Source: Xiphophorus maculatus (lineage: Eukaryota > Chordata > Actinopteri > Cyprinodontiformes > Poeciliidae). From it: DNA of 64,000 nucleotides. The stretch is taken from positions 28,559,213-28,623,212 of the forward strand of contig NC_036453.1 of the NCBI RefSeq assembly GCF_002775205.1, read 5' to 3'. Shown here piece by piece: positions 1-64,000 of the stretch. The notes under the pieces were generated by a model that was not told the origin of the DNA, did no database searches, and saw only the letters and a list, made by a program, of their open reading frames with translations. Position 1 is the stretch's first letter; every line of letters starts with the position of its first letter. The position numbers and the translations under genes were made by a program.

Positions 1-442
1 TATGCGAAGACCCTTCCCCAGTTTTCCAAGGGTTTTGAGGGGTGACACTCCACAGATCCGCTCCAGAGTCCCCCGGAGCGGCTTCGCTTTGGGGTTCCCT
101 GCCCCGTGCTTCTCTGCGTTCACTTCGTTCTCTTCCTCTTCTCCATCCCGGCAGGACCTCAGCTGGAGGTTCCCCCTGACTTCCCCCATGAAGAGGCCCG
201 TGTCGCCCCCATTCTTCTCGTCCTCGTCCAACTCCACATCCTCAAAGGGGTTGAGGTTCTTGTTCAGGTCCTTCAGGTCCTTTAGTTCCTTCAGCTCGTT
301 GAGATCATTCAGGTCCCTCAGGTCCAAGTCCAGCCGAGGCAGGATCAGTTCACCGTTTACTCTAGGGAACTCATGACAGCTCTTGGATCTTCCTGGGAGC
401 TTTTTTAGAATAGGCATGATTGCAGGTGATCCTTAAAAACAA
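1..442 (-). CDS. First coding exon of an unidentified gene, possibly EXOC3L2/TNFAIP2-like (runs off left edge)
   Basis: A minus-strand exon starts after a good acceptor (ttttgcag, AG at 443-444). It has an ATG at 415-417 and stays open for 139 codons to the window edge. The protein starts MPILKKLPGRSK, then has a Leu/Asp/Lys/Asn-rich stretch with leucine about every third residue (around residues 28-52), an NPFED motif, an acidic segment, and a basic end with SPLKTLGKLGKGLR. A perfect donor (CAG|gtaagt) at 2429-2431 suggests a 5' non-coding exon just upstream. I do not recognise the family securely. The basic LGKLGKGL end and the human 19q13-like neighbours suggest an EXOC3L2/TNFAIP2 (Sec6-related) N terminus, but this is a guess. 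The N-terminal part could also belong to another adaptor with an NPF (EH-domain binding) motif. That it is a real coding exon is fairly likely; the identity is weak. Confidence 0.5.
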
Positions 443-2430
443 CTGCAAAACAAGAACATTTTAGATAAAGTCACATTGTTCAGTGGCACGACAACTACAT
501 CCAGGGTAAAGGTTAAAAAAAAAAGTTCAATCAGTTCATTTGTTTCTTTTAACTATTATTATTTTGACTATGATGTAAAATCCAAACACATTTTTGATGC
601 TTTTGGACATTCTTTCGCAAGACAACAGTTTATATAATTGAAATCAAAAACTTTCTATTATAGAGTGCTTATGTAATGCTCCTCAATGCAGAAAATAGGA
701 AACACAGCTATAAATTATTGCCATCTTATCTGACAAACGTTTTGAAAATATTTGTGTTGGACCACCTGCAGCTTTTGGAGAACAACCAACAAGAATGTTC
801 TAGAAAGCGACTTACCCAAAGTGACGGGCCTGTTACTGCATTTTCTTTTGGACGATTAATAAAATGCGAATGTTTTTGTGAAAAAGTAAAATAATCATTC
901 TCTGCAAAAACTCAATAATGTGTTATCCTGTGATCCTCAAAGAGAGCTTGATTTTTAAAGGCAAAAATATGTAAAGAGTTTTTCAGTAAAGTACATTTCC
1001 TGTGCCTACATTATGCTTACTAGCTGCTTATCCAGTGTCAGACTGGGTGTGAATTGTGCAGGTCCAACATGGACACAAACAACAATGCACACTCTTCCTC
1101 ATACCCTCTGCCATTTTAGGATCACCTATAAACACGCATGTCTTTGGAATGCATGAGGAAGCCAGAGCAGCGGCGGGAAATCCACAAAGACTCAGGGAAA
1201 ACATGCAAACTCAAAGGGGAAAAGCTTTAGCAATCCATTGGAATATTGCTAATCATAAACTACTAGACTCAGTGCTTCCACATGACCACCAATGCAATTG
1301 CAGTCACAGGTTGAGGACAAATAATTCAATATTTTCTGTAAGTTTGTGACTTTGGTCTCACACACGTGCGCACACCATCCCAAATCTTTAGAAATACAAA
1401 ACATAAAATACAAATTATTACTACCAAATATTATTCCTTCAACTGTTCCTTATAAATGGGGTTCAGTTTCAATGCATCTAATGTTTTCTAGTAATTAATG
1501 CTATTTTTCAAAGGGAGTCATCTGATTGTTTGCAAGGCTCCACTTAAACAAACATACTGCTATGCGCATATACTGAATCCTATTGTTTCTTGTTTTTGTC
1601 TTTACTAGCAATAAACAAAGCATTCATAGCTCTAATACTAACAGGCTGACACAGACATGTTACTAAATGCACAGAGCTGTGTTATGAATGAACTCAGAGC
1701 TGTTGTTTACATTTTTTTGTTAACTCAGTCTGGAGCTCCCATAAGAATTATTCAGACTAAATAACTTTAGTTTTATAAATTTTTTGTAAAATAAATGGTA
1801 GCTAAAGGATTACACATACAAAAATATTAACTTTTTACCAAAAACAAATGTAAATCTACTGATATATTTTCGATCATCAGATTGGTTTTAAATTTTTATT
1901 TTATTCTGCCCAACAAGCTACCTCCCATATGCAGTGTGCATAATTTTACATACACATCTGAAGACTGGTTTCCAGGTCCAGATCTGGAAACATTTAAAAT
2001 GTTTCTCAAGTAAGGTTGAAAAACATTTTAAGGCAGTACAATAAAGATCAAATAGGTGTATGATTTAGGATTCGAAATACAGAAACCTGAATCAGGATCA
2101 TTATTGAGTGAAAAATCATTTGTTGGGATTACTCTTTATGGAGAGAAATCGTCCATGAAGAGTAAAAAAACAGCATTAACAGAGACACAAAACACAAACC
2201 AGGGCAGTGATTATAGTTGTTGTTTTGTTTACCTATTTTCATTATTCTTATCTTTGTAAAACAAAAAAACAATGCGAATGTCAATTTACAGATGTGTTAA
2301 AAATATATAAACGAGGTAAGTGAAAGACTTATAACAGCATTATAAACGATTCGGATCATCATCAGAGTAACACCTTAATTGAAAGGTCAGTTGTGTTGGT
2401 GGAGTCAGGAGAAAAGCATCTGGGACTTAC

Positions 2431-2530
2431 CTGAACACTGCCTGTGCTGAGTTTCAGTTCAGTGTCATCTTTGAGAGTACTGGTCTTGTGAGCTGCCAGG
2501 CTGAGTGTGTGTGAGAGAGACTGATGAGTG
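2431..2530 (-). other. Probable 5' non-coding exon of the left-edge gene
   Basis: On the minus strand the sequence ends in a near-consensus splice donor (GTTCAG|gtaagtcc, GT at 2429-2430). This is about 2 kb upstream of the acceptor for the left-edge coding exon. There is no open reading frame of note across it, so it would be untranslated. The 5' limit is not visible and the value given is approximate. A second donor-like site (gtaagt) lies near 815-825 and could mark an alternative exon. Confidence 0.35.
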
Positions 2531-3310
2531 CAAGAGCGTGTCTGAAAGTGCTGGGTGACTCAAGAGAGCAATGGGGCTGCCTGTGGCTTCCTGATGCTCT
2601 CTATTGTGGTGGAAGGTGATATGTTTTCCTGAGGAAAGACCCCTACCTCCCCCTCACCTACACCACTGAGCCCATCCTGCGCCCCCCACGCACACGCAGA
2701 TACACACACCCGCACCCGAGGGACACTTCTAATTACACTAATTGCAGGAGCTGTCCAGTGGAGGGGGACAGGACATACCCCTTGCTCGTCTCTCTAAAAT
2801 GGGGTTTTGTGTTTTTTGTGACAGCGGTCTTCTAGAGGGCAGAAAACAAAGAAAGAAAACAACAGCCTTGAGAAGAAATTCCATTCCTTCCTCATCAGCC
2901 GCTCATTAATCCCCAGTGGAAGATTTAGGTGGAAGATTTGAACTTTCATGACAGTCAACTCTGCTGCTGCTGCTGCTGCTGTTGTGATGCCCTGGCTTTA
3001 CTGAACAGCTTTGAGCAGCAGCAGTATGGCTCTTCACTGCCACCCAATGTTCACACTGAGTTATGACAAGAGCTTATAACGCCAGGGCAGCCAATGTAAA
3101 GCCGAAACATCGTTATTATAAATACCATGCTAGCTAAAATGTTGCCTGTCTATTGAGTTTATGATTAACTGTTTGGTCAAACTGTGAATTATGAATATAG
3201 TAGTTAGCAGTAGCTTGTGCTAACTACTTATGTAGGATGCTACTGCTTAGCTAGGGTGAAATAAGCCATTAACACAAACTATTGACACTAACATTATTAA
3301 AAGGCAAATG

Positions 3311-3496
3311 GACTTAACTTATATAGCACTTTTCCAGTCATCTTGACCACTCAAAGCACTTTACACTAGAGTCACATTCACCCATTCGCAATCACAAACG
3401 CTCACACATTTATACACTGATACGAAGATCGGTAGGCAATTTGGGTGCTTTGCCCAGAGGCACATCGACATGTGGCTGGAATCGAACCTACAACAT
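3311..3496 (+). repeat. Fish dispersed repeat (tatatagcac...ccactcaaagcactttaca type)
   Basis: The wording 'acttatatagcacttttc', 'accactcaaagcactttaca', 'cacattcacccattc' and 'atttatacactgata', followed by 'gaggcacatcgacatgtggc', matches a short interspersed repeat I know to be abundant in teleost genomes. The copy is somewhat diverged. Class is uncertain. Confidence 0.6.
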
Positions 3497-3499
3497 AGC

Positions 3500-5340
3500 A
3501 TAACTTTACCCTTTTACCCTCTTGTTATTTAAATGTGTCAGAGGTTCAATAAGGTCATAGGTTGTTGCGTGTTTCAAGATGGCGGCCTGTGAAGAACTTA
3601 GAGGCTCTTTCTAGTCTCTTATAACCAATAAACCGAATCACAGTTTCAGCCTGATTAGACTCACAACCTTCATTCTCACAAAATGTGGTCTGAATGTTAG
3701 GTAGAGATAGGCCCAGGGAACTGGCCTCCATCTTTGTCTGGAGTTTCTGACATAAATCAGGCTGAATCGTTTTTTCTGCTTTGTTGTGTTTACTCTTAAC
3801 ATGTTTGCATCATTTTGAGTTAACAGGGCCTTTAACTTTAAGCTGTGTCATTTATTTACCTTTTCTAATGAAAGTTTGCTCAGTCCATCTGCGTTTACCT
3901 GGAGGTTCCTTCTCTCACTCATCCACAGTCCCCAAGTTTTCACACAGAACGGAGGGATTGTTTTCTTTAAACGACTCATTTCTATTTGGCATTTCGTGAT
4001 CGACTAAATGTGACAGATTTGTGATGCAAAATTATTAACTGATATGTATAATTATTGTAACATTGAATCAAAATAAAACATTTTGTTTATACAGAAGAGT
4101 ACATTTTGTGAACTGGATATATAGCTATATGCATATAAATATTTAAGCTACATACATATAGCTTCACAATAAATATCTTCTGAATGTGATTACTCACAGT
4201 ATTAAAAAAAAATCTAGTTCTCACTGCTCTCTGCTGGACAGATTAAGTAATGTTCCGAATTAACTTCTATCCAGTCTGATGGCTTTGATAAATCTTTAGC
4301 AAGAAACTAATCTCATGTTATTATTTATCTGTTTATTTATTTGCTCTAATTGTTAGACATTATTGTAGTGAAGTTTATTAATGTAAGCTTGTACTTCCCT
4401 CCTTCTTCAGCTGTCCCTCGGCCAATTAAAATGCAGAAAATTAAGTTATGTTTTTTTCCTACTACATTCCAAAACCAATTTTACGTTTGTTTAGGTTTAT
4501 TGTCCTGTTAGATCATTCAGTTGTTCTCAGGTCTTAACCTTCTAGCTGTTTCTAAAAGGTATAGTTAAATACCTTTCCAGTTCTTTTTCATTTTGCCATT
4601 TAATTTATGCAACGCACCCATAACTCTAGCAGCAAAACAACCCCATGCTGTGATAATACTCCATGCGTAAAAGCTGCTACTTAATCTCTTTACTGTTTTT
4701 GATTACAACACACTTTAACTATCAGTCGATATTGAAGGTATCGTTTGTTGAGCTCGGCCTGGTCTGCACCCTCTTAGTCCATGCTGATATAAAAACTGGT
4801 GCTCCAACATCCTCCCAGTTTATCATCTGATCAACACTGGTGGTTCCTGAGCAATGTAACCATCCAAGCCAATAATGAGTGTTTGTCTTTTTCAGGCAGG
4901 AAGTGTGATACTCTGGATGGACCGTTTCTCCAGCTCGTTTCCTAACTTCATAATGTTTTATTTAAAGAAATTACACAGAAGGAAACCAGTGATTTGGTTT
5001 AAATTAAATCAAATACAGAAATGATTTTATCAAGCAAATGCATTTTGTGGTGAGTGAAAGCTACAGGGATTATTGTGGAGTTGTCTCTAATCTTATTTGT
5101 TGCATGGCAGCGAACGCTGTTATGTCAACACTTGGAGAGATATTGTGAAATAAAAATATATAAATGCACTATCTACTGTAGTGATACAAATAAAACTCAT
5201 TTTACTTAAACTGAAATACCATTTCCAGAAACATGCGCTCCCTTCTTTGACTGCTCTTCAGAGGCCTTGCAAACATGAAGCAAAACAAATAGCAAATAGT
5301 TGCATAAATTATTTTATTAAGTTGACTTTTTAACATTTCT
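3500..5340. other. Intergenic, nothing recognised
   Basis: AT-rich sequence between the left-edge gene and the 3' end of ppp1r14a. Only short ORFs occur, with no domain or splice signals I can link to a gene. There is a repeated A+T stretch around 4100-4160 and a short TTTA tract near 4320-4340. Confidence 0.5.
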
Positions 5341-6010
5341 ATCCAGAGATGCATCATTGAAAAGCTACAACGTTTCAGTGATCACAAAGGCTTCATTCCC
5401 AGCGTCACATCATGTAGATACAGTTCAGTGAAATGCCTCCTAATGGATTTCTTGTTTTTGTCATACTTAAACATTTCAGATCACCAAAAACAAGTTTTAA
5501 TATCAAACCAAGACCGAATCTGCAGAAAGCTTCCCAAATTTTTATGTCAATATGTAAGGCATCTCTAAGGCTACAGTTAGAGCAATAATCCATAGAACAT
5601 CCAAAATTACTCCCAGAGCGTATCAACAACTCTTCCAAGAGAACATGAAAGAACCACATTCAAAGTGGTGCAGCACTCAACTGCTGTTAGACCTACAGTT
5701 CATGATCCAACAATAACAACTTAACCAGCCAAAAATGGCCAGAATGGGAGAGTTAAAAACCACTGCTGTACAAACATAGTTAGGATTAAGGGTGATTACT
5801 TCTAATACCAGATTTCTTTGGATAGATTTTGTTTTGTCCCATAAAAATGTTAACTGCATTTTGTGATCTGGTTATCTTTGTCTGATATTAAGATTTTTCT
5901 TGATGTTCGGAAATATCAAAGAAGTCAAAGTGAAAAAAACAACAACAAAGAAAAAAAACCCAGAAGAATCTGTAGGGGAGGAAATACTTTGCCAAAGCTC
6001 TAAATATGGA
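5340..6010. mobile_element. Degraded DNA-transposon copy (fish 'gtctgatattaa' family)
   Basis: The left part has 'tcttgtttttgtcatactta' and 'aaacatttcagatcaccaaa'. The right part has 'gttaactgcattttgtgatc', 'tctttgtctgatattaag', 'gaagtcaaagtgaaaaaaac' and 'ggaaatactttgccaaagct'. These are the typical end phrases of a very common teleost DNA-transposon-derived repeat. The middle ('catgatccaacaataac', 'agccaaaaatggccag') also looks transposon-derived. The copy is broken, has no intact transposase, and the same end phrases appear in opposite orientation at the two sides. Confidence 0.5.
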
Positions 6011-7702
6011 ATGTTTTTCACATCATGATCAGTTAGATAGCTGCAAAATAGTTTAAATCACAACTTTCCATCTAACCAAAATAAATAAAGGATGGGGGTG
6101 GGGAGTTGTTTACCCCATTACTCTGAAATCTGTTCCTATTAGGAGTTCAAGGTCACTTTTTAACTACTCTTAAGTAAAATAGCTCATTTTTCATATTCAA
6201 ATCCACATTGATCAAATTCAAACTTTTAAAGGCTGTTTCAAATCATAATTATGCACAAATCAGATATCTAGAATGTGCTTAATGTGATATTTAAACACCA
6301 ATTAAGTATAACATTGTAATACTGATTATCTCATCATTATGGGTGAATTATGTTAGGCAGCACGGTGAACATTTTGTCCTTAGGATTTAGGTGAGTTTGA
6401 CCTGTAAAGGTTGGATAACTGGGTCAGAAAATCTCCAGAACGACAGTTTTCGTTGGGTATTTCTGGTCCAAGGAAGGAACAGTGCAGAACCAGAGACAGT
6501 AGCTGAGAAACACTGAAGCATATGATGAGTAAAAGTTGACCCGCGTGGAAATGTAAGAGTAAACTGGTGAGTAAAAGGCGACTTCTGAGAGGAAGAGGCA
6601 TTAAAGTCTGTAGAATTACAGCAGGACCAAACCAGTCAGGAATGATCCTAGACTTCCTACCATTTTCACTCATTCAACAATATTTTTCCACAAGTGACTT
6701 ACTGTGTAATGATTCAGTAACAAACAGCACATAGAACAATAAGGCAGGGATGCAACTTAAGTTTATTTTCTATAATAATTCTTATAAATTATTCTGATGA
6801 TTAATTGATTAATCAGGTTTTAAAAATTGGAACATTCTGCAGATTTTCCATTTAACCACTTAAGCATTTTTCACACACTATTAGAAATACATTACCAGAT
6901 TCATATGAGCAAACAATTGAGTTCCGTTTCTGAATAAGAAAATGAACATTTTCTTGCTTAAAATGCAACAGCGTAGCATTCCTTTAGTGAACGGTTGGTC
7001 ATTTGTAGCAAGGGATGCATCTAAAAATTGTTCTAATGTGTATATGTGAAAAGCTCAGCCCTTCCTGCTCAGGTTAGCATTAATACAGTGTATTTTTATA
7101 TTAACTAGTCCATAATTGGATTATAAAATGTGCTTAATAGAATTATTTTAATTTTTTTTTTTTTAGATTTGAACCAAGTGAAGCTAAAGATGCCACTTGA
7201 AGTGTTTTGGATACAGACAAAAGTGGGGGTTTTTTGCCTCTTAAATGCAAAATTTACATATTTTTTGTACAATTGTGGCTTAATATCTGTTCTGAGTATT
7301 TTGTTCTTTCAGCATATGGCCTTTTTTTGAGTCTGTGTAGTCCAGTTAGCAATTAATAGACGACTAAATTGATGATTATTTCAACAATCGATTTATCACC
7401 ATTACTCTGATGAATTGTTTCAGCTCTACAATCAGGCCACTGAGGATGAAACACAATCAGATCATTAAAAATAAGAAGACAACTAGATTACATCACTGCC
7501 ATGTTCTTAAAAACTGGATCTGCACATTTTTAAACCTCAAGCTGATTTCTAAATGCGTACATGGTAAAGTTCTTCAAATGGATCAATGGATCAAAATGAA
7601 CTCATTAGCAGCAGAATTAAAAAATACAGTCTGACTGGAATCAGCTCAAAATGGTCAAGTTCAGACCCGACTTCTTTGTGCCACTGAGTGACATCATCAG
7701 TA

Positions 7703-7912
7703 GCTGCGTTTCCATTAACCAATTAATTGTGCAAATTGGAATTGCAAAAATAGATTTGCCTAATAGAAAAGTGGCAGCTTTGGAAAAATTTGTTTTTTGG
7801 TGAAACGTTTCTGCGTTAGGATGAGGAGGATGACGGCCTGTTTTTTTTAATGGCGATGCGTATTCATGTGTGATTTTTAATTTCATTTCTTATTTAATGG
7901 AAATCCCTTGGT
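7703..7912. repeat. MITE-like repeat with inverted ends (gctgcgtttccatta)
   Basis: The left end reads gctgcgtttccattaa and the right end ttaatggaaat, a short imperfect inverted repeat. Inside are gcaaatt/aattgc words. A relative of the same family, in rearranged order, is at about 27714-27905. It carries no coding capacity. Confidence 0.5.
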
Positions 7913-8456
7913 TGCCAAATTGTGTGGTTTTTTTTAATGATCAGAATAACAAAGTTTTGAGCACATCTGTGATGAAAATGGAGCTAGTTTTACCATTTAA
8001 AACAAATCTTTTGAAGAAACCCTTTGCAAAAATAAAGGATGAAACAGAAACTATAAGCATCTTTTTGATAACAGATAACACATCTGGCATAAATCCCCTG
8101 CAAATCACAGTTAAAATCATGGACTAAGTTGTGAACCAAAGTAGGAACCTGCTGGAGCATCTCTACCGGACTCAGGACACCAGATCGACTGGCTTAGCAG
8201 CAGGTAAAACATTAACTGGTAGTAGATTAGGTTTTGTTTGCCTCCTAACTCTGGCAGAATGAAGGTTTCTCTTTGCATTCCTTCATGCTTTAACTGAGAG
8301 CCGTTTGTGAAAAGAGTCACTACCTTTAACTCTCAGCAGGAGAGCCTTACATTTGAAATGCGTCAGTATATTTGTTGCTCTATCGATCCCTGAATTTTTT
8401 AGTCCAACACAGCCAACCTTGTGTGTCAGTTTGTCTACGCGCTGATCCGGTCCTTA

Positions 8457-11400
8457 TCAGAGACTCTGGTTGTGGCCTCGCATCTGATGGAAGTGGTGCT
8501 GCGGGTTGTTGAACTGGTAGGGCTCGTGGCGGTGGAGGCTGTGGCAGATGACGGGATGCTCGATGCCTTCGCTCTGCAGATCCTCCTGCTTGTGGACCCC
8601 CACCAGCTTTGCCACCAGCTCCTTGATGAAGGTCTGAGGAAGAACACAGAACCCAGAGCCGTTCTCACACACAGATCCGCTGAAATTTTGCAATCGGGCA
8701 CGTCATTCAAGTTTTGCTTTGCAACGTATACATTGACGTATACATTGACGTTTAAGGAGTGAAATTCGGTAACTGGTAGACAGTGTCTTCAGTATTTACA
8801 TTATTTAAACACCATTGATGTATTTTATTGAGATTTTATGTAAACAACAAACATGAAGTAGAAGTTAAGGGTATGTGGTTTTCATAAACAACTGAGAAGT
8901 GTGATGTGGATTTGTACTATGAAAATACTTCTGAATGTTGTTGTAACTCATATCATCCAAGTATCAGCTTAGAAAGCTGTGCGGAAAGATGTTGGAGTTG
9001 GGGATATGATCCTGGCCGTGTCATCAATGGAAGAGCTGGTTTGAACTTCCTTCTTTTCTTTCTGCTCTGCCGTCGTAGTTCAGGTATTATTTCAGCTTTC
9101 TGGATGCTAATCAGCTGCTCCCAGTTGTAAAAACAAAACCTTGCTGCCATGGTTACACATCATAACAGGTGTTCGGAAGCAAAAGAGTGAAAGAAAAAAA
9201 AAATCACAACATCCAAAACCAGAGGGAAGAATTGTCTAAAAAAGCAATGCTTCAACCTAAAAAATATATGTGTATGACCAAAACTTTACCAAAAGAAAAC
9301 ATCAGAGCAAACATAACAGAGCCAGTCCAATGTGCTGCCATTCTAGAATATTTTATGTTATTCATCACCTTCTGCTCCACTAACCTTAAAAAAATCCAGT
9401 GCCCTTCTATGTTTCATAACTTGTATAAAATGTTCATCGGTGTGTAATATAATCTGCCTCAGACTTTTGTAGAAGGAAAAAAAGTTAATGGACAGGGCTG
9501 AGTTTTAAAATATCATCCAAAACTAAACATCTGTTCAATCCATCATCTAAAAAAGAACAACTGGAACTGGACCAGAACAAACCAAAACAGAATTTCTTTG
9601 CCCCACACTGAAACTCCTATGTTGCAGAAACACATCATCTGCATGGTAAAACATGGTGTTGGCAGCATCATTCTGCGGGGAAGTTTTCTATAAGATTTGA
9701 GACATTTGCAGCAGAAAAGTGACCCTAACCATACCACCAGAGTTGTCATAGAATTATATTAATAATATTCATATTTCTCCCTAACATTCTTGTCTTCACA
9801 ACTACCATATGAAAATGTACGTTCCTTTAATAAAATGAGATCTGGTTTTCTCTTTCTCATTTTGGAGCAACTAGTTTAAAATTACAATCCATCTGGTATT
9901 ACTCTTTATAATTTAATATATTTCCTATAAAGCCATACATTTCTTCTTTAATCTGAACAATACTGAAGGAACCCCACATGTTTGGCATCGTGATACATGT
10001 GGGTTCCTTGTAAATACACATGTTTGTGTATTTACAAGTATCTTGTAAATACAAGATATCTTTGTGTATCTTTCCTGTAATTTGGCAAATCCTGAATCAA
10101 ATTGTGTCCATTTGAAACTTGCAGGATACGCATCACACATGACATGAGGAATGCTGCAGACTCAGATAACACTCAAAATGTTTTGTTTCTTTTAAAAAAA
10201 TATGTTTTTAAAAGAAACAACAGTGCTCATAGAGAGAATGTTGAAATCAGCATATCAGATGTCCATGAAATGCTTTCATGGACATCTGATATCCATACAC
10301 AGCAGGACGCTGTTAACATTCAACATTATGTCATTCTGGAGCTATGAATGTGTTTTGTGTCCCCGTGTTTATACTGTTTAACAGTCATAAATCACACTGA
10401 CAGAAAAAGCAGGACGATGGCTTGGTAATGATGTCTGCTGCTTATCTTACTCTCTAGAACCTTAGGGTGACCCAATGTCAGACTTTCTGTCTTCTGAACC
10501 AATCAGATTTGATCAAGAGAAAGCAGGCTTCTAATACCACAACTCTGGGTCAATCCCCAAACAATTGTAACATTTAATTTAAACAGAAAGTCCTGGTATT
10601 CAGGCCCGTCCTAACCAGATGTCCAAACCCCGCCTGCCGGCTGTGTTTGCTCCAGCCTCTCCTCTGAGACTCTCCCCAAAAGTCTACAAACTCATCACCA
10701 TTCCCCCAAGGGAGGGTCCGGCTCAGCTGCTCGGTTTGTGACCTTCTTGTTTCAGTCATTACCCACCACTCATGATAGTGGAGGTGGGAACATCAAATTG
10801 CACTCCCACTCAATTCTCCAGCAGCGTTCTCAAACCTGGTACACTCGGTTCGATTAGGGACCAAAATTTGCAACATTTGTTACATTTTCTGTTGGTGTGG
10901 TTTGCTTTCACGCTGCATTGTGTCAAACAAATCAAAGCCTTTGAAAAACGTGTTCCCCCCTCTCGCCTCTGGTGGCGCTCCACCAAGAACCACTAAAGGA
11001 AACAACTGTTGTTCTATCTGTTGATCTATAGATAGCCTCTTAAACCTTCCCATATCAATGGGCAACAGCATTTTTTTCTCCACTTCCTGTCATGATTTGA
11101 GTGGTGAAGTAGAGGCAGCAGACCCAGGGTAAGATGAATAAGATGGTTTAATAATGAAAGAAGTCCAGAAATCCAAAAAACATACAAAGTCCAGGCAGCA
11201 CAAAGGAGCGGATGCAGAAGCTCGCCGGTACTGGACAAACGCGACGAGGAACAAAGAACACAGGTGGGGTTAAATACACAGAGGGTAATCGAGGAGACAA
11301 GAAACACCTGGGAACAATCAAGGGGCGACAGGACAATACGGAGACTAAGAGACACATAAACTCAAAATAAACACAGATACAGAACAGATCCTGACACTTC

Positions 11401-14400
11401 CATTGCTGTTGCCTTGTAAAACTCCAAAGATGGAGTCACTCGATTGTGACTCCATCTAATATTCTCAGGGATTATAAAACTCATGTGAGGATTAAGCTTT
11501 GCTAAATCTATTTATGTATGCAGGTTAAAAAAAACCAAATCGGTTCCGTTTACTGACGTAAATCAACACTGATTCTTTCAAGAACACAGGAAGGTCCAGA
11601 GACCGAATACGACGGTTATCAGAATTTAATGAACAAAAAGGCAACGTGGGACGTTGTCAACATAGCTGCTTTTTTTCTGCATTTGTCTGTTAAATAAGAC
11701 AATCAGTCAAACTCTTCCTTTGATCTTCAGTCTGTTAGGGTAAAATGGAAGATTACAGCCTGCTGAGAAACAACATGCGTTGTGTTGTGGCAACGGACAC
11801 AGGAGACAAGCAGCCAAGTTATTAATAAAATCCGACACTCGGCTGCCTTGTACATTACTCAAACTTTGAGTTTCTTGTGGATCCTCCTTCAGCCGGTGTG
11901 CAGATTTATACATTTACATAAAATGTAGAAAAAGAAAATATAACAAGCTGTTTTATGACCGTATAAACACATGGTCCTGTATCCTGCATGTTCATTTTAT
12001 TTGATGGTACATAAACACCACAAATATTTAGAATTCTTTCCTCGTTTACTGTAAGCACAGTAAAAGTAAATTCAATTAAATGCACAGATGAATATCACTC
12101 TACTTCCAAACTGATTTTGAGACCAAACAGGGACTTCTTCTCGGAAGAAATAATATAATTAAAAAATTTTCTGAACAAAAAAAAAAAAAAAAATTTATCA
12201 TCACATGGGATAGAAACATTTATAGTCATTTTATTTGTTTTTAGGCATGCCTCAATAATAAACCTGCCCTCAATACAAACAGCAGAAGCCGCGGTGTATC
12301 TGGAGGCATTTTCCAGTGACTGACGTTTAAACCAGGCCTGTACAAGAACAATGTTTGACTCAGGAAAGGTCAGTTGTTTCTGCGTTAAAATTGAGGCAAG
12401 AGAATACAGAAAGAAATTGTTGAGGAGCAAGATCAGAAATTAAATGCTCCAATTCAAGTTAGTGAGTTCGAAACTATGCACTGTGCCAAACGTGCGGAAA
12501 AGTGTATAAAATTAGTAACGATTCTTATTGAATCTCACCTCAGTGTTGTTGCTGCAGCTTTGGAGGAGTTCCTGTTAAAAAACAAAACAAAACAAATAAC
12601 ATCAAAGATTTACAATAAAAATTACACATTTATCCTCAGATTTGTGGCACTACGATGCTACAGTAATGTGTTGTTAAATCTACTAATGTGACTATTGGAG
12701 GAACTGTTAAATAATGCAAACTGTTTCTGAATAAACAAAGCCACCAAACACAGCAAATCACTAAAATATGTGACACGTCACGTCACCTTTAACTTCACGA
12801 TTCGCTCCTCATCAGTACGAAGGTCAATCAAGTCGTCAATGTTCACCTCCTCCGGCATGTCGGCCTCCTGACGTCGTCAAATGTTTGCAAAACAGGACAA
12901 GGAGGAAAAGATGTATATGAGGGGCCGTTTAGGACAAAATTTACGTTTTGTCTCTCACACACTACCAAAAAGTCTCGCATACTCCAAAAAAGTAGCCACG
13001 CACACTCCAAAAAATTACGTTTTGTCTCTCACACACTACCAAAAACTCTCGCATACTCCAAAAAAATAGCCTCGCACACTCAAAAATTACTCACGCACAT
13101 TCAAAAAATACTCAAATTGCGTATACACACTACTAAAATGTCACACACACACACACAAACGTTAACTTTCTCGCTCACATACACTACTACCAGCTCGCGC
13201 ACATACACACAAACGTTAACTTTCTCGCACACATACACTGCTAACAGCTCGCACACACACAGACGTTTATCTCTCACATACACAAGACTAAAGTTGAACA
13301 CACACACAGTACTAAGACTCGTTTTATGTATGTGTGAGAGCGAGACTTTTTATGAATGTGTGAGAGTTGTCACGGAAGAGGCGGGGCATAATTTTTGGAT
13401 CAAACTGCGCATGCGTAGATCCTAAACTATAAGTTTCGATTGTTGACTCACTGTATGTTCTATTACTTAGTATATTTGTGCTTTTAAATATATATAGAAC
13501 GTTTAACTTTCTTGTAGATTAAATGTGCTATAGAAATAAATGAATCTGATTGATTGATTAAAAATAGCAAAATTGCTGTAGTACAATCTGTCCACTGGGT
13601 GCCAGTATTACAGGAATTATTAACCGGCGCCAACTAGTGCCGAAGAAGAAAGAGTTTGCTATACCGAACATGGCTAACTCTAATTCGAAACGAGAGAGAA
13701 TTGGTCAGGCAGCTGCCATTTTAAACACCGCTCCGGAACGTAACAGAGATGAGAGTTCTGAATCTACTGTAGCACTGCGGGCAGTCGTTGAATCGTTTAA
13801 TGCGCCTGTCAAAGTGCTGGTTGCCTCCGGAGAAGATAGAATGGTGTTTAAAATGGCAGCTGCCTGACCAATTCTCTCTCGTTTCGAATTAGAGTTAAAC
13901 ATGTTTAATTATTCGAATTAAACACCATTCTATCTTCTCCGGAGGCAACCAGCACTTTGACAGGCGCATTAAACGATTCAACGACTGCCCGCAGTGCTAC
14001 AGTAGATTCAGAACTCTCATCTCTGTTACGTTCCGGAGCGGTGTTTAAAATGGCAGCTGCCTGACCAATTCTCTCTCGTTTCGAATTAGAGTTAGCCATG
14101 TTCGGTATAGCAAACTCTTTCTTCTTCGGCACTAGTTGGCGCCGGTTAATAATTCCTGTAATACTGGCACCCAGTGGACAGATTGTACTACAGCAATTTT
14201 GCTATTTTTAATCAATCAATCAGATTCATTTATTTCTATAGCACATTTAATCTACAAGAAAGTTAAACGTTCTATATATATTTAAAAGCACAAATATACT
14301 AAGTAATAGAACATACAGTGAGTCAACAATCGAAACTTATAGTTTAGGATCTACGCATGCGCAGTTTGATCCAAAAATTATGCCCCGCCTCTTCCGTGAC

Positions 14401-17077
14401 AACTCTCACACATTCAAAAAGAGTCTCGCTCTCACACATTCAAAAAGAGACTGACTCTCACACATTCATAAAAAGTCTCGCTCTCACACATACATAAAAC
14501 GAGTCTTAGTACTGTGTGTGTGTTCAACTTTAGTCTTGTGTATGTGAGAGATAAACGTCTGTGTGTGTGCGAGCTGTTAGCAGTGTATGTGAGCGAGAAA
14601 GTTAACGTTTGTGTGTATGTGCGCGAGCTGGTAGTAGTGTATGTGTGCGAGCTGTTAGCAGTGTATGTGTGCGAGAAAGTTAACGTTTGTGTGTATGTGA
14701 GCGAGCTGATAGTAGTGTATGTGAGCGAGAAAGTTAACGTTTGTGTGTGTGTGTGTGACATTTTAGTAGTGTGTGTATACGCAATTTGAGTATTTTTTGA
14801 ATGTGCGTGAGTAATTTTTGAGTGTGCGTGGCTATTTTTTTGAGTATGCGTGAGTTTTTGGTAGTGTGTGAGAGACAAAATGTAATTTCTTTGAGTATGC
14901 GAGAGTTTTTGGTAGTGTGTGAGAGACAAAACGTAATTTTTTGAGTGTGCGAGGCTATTTTTTTGGAGTATGCGAGAGTTTTTGGTAGTGTGTGAGAGAC
15001 AAAACGTAATTTTTTGGAGTGTGCGTGGCTACTTTTTTGGAGTATGCGAGACTTTTTGGTAGTGTGTGAGAGACAAAACGTAAATTTTGTCCTAAACGGC
15101 CCCTCATAGATGTACGTCAAAGTGAAAGAAACATAGACGGAAAGAATGCAAACATAAAATTCTATTCGTTGCTCTTCCTGCCAACTGCAACACACATCAA
15201 AAAGCTTTTATGCTATTAAATATAACATTTCCAACTTTTGAATCATTCAAACTGCAAATGAAACTTTAATCACTTCTATGTTTCTGGACGTTTCTCAGAT
15301 AAGACCTATTTTGCCTAAATGTTGCTAATGTAGCAAAATAAGACCGTGCTATCGTCATGTTTGTGCATGAGGGAAACGAAGGCCTTCACACACGGTGGAA
15401 GACAAATGTGATGTCCAGGTTAAAGTGAGGTTGTGATTATTGTAATATGTTCTGACATCATTCAGGCATTTAATTCATTAAACAAAACCTGCTAGTTAAA
15501 TTACTTTCTTAAAGAAAATTAATTCATGTTTAACTATTTTCTATTCTTTGACAATATTTTCATGTTCTAAGGAATGAATGAGGACTTTCATCTGGATTTC
15601 CCCTCCCATCTATTGCACTGTACAAATTTATTTTAACTTTTGTCCCCTTCTTGGTTCGGGGGCGTTCAGTTTCTGCCTCAATAAGGTGAGTTTAAGTATC
15701 TAAGTGACGTGTTCACGAGTGAAGACGGTAAGACGGAGCTGAAGATAGATTTGATGAAAACTAAAAACAAGTTTGCATATATTTTAAATAAAGACAACTG
15801 ATTCAATTTTACAGTGTATCCTTTGCGATGACGCCGATGAAGCGCAAAATCCGAAACACTTTGGCCAATCAATGCATTTGTTGTATAGATCTTTCTGTCA
15901 GAGCAGCAGGAACTTTGACCTTTGAACACATCTCTCTTGCTTGAGTCGACTGTCATTTTCTGAGAATCGGCTAAAGTCCTTGTACTGCAAACATCTGTAG
16001 ACCCAGGAGGCGGAATAGTGAAGTTTGCATAATACTGTAACAAAGGCCTGTTCTGCTGAAACAAGCAGCCATTGTACAAGCAGAGAAGCCATCCATCCAC
16101 ACCACTGGACTGAGCTTCTCCATTTGATTGGGATCTTGGCACAAGCAGGACTGCAGTTCTACGGTACACCCAGTCTGTTCTTTGTGGACAAGATTATTTT
16201 TTATTTCTGCAATCAGCGACAATCTCAAACCTCTTTTTGCAAACAGAAACTACTTTTGCACTTTTAGCACACCAGGAAATCAATGCTCAGGCTGCAACGA
16301 TTAAGGAATGCAGGTGCAAAACCTGTTTTGTTCTTTGCTTTATCACTAATCTAAATTCTGTTGCTTGAAAATCTAGTAAATCTGCTTTTGCAACACAAAC
16401 CCATCGAGTTGCATCCAAAAACACCCATTTCTCTGCATCTAGTGATGTGCTCCATCCCCCTGTCACCATCTAGTACACACAGTTTACCTCCTGGGACACT
16501 CCTCTCCTCAGATTCCCTTCCTGTCCTCAGTAAACCCTCAGTTTGTTGTCCCATGATGTCCATGTAAGGACAGAAAGCCCCATGTCAGATACAGATCTAT
16601 GAGAGGGACCCAGCCCTTATACACAGAGTCTGGCCATGTAAGGAGATGCAGCCCCCCCCCCCCCCTCCCCGTCTCCCCTCTGCCCTTTCAACACCTCAGA
16701 GACCACTAGAGCCTTGGGGACTCCCCAAGGCGCCTTAACCCCTTTTATAGCAACTTAATTCTTTAAAACTTATTTTAAGGGACTGCATATTGGATTTATT
16801 GCATTTCTGCACCAGTTCTAATCAAATAGCAAAGTGATAAAGAGGCAGCAGCATGCAGTGGAGCCAAAGCAGCCGCGGGACCCACCTGGCCCCTGTACAG
16901 CTGGTCCAGGCTCTCATCGATCCACTTCTCCAAGTCCAGCCGCCTCTGCAGCTCCTTCCTGTTGTACTTCACTGTGACCCGGGCGTGCCTCTTCGGGATG
17001 TGTCCGCTGAGCTCCAGATCTGATGAAACCGGCTCGTCGTTTTCTTCGGGCGGTGTCCCGCTGCCGTCAGTTGCCAT
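8457..17077 (-). CDS. ppp1r14a: Protein phosphatase 1 regulatory inhibitor subunit 14A (CPI-17-like)
   Basis: Four coding exons join in phase: 16886-17077 (start ATG 17075-17077), 12787-12867, 12539-12571 and 8457-8633 (stop TGA 8457-8459), giving 160 aa. Human CPI-17 has 147. Every junction has AG/GT signals. Exon 1 holds the PP1-inhibitory core KRHARVTVKYNRKELQRRLD followed by LEKWIDESLDQLYRG. T35 in HARVT corresponds to the activating phospho-Thr38 of CPI-17. Exon 2 encodes EADMPEEVNIDDLIDL and exon 4 starts TFIKELVAKLVGVHKQ, both as in this family. When phosphorylated by PKC or ROCK, CPI-17 inhibits myosin light-chain phosphatase in the cytoplasm and raises smooth-muscle contraction. The KRHARVTVKY signature favours subtype A over B or C. 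The C-terminal tail is His/Gln-rich and longer than in mammals. Intron 1 carries the large fold-back element. Confidence 0.9.
9095..9170 (+). repeat. Dispersed repeat, copy 1 (cagctgctcccagttgtaaa)
   Basis: The sequence around 'atcagctgctcccagttgta' and 'ccatggttacacatcataac' recurs with a few differences at 44497-44553. Both copies share the same orientation and the same order of words. One lies in ppp1r14a intron 3 and the other in intergenic DNA upstream of capns1. Family not identified. Confidence 0.55.
9590..9745 (+). pseudogene. Tc1/mariner-like transposase remnant
   Basis: Read on the plus strand, the stretch 'ggtgttggcagcatcattct' followed by gcggggaagtttt encodes a decayed version of the GGSIMLWGCF-like motif of Tc1-type transposases, here reading VGSIILRGSF before a stop. 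Flanking words such as 'gaccctaaccatac' are also typical. The fragment is short and without function. It lies in ppp1r14a intron 3. Confidence 0.45.
9968..10292. repeat. Cluster of five short hairpins
   Basis: Five inverted repeats follow one another: 9968-10007 (12-bp stem with one bulge), 10008-10037 (13-bp perfect stem, 4-nt loop), 10039-10058 (8-bp stem), 10183-10220 (15-bp perfect stem, 8-nt loop) and 10252-10292 (19-bp perfect stem, 3-nt loop). No gene or known transposon explains them. They lie within ppp1r14a intron 3. Confidence 0.85.
11087..11397. mobile_element. Short transposon-like repeat with tgtcatgat/gatcctgaca ends
   Basis: The two ends, ctgtcatgatt at the left and gatcctgacac at the right, are imperfect inverted repeats. 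The purine-rich interior with phrases such as 'aagtccagaaatccaaaaa', 'acacctgggaacaatcaagg' and 'gagacacataaactcaaaat' is typical of a teleost non-autonomous element family that I have seen in fish introns. It contains no intact gene. Confidence 0.5.
12940..13320. repeat. Tandem-repeat block of the left fold-back arm
   Basis: Units of about 60-70 bp built on 'tctctcacacactaccaaaa' plus tcgcatactccaaaaa repeat about twice at 12940-13080. They are followed by a second array built on 'gttaactttctcgctcacat' alternating with cagctcgc at 13155-13260. Reading frames across them are simple SHTHT-type translations and are not genes. Confidence 0.75.
13637..13860 (+). pseudogene. N-terminal ORF fragment in left fold-back arm
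   Basis: The frame begins in the words MPKKKEFAIPNMANSNSKRE and continues about 60 residues to GEDRMVF at the inner edge of the arm, where the palindrome turns. An in-frame ATG (MANSNSKRERIG) lies at 13670. The composition (Asn/Ser, then basic and Ala-rich) looks like the start of a real protein, perhaps the ancestral transposase, but I recognise no domain. It is cut by the arm boundary and ends within ten codons in the loop. Confidence 0.45.
13905..14132 (-). pseudogene. Same N-terminal ORF fragment in right fold-back arm
   Basis: This is the mirror copy of the left-arm frame on the opposite strand. It has the same residues up to MVF and then differs at the loop (FNSNN). The two copies are arranged tail to tail, reading towards the centre. 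The perfect agreement shows the duplication is recent or kept identical by gene conversion. Confidence 0.45.
14410..15090. repeat. Tandem-repeat block of the right fold-back arm (expanded)
   Basis: This is the reverse complement of the left-arm arrays but longer. The ctcacacattcaaaaag units at 14404-14480, the gttaacgtttgtgtgt/gagctgttagcag units at 14565-14750, and at least three to four gagagacaaaacgtaatttt units at 14870-15085 each appear more often than on the left. This accounts for the roughly 255-bp excess of the right arm. Confidence 0.75.
15116..16550. other. ppp1r14a intron 1, proximal part: no gene seen
   Basis: Ordinary intronic sequence between the fold-back element and the CArG-like region. 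A 163-codon minus-strand frame (15678-16169) has no recognisable domain, splice context or family resemblance and is most likely chance. Confidence 0.5.
16560..16750. promoter_or_regulatory. CArG-like cluster in ppp1r14a intron 1
   Basis: CCATGTAAGG occurs twice (16560-16569 and 16634-16643) and CCTTTTATAG once (16741-16750). Each is one base from the SRF consensus CC(A/T)6GG. CPI-17 is a smooth-muscle gene and such genes often carry intronic SRF sites, so an SRF-driven enhancer is plausible but not proven. On the minus strand the last site also reads as a TATA box (TATAAAAG). Confidence 0.3.
16652..16665. repeat. Poly-C tract (14 C)
   Basis: An uninterrupted run of 14 cytosines followed by TCCCC. 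It lies between the CArG-like sites in intron 1 of ppp1r14a. Confidence 0.9.
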
Positions 17078-17220
17078 CGCTGCTGTGAGCTTGCTCTCAC
17101 TCGCTCCTCGCCTTTCTGCTTGGCTGGAGAGCGGAGCGCTGGGAGGCGCTGGGAGGCGACAGCAGCGGCTCTGCGGGCTGTCCGGATGTTTATGTGGGGG
17201 TGGGATAATTGTTTAGGTAT
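17078..17220 (-). promoter_or_regulatory. GC-rich 5' UTR/promoter region of ppp1r14a
   Basis: Immediately upstream of the ppp1r14a ATG the sequence turns GC-rich (ggagcgctgggaggcgctgg and similar) against an AT-rich background. This is consistent with a CpG-type promoter and 5' UTR. No clear TATA box is seen at the right distance. Confidence 0.45.
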
Positions 17221-17227
17221 TTGATTT

Positions 17228-17312
17228 TGTCTCGGTTTGGGGCTACTAACTCTGCCAGTTAGTAGCAGAGTTAGGGCTACTAACTCTACTAACTCTACTA
17301 GTAGTTAGTACG
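17228..17312. repeat. Iterated inverted/direct repeat of 'gctactaactct'
   Basis: The words gctactaactct and its complement agttagtagc alternate several times across 17240-17310, giving overlapping hairpins. It sits in the short gap between dlc and ppp1r14a. Confidence 0.7.
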
Positions 17313-17714
17313 CACTGCCATTCCGTCCCTCCCCATCCATCTTCTAGCAGCAGGTAGATAACAAATGGTTTACATGTAGAATTCATGAGAAACGAAACTA
17401 TTATTATGCCTTTTCTTTTTGTTTTAACAAAAACTACGAAGATAAATACTGATAAAAATGTCAAAAATATAAATAAGAACTAAAAACCTGAATGTGACTG
17501 TGACAGACTTTGAGCAAATATATTTCAGAGAAGTCGATGAGGTAAGAAATGCCCCGCTGAGAGTAATAATTTAAGCATTCTGGGAACAAAACATGCGTCC
17601 TGTGGTAGATTTTGAACTGCAAACAGGAAATGACAAGCACCTGTTCTTTTTTTTCAAATAAAAAAAAAAATTAATAGTATTGTATTTTCAAAAGAGTTTC
17701 AGGTTCTAATGGCC

Positions 17715-17720
17715 TTTATT
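17715..17720 (-). terminator. Candidate polyadenylation signal for dlc
   Basis: AATAAA on the minus strand, about 1.1 kb downstream of the delta stop codon at 18814. If used, the dlc transcript ends near 17.70 kb, about 0.5 kb before the ppp1r14a promoter. Confidence 0.4.
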
Positions 17721-17754
17721 AAATTGTACATAGACATAGGGAGAGGGGGGAGAA

Positions 17755-17850
17755 GGCGATGATGCAGCGAATGGTCACCTGGGCAACCGGAACCGACTTC
17801 CGTCTCTGTAAATGGTGCTCGCGCTCCACCAGCTGAGCATATGGCCCCCA
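17755..17850 (-). repeat. tRNA-like sequence, probably a tRNA-derived SINE fragment
   Basis: On the minus strand, 'tgctcagctggtggagcgcg' resembles a tRNA D-arm with box A, and 'gtcggttccggttgccc' resembles a decayed box B/T-arm. The acceptor ends do not pair cleanly and the T-loop is poor, so it is more likely an old tRNA-derived SINE than a working tRNA gene. It lies in the probable dlc 3' UTR. Confidence 0.4.
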
Positions 17851-18813
17851 AATAACCCCAATAACTACAACAAATACTTTTTTCCTCAAAATTGGTCACA
17901 AATTTAATTTGGAAAATAAACTTTTTCAATGAAAAGACTATGGAGAAATGACTGATGGATGAATTATTAATTAGAATGGACACTAACGCCCTAAAATGCA
18001 CTTTTCTAAATACTCTGTCTGTACAAAATGTTACTTTTGTCCTCTACCAAGCAGACTATGCCTATTATAATCCCATGGTGCAATCCAAGGAGCTACAAAT
18101 TGAACTGTTTTATATCAAATATTTTATTCCACATCACACACAACATGAACTTAAATAACATGAGTGAAAATATGCAACAGAACACAAACTTTGGCATGAA
18201 CTTAAAATGGCACATGAGCGTAACGTGACCAATATTTGTATTCGGTAAGTCTTTTGAAGAAATGGCTCCAGTTAGCCTCACACATTTATCTTTGGGATAT
18301 TTCACATATCCAGATGCAACAAACGTCAGTCTACACTCAGCATCATATAAATATATTTCTACATCTGCGACAATCAAAGTGAAGCCATAAACACAAGTTT
18401 TCAAATAAATAAATAATATAAAAAATAAGAGGGAAAAAATGATGGTGCTCACAATAAGGAAAAAATGATCAAAGGAAGATTGAAAAGCAAAAGAAAAGTG
18501 TTTTAAAAAAGGAAAACAAAGTGAATGTGTTGAAAATATATTGCTTCATCCTGCATTTGGTTTGTGTTGTAGGTCCTATCAGTGGCGGGTTACATTATTT
18601 GTCTCTTTGGGTCTTGAACACTAAAGAGCACAATCCTTTACAAGTCTCCAAAAGTCTTGTAAATCATCATTAGTTCATGTGTCAGAACGTAACTTTTTAT
18701 ATTGACATTTCTATCTGTTTATGTGTCTGCTCCTCTCTTCAAAAAGAGAGAAAAGCAACAAGTGCTAAAATGTTCTTTGCCCCTGTTTCAACGTGTGTGT
18801 TTTTGTCCTGGTT

Positions 18814-21800
18814 TCATCTCAGCCCGGGTGCAGAGCCCAGCATGGCATCGTCCCTCCACATGAAGTCCTGACGCTCCGCTCTGGCCAGGCTGCTCTCCAC
18901 CGGGTTGTGTCTGTACCCGGGTCTGCCATCGGGACACAGCGTGAGGCTGAGGCGAGCTGTACTGTTGCTGATCTTGAAGAGGCTGTTAGGGCTGAGGAAA
19001 GCATCTCTCTCGCTGCCTCCCAGGTTGTTGACCGCCTCCAAGTCATTGTAGACCGCAATGTCGCTCAGCTGCTTCCTTCCCTCCATCCTCTTTCTTCTCC
19101 GCCTCAGGAAAAAGATGCCTGCGACCAGAACCAGCACCAGGACTGCCAGGAGGCAGGAGATGGTGACGGTGGTGGTGGAGGAGGGCTGGGAGGCTTGGCG
19201 CAAAGCGGGCTTGAAACTGGGTTGAAGTGTGAACTCGCAACTTGGACCCATGAAGCCCTTCGGACACTGGCATACAGGCCCAGTGAAGTGGGTGAAGCAA
19301 GTGCCTCCGTTTTGGCACGGACGAGCCCCGCAGGCATCAGAGCGGATGCTGCAGTTCTTGCCAGTGTACCCTAAGGTACAGGAGCAAGTGTAGTCATTCA
19401 CACCATCCTGGCAGGTTCCAGCATTTTGGCAGGGATTTGAGGTGCAGTCGTCGATGTTGACCTGGCAGTTGGCACCGGTGAAACCTGGCTGACAGCGGCA
19501 CAAGATACTCTGGCCGAGGTCCAAACAGTCACCACCTGAAGAAGAGTGAAACACTCAGCTCAGCATGCAGGAGTAAGGATGAACAAGATGATCATGCTTA
19601 ATAAAAAGAAGCGTGCTCGTTCACTCGTCAGCCACAAGATGTCGCCAGAGAAGACTCTAACGGCGGAACTCACCGTTCAGACAAGGCCTGTTGCTGCAGC
19701 GGTCCAACTTCTTCTCACAGTTGGAGCCGGTGTAGCTGGGAGGGCAGCGGCATGTGTAGCCTCCTGTCATCGTCTCCACGCAGGTTCCGCCATTAAAGCA
19801 GGGACCGTCTGCGCAGGTCATGGCAATGATCTCACAGTTCTTTCCGTAGAACCCCTGTGGACAGGTGCAGGAGTAGTCGTTCTCCAGGTCCTGGAGACAG
19901 ATTATAGATATTAATATTCTGCACTTGCTTTGAGTTCAGTCCGGTAGAAGATTAGCAGAGATCCCCTGGACAATAAGCCTTTGTGAGAGGCAGAGTGCCC
20001 ATTTTCTTTTATGAATTAACTAAAAGTAATCTATACCTCAAGCAACAATGTTGGGGACCACTATGTGATATCTTAATCCCCTTGATCCACAAGCCAAATG
20101 AGACACCGCATCCCTGCAAAGCACACAGGTAGGGCCAATGGTTGTGGACACTTACATTGCAGCTGCCTCCGTTTTTGCAGGGGTTGCTGTCACACTCGTT
20201 GGTTTCCAGCTCACAATTGGTGCCTCCAAAGCCGGGCCGACACGTACAGGTGTAGCTGCCCTGACCCGTGTTGGTGCAGGTGGCCCCGTTGGCGCATGGC
20301 TTGTGGTTGGTGCAGTAGTTGAGGTCCTGGTCGCAGAAGAGGCCCCCCCAGCCCTCCTGACAGTTACACTGCCACGGCTGGCTGCACGTCCCATGGAGAC
20401 AGCCTGGGTAACGCACGCATTCATTACAGGAGGGGCCCTGCCAGCCCATGCGGCATGTACAGCCCCCTGGGGCCTCGCAGTAGCCATGCTTCTCGCTGCA
20501 ATCCGCCGAGCAGATGGCTGGAGAAAGAAAGGGAGGGGAGGAGGTGTGATTACAATGGGCACGCCTTCTCAAACACACACACATATACAGATCCTCCCCC
20601 CGGCCCCACTCTGCCAAGTCTGAACCCACCTTTGTCTCAAACTTCACTGTTGGTTAAGTATTAATCCAAGCAGCTGGCAGGCACACAGCCGAAGAAAGAT
20701 GCTTTCTTTTATGTTCTTTCCATCACACACACACACACACACGCCCGCACCCCCGACCCCCCATCCCCCTCACACACACGCAGCCAAACTGTCACTGTCT
20801 CACACACAAACACACTGCCTCTCAAATCACCTTGAAAAATGTGTCTAAAGGGGGCCACAACTCTTTCTCTTATTGTAAGAGAACAAACGGCAGATGGGAC
20901 ATAATCACCATCATCATCATCACCACCATCATCATCATCAGACTGTACGAGCACAAAAGACCCATTGGCTCTGAAAACTCTGGAGTTTATCTTTAAGCAC
21001 TAAAACTAAAAATACAAAATTTTCCCCCCGCAATATTCAGTCAATTTTGAGACAGACAGTTTGGTCTGTGTTTGAAAACAGGGCACAGCTTCTAGGTATT
21101 TTGCATAACTTTAGAACTTTAACTGCGTTTTGTGTCAGATTCAAAATGGTTAAATCATATGGAAGTTAAAAGACAAGTGAACATCTCGATGCTGGGATCA
21201 GAGCCAGCATGAGACATAAGCAAATAAAGCTGCTGCTCAGGATCCCCAGGCCAGTAGGGGCCCCCCAGGAGCACTTCACTTAATCACACAGCACCATTAA
21301 CGGTGGCCAACTACACTCATGTGAAGCACATAGTTTTACAGTAGCAACTAGGTGAGCTAAGAGCTTTTAAATGTGCTTCAAAAGTTGCTTACCCTCAAAT
21401 GTAAAAGTTTTACTTCCTCAGGAATTCAAATCAATTCATCTAGAAAGTGAATTATTAAATCACTGTAATTATTATTTTAATTATCAATTTGAATAATTAA
21501 TATTTATAATATTATATTAATTGGAAAGGACAATCACTGATTACTGTATAATAATATGAACTGAAATGTGGGCCCCTTATGGCTCCGATTAATTTTTGGC
21601 CGCCTCTGCCTGGGAACTTCATCAGTAATCTCCACTCACGCTCAGAGCAGTAGTTTCCTTTCCAGCCCTCCAGGCAGATGCGGTTGCCCTCCTCGTCGCA
21701 GGTGTAGTGGCCCAGCGTGTCGTCCCTCGGCCTGCAGTAGTCCGCGCAGCCGTCCCCGAAGTAGTACTCGTCGCAGTAGACGTGGTAGGAGTAGCGCAGC

Positions 21801-22652
21801 TCGCTCTGCTCGCCGAAGTGCACGTCCTGGGACCAGTCCTCGCCGATAGCCAGCCTCCTCCTGGTCGCCAGGCGGCTCACCAGGTTATTTTGGTTGTCTG
21901 AGAACAAGAGATGCGATTCGTTTTTTTCTGGTGATAAATAAAGTCATGGAGTAAAAAAAAAAAGAGGAGGAAGAAAAAAGTCCACCTGTGTACTCTGTTG
22001 GAGATTCTGCGTTCCAGGCTTCGATGATCAATGAAAAAGTCCCCTGAAAAGCAAACAAAGTGTTTAATAATTCATATTCTAAAGATGATGGTGTTGGAGC
22101 TTGCACGTTATTATTGAACTATGAGCCATGATATCATTTCGCCCCTTTTCTTTAGATTTGATCGCAGAACTTTTGACTACGAAACCAAGCTGACAATCGA
22201 TTAATTAAAGTAATCCGGCTATCTGCTCGGACAACTGAAATAAAAATAAGCTGAGGCGTCCATGAAATATGACAATCAACAAAGTGTTGAGCTATTTTGG
22301 CTTGGTCAAGTACCTTTAACTGTGTCCAACTACAATCACGTGGTGCAAGTAGGGCGTGGGTTGTAAAGCACTTTCTTCAGAAATCGGTATAAAGCTAAAT
22401 TAAATTATATCTCATGTTTGAGTATTTGTGATTGCTTAATGATTCATGAACACTTTCATACAGGGAGAAAATAACGGATATGAAACTGTCAATAGCCAAT
22501 AAACAATAAACAATATAGGTTGCAACAAATCTTTATTTATTGGAATGAACAAAATTGGAATGAACAATAATTTCATTTGGAATGAAAATTTTTAATTTTC
22601 ATTCCAAAAGAAAATTGGAATGAATGAAATGGCGAGTGATATTTTATTATTA

Positions 22653-22704
<52 letters not shown>

Positions 22705-23111
22705 GTTTTTTTGTGATTTTTGTACTTACCGGCCACTTAAAGTGGAAGGGGACTCGGATGGGAGCGCTGCTGGAGATCGACGTGTGATCCGCCCGGATTA
22801 CGTTCGTGTGGCCGGTGCCAAAGGTGCAGGGCGGCTCGGCTGAGATCACATCCTCCGGGTGTTTTAGGCAAATCCTGAAGAAGATGTGACAGTCTCTGTG
22901 TCTTCTGCAGATGCGCTGCGCCGTGTGGAAGGAGTGGATCTTCAACTCGAAGACACCGGAGGACCAAACCTGCGACAGGGCGACGGTGATCATCGTGAGG
23001 TATACGGTAAAATACATTGTAAGGAGGTTATTTAAGTGAAGGTAATACGAGTCAACTCACCACGTGCACCAAGGTCAAAGCCAAGAGATATATCAGGTGT
23101 GAATGCGCCAT
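18814..23111 (-). CDS. dlc: Delta-family Notch ligand, deltaC-like
   Basis: Seven exons join in phase: 23061-23111, 22730-22969, 21986-22043, 21640-21897, 20156-20517, 19674-19890 and 18814-19535, giving 635 aa. Residues 1-22 form a signal peptide ([17 protein letters not shown] start). An MNNL domain ([10 protein letters not shown]) follows to about residue 115. The DSL domain spans 158-200 with its six cysteines (C158, 167, 171, 183, 191, 200). Eight EGF-like repeats run from 205 to about 495, the transmembrane helix is about 518-538 ([18 protein letters not shown]) and a stop-transfer RRRRKR follows. The cytoplasmic tail is about 97 aa. This is a type I membrane ligand that activates Notch on neighbouring cells, with roles in somite clock and neurogenesis in fish. 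The short MNNL spacing and EGF wording look like zebrafish deltaC. deltaB or a DLL3-type name is possible, although eight EGFs is not DLL3. No terminal ATEV PDZ motif is seen. Confidence 0.85.
20880..20945. repeat. CAT/ACC trinucleotide repeat in dlc intron 4
   Basis: The run 'caccatcatcatcatcacca' and following catcatcatcatca form an imperfect triplet repeat. A CA microsatellite lies at 20725-20742 nearby. Confidence 0.75.
21180..21600. repeat. Possible degraded transposon in dlc intron 4
   Basis: Left part: 'cccaggccagtaggggcccc'. Right part: 'gtgggccccttatggctccg' and 'ggccgcctctgcctggg'. These opposed ggggcccc-containing ends resemble hAT-type element ends common in fish. The copy is worn and ends 40 bp from the exon 4 donor. 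Confidence 0.3.
22576..22608. repeat. Perfect 15-bp hairpin in dlc intron 2
   Basis: tttggaatgaaaatt (22576-22590), a 3-nt loop and its exact complement (22594-22608). The word ggaatga also recurs as short direct repeats at 22540-22625. Confidence 0.9.
22643..22704. repeat. (ATT)n microsatellite beside dlc exon 2 donor
   Basis: About 20 ATT units. The tract stops about 24 bp from the splice donor of dlc exon 2 (GT at 22728-22729). Confidence 0.95.
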
Positions 23112-23355
23112 TGTATTCGGTGAAGTCCGGTTCCTTGGGTTCTAAATAGATGTTCGCAATAATATCCCAAAAATAACAGTAGACTTCGAAAGCGTTCAGT
23201 TTATAAAAAGTCAGATCTCTTTATAAAAAGTTTCATCCCCGTGGAGTGGGATATCCTTCCAGTGCTTCCAGTTCCCCTCTGGTGATCTCCCCTTGGGTCC
23301 CGTGAGGAAGCTGGCGCTCTCTTGGTTCGGTTCTGGTGCGTAAAGACGCAAAGGG

Positions 23356-23363
23356 CTTTTATA
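23356..23363 (-). promoter_or_regulatory. TATA box of dlc
   Basis: TATAAAAG on the minus strand within a GC-rich setting (gcggcTATAAAAGccc), 245 bp upstream of the delta ATG. Transcription would start near 23325-23335, giving a 5' UTR of about 215-225 bases. Confidence 0.6.
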
Positions 23364-24084
23364 GCCGCGCGTCCCGCGCGTCGCGGCAAGGAGGTGGAGC
23401 GCGCGCAGACCTCAGGGGAACATCCTGACACACGGGGGGCTGCTCGGGGAATTAGGCAACCCACATTACATTTGGAGTGGAAATCTGAGGAATATTCATA
23501 AGAAGCTGGCGCGGAGCAGATACGCTCCCTCTACAGTTTTCTCATCACGTTAATTAGCCACGCAAAATCAAAGTGATGGAGGTGATCTGTCACCGTTCTG
23601 ACGTTTCAACAGCAAATCAGTCGCGAGTCAGCAGAAAATATATATTTTTTTTAAAAAAAGTGAATTTAAAATGGAAAAATGTTCGAATGAAGCAGTTAAA
23701 CTTAATTTTCTCTTTCAACCAATCGAATGTTGACAATCCTGTTCAGACTTCCAGGACGATCTCAGCTTTCAGTTTCCTAGTTTTATCAAACAACCACAAC
23801 TTTCACTAAACTGACAGATCAAGAAGTTTTCTGAACTTAAGATATGAAAGCTATGGATTATGAGAGAAGGAAACCATGGATACAGTCGGCCCCAATCAAC
23901 AGAAAGAGGGGGCCTTCCTTTTTCTTTATTCTCTTCTCTCTTTGCCCCCTTCTGTAATTGCTCCGACGCGTGTGCGGTGACAAAGGCTGGGCAGGTCCAG
24001 GATCAGACTTTATTAAAGCTTCTAGCAGTTATTCGGGCCTCCTCGGCTTGGTGAAGGGGCGCGACAGGGAGGGTGCGGGCCTTT

Positions 24085-24310
24085 GTTTGGAGCGCGAGCG
24101 AACAGCTGTATGGTAATAAACGGCACATGCTCGCGCTCGAGAGGCAGCTTCCTCCCTCTTGGCTATTGACTTACACGCGCGCGCGCGCACGTGCCTGAGC
24201 CTACAGACCACCAACAGCAGCAGCAGCAGGCTGCGCTCTCATTGGCTAAGGAGGAGTTGCGGTGGGCTGCGAGGTCCAGCACCTGTCGCAGGGATGCGGT
24301 AGAGTAAACA
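24085..24310. promoter_or_regulatory. CpG-rich upstream region of dlc with E-boxes
   Basis: About 1 kb upstream of the delta ATG lies a GC-rich block with an E-box (aaCAGCTGta at about 24101), CACGTG within cgcacgtgcc at about 24187, CACCTG at about 24281, a CCAAT-type word (attggct) and a CGCGCG run. bHLH proneural factors are known regulators of Delta genes, so this is a plausible enhancer or upstream promoter. Function is inferred only from motifs. Confidence 0.3.
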
Positions 24311-24399
24311 CACCTGAACTGTTCTGCAAACACTGACCTGACGCGCCACCTGCGCCGCCAAGATGGCAGCTGATAAAAATCAAAAAGTTAATGTTTCAC

Positions 24400-26900
24400 A
24401 AGAACAGTTTGAAATGTTAGCTGTGGTAAATAAATAAATAAAAGACACAAAGAAATCTGATCCCAATTATAAATAATTCTTTTAACATGTTTATTAGAGT
24501 GCAATCAGATTTCTGACATAAGTTGTGTTTTCTACCTTCTTTACAGTGTATGTATGTTTTGCTTTGTGTGGCGCCTGGGTGAGCGTGGGTGGGGGGTGGG
24601 GACCCATTAATATTACAATGAGTCAAAGGGGACGCGTGCCTGAAGTGGCCCCACCTCTCCTCCCACCCCCCACTCACAGCCTGACACGCTTCTCTGCAGA
24701 ACAATAAAACCTCCATCACGCACACTTGTGAGGAAAGTTACAATAATTGCTGGGGATGTGAGAGAAGTGACACCTCAAACACGCCAAACTTTCAGGCTCC
24801 GTATGGAGCAAAATTCTGGGATGGATGCGGGACTAAAGGTCATTCAGGAATGCCAGGAAGTTCTCTGCACCCGGGTTGGCTGTGTGATATCTAAGCAGTA
24901 AGACGCAAAACAGTCCTTAAATGGCGACCCACTGTTAGAATGTGAAGAGTTTCACTGAATTGTCTCACTATCGACATTAAACTGCAATCACTTATTTTGT
25001 TGGAGTAATAACGCTGGAATAATGCTGTTACCTTTGACGTATACATGTTCTTTATACCCCATTCTAATACACCTTAAACATTTTCTTCCTCCATTTGTTT
25101 ATTTCTTCAATGTCAGCATCACGAAAACGTCACATTTCCTCAGTTTCAGCTTCAAGCTTTTCAAAACCTCTTCATGTTTTTGACTGTATGGAGAGCAAAA
25201 AGTGCCAAATCACAATAAATAACTTATGAAGTCATTATTTAATTGTGTCATTAATTTTTTAAAACTGGAAACAAATGCAGAAATAATTAATTAAATAGAA
25301 TGAATTTATTTAGTAGAATTAATTTTATGCACCTCGACTAAATGTATAGATTTAATTTTAAAAATTAAGTAACATTTCATGATTTAAATGGTTTTATGTT
25401 CATGTGCTGAAGTGCATCGTGGATTAATTTAGTCAACTTCACCCATCAGACTCAGAGGGCAGGATTAGGGCAGCTTCTACGGAGACCCTGACGCTGTTTC
25501 CAACGGCAAGCCAAGACAACTTCTTTCAAGTTTGCTGCGACTTTCAGGTCAATACCTGCATTGAAAACGTTTACTGTAATTTGGCACTCTTCTCTCTCCG
25601 TATAAACCATTCCATGACCAACTGTTTAGGAGATGGTGCACTGATTTTGGGTCAATTCAAAGGAAACTCTACATCATGTCAAGATGTCATTAGAGGTCAA
25701 AACTAAGAACTAAAAATAAATGTAACTTTGGCATTATGTAAAATCTTCAGAAAATATTCCGGCTACAATTGAATTCAATTACATGTGATTTTTTTTTCTC
25801 TTTATGAAAATATAAAACCACATATAATAACTAACAAGATAAAAATGATACAAGTGGTTTTTGTGTGTGATTTGTTTACAGGTATCTATCAGAGCAGACA
25901 GTGGAATGAAGTCGGTATGAATGAGTGAAGGGATGAACTTTCTTTTTTTCTATTACGCAGACACCTGTCAGACTTGACTTGCTTATTTACAAATGGGAAA
26001 GGAAGAATCTTCTTGAAGAGTGATGCAGAAAATCTAATCAATGCATTTATTCTGAACTTTGTTGTTCTCCATTGTCAGGATGTCTAAAGATTTCAGTACA
26101 ACTTCAGCAGCGAGGGTCCCTGATGGGATCTGAGTGAAAAGATCTGTCCAGGCTTAACTTTTCCTTCATTGTTAAACTCAGATCAGAATTTAATGCACAC
26201 TTTGCTCTCAGACAGCAGGTTTCCAGCGGTGCCTGGTACAAGAATGGGAGGCAGGTCTTTGAGTTAACAGACTCCTCTCCTGTGAAACCGGACCCGTGGT
26301 TTTCTCTGTGAGGCAGACACCCGGTCTACTTCAAAAGCTAAGATAACACAATAAGGTAGTATAATTATCCCAGCATGAAAAAAATAACAAAATCCACCAC
26401 AAAAAGCTCTAAATGAATAAGATGAGCAAATACAAACGTCTGACTTCTACTGTAAATATTGATCATTTATAACACGCATGTCTTTATTCACAGTAAGTTG
26501 CTCAGAGGAGAAAGGTCATCGCTGTAGCTACGCTGTGATAGGCTCACGCTGCTGAGGACAAACTGACCACTTTCTACTCACTGTCTTCTTCTTCGACTGC
26601 TCTCCAATTTGCATTATTTGCTATCATTCTTCTTCTGTTTGACTGCGACGCAGTCAGTACTCAGTTTTTGACTCAGTGCAACATACTGGGTTTCCTGAAA
26701 ACTTTTTGAACTCAATTAAATAATAAACTGATATTCATGGATTGTTTGATAAGATCAGCTGGAATGTATGTGTGACTGGATTGAAATGACTTGAGATTTG
26801 TTGTGAATTGGTGCCATATGCAGTGTCATTCTGACACTTGTAACACTTGTAGCTCTGAACCAAGGCATGCATGCCTGTGTGGTGCATATTTCCACAAGTC
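24400..26900. other. Intergenic, nothing recognised
   Basis: AT-rich sequence upstream of dlc with only short frames, no recognisable exon and no clear repeat family. Confidence 0.5.
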
Positions 26901-26927
26901 ATAATTCTTCATCCCGATATGTATCAC

Positions 26928-26986
26928 ACTCACCATGAGCAGCGCATAAAAACACTAACTTTAAACGTGTGCTGCTCATGGTGAGT
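26928..26986. repeat. Perfect 16-bp hairpin with 27-nt loop
   Basis: actcaccatgagcagc at 26928-26943 is matched exactly by its reverse complement at 26971-26986. The 27-nt loop is AT-rich. It forms the left border of the GC-rich segment that follows. Confidence 0.95.
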
Positions 26987-26989
26987 CGG

Positions 26990-27400
26990 TCTACAGTGTA
27001 TCTGCTGCACGGCCATGGCTTTGTGCGAGGGGAGCAGATGGACACTGCTGCTGTTGTCTGCGTTACTTGCCGGAGTGTGACACGCGTGTGCCACGGGGCA
27101 TGGGAACCTAAGAGGAGCCGTGTCATCCCCCCACTCTCCGGACCTCCCATCACTTTGAATGGCCGGCATCTGCCTCCTCCACAGCCGCACAGCAGCTTGG
27201 AGATCCTTCTCCCCAAGGACCCCGGGGCAGAATGAGAGGGGTATCTCCTGCAGATCTGACCCCCGCGGGCCCCGACAGAAGTCGGGCTGTTGTGACCGCT
27301 TCTGCAGGCTGGGCCGGCCGTCTGCCTGTGGGACAAAAGGAGGAGAGGAGTGGGTGTCTGGTGCGGGTGGTGGGTGCGGATGTAAAGACTCAAATAATTC
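26990..27400. other. GC-rich segment of unknown nature
   Basis: About 400 bp of much higher GC content than its surroundings, with open frames on both strands (88 and 117 codons on plus, 167 on minus) but no recognisable domain, so the frames follow from base composition. It contains an RBPJ-like word (catgggaac, about 27097). It could be a CpG island, an enhancer or an unrecognised exon. Confidence 0.3.
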
Positions 27401-27713
27401 ATGCAGGCAATTTGGTTGATTGGTTTATCTCATTAAGATTCTGGATGCTTCCACTGACACAGAGGAAATGTTTGGTTTTGGTCAAAGTGGTGTGGGTGAG
27501 AAGGCCAGCATCTAAATTATTCTCAAACAATACCAGCGTGGGCACTGGAACTTTTACCTCTTTTCTGCCTTTAGCACATAAATAAATCTGTTCTAAACCC
27601 TTTTAGACCAGTAACATGTATTTCTTTTCCTCCAGGCTGTCTTAATTACACAATCACCTGAATATTTTTTTTATTCTTCCTATTAAAGCTAACAGTAAAA
27701 ACAGCACAACAAG

Positions 27714-27905
27714 ACTGCGGTTGCGTTTTCGCTACAAATGTGCGCAAATTTTTGTCGATATTCAACAAAACAAAACCCAACATTTTGCAATCGCAGCATT
27801 TCCATTAAATAAAAAAATGAAATTAAAATCACACGTCAATAAGTTTGTTCACGCAACAAGTCATTAAAAATCACGGCGACGACGTATATGAATATTCATA
27901 ATTCA
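27714..27905. repeat. Second copy of the gcgtttccatta-type MITE-like repeat
   Basis: It shares 'gcgtttt', 'gcaaattttt', 'gcatttccattaaat' and 'aaaaatcac' words with 7703-7912, in rearranged or inverted order. Strongly diverged. Confidence 0.4.
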
Positions 27906-28182
27906 GCCAGTTTACCGACAAGCCTCTTATGCTTGGTAGCGGCTACTTATGCAGCGTTCCGGGGAAATCGCCGTAACCGATTTTCCAGAAGAACTGCAGT
28001 TTCCAAGCATCTGTGCTTCCACCTCACAGAGAAGCCCACCATCCTCTCTGCTCCTTCAGACTAGCCAGCATCAATTAGCAAACATCTGGTGGACCTGCGC
28101 ATCTGCTGAGCTTATTATACAAACTATTATATTATTATAATACAAACTACTTATTAATCAAACTACTTCGGAGCCCAAAACT

Positions 28183-28422
28183 TTAAAGGGTCAGTAGAAG
28201 AACAATGTTGTTCTTCTTCCTGAAGTTCTAGAAAGAGCAGGAGGTTCTTAAAGAAACAGAGGCCCAATTTCAAGGTGCTAAATTATGCCTTGAAATTGTG
28301 TGTGTGTTAAATCCTATTTGATATATACTGCATTTTTATAACAACTGAAGAACACATAATTACTTGATTGTGCTATAAAATGGCACTATGTGTCCAGAAA
28401 ATACATACTACTGCCCCTTTAA
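28183..28422 (-). mobile_element. MITE, 240 bp, TTAAAGGG termini
   Basis: Both ends read ttaaaggg(g/t)cagta in inverted orientation. A partial copy in the opposite orientation is at 33852-34045. Shared internal words include 'tagtgccactttatagcaca' (33-kb copy) against its complement here, and 'ttgaaattgggcctctgt'. It carries no coding capacity. Confidence 0.75.
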
Positions 28423-28439
28423 GGAGAAATAATCGTCTT

Positions 28440-29800
28440 TACAACAGTATATAAGAAGCTTTATTACAAGGATAAAATAATCGACCAGGCTTCAAGACCC
28501 TGTGCTTTGTGTGAAGTATGGTTACACTCACAAACTGCACATTTTTGAGTCTCCAGATGGTTTTGTTTGTCTCATGACTCACAGAGCAGCACAACTGAAC
28601 ATCATCCTACTGTGAAGCATTTTCTTTTAGCAACCACAATAAAGCCCTGGAAAATAACCATGTTGTTTCTTACTTCCTGTCTCTTTAAGAGAACATATAT
28701 GCTGGTTTCTTGGCAGTTTTCTGTGAGGTCCAAAATGATTAACATTTTAGCAAATACGTTTCTTTTCCATTGTTTTGATCCTAAAACAATGAGGTAAGTA
28801 AATCTGAACTCACTGCCTGGACAGCAGACACATATTTACTCCGCTGCTGCTGCTGGGGCACTAAAGGAGCCGTAACAATAATTTAATCCCGTCCAAGTTG
28901 ATTGCCTCGCTTTCAGTCCACCTTTCCGGGCTCTATCCTCCTGCAGCCCCAGTGGCAGATGGGATATGAAAGAGGGAGCTGGAGGAACGAGGGAATGGGA
29001 ACAGGTGGGGGTGAAAACTGAAGAAATGAAAGGCCACAGGGGTCAGGAGGTCAGTAGGAAGGGGGACGAAACATACATGAGGACTTGTTGAGGAAAAGAT
29101 CGATGGATCGATTTTTCCCCCTTTCATTGTGTGTCTAAAGCCTTCCACCTTTCACCATATGCGCTTTAGTCCTAAAGGAACGTAATAAAATGTAAGCAAG
29201 ATGGGGGAGAAACAGTATCTCCGCTGAGCCATCTAACTTTATCTGGGTGGAACTAAAGAGAGTCTTTAATATTTGTTCTGTCAGCAACAGATTGTGTTTT
29301 ATGATAACATAAAACAGGCCACAGAACTTCAGCATATAAAGGCATTTCAGTGTGAGCGGTTCGGGTTTTATTTTCAAAGCACAGTTCATTTTAATCTGAA
29401 CAGAGTATGAGAGGTTGAATGGAGTGAAATACAGTTTTACAGGCAGTCCCAGCGAAGAAGGCCCTTTCAGAAAGGCTTTAGGCTCAGGTTTAAGGGCTGT
29501 GGAAAGAATTGAAGGTAAAAGACCTGCTCACAATGTGAATACAGCTGCCGTTTCAGGGCCCCTGTTCACACCCCCCACTGCCCAGACACTATAATGCAGC
29601 CTCCTGCCTCCGAGCCTGAGAGGAAACCCCAGCAGATTGTTGAACTTCTGCTAGAGACCCCCACTCCCTCCCCTGCTGCGGCACGCCGACCCAACCCTGA
29701 CAGCTGTTTAACTAACAGAGGCAGAAGGGGCTGCAGATGGACAATGCAATTCGATTTAACTACGACTCTTTCTTTCCTGTGTGTGTGAGTTTGTTTGTAA
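28440..29800. other. Intergenic, nothing recognised
   Basis: Only short frames and a purine-rich stretch (28960-29100). No exon signals linked to a gene. Confidence 0.45.
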
Positions 29801-29804
29801 TACC

Positions 29805-30055
29805 TTGTGGGGACCATTTTCCTGGCATGTACTACGTTGTGGGGACCCGCTGCTCCTTGTGGGGACCAAAGCCTGGTCCTCACAGGTGAAACGTTGTTTT
29901 TGGGTCAGGGGTTAGATTTAGGACTGAGGTGTGAATTGAGTTTTGGTTAGGGTTAGGTATGTAATGGATAGGGTTGGGTTTAGGCTGTAGAAATTAATGG
30001 AAGTCAATGGAAAGTCCCCACAAAGATAGCCATGCAAACATGTGTCTGGGTATGT
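29805..30055 (+). repeat. Common fish repeat (ttgtggggacc...gggttagggttagg)
   Basis: The phrases 'ccttgtggggaccattttcc', 'ttggttagggttaggtatgt', 'gaagtcaatggaaagtcccc' and acaaagatagcc are typical of an abundant teleost repeat that usually runs into a GT microsatellite, as it does here. Confidence 0.75.
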
Positions 30056-30236
<181 letters not shown>

Positions 30237-30759
30237 TTTTCACTTTGTTTTCTGGTTTCTGCTCTGTTTTGATCACTCCAACCAAAGGTGGAGCATTTCC
30301 TATCAGTTTTACAAGCAGAAAGATTCAAAGTGTCCAAAAAAACTAAAATAAAATAAAATAATCAACTACAAACTGAACTGTAATACAACGATTTATTTTG
30401 CTGAGTTTTACATCTTTACAGAGAGTGTGAACCCAGGATTTGTTTTTCATGTTTTCTGTTATTTATTCAGACATTATTATGCGTCTCATCCTCTGAGAGA
30501 ACAATATGAGTGCAGCTCAAGATAAGCTTCTTCGTTGAGCTGTTCAGTAAACAAAGACACACTCAGCTTGCTTCTGCTGCATGTTATCGCTCAATGTTTC
30601 AGCAAAAAGCTCGGAGATGTTGTTGCTTATGGCGTTACCATGGAAACCAGCATTCTGGTTTACATGGTAAAGCCATGGAAACCATGGCGTGGTTGACCAA
30701 ATGATTGACCAAAAAGTCCATCATTTGAATTTCTCTCTTAAAATGCAACCCACTTCCTC

Positions 30760-30760
<1 letters not shown>

Positions 30761-30804
<44 letters not shown>
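30761..30804. repeat. (ATT)n microsatellite
   Basis: About 14 ATT units in intergenic DNA. Confidence 0.95.
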
Positions 30805-30805
<1 letters not shown>

Positions 30806-30809
30806 GTTA

Positions 30810-32490
30810 CAGTTCTGATTACAGACGCTCTCAGTGAGTGCCAGCTGCCAGCTCTTACTCTCTAACTCTCTTAACGCGAGAGTAAGGGCTGATTTACTTG
30901 TTTGTTTGTTTATTTAATTCATTTACAGTTTAAAATGATCATGTTGACATAAACAAAAGTTTTGAATGAAATGGAGCAGCTGGAAGAAAAAATAAATCTT
31001 GTATGGTCTTTTCTAAAAAGTCAATTCACCATACCATAAGCAACCAATCAGCAATCAACCATCCATATAGGCAATGTATATATATATATATATATAATTT
31101 TATTTATTTAAATTGTTTTCATGTTTTACTTCATGGAATTCACAACAAATCTCATGGTATTCATATGAACCCCTCTGATATTTTAAGACCGGATGTGTTT
31201 TAATTGGATACGACTCTACTTTGGTCTTGGTGCCTCTTGGAATATCTATTAACTTTTCCCTTTAGGACCAATCGTTCTGGGTTTACACTAAATGAAACGG
31301 CAACAAAAGCCTTTATGGAGAAGCTTGCTCAAGGCACATGTGAACAAAGTTGCCCCTGACCAATCAGGAGCCTCCTATGAATGCTGAAATTTTAACTTAA
31401 ACAATTGATAGATATATTTGATTATTCACAATGATAACACAATCAAACCTGATTTGAAGGTTAGATATAAGATTTAAAAGAATTGGCAAGCTTACTTAGC
31501 GTCATTGTTTGATTATTGTGTTACCATAGTTACAATATGATGGCCAGCGCTACTCACACGGTCAGAATAGGTTTCCCTAAAAAAGTTATTTTATTATTCA
31601 AAAAATTGTGTTGCAGGCTTAAAATTAGAGCAGTAAAAGTTGAACAGAACTCATATTGTCTGCAGTGTGAATACATAGTAGTCTTCTACTTCATTACATA
31701 TCACATCTTTGTATGTAGTCTTGCGGTCTTTAACATCAGCGTTGAGCTGACTCGTCAGTCGTGCTTAATCATGTAACACATTCCAGAAGCTCAACATGAC
31801 TGAGTCTAACAGCACAAGTTAAAACAGGATCGTTATTCCTCCGTGAATCTTTCCAACTTCAGCATCTCTGGTGAAAGAGAAGCTAAATCTGCTACAAGCA
31901 ACAGATTTATGGCCTGACTTATCAAACTACATGAGGCCTTTTAGTGTAAATAAAGTTGTGTGTGTTAAACAGAAGCTGTGCTTCGGGTTTCATGTCAGCA
32001 AAGCTGAGCTGCAGCTCCCCCTACTGGCATATATCTGACATTATAAATCTGTCTGAAGGTCTGCACGTGATTCACACGTCTCCAAATCTATTGAGTACTT
32101 CTTCTTGCTCATCCTTACTCTGTATTTCATGTTGCATTTTGATAGAAAGGGTTGTGAAAGTTCTGTGTTGTGGACGGTTTTACCTGAGTGCAGCAACAGA
32201 AAGAGATCCAACAGGATTAGTTGGCGATAAATCCAAACTTGAGCTGCAGCTTCCCCGCTCCTTGTCATGAAGCAGCATGTCTCGGAGGCCCAGCTGTGTG
32301 GTTGGGTTCTAGGGATGAAACTCTCCGCAGGCAAAATGTCTGCGAAGAGAGAGTTTACAGCAAACTCTCTCATCGTGTTGAGAGCTTTCTTGTTAGCTTT
32401 GACCAGAAAATAACGCCAGTTCTGTGAATGTTTTAGATGTCCCTGTGTGTCAACACACCTGAAACGAACAAGAAGAAGAAAAAAAACAAG
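30810..32490. other. Intergenic, nothing recognised
   Basis: AT-rich sequence with a short (TA)n run at 31077-31096. No recognisable gene between the microsatellites and the 3' end of the Myb-like gene. Confidence 0.45.
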
Positions 32491-32517
32491 CGCTGGTTCA
32501 GTTTTCTACATGTTGGG

Positions 32518-32523
32518 TTTATT
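32518..32523 (-). terminator. Candidate polyadenylation signal of the Myb-like gene
   Basis: AATAAA on the minus strand about 560 bp after the stop codon, followed by a U-rich stretch (ttgttttttttcttcttctt) that fits a downstream cleavage element. Confidence 0.5.
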
Positions 32524-33081
32524 TCATATTCAAAAGAACTCATCGGAACCTTTCAATTCAAGTGTTTGTGTAATATAAAAAACAGACAGCCACAAACTCT
32601 TAACATATAGTTCTTTTCAATGCATCTAATACCAGCTTATTCGGCTCCAAGACATAAGGACCATATGATGGTCAGGTGCAGACGGCCACTCAACCATTAC
32701 AGTACATGTGGTAATCTCTAGACACCGAGGCAAAGGAAGGTTACAGCAAAACAGCACACAAAATGACGAGAAGATTTTTCTTAAAAGAAATCAAGCTTTT
32801 CTCTTTTTTTTTTACCATTATCATGTTAAAGTAGAAGTTTCAAAAGAGGGGCTTAATTTAGAAAAACGAGGCAGGAGGAATCCCACCTTCAGTAGCAAAT
32901 TAAAAAGAAAAAGAAAAACAAAACAAAACAAAAACTCTATGGTCCTATTTCTGTTTGTACCAATAAAGTTTCAAAATAAAGTACAGTAAGCAGACCTGCC
33001 AACCAACAGAACTTCATGTTCCTGCACCTGAGGGCCAAGCACAAAGTCAGTGTCGCGGCTCGCCAACCTCTCCGGGTCGTG

Positions 33082-35725
33082 TTATAAAGCCGGCCGTCCA
33101 TTCAGTTTGTCATGCATGAGGGCGATGGCTCCGCCCGTGAAGTCTCTGAGCACCTGCACCGTCTCCCGCTGCAGCTGGAGCGACTCGCGCACAAACTCCT
33201 GCTGCGTCTCCGCCAGCTGCTGCACCGACTCGGCCAGCAGCTCCAGGGAGCGCGACACCGTCTCCAGCAGCATGTTGGTGGCGTGCTGCTCCTGCAGGCT
33301 CAGGGCGGCGTTCTGCAGCAGGCTGTCCCTGGAGTTGTGCGCCGGCGCAGGGAGCGTGACCGCTGGCGACGGAGCCGGAGCCGGGGCCAGGGCCGGAGCG
33401 CCGGCAGACATCGGTGGCTGGACGTGTTTATGAATGCCGTTGTTCACTTGGGGCACTTCGGCGGATTTTCCTGGCTGATTGGAGGGAAGCGCGTCTTCTC
33501 TCTGGTCGTCATCTGAATCTCCGAATGGGATTTCGGTATCTTGATTGCAAAGGAAACAAAAAAATGAGAGACGTTAGTCCTTTCATTAGCGGGAGATTAT
33601 GAAAACATATTTGAATGTTGTCTAAATGTTTAAGAGAAGAGAGAAATCCTAATCACCTTCTGTTGGGGGGATCTCATACTGCATATCATAAGCTGGCTGT
33701 GATGAGTCCCCTAGAAGGTTTAAAGCAGCTGTCATGCATTTTAAAACAAGCAGCTGAAAATCCAATAACAAGTCCCATCTTCACAAAGAAGTAAAGTCAT
33801 GGATAACAGTTATAGCAGTCACTGTTGAAGGTTTTGTGCTGACAGCTTGCCTTAAAGGGGCAGTATTATGCGTTCTCCAGACACATAGTGCCACTTTATA
33901 GCACAATCAAGTAACTCTGCTAACTTCAGCTATTATAAAAATGCTACATCTCATACATGGCTTTAAAGAAATGTTACTTCTCAATTTAATGCCTTGAAAT
34001 TGGGCCTCTGTCTCTTTAAAAACTCCTGCTCTTTCTGAATCTCCGGCTTCAGGGAGTCATCGCAGCATCGCTGCTCTACCTTCACCGAGAAGCAGCTCAT
34101 ATATTGAACTCAGCAGACACCCAGCTTATTTGAGAATCCACAATAAACTATGGCTGAAACGATTAATCGTATTAACTGTATTGAAATAATCTACTAATTT
34201 GGTAATCAGATTAAAAAAAACAAAGCCATTTGCTGAAAGAACACACCCAGAGTAGTAAGCCAAAACTGTACAAATGTACACATTTTGTATTTGAAATAAA
34301 AAAAAAGGGAAACCTTTCTGTAAATATATTCTACCCAGAACTCAAGTGGCAATTTTAGCTTCAGTCGATTAAAATTTTGCAAATAGAAAAAAATCTATTC
34401 CTACTCCTTTTGCAATCCAATTATTAATCAGTTAATAGGAAAAATAATCACCAGATCAGCCCTAGACTGTAAAGCAATTATGTGTTTTGGCAGTAAAATA
34501 TTACTTTTTTAATTTAAAAAACAAATAAAATTACTTGTCTAATTGAATGTTTTCATATATTTGCAAAGATGTATAAAAAAAGTGGTTAAATGAAAAATCT
34601 GCAAAATGTGCCAATTTTTTATCCGATTAGTCACTAGAATAATGAATTACTAAAATAATCACTAGATAATGACATGGAGAACAAGAAAACAGTAAACTGA
34701 TCAGATTCCAAGGATCAAAATAACAAATATCGGTCACCATTAAACATAATAGAGAGATTTACAGAGACTAGAATCAAATACGCATAAATTAATTATATTT
34801 TAATTGTTGACTGCTCTCATAACTTTGATGTGTTGATAAAAGTCTCAACTTTTTTCAAATGCTTTAATCGTTCCTCAGATATATCATAGAAACGTTTTAA
34901 AAGTTTCCTGAAAATCTCAAATCACAAAGTGTTTGTGGGTCTGCCAAACCCTTCAGCCGTGACTTGAACACTTTCTGATGAAGGTGACGTGAAAAAGTTT
35001 GGACTTTTCTTTTGTTTTGTTTTTTTTTCCTGCATAAATGTAATCTTGTCCAGCTGAACTCCTCAGGTCGTTCATACCGTAGGAAGTTGGTGGCGGCATG
35101 GACGACATGTCCCCCCCGCCGTTAGGAGAACTCTGCATTCCCATCATGTCCTCCTCTTCCATCTCCTCCTCTTCCTCGGGAACGTCGTCGTCGTCCCCCA
35201 GCGGACCGCACTCTCCAGTGCTCTGGTCGTCTTCGTCCATCTCCAGTATTTGAAGGACTATCTTTTCCGTCTGAGTGAGGTCTCGGGAGAGACGCGAGTT
35301 GAGTCCCCGGTTGGGCACGGTCCCCGACCTCATGGCCGCCACTTTGCGTTTGGTGTCGCACTTCAGGTCGGACCATTTTTTGATGACCTCTATGACCTCC
35401 CGTTGGCACTCCCCAATATCGTTGACGCGTGCCGTAATCTCCGCCCAGGTGCGCTTCTTTGAGTCGGTCGGTATTCCTCGGTTGAATTTGCCTTTGAAAA
35501 AGAGAAAAAAAATGGCAGATTCGCGTTAGCTTCGAAGCCGTTTCAGAACCTGAAAACACGCCCTCGTCACAAAATGGAGAACGCAAATACACACGTACCT
35601 ACAACAACCGAACGGTTCTTCCTCACTTCATCCAGCAGGACGTGGACTTCACTGAAAGAAAAACGAGCTTTTCTCTTCTTGAAGCGGACAGCGCTGTCGT
35701 GGCTGTAGTACACCGGAGAAGACAT
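33082..35725 (-). CDS. Myb/SANT-like DNA-binding nuclear protein (NAIF1/MYPOP-type)
   Basis: Four coding exons join in phase: 35599-35725, 35078-35491, 33657-33710 and 33082-33539, giving 350 aa. The N terminus (about residues 18-97) is a Myb_DNA-bind_5-type trihelix-like domain: KKRKARFSFSEVHVLLDEVR, RTWAEITARVNDI and EVIKKWSDLKCDTKRKVA. The wording is closest to NAIF1 (KKWSDLK) and related to MYPOP. An acidic Asp/Glu tract follows (about 145-165), then an Ala/Pro-rich linker (about 245-265) and a C-terminal coiled-coil or leucine-rich segment (LLETVSRSLELLAESVQQLA) ending at GRPAL. It is probably a nuclear sequence-specific DNA-binding protein that oligomerises through its C terminus. The exon 2 donor (TACG|gtatga) is less typical. 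If it is not used, translation would read through to a stop at about 34953. Identity within the family is open. Confidence 0.8.
33852..34045 (+). mobile_element. Partial MITE copy (TTAAAGGGGCAGTATTATG)
   Basis: Partner of the 28183-28422 element, in the opposite orientation, located in intron 2 of the Myb-like gene. The far terminus is missing or altered. Confidence 0.65.
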
Positions 35726-36441
35726 CCTGTCCATCCAGTCCTAATAACTCCAGCTGCTGCTTGGCCTTTGTAAGGCTTCCCCAGCGGCTACAGTCTGCTG
35801 GACAGCCAACGAGAAGAAAATGCCAGAAAAGTGCATCCGCTTTGTGATTTATATAAAATTAGAAACCTTTAATGTGACATATTCTGAACAATTCACACTT
35901 AAAAAGAAACTATCAAATCTGTCTCTGGGTTTGGATGCATATGCTTCGACTCATTGTGACGATGAAACATTTCGATGCCCCTTGATCTTCAGCTTTCTAA
36001 GATACAGCTGAAAGTTTCTTACAAAAACTGACATCAACTTTGAACTGTTCATAATTTCAATCCCTGTTCCATCTGAGCAGATCCCAGAGCCTTTGCCTGC
36101 AAAGAGTTGTTTTTGTGCCACAGTTGCTCTGCAAGCATATGTCCAGACATGTGGTTACATACAGTGTGGGAAATCCCCGTACCTAAAAGCATCATTGTCC
36201 TGTTATGAAAGACTGTGGTAACAGAAGTATGGAAAAGGAATAGGGCCAATAAAAGAAAATCAATTCTGACCTTAATCACCCACCAGAAAGCTATTTCTCC
36301 TCCTGCACAACTCAAATCTCTGTCACTGGTTGCTCCAAAGTGTCAATCTTTATCAGAATTAATATTATGAGGTTAAAGTCAGAATTCTTTTCTTTTTTTT
36401 TATTATTGACGCTTATTGTCTTCCATACAAATCGATTTCTA

Positions 36442-36891
36442 ATGTTGCGTTCCAGTTGCATTTCAAAGTCAGAAAAATCGATTGTAACATCCTCTGAAGT
36501 TGGAAGACTTCCCACTGGGAAAGTGGGAGCAACTCAAACTACAGTAAGCCACAGTTACGACTCGTCAGTCCAGCTTCGCGTTTCAATATGGCCGCTCCCC
36601 GAATCCACAGTAGTAAGCTGTGATGGAAACATCTTTAGTTCAAGAAACACTTGTAAGAGTGCGTATAAAGTCAATGCTACGTGTAGCTCCTACAACTCTA
36701 CAGTTGACAACTACAAGTTGTGCTTGTTTATGGAATGTCAACTTTAAAATGATGCTCGTAAGAGTTATTGCGAACAATGTATGGGCGTCGCCATGTCGAA
36801 ATCCCGACTTTTTAACCGGGACGTCGTTACTGCGGGTGCGACGTCAAACCAGCTCCGAGTTCTGACTTCCGAGGTAACCGGAACGCAGCAT
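36442..36891. mobile_element. MITE with long inverted ends and TA duplication
   Basis: The left end atgttgcgttccagttgc and the right end, reading ctgcgttccggttacc on the other strand, are related inverted repeats, each followed by aagtcagaa. The element (450 bp) is flanked by TA on both sides, the duplication typical of Tc1/mariner-class insertions. The interior has no intact gene. The end wording is that of a common fish non-autonomous element. Confidence 0.7.
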
Positions 36892-37618
36892 TAAAGGGGA
36901 AAGTTCTCCTTTGTATGCTTGTTGTAAACGACGCTCTTTAGTGTGAAAGGGGCAGTTTGTAGTCTTCGGATTCACTATAATGGTGGTAACTCAAAGGCGA
37001 ACTAGCTAAAAAGATGCTTCAACATGGCTTACACACCATAGTCGGGTTATAGAACATTTCCCCCCATAAGACAGACACGTTTTTTCTCTTACAGGCTGCA
37101 TGTTAAATTAAATGTCGTGTATATAGAGACCGTCATTTTTCGTAAAATAGCATAGAAACGGCTTGGTAACTGGATTGAAGGAGCAGAAACGGTTGGCTGG
37201 TTTTCAGGGCAGCTTTATGGAGCAACCATTCTGCAGAGCTGATTGATTTTCACCACAGAGCTGCAGTGATATATGGATGCACGGCAACCAGCCGGTGATT
37301 GCTTAAATGCTCAGTGAAAAAGCAAGCGGCTAACTAAATAAGCTTACATGCATTAATGGACAGCACAAATAAACCACGGGGGTGTTGAACATTGTCGTTA
37401 GCTCAGAACAATAGACGGTGTGTTTAAACGTGCGACATCCATCCAGACCTCGGGTTGGTTTCAAAAAAACGTCTTTATTTTTCGTGATTAGAAGCGCTGA
37501 GGCTTATTGAGCTTCTTTCAAAACAACAATAAATACCTAGCAGGCGTTCATTTTCTGTTGCACAACAACAACCCACGAAGCTAGCTCCCTGCACTGTAGG
37601 CTAGCTACCTTACCTGAC

Positions 37619-37830
37619 AGCTAATGATGTAGTTTCCGCATGCAACCACAGTTTACACGTCGTATTCTTGTCGCAAGCATAACTGACTGAGCGATGGACT
37701 TACCTTCAAGATAAAGAAGGTACAATTTATTAAGAAACGTGAGGAAAAAACTTCCTTTTCTACTGGATAGGAAGTCAAGTTAGTCTGCATGACACTAACG
37801 TTGTATAAATTACTTCCGGTTAACATCAGC
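37619..37830 (-). other. Possible non-coding first exon and promoter of the Myb-like gene
   Basis: Two good minus-strand donors occur: CTGTCAG|gtaagg near 37618 and TTGAAG|gtaagt near 37703. About 110 bp upstream of the second is an ETS-type site (acttccggt, 37814-37822), common at housekeeping promoters. The next coding gene in this direction is the Myb-like gene. The link is inferred from position and splice signals only. Confidence 0.35.
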
Positions 37831-38142
37831 GGCTTCCAAAGTAAAGCTTTATGAAATTCTAACATAAACCCGACAATGTTATAGCATTTACTGTGAATTT
37901 GATGATATATACAGCCCCGTGTTTTTTTATTGTTCCTAATTATGTTTTTTTGTCCAGTAAAATCTATTTTATCCACTGCTTTGGAGTGTTATATTTTGAA
38001 GGAGCGCTCAGAATTCAACTAAGCTTCCTCTTGGCTATGAATAATCTGGGGGATTTTCATTCAAAATCAGTAGTATATTTGAAGTTTGTCAATGATGATA
38101 ATTAAACTAAAGTACAGAAAATAAAAGGGAAAAAAATACCTA

Positions 38143-38182
38143 GATGAGCTATTGGCGACTTTTGATTCGCCAATAGCTCATC
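38143..38182. repeat. Perfect 16-bp hairpin
   Basis: gatgagctattggcga (38143-38158), an 8-nt loop, and its exact reverse complement at 38167-38182. Confidence 0.95.
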
Positions 38183-39061
38183 CCCAACAAAAAAGCTGCA
38201 ACATGCAAACAATAAAAAGCATTTCAAACCTCACTGAACTGAAGGGGATGGGAATATTCTTAGGACGCTATTGCTAAAATACAGAGCAAGCAACATCAAT
38301 ACATCTTAGCACAGGAGTTCAAATTAAGTGTAAATTGCTGGTTGGAGGAAACGTGTTTAATTCTTCACTAGTGTTGCATGGATGACCAGGAAGAGGAAAT
38401 GACATGCAGGCTAAGGAGTTGTTTTTGTTTTTTTTGGAAGCAAGTTAAATGGATTGTGGTGACTGAAAGAGATATTTACCCAGATTCTGCTCTTAAATGT
38501 TTTTTTTGTTCATTTTTATATAAACATCTAATTACAAAAAAGTTTCAACTGCCCATCATATTATAAACATTATATAAAAGTGAACCGAGTTCTAATTCAA
38601 TAATGCTTATTTTGAAATTGTATAACTCTCAGTGGCTGAGCATGAGAATTCAATCTACAATGCACTCATCCACCATAAAGAAAGGAGACTATGAAATGCA
38701 AGTTTTATTCCAAACATGGCACAGGCATTTATTTGACATGAGCACATTCAGTAACAGTTAAATGAGCGGGATTCTAACTATGGCAACAACCTTTTAGCAT
38801 GCATTAGAGGCACATAATTGACTCACATAATTCCTTGTGCTGAAAAAACCTGGTGCACATTTGACCACAGTTGTAAATGCGTAAAGTGAGAGGAAGCAGA
38901 AAGTAAGTATGCCATTAGTGAGCTATTCCAACCGAACTGACGTTTAAAACCCTGCGTACCAAGGCGTGCGATACTAGATTAGCTCACTTTAGAGGAAGGA
39001 AAATTAGAACATTGTATTTCACATTCAGAATGTGTTAGCTTTCACCAATTTCTTTCAACGC

Positions 39062-39557
39062 CTTACAGGTGCAGTATGTAAATTATGAAAAATGTTTACA
39101 TATTTGTTAAAACTGTCACCATGGCATGACAGTACGTTATGAGAAAGATTGCTCTCCTCCCTGAGCTTCTATTGCTATCTGTGGTCAAGTAAAAAAAACA
39201 AAACAACCAATCAGAGCCAGGAGGAGTGTCTTAGCACTGTCAATCAGCATCGCATACTTGCTGCTGGCAGAGAAACAACTTCCCGTTACAGGAAAACTGT
39301 TTATCCAACATCGTTGGTGGCCATGCTAGCTAACATAAGCATTCACAACAGCATGTGCTAGCTTGCAGCATAATGGAGAGCGGTGGTACAGGGAGGAGTG
39401 GTAGACAGCACTGAGACCCTCCTCCAGGCTCTGATTGGTTGTTTTTAGATTGCACTGGGAGAAGACAGAGGAGCTTGATTTTTTTCACAGATTGTCTCAT
39501 TCCTTACTATCATAACAGGACAGTTTCAGCAAATATTTACAATAAAAAGTTGAACTG
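39062..39557. mobile_element. MITE-like repeat, copy A (caaccaatcagagccaggag)
   Basis: Internal inverted words caaccaatcagagccaggag (about 39205) and ctccaggctctgattggttg (about 39423) face each other. Related copies lie at 40889-41025 (partial) and 52790-53250. The left end reads acaggtgcagtatgtaaatt. No coding capacity. Confidence 0.65.
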
Positions 39558-40403
39558 TTGGACTAAAAAAGTCAATGGGTTAATGACGACATCGTTGTCT
39601 TCATAGTTAAAGGGTTTTAAGGTAAGTTTGGCATAGATTAAAAGATTTTAATTTCATCATCTCGCTGTTGTTGAACTACAAATTGGTGGTTACTGCACTT
39701 AAAGACGGTTTCGCAAATGCAGGGTTCTAAGAAATCTGAGTTTACACAAAAACCAGTGTTCTTACAGACCTGCATGCTGTACACATGGCCTCAGTAGTGG
39801 AAGTTGTTGGCTATTGTGCCAAGGGTGAGGTTCTACAGAGCATTTTTGGGAATTTGCCAGGTCAAGGTTGCGGTATTCATTCAACCGCTGAAGGAATACC
39901 CTCCCACACCCAGAATGGTCCAACAACATAAAGTAAAGCAGTGGCGGTAGACACGGGATTGTCACTCAGGCTGATACACGCCCAGGGAGCACAAAGAAGA
40001 ATCCAAACAGGTGAAACTGGTAGAAATAAGCGGGCGACGCCGTCACTTCACCTTGCTCACTTATTTTCATCAACACAGCACCAGAGACGTGATAGAAAGC
40101 TTTTATGGATATGAAAAAGGAAATATGATTGAAAAAAAAAGTGCACAATTATCTTGCAAAATGTCAATTTTTCAAAGCATGACTGCCAACCCTCCACCAA
40201 AGGTCAGTCTCAGAACAATGCATTGCAGGTTTGACCTACATGTGTTACTTAGAGAAAAAAAACTGCATGCATGCGCTCCTAACTTCTGAGGAACACAGGA
40301 AGCTGTGGGGACGTCTAGATAAAATATTTTTGGATTGCTTAGATAAAGAGTGGAGTCATTTCAGAAAACCAGCCAGGGAGGAAGAGGGCAGCATCACCAG
40401 GAC

Positions 40404-43238
40404 TCAGGAGTACATGGTCAACTGAAGCCACTGCAATGACAACAACCAACACGTAATGAAGTCACTGCAAAACTTGAATCCACTGATATTTTTGATTCGA
40501 TTACCTCTTGAACATTCACTTTAATAGTCCCGTTTCTGTCTTTGTCCAGGGTTTGGAAGGCCCCTGCAGCAGATTAAATAAAGCTTCAACATGACGACTC
40601 ATTGCCCCGATAAAGCCACTAAACAGTCAGACGAACGGCTCAGATCCACTTACGACACATCGCATCCAGCCTCACGAGGCAGCCGATGTAGTTGTCAAAG
40701 TCCATGTTGCCGCTTTCGTCGCTATACCTGCGGATGATCATCTGGAACAGCTGATCGTTGAGGGGGAACCCTGCAAAAGACGCACAGATTAAACCAGTCT
40801 GTTACCATGGCACTGCAGCGACACGACGAACGCACGGGAATCTCACATAAAGCCTCTGCTGTTCATTTGTTTTATATATTTTATGCATCAGCGTTGGTGA
40901 GCAGCACTGCACAAGCATGATCGACAGTGCTGAGACCCTCCTCCTGGCTCTGATTGGTTGTTTCTAGTTAGCACTGGAGCTCCATTTTTTTCCCCACAGA
41001 TTGTCTCTTAAGATACACTTTTGGAGACATCTGCAGGGTGAAGCGTTTGTTCAAATTTCTTTGAAACATGAGTTCAGCAACATAAAATCAACTTGGCATA
41101 TTCTCTACTGGATTTAGGTCTAGACTTTGACTAGGCCATTCTAAAATTAAAATCCTTAAATGCAAGGCCTTCCATTGCTGTATGCATAGGATCGTACTGG
41201 AAGCTGAACCTTCATAGTCAAATTTTATGAGCCTCTAACCGGTTTTGTTCTGGGGGTTCTCCAGTCAAAGTTTGGACTTGACTCTAGGGTTGTGGTCTGA
41301 CCTTAAACAGATCATTCATTCTCAAAAGACAGATTGTTGCTATAATCAACTGCAACTGGTTGTTGCCACCCAGAGTGGAACAACCAGTTCTCCACAGAGC
41401 CAGGTTGCTTTGGATTTTTTTTCCCCCCGAATAAACTAAATTAACATTTAAAAAAAAAAAAACATCTTCATTTTGTGTTCATGAAAGTTATTTTCAAGTC
41501 TAAAAATTGTTACACATTTATGCCTCAAGAAGGGACGAAAAACAAAACAAAACAAAAAATCCCAAGACAGAGGAAAGCAATGAGGTGTATGCATGTTTTC
41601 ATGTCACTATACGATAAGGAAGGAGAATCTCACCTGCAGCTTTGAACGCATTCGGCAGCTCATCTGCACCGATGACACCCGAGTGGTCTGCGTCATACTG
41701 CTTGTACACGCCCTAAACAGAAACAACGCAAATATTTAGAGCAGTTATGCCAGCGAAGTTCCCTGGTCAGTCGGCTCAACCTAGAAAGAGCAGAACCATC
41801 AAAAGATGTCTCGGAACCAAAACGGTAATTAGACGCAATTGCTTTAATCCAGACATATCTAGGAAATGCAGCCGTCTGTTCTGGTAGCTGGAATCATCTC
41901 AGCTCTGTATTCAAAACATATTTAAATTAATGATTTTGGCACGCCATTCATTCAAATCAGATGACAAAGTGCATCTCTGCTGCATTCCTTTGTGTCCAAC
42001 AAGCTGTGCTGCACCGACCTGCCATTTCTTTACGTTGTTCCACAGGTGTTTGAATTCATGGAAGCCAAGTTTCCCGGTGCTGTCCGACTGAAACCGTGTT
42101 AAGGAAATCAAGTAAAAAGTCCAAACGTTCTCTAGCTTCAACCTTACTTCCTACCTTAAGACTTCTTATTAGTCCAAGTTGCATTTATAGAAAACAAACT
42201 ACATCCATTAATATTTACAGATGACACGTGACAGAAAGGATACGTCCATGACAGCCACCATGCTCCTGCAGGATTCGATGCTGAAGCCATCCGTCTTCAG
42301 GTCTCCATCTAAAACAAGAGTAAATGATCGTTGGAAAAAAATCTTTTAAGGGACGGATTCTCTGACGCACAAATGAACTGTTCAGAACATCGTTACCACA
42401 GGGGTCTGAAAAGCTAAAGTGAACAAGAACATGAGAGAGATGAGAGCTTTGCATGCAACAAATGGAAGCGGCGCTTACGCTTTGAGATGATCCGGTTCAG
42501 GATGTTCATCAGCTCATTTGGGCTCACCTCCATGTCCTGTGAGAAACAGAAGGAGGCAGTGTTGTCAAGGTGTAACAAAGAAAAAAAAAAAGAAAATAAA
42601 CGAGAAAGAAAGATGAGACGCTCACGTCTCCAGCGAGCTGCTGGAAGACTTTGCGGAACTGTTTCTCCTCGTCGTTTTCATGCTTCTCTGCGTAAACGGC
42701 TGGCTGGCGCGCAGGAGGCTGTGGGACGGAGACATGCCGCAGGTTAGAAATGTACCAATCGGGCAGCCAGAAATCGGCTCCCCTGATTGGCTCTGATCAG
42801 TGACCAGCAGGTCAAATACAGAATAATTATTTTCTTCACTTTGTGAGCTAAAACTCACAATTTCTATCTATAAACATTGTGTACTTTGAGTGAAAAAAAA
42901 CCCAAAAAAAATAAAAATAAATTAGGCAAAGGTTTTGCACATTTTGATGCATAAACCTCTTCACCTTTATTAAAAAAAACCTACAACACATAATATTTTC
43001 TTTTATACATTAAAGTCCTTAAGAATGAGAAAAGACATGGAAATTGTTGTGGATGATTCACTCACAGGATTTGAAGGCGCAAACTGCTCAGGGTCAATGT
43101 TGCTGCAAAAAGACCAGAGATGAAGACGCCCATTAACACCGCAAACGGCGCTTAGATTTACATCACGCTTATGAATCGCTCAGATTCTCACCTGACAACG
43201 TCAACGATGCCACCGACAACTTTTTTGAGAAAGAACAT
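40404..43238 (-). CDS. capns1: Calpain small subunit 1
   Basis: Ten coding exons join in phase: 43192-43238, 43066-43102, 42626-42718, 42479-42536, 42244-42308, 42019-42087, 41634-41712, 40654-40770, 40505-40563 and 40404-40430. The product is 216 aa. The N terminus MFFLKKVVGGIVDVVS is short and lacks the long poly-Gly tract of mammalian CAPNS1. The penta-EF-hand core is clear: KTDGFSIESCRSMVAVMD then loops DSDSTGKLGFHEF, DADHSGVIGADEL, SDESGNMDFDNY and DKDRNGTIKVNV. It ends WLQLTMYS, the family C terminus. The protein is the regulatory subunit of the Ca2+-activated cysteine proteases calpain-1 and -2 and pairs with the large subunit through its fifth EF-hand. The ATG exon begins just after an AG, so an untranslated exon is expected upstream (donor near 43921). 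It may be the capns1a or capns1b fish duplicate; which one is not decidable here. Confidence 0.95.
40889..41025. repeat. MITE-like repeat, partial copy
   Basis: Shares 'gagaccctcctcctggctct', gattggttgtttctag and 'cccacagattgtctc' with the right half of copy A. It lies in the last large capns1 intron. Confidence 0.65.
41060..41545 (+). mobile_element. Decayed fish DNA-transposon repeat in capns1 intron
   Basis: The wording 'agactttgactaggccattc', 'ctggaagctgaaccttcat' and cagagccaggttgctttgg, together with gaataaactaaattaacat and 'aacatcttcattttgtgttc' at the end, is that of a very common teleost repeat related to DNA transposons. No open transposase remains. Confidence 0.6.
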
Positions 43239-43921
43239 CTTCTGTCAACAACAACAACAACAAAAAAAAGAACAGCAGATCATAAACTTAAGGCCTCGGT
43301 TGGGTTTGAAAACAAAGGAGTGAGCGAAGTAATCAATACAAGATGTAATTAAAGCCCCCCGACAAACTACATCAAATCAACTCTTGTGCTTGTTTGAACA
43401 TTTTCGCTTTACAGAATGCCAACAGAACAGTAACGGGTTTGAGCTTCTCAGTCCCACCAGTTGGTCTTGTTGGTCACAACTAGAATTTCCTCTGCCTTCC
43501 TGATAGTAAATTAGCCACAGACACGCCCCGCAGCCCCCTTCAAACACTTCCTGTTATGGGAGCAAACACTACATCTCACGCACACGGAGGGGGGGAAAAA
43601 TGCAACTAAACAAGCCACTTAAACACAAGTCAAATATGTACACGGTGTTACGTTTTGTTTGGGCTAAAAGTTAGGCATTGCCTGACTAGACGGTGCTTTT
43701 GAGCTAGCCAAAAATATCCTTCACGGAGGTTTACGTAACCGTCCACACTTAAAGGAAAAAAAGTTGCAAATGAGAAACTGTAAGTTTAAGACACAGTGTT
43801 CCGACGCAAAGCAGCTAATTAAGTTTAGCTTCAGCTAACGCACCAACTCCGAGGTCTTATTAAGGAAACCTGGAAAAACAGGAGTTAACAGCAGTAACCT
43901 CCGTGTTTAAGATGTGGTTAC

Positions 43922-44000
43922 CGTGTGGCTGGGGAGGTTTACAAACTTGTCCTGTGTCCGAGCCTTTGCGTGACTTCCAACAATGTCAGTGAGAACCAAG
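43922..44000 (-). other. Probable non-coding first exon and promoter of capns1
   Basis: A donor (CCACACG|gtaacc, GT at 43920-43921) lies about 0.7 kb upstream of the ATG exon, in line with the untranslated first exon of vertebrate CAPNS1. The 5' limit is a guess. Confidence 0.4.
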
Positions 44001-44496
44001 ATCCGTGAACACGCCTTAACTGACGCAGCAGGGATGAAAATAAGGGAGGAGACAGGAAACGCTCAAGGCAACTTCCGCTTTCCTTCTTACAAAATAAAAT
44101 GCAGCAGAAACATCCAAATGTGAGCTGATATGACAACAAAAAATCCTTGAATCCTTGGGTCCTTGAACATTACCCAAGTTTCTTCAAAATTTTGTTGTAG
44201 ATTCTGATGACTGTGAACAGGAATATTCTCGTGTAGCAGTGTGTATTGCTACACATCTGCAGAAGCCTCTGACTGAGGACACTTGTTGTATCACAGTCTG
44301 AAGGTTAGGGATACTCTTTAATTTTCTTGATTCTATGAATCCAGCTTGTTTAATAGCATTCTTGTATCAGAAGACACAGTTTGAATTTCCCCTTCTTTCT
44401 CTCCTCTTTATTCCTGCTTCGGATTCGCAGCACCACCTTTTCAACTCATCTGGGGTTTATGGGTGCAGTTAAGATGTCATTTGAACTTTTGTGATG

Positions 44497-44553
44497 TTAA
44501 CCAGCTGCTCCCAGTTGTAAACCACCTGGTTGCCCTGGTTATGCATCATAACA
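44497..44553 (+). repeat. Dispersed repeat, copy 2 (cagctgctcccagttgtaaa)
   Basis: Same sequence family and orientation as 9095-9170, with a few substitutions and a small deletion. Confidence 0.55.
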
Positions 44554-44864
44554 AAAGCCCCAAAATGGAAAAAGTATCAACAAAAATCCTTCCAGCTGCA
44601 CAGCATTCAAAACCAAAGAACACTGATCCAACATAGTGATAGTGTTTGTCAGAGAGGAAAAAGTTTTTAAAAAGAAAGAAAAAAACAAATTGACAAAGGC
44701 ACTACATGCTGCCACATAGAAAAGCTCTTTTGTGTTGGTTCTTATTTTCTCTCTTTGCAGATTTTTTTTCAGGTTTTTTTTTAAACAGCTCCTCAGTCAC
44801 CTCTTGTCTTGGGTTCTGAGCAGCTGGAAGGATTTTTGCTCCAACTTTTGCTCCAACTTTTCCA

Positions 44865-44940
44865 ACAAAACAAACAAACAAACAAACAAACAAACAAACA
44901 AACAAACAAACAAACAATATATATATATATATATATATAT
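44865..44940. repeat. (CAAA)n followed by (AT)n microsatellites
   Basis: About 13 CAAA units at 44865-44916 followed directly by an AT run at 44918-44940. Confidence 0.95.
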
Positions 44941-45387
44941 TAGATCAAACTGAATGTCAGTGAATCCACACAGTCCTGAGAGTTTGGTGCTGCCGCTGAA
45001 CTTTTGCTGCAGTTCACACGTGAACTTTGTTTGCGCGTGTAGGTGCTAAATTCAGCCGGTAGATGGAGCCAGAGAGCATCGGACAGGGCTGAGTTATGGC
45101 AGAAGGAGACATTCATCATCCGTATCCGCTATGTAAATATTTTGTGCAGCATGAATGCAGATGTACCCATACATTAACACACACGCCTGAAAACACGAGC
45201 ATTTAAATATTTCAAATATTCTTATTCTTATTACGATTTGGATGCTGGAATGTAAAATTACAATTCAAAAGAAACAAACTCCATATATACTTTGCATTAC
45301 TTTTTTTTTTTTTGACAAATAAAACAATCTTCCAAATGTACCAGAATTGGGAGTTCGTTAGTCTTGAGCAGTGGCATCACTTTCATC

Positions 45388-46005
45388 TCACGTTTTGAAT
45401 CCCATCTCCAATAAAACAAACAAAAAACAAAAAAAAAATAAAACAAAACCAAAATATAATTCACCAGTATTTATCAGTCTGCTGCGTTTATCTAGATAAG
45501 TGTTCTGCCTTTCAGATTCACTAAAAGTCAAGCCTCTTGTGCTTTGAAAGAGAACAACTCTGTCTTTTAAATCATATATACATCCCCTCTTGACTCCTCT
45601 CGCTCGATGATGTGATGGTTGCATCCTCGTCTCCCATCTCTTGTTAAAACACCTCAAACTCCCCACAGAAACATGGCTGTCAGACAATGTTTTGCATATA
45701 AAATGACGATTGCTGCGGCTGGGATTTTCTTTCTTCATCCCAAATCTCACTTTTGGTTTTGTGGAACAACACAACCTCAAATATGAGCGTGCATGTCTGT
45801 TGCTATTGCAGTCTGCTTTTACAAAACAATGCACATGAGCAAATCCTCCAAACTGTGACACGTCCAGAATGTTTGTGCTAAAAAAAACAAAAAACATACA
45901 GCGTGCGACATGACGTCGAGCTGAAAGACATGATAATAGCTGACATGGAGAGAACAGTGATACGTTTCCCTCAGATCCCACTCCAGCTAAAATTACTCCA
46001 TCCAT
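45388..46005 (-). other. Unexplained 205-codon open frame
   Basis: This is the longest frame not tied to a known gene. Its product has no recognisable domain. It is Ser/Arg/Cys-rich in the middle, with a Phe/Leu-rich hydrophobic end. There is no obvious promoter or splice support and it could arise by chance in a 64-kb window. It is listed so that a reader can check it. Confidence 0.15.
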
Positions 46006-46089
46006 GAAATAGAGGTATCCATGGTTACTTCAGGAGCCATGTTAAAGGGTGCCTCGGTGCATCTCTATTCTCCAGCACTTTCCACCTCT

Positions 46090-46320
46090 TCTCTCATTCA
46101 TCACTCGAGAGAAATCGCCGAGCCACCTGAAGGTTTCCGACAGCCACAATTTGGCTTTTGCAAATGAGATCTGCAGAGAATAATCTCAGCGATGTTGATG
46201 AAGATGGAGCGGCTATTAGAGAGCTGTGAATTATGAATGCAAAGGACATTACATCTGCAGTCACCTGGCCGACTGTGAGACAGCAGAGCCCGTGTGGTTC
46301 GCTCCAGCAATTGGGGTGTG
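46090..46320. promoter_or_regulatory. Possible conserved non-coding element
   Basis: A mixed-composition, repeat-free stretch with POU/octamer-like words (tttgcaaatgag, gaattatgaatgcaaagg), a Sox-like aaaggac and an E-box (cacctg). Such dense homeodomain-type words are typical of developmental enhancers. No comparison was possible. Confidence 0.2.
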
Positions 46321-46603
46321 GGGTGGTATATAGTATAGGAGCATCACCAACCACCAACATGACATATTTGCAGTCTTCAGAACAACCTGTTACCTTGACA
46401 ACGCAATTTTATCATTCAAGCCCACTGCTACCTTCTCCCACAGCAGGAATCAAATGTGCCTTAAACGTATACTGATGCAGGTTTTGTTTTTTTTTTTACT
46501 CCTCGTTTCAAGGGAGGACAGAGGACAAATCCTGACCCAGTGTTGCACAGTCAGAGTTCTGCAATTATTATTTATTTTTTTTTGTCCTTTAAAAGACTTC
46601 AGC

Positions 46604-46658
46604 TGTGTGTGTGTGTGTGTGTGCGTGTGTGCGTGGGTGTGTGTGTGCGTGTGTGTGT
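46604..46658. repeat. (GT)n microsatellite
   Basis: Interrupted GT run. A shorter one lies at 47337-47377. Confidence 0.95.
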
Positions 46659-46699
46659 TTCTTTTTTTTCGTGGGAGGAAACTCATAAAACATTGAATC

Positions 46700-49600
46700 A
46701 GATAAGATTTTTGTCAGATTCTGAAAGGTAAACTAGATACTGAAGCTGATATTTCACTAAACCCCTAAAACGTGAGCAGCAGGGAGAATATTTATTTAAA
46801 AGAACAACTGAAAAAGCTTTTATAATGTTTGATATTATAAAACATTATAATATCCCATTTCAAATACAAAGCAGCATAATATTGTGAATTGGAAAGAAAA
46901 TTGTGCATGGTTTCAGAAATGTTCTGGTTTTTTTTTTAAAGAAATTATGGTGTGCATTTGTACTAACTTCTTTCTGATACACATCACAAACAGCTGCCTT
47001 CACAAGAGAAAAACTAGAAATACATTTCATCTAAATGCACCGCAGTCTTAGATTCAAACTTGAATATTTATTTACCCCAAAACCCCTGGCCCCCAAAAAA
47101 CAAAAAAAAGTTGTGGATCTGTTGTGAGGGACTATTATACAGTGAACTTGTTTGGAAAAGTGTCTAATTTCTCTCAGTCATGTGATTAGTCTGTCTAGTT
47201 TAGTATAGTTTAACTGTATATAACTATTACTAGTGCTGTTACACAAAAAATGTTAGTTGCTACATTTTTGAACCATCATAAATTAAATTGCAAATAACTG
47301 TTTACTTACCTCCTTATCTCCTTTCATGAAGATTTGTGTGTGTGCGTGGGTGTGTGTGTGCGTGGGTGTGTGTGTGCAGTAATCTGAGGTTACTTTTAAT
47401 TATTATTACCTAACATCATATACATCAACCTGCCAATGGGAGTGGAGATGGAAATTATCCACTTGGCTATAATCTTATGTATTTGCATCTTTCTTTTTTT
47501 CCCAAAAAAAAAAAGACCTGGAAAGAATTAACAGCAACAAACAATTATAATGGCAGTTTCTGTCATCTACTGGCATGGAGTGCGGAACGGGACGTGAAAT
47601 AAAAAAAGGGGCAGGCAAACTATTTTATATACTTCAATATTAGCTGATCTGTAGTCTCAGGCCTCGAGTTTTGACCCGTTAATCTATAGATTAAATGACA
47701 TGAACAAACTCTGGTGGGGGTGGCTGGAAAACACTTAGGATTATAAAATTGCAAAGTAGCAAATAGTTCAACAGGTGCTGTCATTAACTAAACAACAGTC
47801 ATCTCACGTTTGCTGCTGTTTATGGTCACTTTTCCATCCAGTTATATGAAAACACCAGTTTATATTTGCAATTTAATTATTCATTTCAATAGCTGTCATG
47901 CAGGGACATGCAAAGTTTTTTGTTTCCCAGTCCATGTGCCACTCTTTCTCTGATACAGGATTTCACAAGCAAACAGAAAGGAACTAAACAAAAATAAACA
48001 GATAGAAATAAATAATATATATAATGCTATAGATATTAATCGGAACTGGATATTCTGAGAGCCTGATTAATAAAAGATGTTTTCAGCACCTATTCCAGCC
48101 AGAACCTGTTTTTATTTCCTATCCTTCCTGTAAATCAGCATCAGAATTCAGATCCCACCGTTTTTCTTCTAGATAATATCATAATTGCAAAAGCAAAAAC
48201 ACCAAGGCCGTCGTCGTTTCTTTATAAATGCGCGATGCGCTCCTCATGGTTTGTGCAGCCGAGCTCAGAAGATTAGGAACGCATTCGATAATGAACAAGG
48301 TCAAACCGTGTGGGAGGAAGAGCTGGGTGCAGGATGGCTCATGGCTGTCAGTATGTGAGAGTCGTGTAGACAAACTTGAACTGGACCAGCTCAGCCACAC
48401 TGGGAACATGCCCTGTTAGATTTCAACCCAAGCTTCCTACACAGAAGCACGCCTGTGGTTACAAACAAACATCTCTGGTTGCCAGAGGAAGGACTGAATT
48501 TTACTGAACATGTTTTAGCAAATCAGGCTGTTTAAATGTCAGTGAATTGAATTGACACATTTCTGATGGTTAGAGGATTTAAAACTCTATATGTATACAT
48601 AAATGCAGGTTGTGTGACTAAAACTTAAGTATCCAGGGAAGATGCTTAGATTTACATGCTGTTTTGGCACAAAAGATGACTTAGAGTTGCTCAGTTTTGA
48701 GTGGAGCTTGGAGTGAGATGAGGACGTAGGGATTAGAGTAATTATGAAGTCATTTCCATTGTATTGTTGAAGCCAGATAAACCTTTTAGTCCTCACTGTC
48801 AGTCGCCATCACCACCATAATTTCCATTTGCTAAATGCTCCGAATAATAAGCAAGATCACGTTTTCTTCTGGACCCTTTTCAAATTCAGAGGTTTACATT
48901 GAGGTTGTTGTAGTAAACTAAAACTAGCGGGAAAATAAAAACTGAGATTGAGAACGCATTTTTGCATTTAACCGAAATAAATAACAACGGGAACAACTAG
49001 AACTACAGTAACTATGTTGTCTGTTTGTAAAACTAACTAAAACATAGTTAAAATATAGATATGATGCCCGTTGCGTTCATGTTTGTAAATTTATTTATTG
49101 TCCTTTCAAACTGACGTGAAATAGTTTTTTTTTACTCCCCCCCTTACATCAGCTGTCTGCTCCCCCTTGCAGCACAATGCTAGTTCACTAAATGCGACAG
49201 CAAAAGTCGGGAGAAAACACCAGTCAGTTGTATAATTGAATAAATTTTTTGTGAATAATATCTTCTGTTGAGTCTTCATTACCCACTCAATGGATACATA
49301 ATCACAATACAATAATACCTTGACCTTTTTGAATTCAGCACATAAAATATTAACCAAAGTGTGAAACAACTAAACTACGACTATAACTAATAAAAACAAA
49401 CTGGGACGTTTGAATTAGACAAACAAGTGGCTAATTCAGTTAGTTGAGTTTTATAAAAATAAACTACAATAAAAAACCCAAATCTATTATAACCCTAGCT
49501 TACATAGAGTAGGATTAGTAGATACATAGAGTATTTCTAAGTATCTGATATCATCTGAGTTGAATGAAGACACACCACTGAATGTATTTTAGGGCAACAA

Positions 49601-52600
49601 CTCAACCACAAAGACACAGAACAATTTCATAAGTCTGGCTCATTCAAGGGTAAAAAATTGCAATGCCTATCTGCTTAAATATTTAAATATTTTATGGGAC
49701 ATACAAGTCCCATAGTGTCCTGGAGATGAAAAAAGCAACAGAGCTTTGTTGCTAGCCTCAGCTAGCTAGATACTAGCTGAGGCTACTAAGAGAGCGTTGT
49801 TATCCACCGTGAAAAGATTTCCAGCATGGGCTGAAGAGCCACTCTGATGGGAAGAAGACTTTACTCAGTTAGCAACGTAAAAAGACTGATTACAGTTTGT
49901 GAATGCACACAGTGCAGTTGCTGCAGATGGTTAGACACGTTACGTTCTTCCTCAGGTAGAAAACGTTTAACCAGCTTGAATAAAAAGGTGAACCTAACTG
50001 TATTGTTTGATAACCGGGATCATGTATGTCACTGACTCTGAGTCATGTACTCAGTACTGGTTCCAGTTTCCAGTCACTGTGACATTTCTGCACCCCGCAT
50101 GTTAAGCAATCACACACAGTCTATGTGTGCCTGGTGACCTTCCGTCACTATTTGGACTGACTGTCGGTTGCTTCAGTAACTGCCTGTACTGATTATGAGG
50201 CCACACATGCCCTCCTGACACCTTTTCATGTCCACTCCTTACAAATCGATCCAGATGTAGCATCAGAGGCAGGCAATCTTCGTGTGAATGATGCTCATAT
50301 CAGACGAGACACTGAATAATTCATGAGTGTGTTGGTTTTACTCTCAGTCATTCAGGTCATCTAAACTTTGAAACTAATTTCAACACTTTGTGCAAAAAGG
50401 TCCATCGGTGCCTTTTCTGTCTAAGGAAACTTTCTCGTTTTAATATTGACTGAATCATAACGACCACATTTTACCAGGATTTTATTGAGTCTGTTTTATC
50501 CTTTGCCATGGTGTCATGGTTCGGTGTATGAGCCAACAATGTAGGACAAGATACTTTTAAAAGCAGCATTTTTCCTACTGCTGTTTTTGAAATGAACAAA
50601 CTGAAGTGACATTAACGCTTCAGTTTACTCTTCTATTTTATGCCCTTCTTTGATGTGAATTTGACTTGTGGAGGATTAAGCACCATTAAATGTGAAAGGT
50701 ACTGGTTATGTTGATGTTCCAGCATCAACCAGTTTACAGATAAATAAGAAACTGTATTACTCACTCTGTAGAGGGAAGAAGTTATAACGTGTTTCTTCCT
50801 TCCTTCTTTCTGTGTTACTTTTACAATTATTAGTAGATTATTATTGTTATTTTACTATCATCATTATAAGCATTAGTTTTTAAAAAAAATTGTGTTTGTT
50901 ATAGTATGATTATGAGGTGCTGATGGTGCATGTCCAGTTGCTATTTACAGTTGTCATTATAATTATTATCATAATTATTATTATTATGGGTCAGTACATT
51001 TTCCTGTCCTGTTTTGAGAGGTAACTTGTAATTATTTGTGTTTTTATGTACAGTAACTTATTTGTAAATAAATTGAACTGGCATATGAACACCACAACAT
51101 GTTTTTAATTACAAATTTCTGATCATTAAGTTGGTTAGAGATATATTTCATTAAACTGAGATAAGGGGCAGGATTAAATTAGTGTGTTCAAACAGAGAAG
51201 TAAAACTAATGATTTTGTTCTTGGTTATGTATGCACTTATTTGTTTTGTTGATAAAAACCTGTTTTGAAATAAATAAGTAAATGCAAAACACATGTTTCT
51301 CCATTTTACGGTGTGTGTTTGCATGGATGTGCCTGCCTTGCATCTACCTTTGGGTATAAACAAAAGTAAGCTAACTAAAGCTAACCTAACCTAACTTTCT
51401 AAAATAGGAAAACCTACTAAAGTGAAAAAAAAGCCAACCAACTGAATGTCTGCCAGCATTGTTGGTCTCCATTGATCATCCCATTAATGTTAATTTTATT
51501 GCTACTAAATCTAGTCAGGCTAAGATTTATTGTGCCAGTATTGACTTGCAATTGCAACTATACCCAAACTGTTGCACTGGGGAAGGTTTCACCTTGATTA
51601 AGACAATAAAGGTTTATTAGTTTGTAGAACACGTTTATAAGAGGATAACCCAGTTGTAAAAGGCTTTTTTTTTTTTTTACATCAACATGTGTCTTTACAC
51701 TGCAGGGTGTTGCTTGAGAGTTTGAAAGTCTGAGGAGGTCTTACTCAGAGATTTATGCTCTGCAGATGTAGTTCTTGGAGTTCTTCCCGTTATTACATTA
51801 TGTTTGAGAGGATGGCATCAATGTTTTTGGGCTATATAATTTTTTAATCTCTAACTGGATCATTAAACTCTTAAAAAAAAAATAATAAATAAATAAAATT
51901 TGCCTCCAAGCTGAAATGAATGTACAAAATGGTCACTCTACCAAGTCGTTGACTGATACATTTTTGGAAATGTCTCAAACCTAACTCGGAGTGCAAATGC
52001 TTTTCCAGAGCAAGCTAAAGTTCTGTCTGATGAGTTGAGAAACTGGGCGAGCTGAAGCATCTAATCACCACTCAGGAGGTGATTAGACGCCTCAATCACA
52101 GAATCTCCACAGCTGCAGTTCTCGTGGTCTTACAGAGGTAAGAATAGAAAAACTATTAAAATTGTGCTAAACATATGGGCAGCTCAGCCTCATGATGTAG
52201 GTGGGAAGCAAAGCCCTGGCTGGTGCTGGTCCAGCTAATAAAAGAGTGAAGACAGCTCAGATTACAGGCGGGGTTTTTATGGGTCCAATTAGAAGAGAGC
52301 AGAAAATAATGTAGGGCAGTTTGTTGTATATCGCCGCGTACACAGCAGACAGGGTGGTCCGGGTAGCCATGCTTACTTTTAGCCGTGACTGTATCAGACG
52401 AGCTTAAGTGCTACGTGAAGCACGATAGGAAAACAGCATCTTGTTGTCTCATTATCTTCCAAAGTCTGTTTACCTGGAGGGGACGGGCGGCAGTCAGAGG
52501 GAAACCTCGGGCCTTTGCTGTTCAGAAAGACTCCGCGTTTACAAAGGAGCGTTTTAGTCTGAATAACATTATTTTGAGAGTTTTTAAATCAGGCTTCCCA

Positions 52601-52780
52601 AATGTTTCTTGAAATTATGTGCTAGAAAAAGGACAAGTGTAACTTGAGCAACTCTCGAAGTTTAAGTCACAGGTGTAAAACCCAAGGCCCGTGGACCAAT
52701 TCCGGTCCGCCATAGCTATTCCTGTGGCCCTCTAGACACTACAGGACCACATAAATTGAATTTTAGCGTAACAGTTTTGT
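46700..52780. other. Large intergenic stretch between nova2 and capns1
   Basis: AT-rich, with short frames only and no gene recognised on either strand. It contains short hairpins (49753-49785 and 52071-52098) and simple repeats. Confidence 0.5.
49753..49785. repeat. Perfect 13-bp hairpin
   Basis: tagcctcagctag (49753-49765), a 7-nt loop, and its exact complement at 49773-49785. Confidence 0.95.
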
Positions 52781-52789
52781 GCTCAAAGC

Positions 52790-53250
52790 ATATAAAAACA
52801 ATCCTTTACATACTGGTTAAAACTATTACTATGTTGTACAGTAACTGTATGGCATGAGACAGATGATCTGTAAAAAACTGTCTTCTCCCAGTGGCGACTA
52901 CAAACAACCAATCAGAGCCAGGAGCAGGATCTTAGTGCTGTCAATCACAATCTCATGTGGCACTGCTCATCCCTTCACCTCTTTGCTCTCTAAGCTGCAG
53001 CTGGCAGAGGCTGTTGTGAATGCTCAGGCTAGTCAGCATGGCCACTGATGACGGCAGATAAACGGTTTTCCTGTAACAGTAGCATGTTTGCCATTTGCAC
53101 AATTAGAAGCCTGTACATGAGGGTGATTGACAGTGCTAAGACCCACCTCCTGGCTCTGATTGGTCGTTTTTGGTCAGGAATAGTGCATTTCTTCAGATGG
53201 TAACAATAACTTAGGGAGCAAGTGAAGGTGATTGACTATTTCACATTTTA
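52790..53250. mobile_element. MITE-like repeat, copy B
   Basis: Same order of words as copy A at 39062-39557: 'caaccaatcagagccaggag', 'cttagtgctgtcaatcac', 'gctggcagagg', 'ttttcctgtaacag' and 'ctcctggctctgattggt'. About 460 bp, well diverged from copy A. Confidence 0.65.
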
Positions 53251-54449
53251 TGTGTCATATTATGCTATAATGACATCATGAAAGTTTTAATAAATATGTA
53301 AAAAAAACAACATTCTTTACAAAAGTTACATGACGTAGCTTTAAATATTATTTTATGAAATTAAATCAGTTTTTATATGTACAGGACCAAATTACACTGA
53401 TGTTAAAATTTTTTATATTTAAGCACTAATTGCCAGCAAATCTCCTATCTGACCTGCTTTAATGGGTAAATATTCACTTTATTAACTCATACGTTGACTA
53501 TGGAACAAACTGTTTTTTAAATGCTTTAAATGTATTTATTCCATTTTGGAAATCTCTGTAGTATTTTTAAATGTCTTATTAGTTTCTAATTTCTTTAGGA
53601 CATTTTTTTAGAGCCTATTAAAAATGTAACATGTAGTTTTAGCCAGACCAGACAACCTGTGGAGGAAAATAGAAACTCTCCTGGTGAGAAATTTGTCAAG
53701 AAATTTACAGAAGGTTTAGCTTATAAAGCATGACCCTGAGCTTTGAGCATCTCCTGCAGTTCTGCTTAAACTGTGATCTGAACAAGGATTGAGTATGAGC
53801 GACTGTGCGCCAAGGTGAAACACGGCCGTCCGCTGGCAGGACAGGAAAAGTTGAAATGGAAAAGAAAGAAAGCGATACGTCCTGTTTGTCACACAGGCGA
53901 ACACAGCAAACATGTGGGAGAAGGTGCTGAGACCAAAGATAAACTTTCTGATCTAAATGCAAAATCTGTGGCAAAAAAACAACAAAAAAAATAACTGACC
54001 ATACACATCCACCTGGGCAAATTAAAGATCCAAAATTGAGTGTACTGCAATTATTCTATTGTTTTGTAGTTTGGTTCAGTTGATCAATAAATTCTTAAAT
54101 ATAAAAAACACAAGAAAGGCTTCAAACTGTTGCCTTACTAAAAGGAAAACAATTTCCACGTTTAGGGTCATCAGTTGTTTTCTGTTTTGTTGGCCAAATT
54201 TTTACTCTTTTTGAGTTGGTGGACTGATCAAGCTCATTTTAAGGGCCACATCGGTTAGGATGGCCTAGTCAAAACAAACTGTAACTTCAGAGAGGCTGGT
54301 TTTACACATGTTTTCATGTTTTTAAACTAGTTTTCTGATTTATGTAAAAAAAAAAAAGAAGCAAAAAACCCGAAAAGCCATTGATGTTCTTCAGAATTAT
54401 GAGCCATTTTGTGACCCCCAATAAATTCCATTAAACTTTTGGTTGTAAC

Positions 54450-54560
54450 CAGGCCTGTCGCAATAAGCAACAAATTAACTTCTGGGACAATTTATGGTCC
54501 AGCGAAATTTGCCGTCGTGACGGGCAAAGGTGAGACGATGCAAAAATTGTGAAATGCATG
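54450..54560 (+). repeat. Fish dispersed repeat (aggcctgtcgcaataa type)
   Basis: 'aggcctgtcgcaataagc' and 'tgggacaatttatggtccag' are typical phrases of a short fish repeat. Only a fragment is present. Confidence 0.45.
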
Positions 54561-54599
54561 TGAATCCTTTTCCCAAGGCACTGTATAAAAACCAGGTAT

Positions 54600-57500
54600 A
54601 AAATAAATGTTTGCCATTTAGATTTTTGCCCTCTCCTTTTATTTCATGTCATGTCAGCAGCGACGGAGTCAGAGCGGCGTTGCATAAAACGTGTTGGTTG
54701 CTGCTGCGCAAGTCCGACCAACCTGAGGCCGAGGTGGAGGAAAAAAAGGAAGCAGAAGACAAGTGATGTTAAAATGAACATTTATAATGACTCTTTGTTG
54801 CCGTCGCAAAAATAATCTTTAAAAAACAATTCAATTATTAACACTGAAATGCTGACTTCACTGGTAGTCCACGAGTCATAGAACACAACTCACTGAATTT
54901 CTTTTACAAACACAGTACTACAGTTACATTAAATAGTCATTACCGTTAAATCTATTATGAGTGATGCTCAAAGAAACAAACAGAAATAATGACGAGTAAT
55001 TAATCCTCTCATTCCCTCACCGTAGTAGCTGTTGTCTTTTTATAGAAAATATCCTGCTTCTGAGATGTTTCTGACCAAAGCAGAAAACAGACTGGCAGCA
55101 TAACAATAATGGTACGTCAGCTCCAACATTGCACAAATAGGGTGATGTTTTTTTTTTTTTATGTTGTTTGTTTTTTTTCCTTTTATAGGGGAGCGGAACC
55201 GGGACGGGATCGTCCCGCAGATCCAACAGTTACGACGGCTGGCTGCCTTTTGGCTCAGTGTGGAATTATTTGGCACTCTTATTGACAAAAAGCTTTCTCA
55301 TTTTGTTTTCCCCTTAAAATGGCACAAGAAGGCATTTTCTTTCCAAACCACGTTCAAGAGACTCGTATAAATGCTCTCAGAGAAAGCCCTTTAGGTAGTC
55401 TTACACTGCGGACCTTCACAGATTCTCCTCGTTTGTCACAACAGAAAAGACGGAATCGTTCTCGCTTGTAGTATCGAAGAGAAATATACCCAATGAACGA
55501 AACATCACTCTGCTCAAGCCGGAAATATTTGATCTTATGCTGTCAGTCCATTTTTGTCTGAGATGGAGTGAACGGAGGTTAAACATCAAAGCAAATCCCA
55601 AAACCTAAAGACATGAGAACTTTTGCAAAGTACAAATGTGCTTCCCTTACGTTGACACATAAGCAAGCGTTCAGTCAAAGGAAAAAAAACTAAACAAAAC
55701 AGAACAGTCTTCCAGAGTTTGAGAGTTCAATCTCCACACACTCATGAGTTCTGAGGATGTAGAAGGTCAACAAAGTCCATGGGAGGTTCTGAGGGTCAAA
55801 CACAGAAATGGCCTCATGTCTGGTTGGCAAAGAATCCATTTTTTTTCTTTTTTCTTTTCCCCCCCAGAAAAGCCTTAACCCGTTTAAAGGGTGGTCACAG
55901 TTGCAGGTTCTCGATGTAATGAAACAAGTCGTGGTATCGTGCAGACTGAGCAAGAGAGAGAGACTCAGGTAGAATTGGTTCAAAGGGAGGAGTGAGCAGC
56001 CGTAGCCAGTTTTGTAGCGTTTCAAAATCAGTCCTGGCCTTCTTGTGAAGGGGGATGAATGTCCAGAACACGTTTGGAGTGAAAATCAAAACCGACAAAA
56101 ATCACCTTTGGAATGACGCTGCCAATTGGTCTGGCGCTCAGATGCGAAACACCCAATGATGAAACGGATAAATCATTGATACAAGCAGGCCTTAACCAAT
56201 CACAGCTTTTCCTTTGTAGTTTTCCTCCGTTTGGGGCGGCAGAGTCGCTCTTCGTGTTGCTGGTGCCAAAGATGTCTCTCAGATCTGATTGTAACATCAG
56301 CTAAGATGTTTCACCCTTCACTTCAAATCTTCTGGCAAAACATGAAAAAAAAAACCCAAAACAAAACAAAAAAATCCTAATTTGAGATTTAAAACCAAAG
56401 TGGACGCGAGTGTAGAGATCAGTCCTCTGGGAATGTGGCAGAAAAGCCTTAGAGAGAGGAAACAGGTGCTACTTTTCTATTTTGTCTGAGATTCCAGCCC
56501 TTCCCGTCATTCTCGAGACCCAACACGGAAAAAGAAAAACAGAAAAACTTAAATCAGAACAAAGGATGACAACAACATGGTTGTGGAAAGCCAACACGGT
56601 TTGCCTCATTTCCCACCCACCCATCAATAAAGTGCATTTATGCAACACCAAACAAACAGGAAAATGTTGACAGCGAATCGGAAGTTGTGTTCGCATATCT
56701 GGTTCATGACTGCGGCCGTCTGAGGCCTACCTGACCGGAGCTGTTTAAACGCATTAACTTTACATGTAGTTGACATTCCTGCCGTGAATTTACATTAAAG
56801 ACAGTTAGACATTCAACAAAACTCCTCAAAAAAAAATTAAAAAATTTTTTTTTTTAACAAAAATTAATCAAAAGAAAACAAGAAGAAATGAGTACATTCA
56901 TTAGATTAGATCTGGGCTTTCAAGCTGTGATAAAATAAAATAAAAAAACACAAGGAGCCAATGCACTGAGTAACATTTTCACGTTTGCTTGTTTCACATT
57001 TGTAATCCTCCTCTGGATCTAAGAAAGGAAGAAAGAAAAAAATTATAAAAACAAAATCTTCTCAGATGATGTTAGAGAGATGAATTCGACCCATGAGAAA
57101 TCCAATCTCAGATGCGTGTTCATGTTTGTGTCTTTTTTTTTTCTTTTCGGGCCAACATGACGATAATGAGCTCCCTCCCAACTCACAACATAAAGATAAA
57201 CAGTTTTAACATGAGGTGAGTTCAACTCAAAGAGATATACATTTGACTGCATGCAGCGTTTATGTCTCTGAATGTTGCGAGACTCCTCGCAAAATTTTTT
57301 GACTTTTTTTTTTCCCATTTTTTTTTCCTCCATAATTTTACTTTGATACCATGCAATAGAAGACGTGCAAAAAGATAACACCGAACTCCACAAACACATC
57401 GTTTGATTGTTAATGGCTATGTTATGGATGCTTATAACATGTTATGCTTAGTCCATGCTGGCCTATAGAGACATTTGTGAGAAAACAGCGGTACTTAAGC

Positions 57501-59600
57501 CACAGGTCAAACGAACACACAAGGGATGCATGGAGTGTAAAACAACATGGATCCATAAAAATCACAATCTTTAACTCTTACTCTATGTACCTATGGGATA
57601 AAACAATGCACAAAAAAGTTCTTTGTCCTTTGTTTTCTTAAGTAATGTGTTTGATTATCTTTTCTTAACTTAAAAGATAAGTGTTTGATTGGCACTTGAT
57701 CAGCACTTCTAAACAAGTTATTGATATCTAACATTTGATCGCACATCTACAAATTCAGAAGCTGCGGAGGTCTAGTTTGGCACAGGTCATACTATGGAGT
57801 CTATTATTTATTACTTTTACTATCTTACCAATACTGTATAGCCTTCTATACACCTCGGCTTAATGCTCCACCCCATCGGAGCACGTCTCTAATCAACAGA
57901 CCAGACATCTTTTCCACTAAAATATTTTTGTATAGTTTACTTATCAAATAGCAGCATTTTCATAACTTACAAAAAGAAGTACATGTAAACCTATTCATTC
58001 AAAATCTTAGTAATTTCAAAGGTTCATACAACAGACATAAAACACAAAACAGGACAACATGCTACTATATTGCTTCCAATATTCTTAACATTTTTCTTAC
58101 TGTCAAACTAAATCATCAGTGACAGAAATATGGACACCACCGCTCGATGATGAGGCATCATAATGCACAAACAAACTGCGAAGCTAATCTTAGTCAGGCT
58201 TAGTTGGCACTCTCATCATCCACACAAATATAACATAGTTTCACATTGTATTGACAACGCTGGACTGCATTTGGACTACAAACTAGAATAGCTACAATAA
58301 AGTACATATAGATCATATGACGTGACATATTGTATTCCACAGAAATGAGCTCTAGTCATTTTTCAGATAACAGGATATGCATAAAGGATGTCACTGTTTC
58401 GGCTTGAGGTCACAAACAAGTTCCCACGTTGCTCTCTCTCATGTGTCTTATGCATTCTGTCCGAAATATTTTGTTTAGAGCTCGAGCTCGGCCATCGGAT
58501 TAATATTCATTCTGCCAAGATTTGCCTTTTAGTTTTGAAAAAAAAAAAAAATAAATAAACAAACAACAAACTAAAAATTTTTCCGTCCTTTTAAAAGGCC
58601 AAACCTATCCCCCAAATCTTCCTTCGTTCTTCCCGCTGAGGAAAAATTTGACACTTATGAGCTAACGTTTGCTGGTTGGTCTCAGTGGGTGTCACAGTTT
58701 TGGAGGCAGGTGTTTTCTGTGCATTTTTAGCCTTGTGAACTCTGCGGCCCGGGAAAACATTTTCATACCCCTACGACCCGTAGTGCATAACTCCCACCCA
58801 CGGCACGTCCGACACATCGCCCATGAGACGACAAGACAAGAGGAAGGAGAAAGAGGGGGAGAATACAGGAGGGAAGGGGGTAGGAGGGAAAGAGGACAGA
58901 CGGAGCGGCTTGGGGACGCAGGAGGAGTCTCAGAACGCAGACAGAGGACATGTAGGGGAACGAAAACATCGGGAGGAAGAGGAAAATTAATGAGAGGGAG
59001 AGGAAACAGATTTGGCACAATGTATGGATCAGAGAGTTCTGAAGGAGAAGCTCTCTGGAGTCCAACAGTCCAGTTGCATTGATAAAACACCCCCTTGTTT
59101 TGTGCTTTTATCTTATTATATGCTAAAATCTTGGGCAGTAAAAGGTTCTCTTATGCAATGATTTCACAGGTGGCCAGATTGTAGTTATGGATGACTGTGA
59201 GGCCTTCCAAGCACAGAGTGAAAGGAAGAGACTTGAGCTGGGAAGAAAGGCCCACTGCTTGTATTGCCACACAGAATGTTGACACACAAAGAGTTGCTTG
59301 AAAGTAGTTTGAAATCTGCTTACTTCTTTCTTTTTTTTTAACACACACACGATTTGTCAAAAAACAAAACGTCCATTCGTCAGATTCTCCTGAAAACTGG
59401 CAGCACCAACCCTCACAGCTTTGCATTAAGGAAGCTGATCATAGAGCTTGGGTTGATGGTGACTATATTGGAAATGTCCCTTAGAGCAACAGGGAGGTGG
59501 ACGTACGAGAACCGGGGAGGTTTAGTTTGGGTCGGTAGGTGGGTAAATTTAGTAAAGGGAAAAAGTCAAAAGACGCAGGTGTAATAAATACGTGTGGAGA
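54600..59600 (-). other. Intergenic or long nova2 3' UTR, nothing coding recognised
   Basis: No recognisable exons on either strand. NOVA genes of vertebrates have very long 3' UTRs, so some of this sequence downstream of the nova2 stop may be transcribed. I could not decide on a polyadenylation site. A minus-strand AATAAA occurs near 57806 and another near 54637. Confidence 0.3.
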
Positions 59601-59625
59601 AATCCTCTCTGTTGGTACAGTCAGG

Positions 59626-60856
59626 CAGAGCCGGCCCAAGACCGTATGGGGCCCCAAGCAGAATTTCATTTGGGTCCCAATTCCAGTTAAGCCCGTCCAC
59701 CAAGGCACCAATAACACCTCTTTAAACTGCCCAAGCTTGATTGTTTTCTTGTTCATTCTTTAGTAATAAGACAACAATTACTTCTTAATCACAGAGTGTG
59801 TTTCGCTCGACCTGCAAATTATTTACTTTATTCACATTATTTGTCTGTTAGGCACCAGCGTAGACAAAACCAGGACAAAGAAAAAATAGACAAAAAGACT
59901 AGAATCAAGACCACTGACTAGAACTTAATCATATTAATTCTGATTAAATGTAGATAAAATTGTGGGTAAAAAAATGACAATGCATTAATTGCGGATTTAA
60001 AAGTTCTCTTAAGTTTTTGGCACATTGGTAACACTGTTGCACACCCTCCAGCCCAGTAGGAGGCAGTGATGCACCTTAAGTCTAAAGTCAATGAACAGGA
60101 CATGTCTGAGCTTGGTGAACAGTGATGGAGGTCTTGGCTTGGCTTGTTGGGCGGAAATGTTTTTTTTTTTGCAACACAAGGGCAGCTAAAATAAAAACAT
60201 GGTTGTGTGCAACTTGCTGCCTACACCTAGACTTCAGAGCCAAGTAAAGCAAATCTATATCTGACCTGATCATTTAAAACATGTAGAAATCTACTCACTG
60301 ATTCAGTCATAAGCCAAAATTAATTAGAATTGACAAACTTGCCAAGTATTGCTGATTAAAAAAATAGATTAATCAATATTAATTAGAAAATTTCCAATTA
60401 ATTTGAATAATTGCATTCCACAACTACTGTTGGAATCAAATGAAGAACATTTCTCTCTACATGACTTCAATTACTACATTTGTCAGATCTTAAAAATAGA
60501 TAAATTTTTTAAAGACAATATTTCATTTTAACTTTTAAAGAATTTAAAATTCTTTTAGAAATTGCTACTTAAAAACAAAATCTTCAGAGCAACGTTGAAG
60601 ATAAACTTATGCTTTCTAAACACTGATATATATTTGACGCTTTGGGAAGTCAAGTGCTCTCTGGGGTCTCCTGCTGGCCTTGGAGCTCTAAGTAGTTTAC
60701 TTATTTTATGCCCTTGGACAAAGGTTTGTTAACAAAACTTGGGATGGAGGCTAAATGCTAACTTTTTAAAAAAAAAATTTGACATGTCCTTGATATGCTA
60801 ACCTAATAAAGACAACCGTAAAAGATGGTCATGTTTGGAGCGTTGGGCCGGCTCTG
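59626..60856. mobile_element. hAT-like non-autonomous element, 1231 bp
   Basis: The left end cagagccggcccaa is matched exactly by the inverted right end ttgggccggctctg. The flanking octamers cagtcagg and cagattgg agree at 5 of 8 positions, a weak trace of an 8-bp duplication. The end motif (cagagccggccc) matches a hAT-type terminal motif common in vertebrates. The interior is AT-rich with no intact transposase. Confidence 0.7.
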
Positions 60857-60869
60857 CAGATTGGTTTTG

Positions 60870-62743
60870 ATCTTGTGACATAAATGTGCATATAAAGATG
60901 TATTCACACCCCTAGCAGGACAGACACACTTTACATTGTGGTCTAAATGCCTCACAGTGCAGTCTTTAGAGCCAGCAGACTCAGGATGAATGCTATGGAT
61001 AGCAGCACACAGGAGGACGCAAGGTAATCTTGGAGTGCTTCAGACATTTGGCCTGCCACCGTCAAGACAAACAAGTGGCAAAAAAAGACAACAATCAAAA
61101 ACATGTCATGTTTCATTATATGCTCCACTCGAGCATTAACGTACGTTGGGAACAATAATATTCTGCTTAGGTGAACTGCAGAAATTTCTCGTTTGTCGTC
61201 ATGTCAATTAGGAAGCATTTCTCACAGAAAAGTGACTCCAAAACTACGTTTTCTGCTCCATGTTGGACTATTTGGTACCCTTACAGAAAAGGCAATAGTT
61301 TCTTTGTTCACAGATATAGGTTCTTACAGCTCTTCTTATCAAAAATGCTTTTGTAGTACTTTTGTTCTCTTTGCAAACTGCCACTGCTTTCAGGAAGTCT
61401 GAGTCTTTAGATAATTCTTGGGTGTTACAAATGTCTGGCTAAGGCAAAAAAGTATGTCTGGTGTTATCTACTGCAGGATGTTCGGCTTGTATTATAAAAT
61501 AATGGACTTATATTAGAACAGCCGGACTGCTTTTATTCACAAAATTCTGAAATCAATCAATTGTCATTAGGTAAGAAGCCGGGTCAGATCCAGTGGGCTA
61601 CCAATGGCTGGACGACACATCAGCTACTTCAAATCAAGTAAAAACTCAAGTTGTGGAAACGTTTGAATTCCACGGTACAGGAGGTACAAATCTAAGCCTA
61701 TAGCACCAAGAAAGGGTTTGTCAACAACATATTTCTTTGTGTTTGTAGCAGTGGCTGAATATGAAATGATGTTCTAGTGTTTGTGCATTTGTGGGAGCGT
61801 TCTCTATGTGTCTGTGTTAAAATATAGATATACATTCCTGTGTGTCTCCTCTGTCCTCTCACATTGATTCTTCAACCCCTGAACTATACCTGCAGACGGC
61901 AAGCGCACAGTTCAGACTGGGTTTGAGTTATACATTTCTTTCACTGCAACACAATGTTTGATCCCTGGAAAGAAAAAAATAGCAACAGGCTAAAATTGTT
62001 TTTACATTCAGATCAACCTGCATTTACAGGTTTAAATAATCTACTTGTGTTTGAATGAGACTATGTCAATAAGTTAAAGGATGAAAATATAAGATACCCA
62101 AATTTTGTCATTTCAATTATGAAATGAGCTAGAATTCGACACACGTCAACATAGATGCGCTTTTGTTTGCTTGTAAAGAAATTATACTTGGATTGTTGCC
62201 CTAAATAGCTGAGATGAGCTCAGGTGCTTGTCATAAAACCTCTCCCCTGTTAACAATGCCTTCTGCATTGAACACAAAGAGCAAGGTTTATAAAACAGCT
62301 CGATTAGCTGGCCGGATCTTTATCTGATACGCTCAGCTCACCGGGAGCTGAGGTCTCAAACCGACGTAAATCCAACAAAAACAACAACAACAATAAAAAG
62401 AAGAACAAAATGAAAACAGTAATGAGGTTTTAGAGGAGGGTGAGACTCCGCAGCCTCACTCCTGAATCTGCAACTTGGCAGTGGACCAGTTCAGCTTACT
62501 CTGATCACCATTGTCAAAAGGACTTGACACAAACTTTTAAAAAACATCAGGACTTCTGTCCAAAAAACACACTCACAAATCACACACACTTATCTTGGTT
62601 GTCTCCCCCGCCTTCTCTGTAATTCTCTCGTTTGATACTGAAATATTGAACATATATTTGGACATTTCTTTTTTTCTATTCTTCTTGACTCTCTCAATTC
62701 CTTTCTATCTCTGTCTTCATCCTTTCCCTCTCTTGTCTTCGTT
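60870..62743 (-). other. Probable nova2 3' UTR, proximal part
   Basis: Sequence directly after the nova2 stop codon on the minus strand. It holds only short frames and no exon signal, so it is assigned as 3' UTR by position. Confidence 0.4.
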
Positions 62744-63763
62744 TTAGCCCACCTTCTGTGGGTTGGTAGCGCGCACGCCCTGCTCGTACGTGATCCGCTG
62801 GCTGATCAGATACTGCGCTGCTTGTGTAGCGGCCGGCGACCCTGTTATTGTAACTTTACGGTTCCGAGTACCTGGAATGAACTCTCCTTTTTTGGAGATC
62901 TGGATGCGGGCTCCTGTCAGCTCCTGGTACTCTACCAGTGTTTTCCCTCCTTTCCCCAAAATGGCACCCACCAGATTCTCGGGCACAGCAATTTCAACCA
63001 CGTCCTTGGCTCCGTCTGCTAACTTTTCTGTTGCCAACAGGGAGGAAGCCATCAATGGGGATGAAGCATTTAGGTAACCATTGGAAGCTCCAGTAGCAGC
63101 TGCTAGTGAGCCCAGGGAGAACCCACCGAGGCCTGTAGCGGGGTGGCCGGCACTGCTGGAGGCATCATTAGCGTAGGAGGCTAATAGGTTAGCTGCAGCA
63201 GCAGCAGCTGGGTTGGCACTAGCTGCCACTGCAGCGAGGACTCCAGAGGCAGCTGCGGGGTTGAGACCCAGGCCCAGGGTGTTAGTGTTGTAGCCGTAGC
63301 TGGCCAGTGTATTCAGGGCTGAGGTGATGGCCAGCAGATCGTTGCCAGAGAAACTGGACATGGCGGCAGGGAAGGCACCCATTCCTGTCAATCCGGCCTG
63401 ACCCAGAAGGCTGGAGGCAGTGGCAGCTGCTGCGGCTGCGTTGGGCAGCACCTCGGCTGTGTTGGCGTAAGGGGAGCCGGTGGGGTTGGAGTTGGCCACT
63501 GGGCCCGAGACGTTGGAGTAGCTGATATTCAGGCAACTGCTGCTCTGAGGGTCCTCCTGGATTTTCTGTACAATGATTTCCACAGCCTTACGGTTCTGTT
63601 CTGGTTCTCCACTGATGGTCACCACCCGCTCCTGCAAGTTGATGCCCTCCGGCTTCTGAGAGAGCTGCACCCAAGCTCCCGACTGCTCCATCACCGCTTT
63701 CACTGTGGCACCACCCTTGCCAATGATCAGCCCAGCGGTACTATTGGGTACAATCAATTTGGC
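62744..63763 (-). CDS. nova2: NOVA-family splicing regulator, last coding exon (partial gene)
   Basis: The exon starts after a clean acceptor (tttctctgcag, AG at 63764-63765) in phase 0 and runs 339 codons to TAA at 62744-62746. KH2 comes first ([20 protein letters not shown], with its GKGG loop), then an Ala-rich linker with [21 protein letters not shown]3 follows near the end ([20 protein letters not shown]...) and the protein ends [12 protein letters not shown] proteins bind YCAY clusters in neuronal pre-mRNA and control alternative splicing in the nucleus. The linker words [12 protein letters not shown] and [15 protein letters not shown] fit NOVA2 more than NOVA1, while [16 protein letters not shown] is shared with NOVA1. 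Upstream exons with KH1 lie beyond the right edge. Confidence 0.88.
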
Positions 63764-64000
63764 CTGCAGAGAAATAGAAAGATTGTGGTAGCAAAAGCAA
63801 GAAATATGAGGAAGATTGCACAGCATTAATGGTAAACAGATAAGAGGAGTTTCTCTAACTGAGTCAGAGTACTACACCAGCCCTCACTCTACTCAGCAGT
63901 TTGTTAATCCCTGGGGTTTAGGCTGCAGCTGCCACACGGCCACATGGTTCTGTCTAGCTATGGAAGACTGCAGGTAAAAATAACCCCATACACTCACATT
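63764..64000 (-). other. nova2 intron
   Basis: Intron preceding the last nova2 exon, with a polypyrimidine tract before the acceptor. No further exon before the window ends. Confidence 0.7.

Follow-up and report, generated by a model that had tools for sequence, protein, structure and literature searches.

A near-perfect palindrome in the Xiphophorus maculatus genome is one copy of a dispersed family of non-autonomous fold-back DNA transposons

The palindromic element and its modules

The window analysed here is a stretch of 64,000 nucleotides of the Xiphophorus maculatus contig NC_036453.1 (positions 28,559,213 to 28,623,212), and all positions below are counted from its first letter. By eye, the minus-strand open frames at 18814-21943 have the look of a Delta-type Notch ligand with EGF repeats and those at 62744-63871 that of a KH-domain protein of the NOVA kind, while a TG microsatellite of 197 bp lies at 30041-30237. 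The element under study occupies 12916-15108 and is a near-perfect palindrome over nearly its whole length. When its halves (969 and 1224 bp) were aligned in inverted orientation, 949 identities and 2 mismatches were found, and the local inverted alignment scored 1424 where none of 56 control positions in the window exceeded 34, which confirms that the palindrome described in a preliminary description of the locus is far beyond chance. The length gap of 255 bp between the halves is made up of four extra stretches (123, 2, 78 and 52 bp), all of them in the right outer arm, so that the earlier assignment of the difference to the tandem-repeat zones holds.

Three pairs of inverted arms compose the structure, at 13323-13851/13918-14446 (529 nt, 99%), 13170-13367/14454-14651 (198 nt, 99%) and 12916-13086/14938-15108 (171 nt, 100%). 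Pairing of the inner arms on one axis, as had been proposed, is borne out by 499 bp with zero mismatches (13353-13851 against 14416-13918), but the centre is not simple, since it holds an extra inverted piece of 63 nt. A fold of the central 1,026 nt, taken as single-stranded DNA, gave a single hairpin of -625 kcal/mol, a value computed without shuffles at that length. The termini read TATGAGGGGCC on the left and GGCCCCTCATA on the right, and the terminal sequence of the element is TATGAGGGGCCGTTTAGGACAAAA. Each boundary lies one base further out than the 12917 and 15107 given before, and what had been taken for flanking octamers is really a 6-bp duplication, GATGTA, adjoining the terminal T/A of the element. 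For the comparison of copies, four modules were defined: the terminus (END, 25 bp), the outer arm with its tandem repeats, the inner arm (IN, 358 bp) and the loop (113 nt), the last two as delimited in the left half of the window copy (Table 1).

Table 1. Coordinates of the parts of the fold-back element in the window
Feature	Position	Strand	Basis or remark
Left 6-bp target-site duplication, GATGTA	12910..12915	.	Sequence; 6/6 in 28 of 29 complete copies
Left terminus, TATGAGGGGCCGTTTAGGACAAAAT	12916..12940	+	Sequence comparison
Left outer arm, tandem-repeat zone (units 74, 54 and ~20 bp)	12941..13371	+	END-to-inner distance 456 bp
Left inner arm IN (358 bp), containing the upstream region and the beginning of exon 1 with its ATG at 13670	13372..13729	+	
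Loop segment, 113 nt, first copy	13730..13842	+	
63-nt piece of the opposite inner arm, 97%	13843..13905	-	Arrangement in window copy only, 1 of 31 mapped elements
Junction of rearranged centre: 12-nt filler, then inverted copy starting at 13918	13906..13926	.	
Loop segment, 113 nt, second, inverted copy	13927..14039	-	
Right inner arm; ATG complement at 14097-14099	14040..14397	-	
Right outer arm, longer tandem-repeat zone (units 26, 24/54/78, 21, 51 and 74 bp)	14398..15083	-	Inner arm to end 711 bp
Right terminus, complement of left terminus	15084..15108	-	
Right 6-bp target-site duplication, GATGTA	15109..15114	.	

A dispersed family with 6-bp target-site duplications

The genome searched comprised 704 Mb in 101 contigs. 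With a 401-base query from the left arm, at least 41 full-length matches of 99-100% identity were obtained from the best 40 of 238 candidate places, which were the ones scored. The terminal 24-mer, allowing up to 2 mismatches, occurs 125 times in forward and 121 times in reverse orientation in the whole genome, whereas its reversed control does not occur at all; the 246 ends thus correspond to about 120 elements. Positions are available for at least 100 exact ends, from C1 to early C11, and the ends with one or two mismatches were counted without positions.

Target-site duplications were scored in 29 distinct complete copies from fetched loci that have both ends under a strict pattern. A perfect 6-bp duplication stands directly outside TATGAGG..CCTCATA in 28 of them, the exception being L038, where 3 of the 6 bases match, and no copy is perfect at 4, 5, 7, 8 or 9 bp. 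Inspection by eye added two further loci with 6/6 (L008 and L054) and two diverged ones with 4/6 (L055 and L056). The duplicated hexamers (the 28 perfect ones and that of L008) are all different, 29 out of 29, which together with their fixed length indicates a mobile family with a broad choice of targets and a fixed 6-bp stagger.

Long perfect palindromes also arise from read chimeras, and an assembly artefact in which a hairpin read was joined to itself had to be weighed. Against it stand the spread of about 120 elements over many contigs, the perfect 6-bp duplications and the unequal lengths of the two outer arms in every element measured (0/25 equal), and because dispersed copies carry perfect duplications the artefact is rejected and in practice excluded; we give it hardly any credence.

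Thirty-one distinct elements with both ends were mapped. The plain form, END-outer arm-IN-loop-IN-outer arm-END, was found in 23 of them, a share that is biased upward and does not stand for the whole family, most of the 31 having been fetched through IN or its reading frame. A single inner arm is kept in L004, L038 and L049, and L047 has one truncated inner arm. In L051 both loop and arm are shortened, the loop consisting of 39-113 and the right inner arm lacking 235-358. The remaining forms are a long one (L048), a diverged relative (L056) and the window copy. The relative, at L056:1789-3537, shares with the family its ends and the beginning of the inner arm but has a different centre; this related fold-back suggests that the family has several lineages. 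Inside the L047 copy lies a second, apparently unrelated fold-back-like insertion (L047:4057-5101), with 258-bp arms of 100% identity that contain short repeats and, by eye, a fragment of a LINE-type open frame between them. On C11 (836452-836484; L057:3453-3485), a relic of 33 bp, consisting of 9 bp of one end and 24 bp of the other after almost complete internal loss, has a perfect CTAACA duplication on both sides.

The outer arms vary freely in length. In the 25 copies in which both were measured, END-to-IN lengths range from 456 to 1061 bp, are equal within an element in no case and show a correlation of r = -0.14. Unequal and uncorrelated lengths of this kind imply that the repeat zones change fast while the inner arms do not, and slippage or unequal exchange could account for the freedom with which the tandem-repeat arms would change length.

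A 59-aa locator query read from the window was also searched against the genome; its sequence crosses the arm-loop junction found in the window copy rather than keeping to the natural exon, whose continuation is seen in L048. Among the at least 150 matches obtained (the best 150 of 166 candidates were scored), 52 span all 59 residues, two of these lying in the window copy itself, and 10 partial ones reach the query end from positions 6-16. A further 23 cover residues 33-59 only, and the others are weak and fall within residues 1-41. The 23 matches may represent a second amplified lineage, a reading extended to 22 of them from L051, the one that was examined.

Taken together, the long inverted arms pairing over nearly the entire element around a short middle (in the window copy and in 23 of the 31 mapped elements), the modular arms with variable internal tandem repeats and the dispersed copies with target-site duplications identify the window palindrome as a member of a recently active family of non-autonomous fold-back DNA transposons with about 120 similar copies. 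Its earlier interpretation as a fold-back transposon whose outer arms are modular and contain tandem repeats is thereby supported by the ends and duplications across the genome and by the variable outer arms. No fold-back family of such a design in fish or other vertebrates was found among the titles and abstract openings listed in searches of the open-licence literature, and the family may already figure in a repeat library under another name.

Agreement of the arms and origin of the fold-back form

The two inner arms were compared over the 358 bp of IN in 29 two-armed copies, gaps being ignored. Within an element they differ on average at 1.41 of 358 positions and are identical in 12 copies, whereas arms of different copies differ at 2.10 of 358 on average, or 0.59%; in a version that counted gaps and included two duplicate loci the values were 2.13 within and 2.81 between. 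So small a difference between copies implies that the family is young.

One explanation for the identity of the arms is that it is maintained mainly by ongoing conversion within each hairpin. Agreement within elements does go beyond that of shuffled right arms, since none of 5000 shuffles among elements gave a sum as low as the observed one, although this result may rest largely on site 194, where 10 of 12 elements have T in both arms. Homogenisation is clear at that one site only. Of the eight shared variants, the remaining seven lie mainly in a single arm, occurring in both arms in 1/5, 2/5 and, five times, 0/2 elements, and of the 24 private variants, each confined to one element, 2 are in both arms and 22 in a single arm. 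Recency, more than ongoing conversion, thus explains the agreement of the arms, and at the young age of the copies it is a sufficient explanation. The view that conversion in progress is the main cause is rejected and considered unlikely; the observations speak for young copies that underwent limited homogenisation at an earlier time rather than for frequent conversion now under way. Of the two possibilities raised in the preliminary description, recent insertion is therefore upheld by the 0.59% difference, while ongoing conversion finds little in its favour.

The long form bears on how the fold-back may have arisen. L048, on C10, measures 5,266 bp and is flanked by the duplication GTTCTT; its inner arms of 1,045 nt are 100% identical and enclose 1,751 nt. 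Read by eye, the arms contain an open first exon (MANSNSKRERIGQAAAILNTILSSPEATSTL...), behind which come a splice-donor-like sequence and a piece resembling an exon that contains an in-frame stop. Three further pieces of exon-like appearance lie in the centre on the minus strand, their phases being compatible; the exon limits are those of this reading. Neither the arm extension nor the centre has a second occurrence in the genome. Protein searches with the L048 exons returned L048 itself and, for exon 3, also one diverged C23 locus at 38%; in local comparison this locus has an exon-3-like piece (40% over 63 positions) and a piece like the end of exon 5 (58% over 24) in the same order. A genome search with the proteins of exons 4-5 returned L048 alone. 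The pieces of L048 look like exons of a gene, and the sole support for a real gene is the C23 locus with two of them kept in order. Pfam searches with the locator peptide and the exon pieces gave no match, nor did a PDB search with exons 3-5. We guess the gene to be a G2E3/HECT-like ligase with a ubiquitin-interacting motif. No open-licence paper joining a DNA transposon, HECT and IS3EU was found, and the titles and abstract openings listed for combinations of HECT domains, ubiquitin ligases and integrases with transposons in teleosts held nothing relevant.

By eye, exon 1 of L048 runs continuously from the inner arm into the loop. The far edge of the loop in the common form is, by contrast, a new junction with the other inner arm, GGAGC|GG|TGTTT; the two corresponding L048 sequences, GGAGCGGCC and AATGGTGTTT, one for each side, show a 2-bp overlap. 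The unbroken exon in L048 and the overlap at the junction of the common form suggest that the long form gave rise to the common one by deletion, a direction read from one long copy. In the window copy the same loop junction is present on both sides, with the 63-nt arm piece and a short filler between them, and this doubled junction points to a later inverted copying event.

A course of events consistent with these forms can be proposed from the sequences. The 5' end of an element with a multi-exon gene, comprising the upstream region and the first exons, would have been duplicated in inverted orientation, the product being a long-armed fold-back such as L048. Loss of internal sequence at the 2-bp GG overlap would then have produced the common form with its 113-nt loop, and this form was amplified. 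For the window copy, one more event of templated repair may have copied loop and arm and so made nearly the entire element palindromic.

Mobilisation, implications and relation to known systems

The occurrence of many members with one exact internal structure implies that copying to new sites took place in the fold-back form. IS3EU elements are described as having TA..TA termini and usually 6-bp duplications, and GingerRoot as similar (PMC10045372); fungal IS3EU elements are given the ends TAYGG..CCRTA and 6-bp duplications (PMC12730594), and zebrafish is listed among the species with IS3EU (PMC4746887). The present family has both features, a 6-bp duplication (28/29 complete copies) and TA..TA termini in the form TATGAGG..CCTCATA, and its terminus departs from the fungal pattern beyond TAT. 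We consider it probable that the family is a recently mobile non-autonomous fold-back DNA transposon moved in trans by a transposase of the IS3EU/GingerRoot type. Such a DDE transposase would act by cut-and-paste and would recognise the termini and possibly the subterminal repeats.

The searches described below found no transposase-encoding copy between these ends, so that the link to IS3EU is drawn from the termini and the length of the duplication. A profile search with PF24764, the rva_4 integrase core, which is presumably tied to IS3EU, gave 68 matches, several of them near-identical copies, among 100 candidates scored. For the matches on C1-C10, no end within 100 kb was seen by eye among the exact ends listed. 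Ten of the loci (L064-L073, with 1.5-kb flanks) contained no terminus except for an 11-mer in L070 that is one base off the end (TATGAGGAGCC at 916) and continues differently, and three wider stretches (L074-L076) contained none, the two 7-mers in L075 being chance-like. At L075:3319-5276 lies an integrase-core (PF24764) element about 1.9 kb long, bordered on one side by a 21-bp minisatellite that L074 shares at 97.6%.

Mobilisation by another superfamily, either one that also makes 6-bp duplications (Dada, Polinton) or one that makes longer ones (P/Galileo, hAT, Mutator), is improbable in our estimation. It draws on the fold-back tandem-repeat arms that arise in the P superfamily, as in Galileo (PMC3688188), on those of Tetris, attributed to Mutator at the suggestion of its authors (PMC4079207), and on duplications of compatible length, 6-7 bp in Dada and 6 bp in Polinton (PMC10045372). 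The 8-10-bp duplication of Mutator, P and hAT was not seen on scoring at 8 and 9 bp, no copy being perfect at either length and 28 of 29 being so at 6, and these superfamilies are rejected. Small RNA genes are the described sites of Dada elements with definable termini, and Dada-U6 and Dada-U1 are described as having no terminal inverted repeats; inverted termini are present in this family and its 29 hexamers all differ, and Dada is likewise rejected.

The same upstream region, in which GCGCATGCG is a putative NRF1 motif, and the same first exon are present in both arms and face inward, so that transcription from either arm would enter its own complement. It may be, although we hold this only tentatively and think it somewhat less likely than otherwise, that this is the first IS3EU/GingerRoot fold-back family, still amplifying in a vertebrate, whose arms carry the upstream region and exon 1 of the progenitor and of which any transcript would be a long hairpin RNA. 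If true, the elements could be both parasites of the transposase and, through this hypothetical RNA, a source of small RNAs silencing it. One genome holds a young series of forms, from the long-armed copy with exons through the common short-loop form and the further deleted loop to the loop-duplicated window copy and the 33-bp relic, and makes the origin and persistence of fold-back structures readable from sequence. The family also indicates that near-perfect palindromes of 2 kb are inherited and mobilised in a vertebrate. The fold-back kind itself is known, and what would be new here is a fold-back element, apparently of IS3EU type, in a vertebrate.

Among teleost elements, Angel comprises short non-autonomous inverted-repeat elements that, like the present family, can fold back, but they measure a few hundred bases and are not known to have tandem-repeat arms. 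Fold-back elements with repeat-bearing arms are already known from Tetris (PMC4079207) and Galileo (PMC3688188). The Foldback-type elements of Drosophila (FB, Tetris) share with the present family long inverted arms with flanking, tandem-repeat and inner domains, a small middle domain and non-autonomous copies, whereas Tetris has 8-10-bp duplications and is assigned to Mutator by its authors (PMC4079207), against 6 bp and TA..TA ends here. In Galileo the terminal arms are likewise long (0.5-1.2 kb) and contain internal tandem repeats, which may hold extra transposase sites (PMC3688188); Galileo has a P-type transposase, whereas the search for a transposase of the present family, made with an integrase core, found none. 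With IS3EU and GingerRoot the family has TA..TA termini and 6-bp duplications in common (PMC10045372), and it differs from them, as far as the accessible descriptions mention neither, in combining these with a fold-back structure and subterminal tandem repeats.
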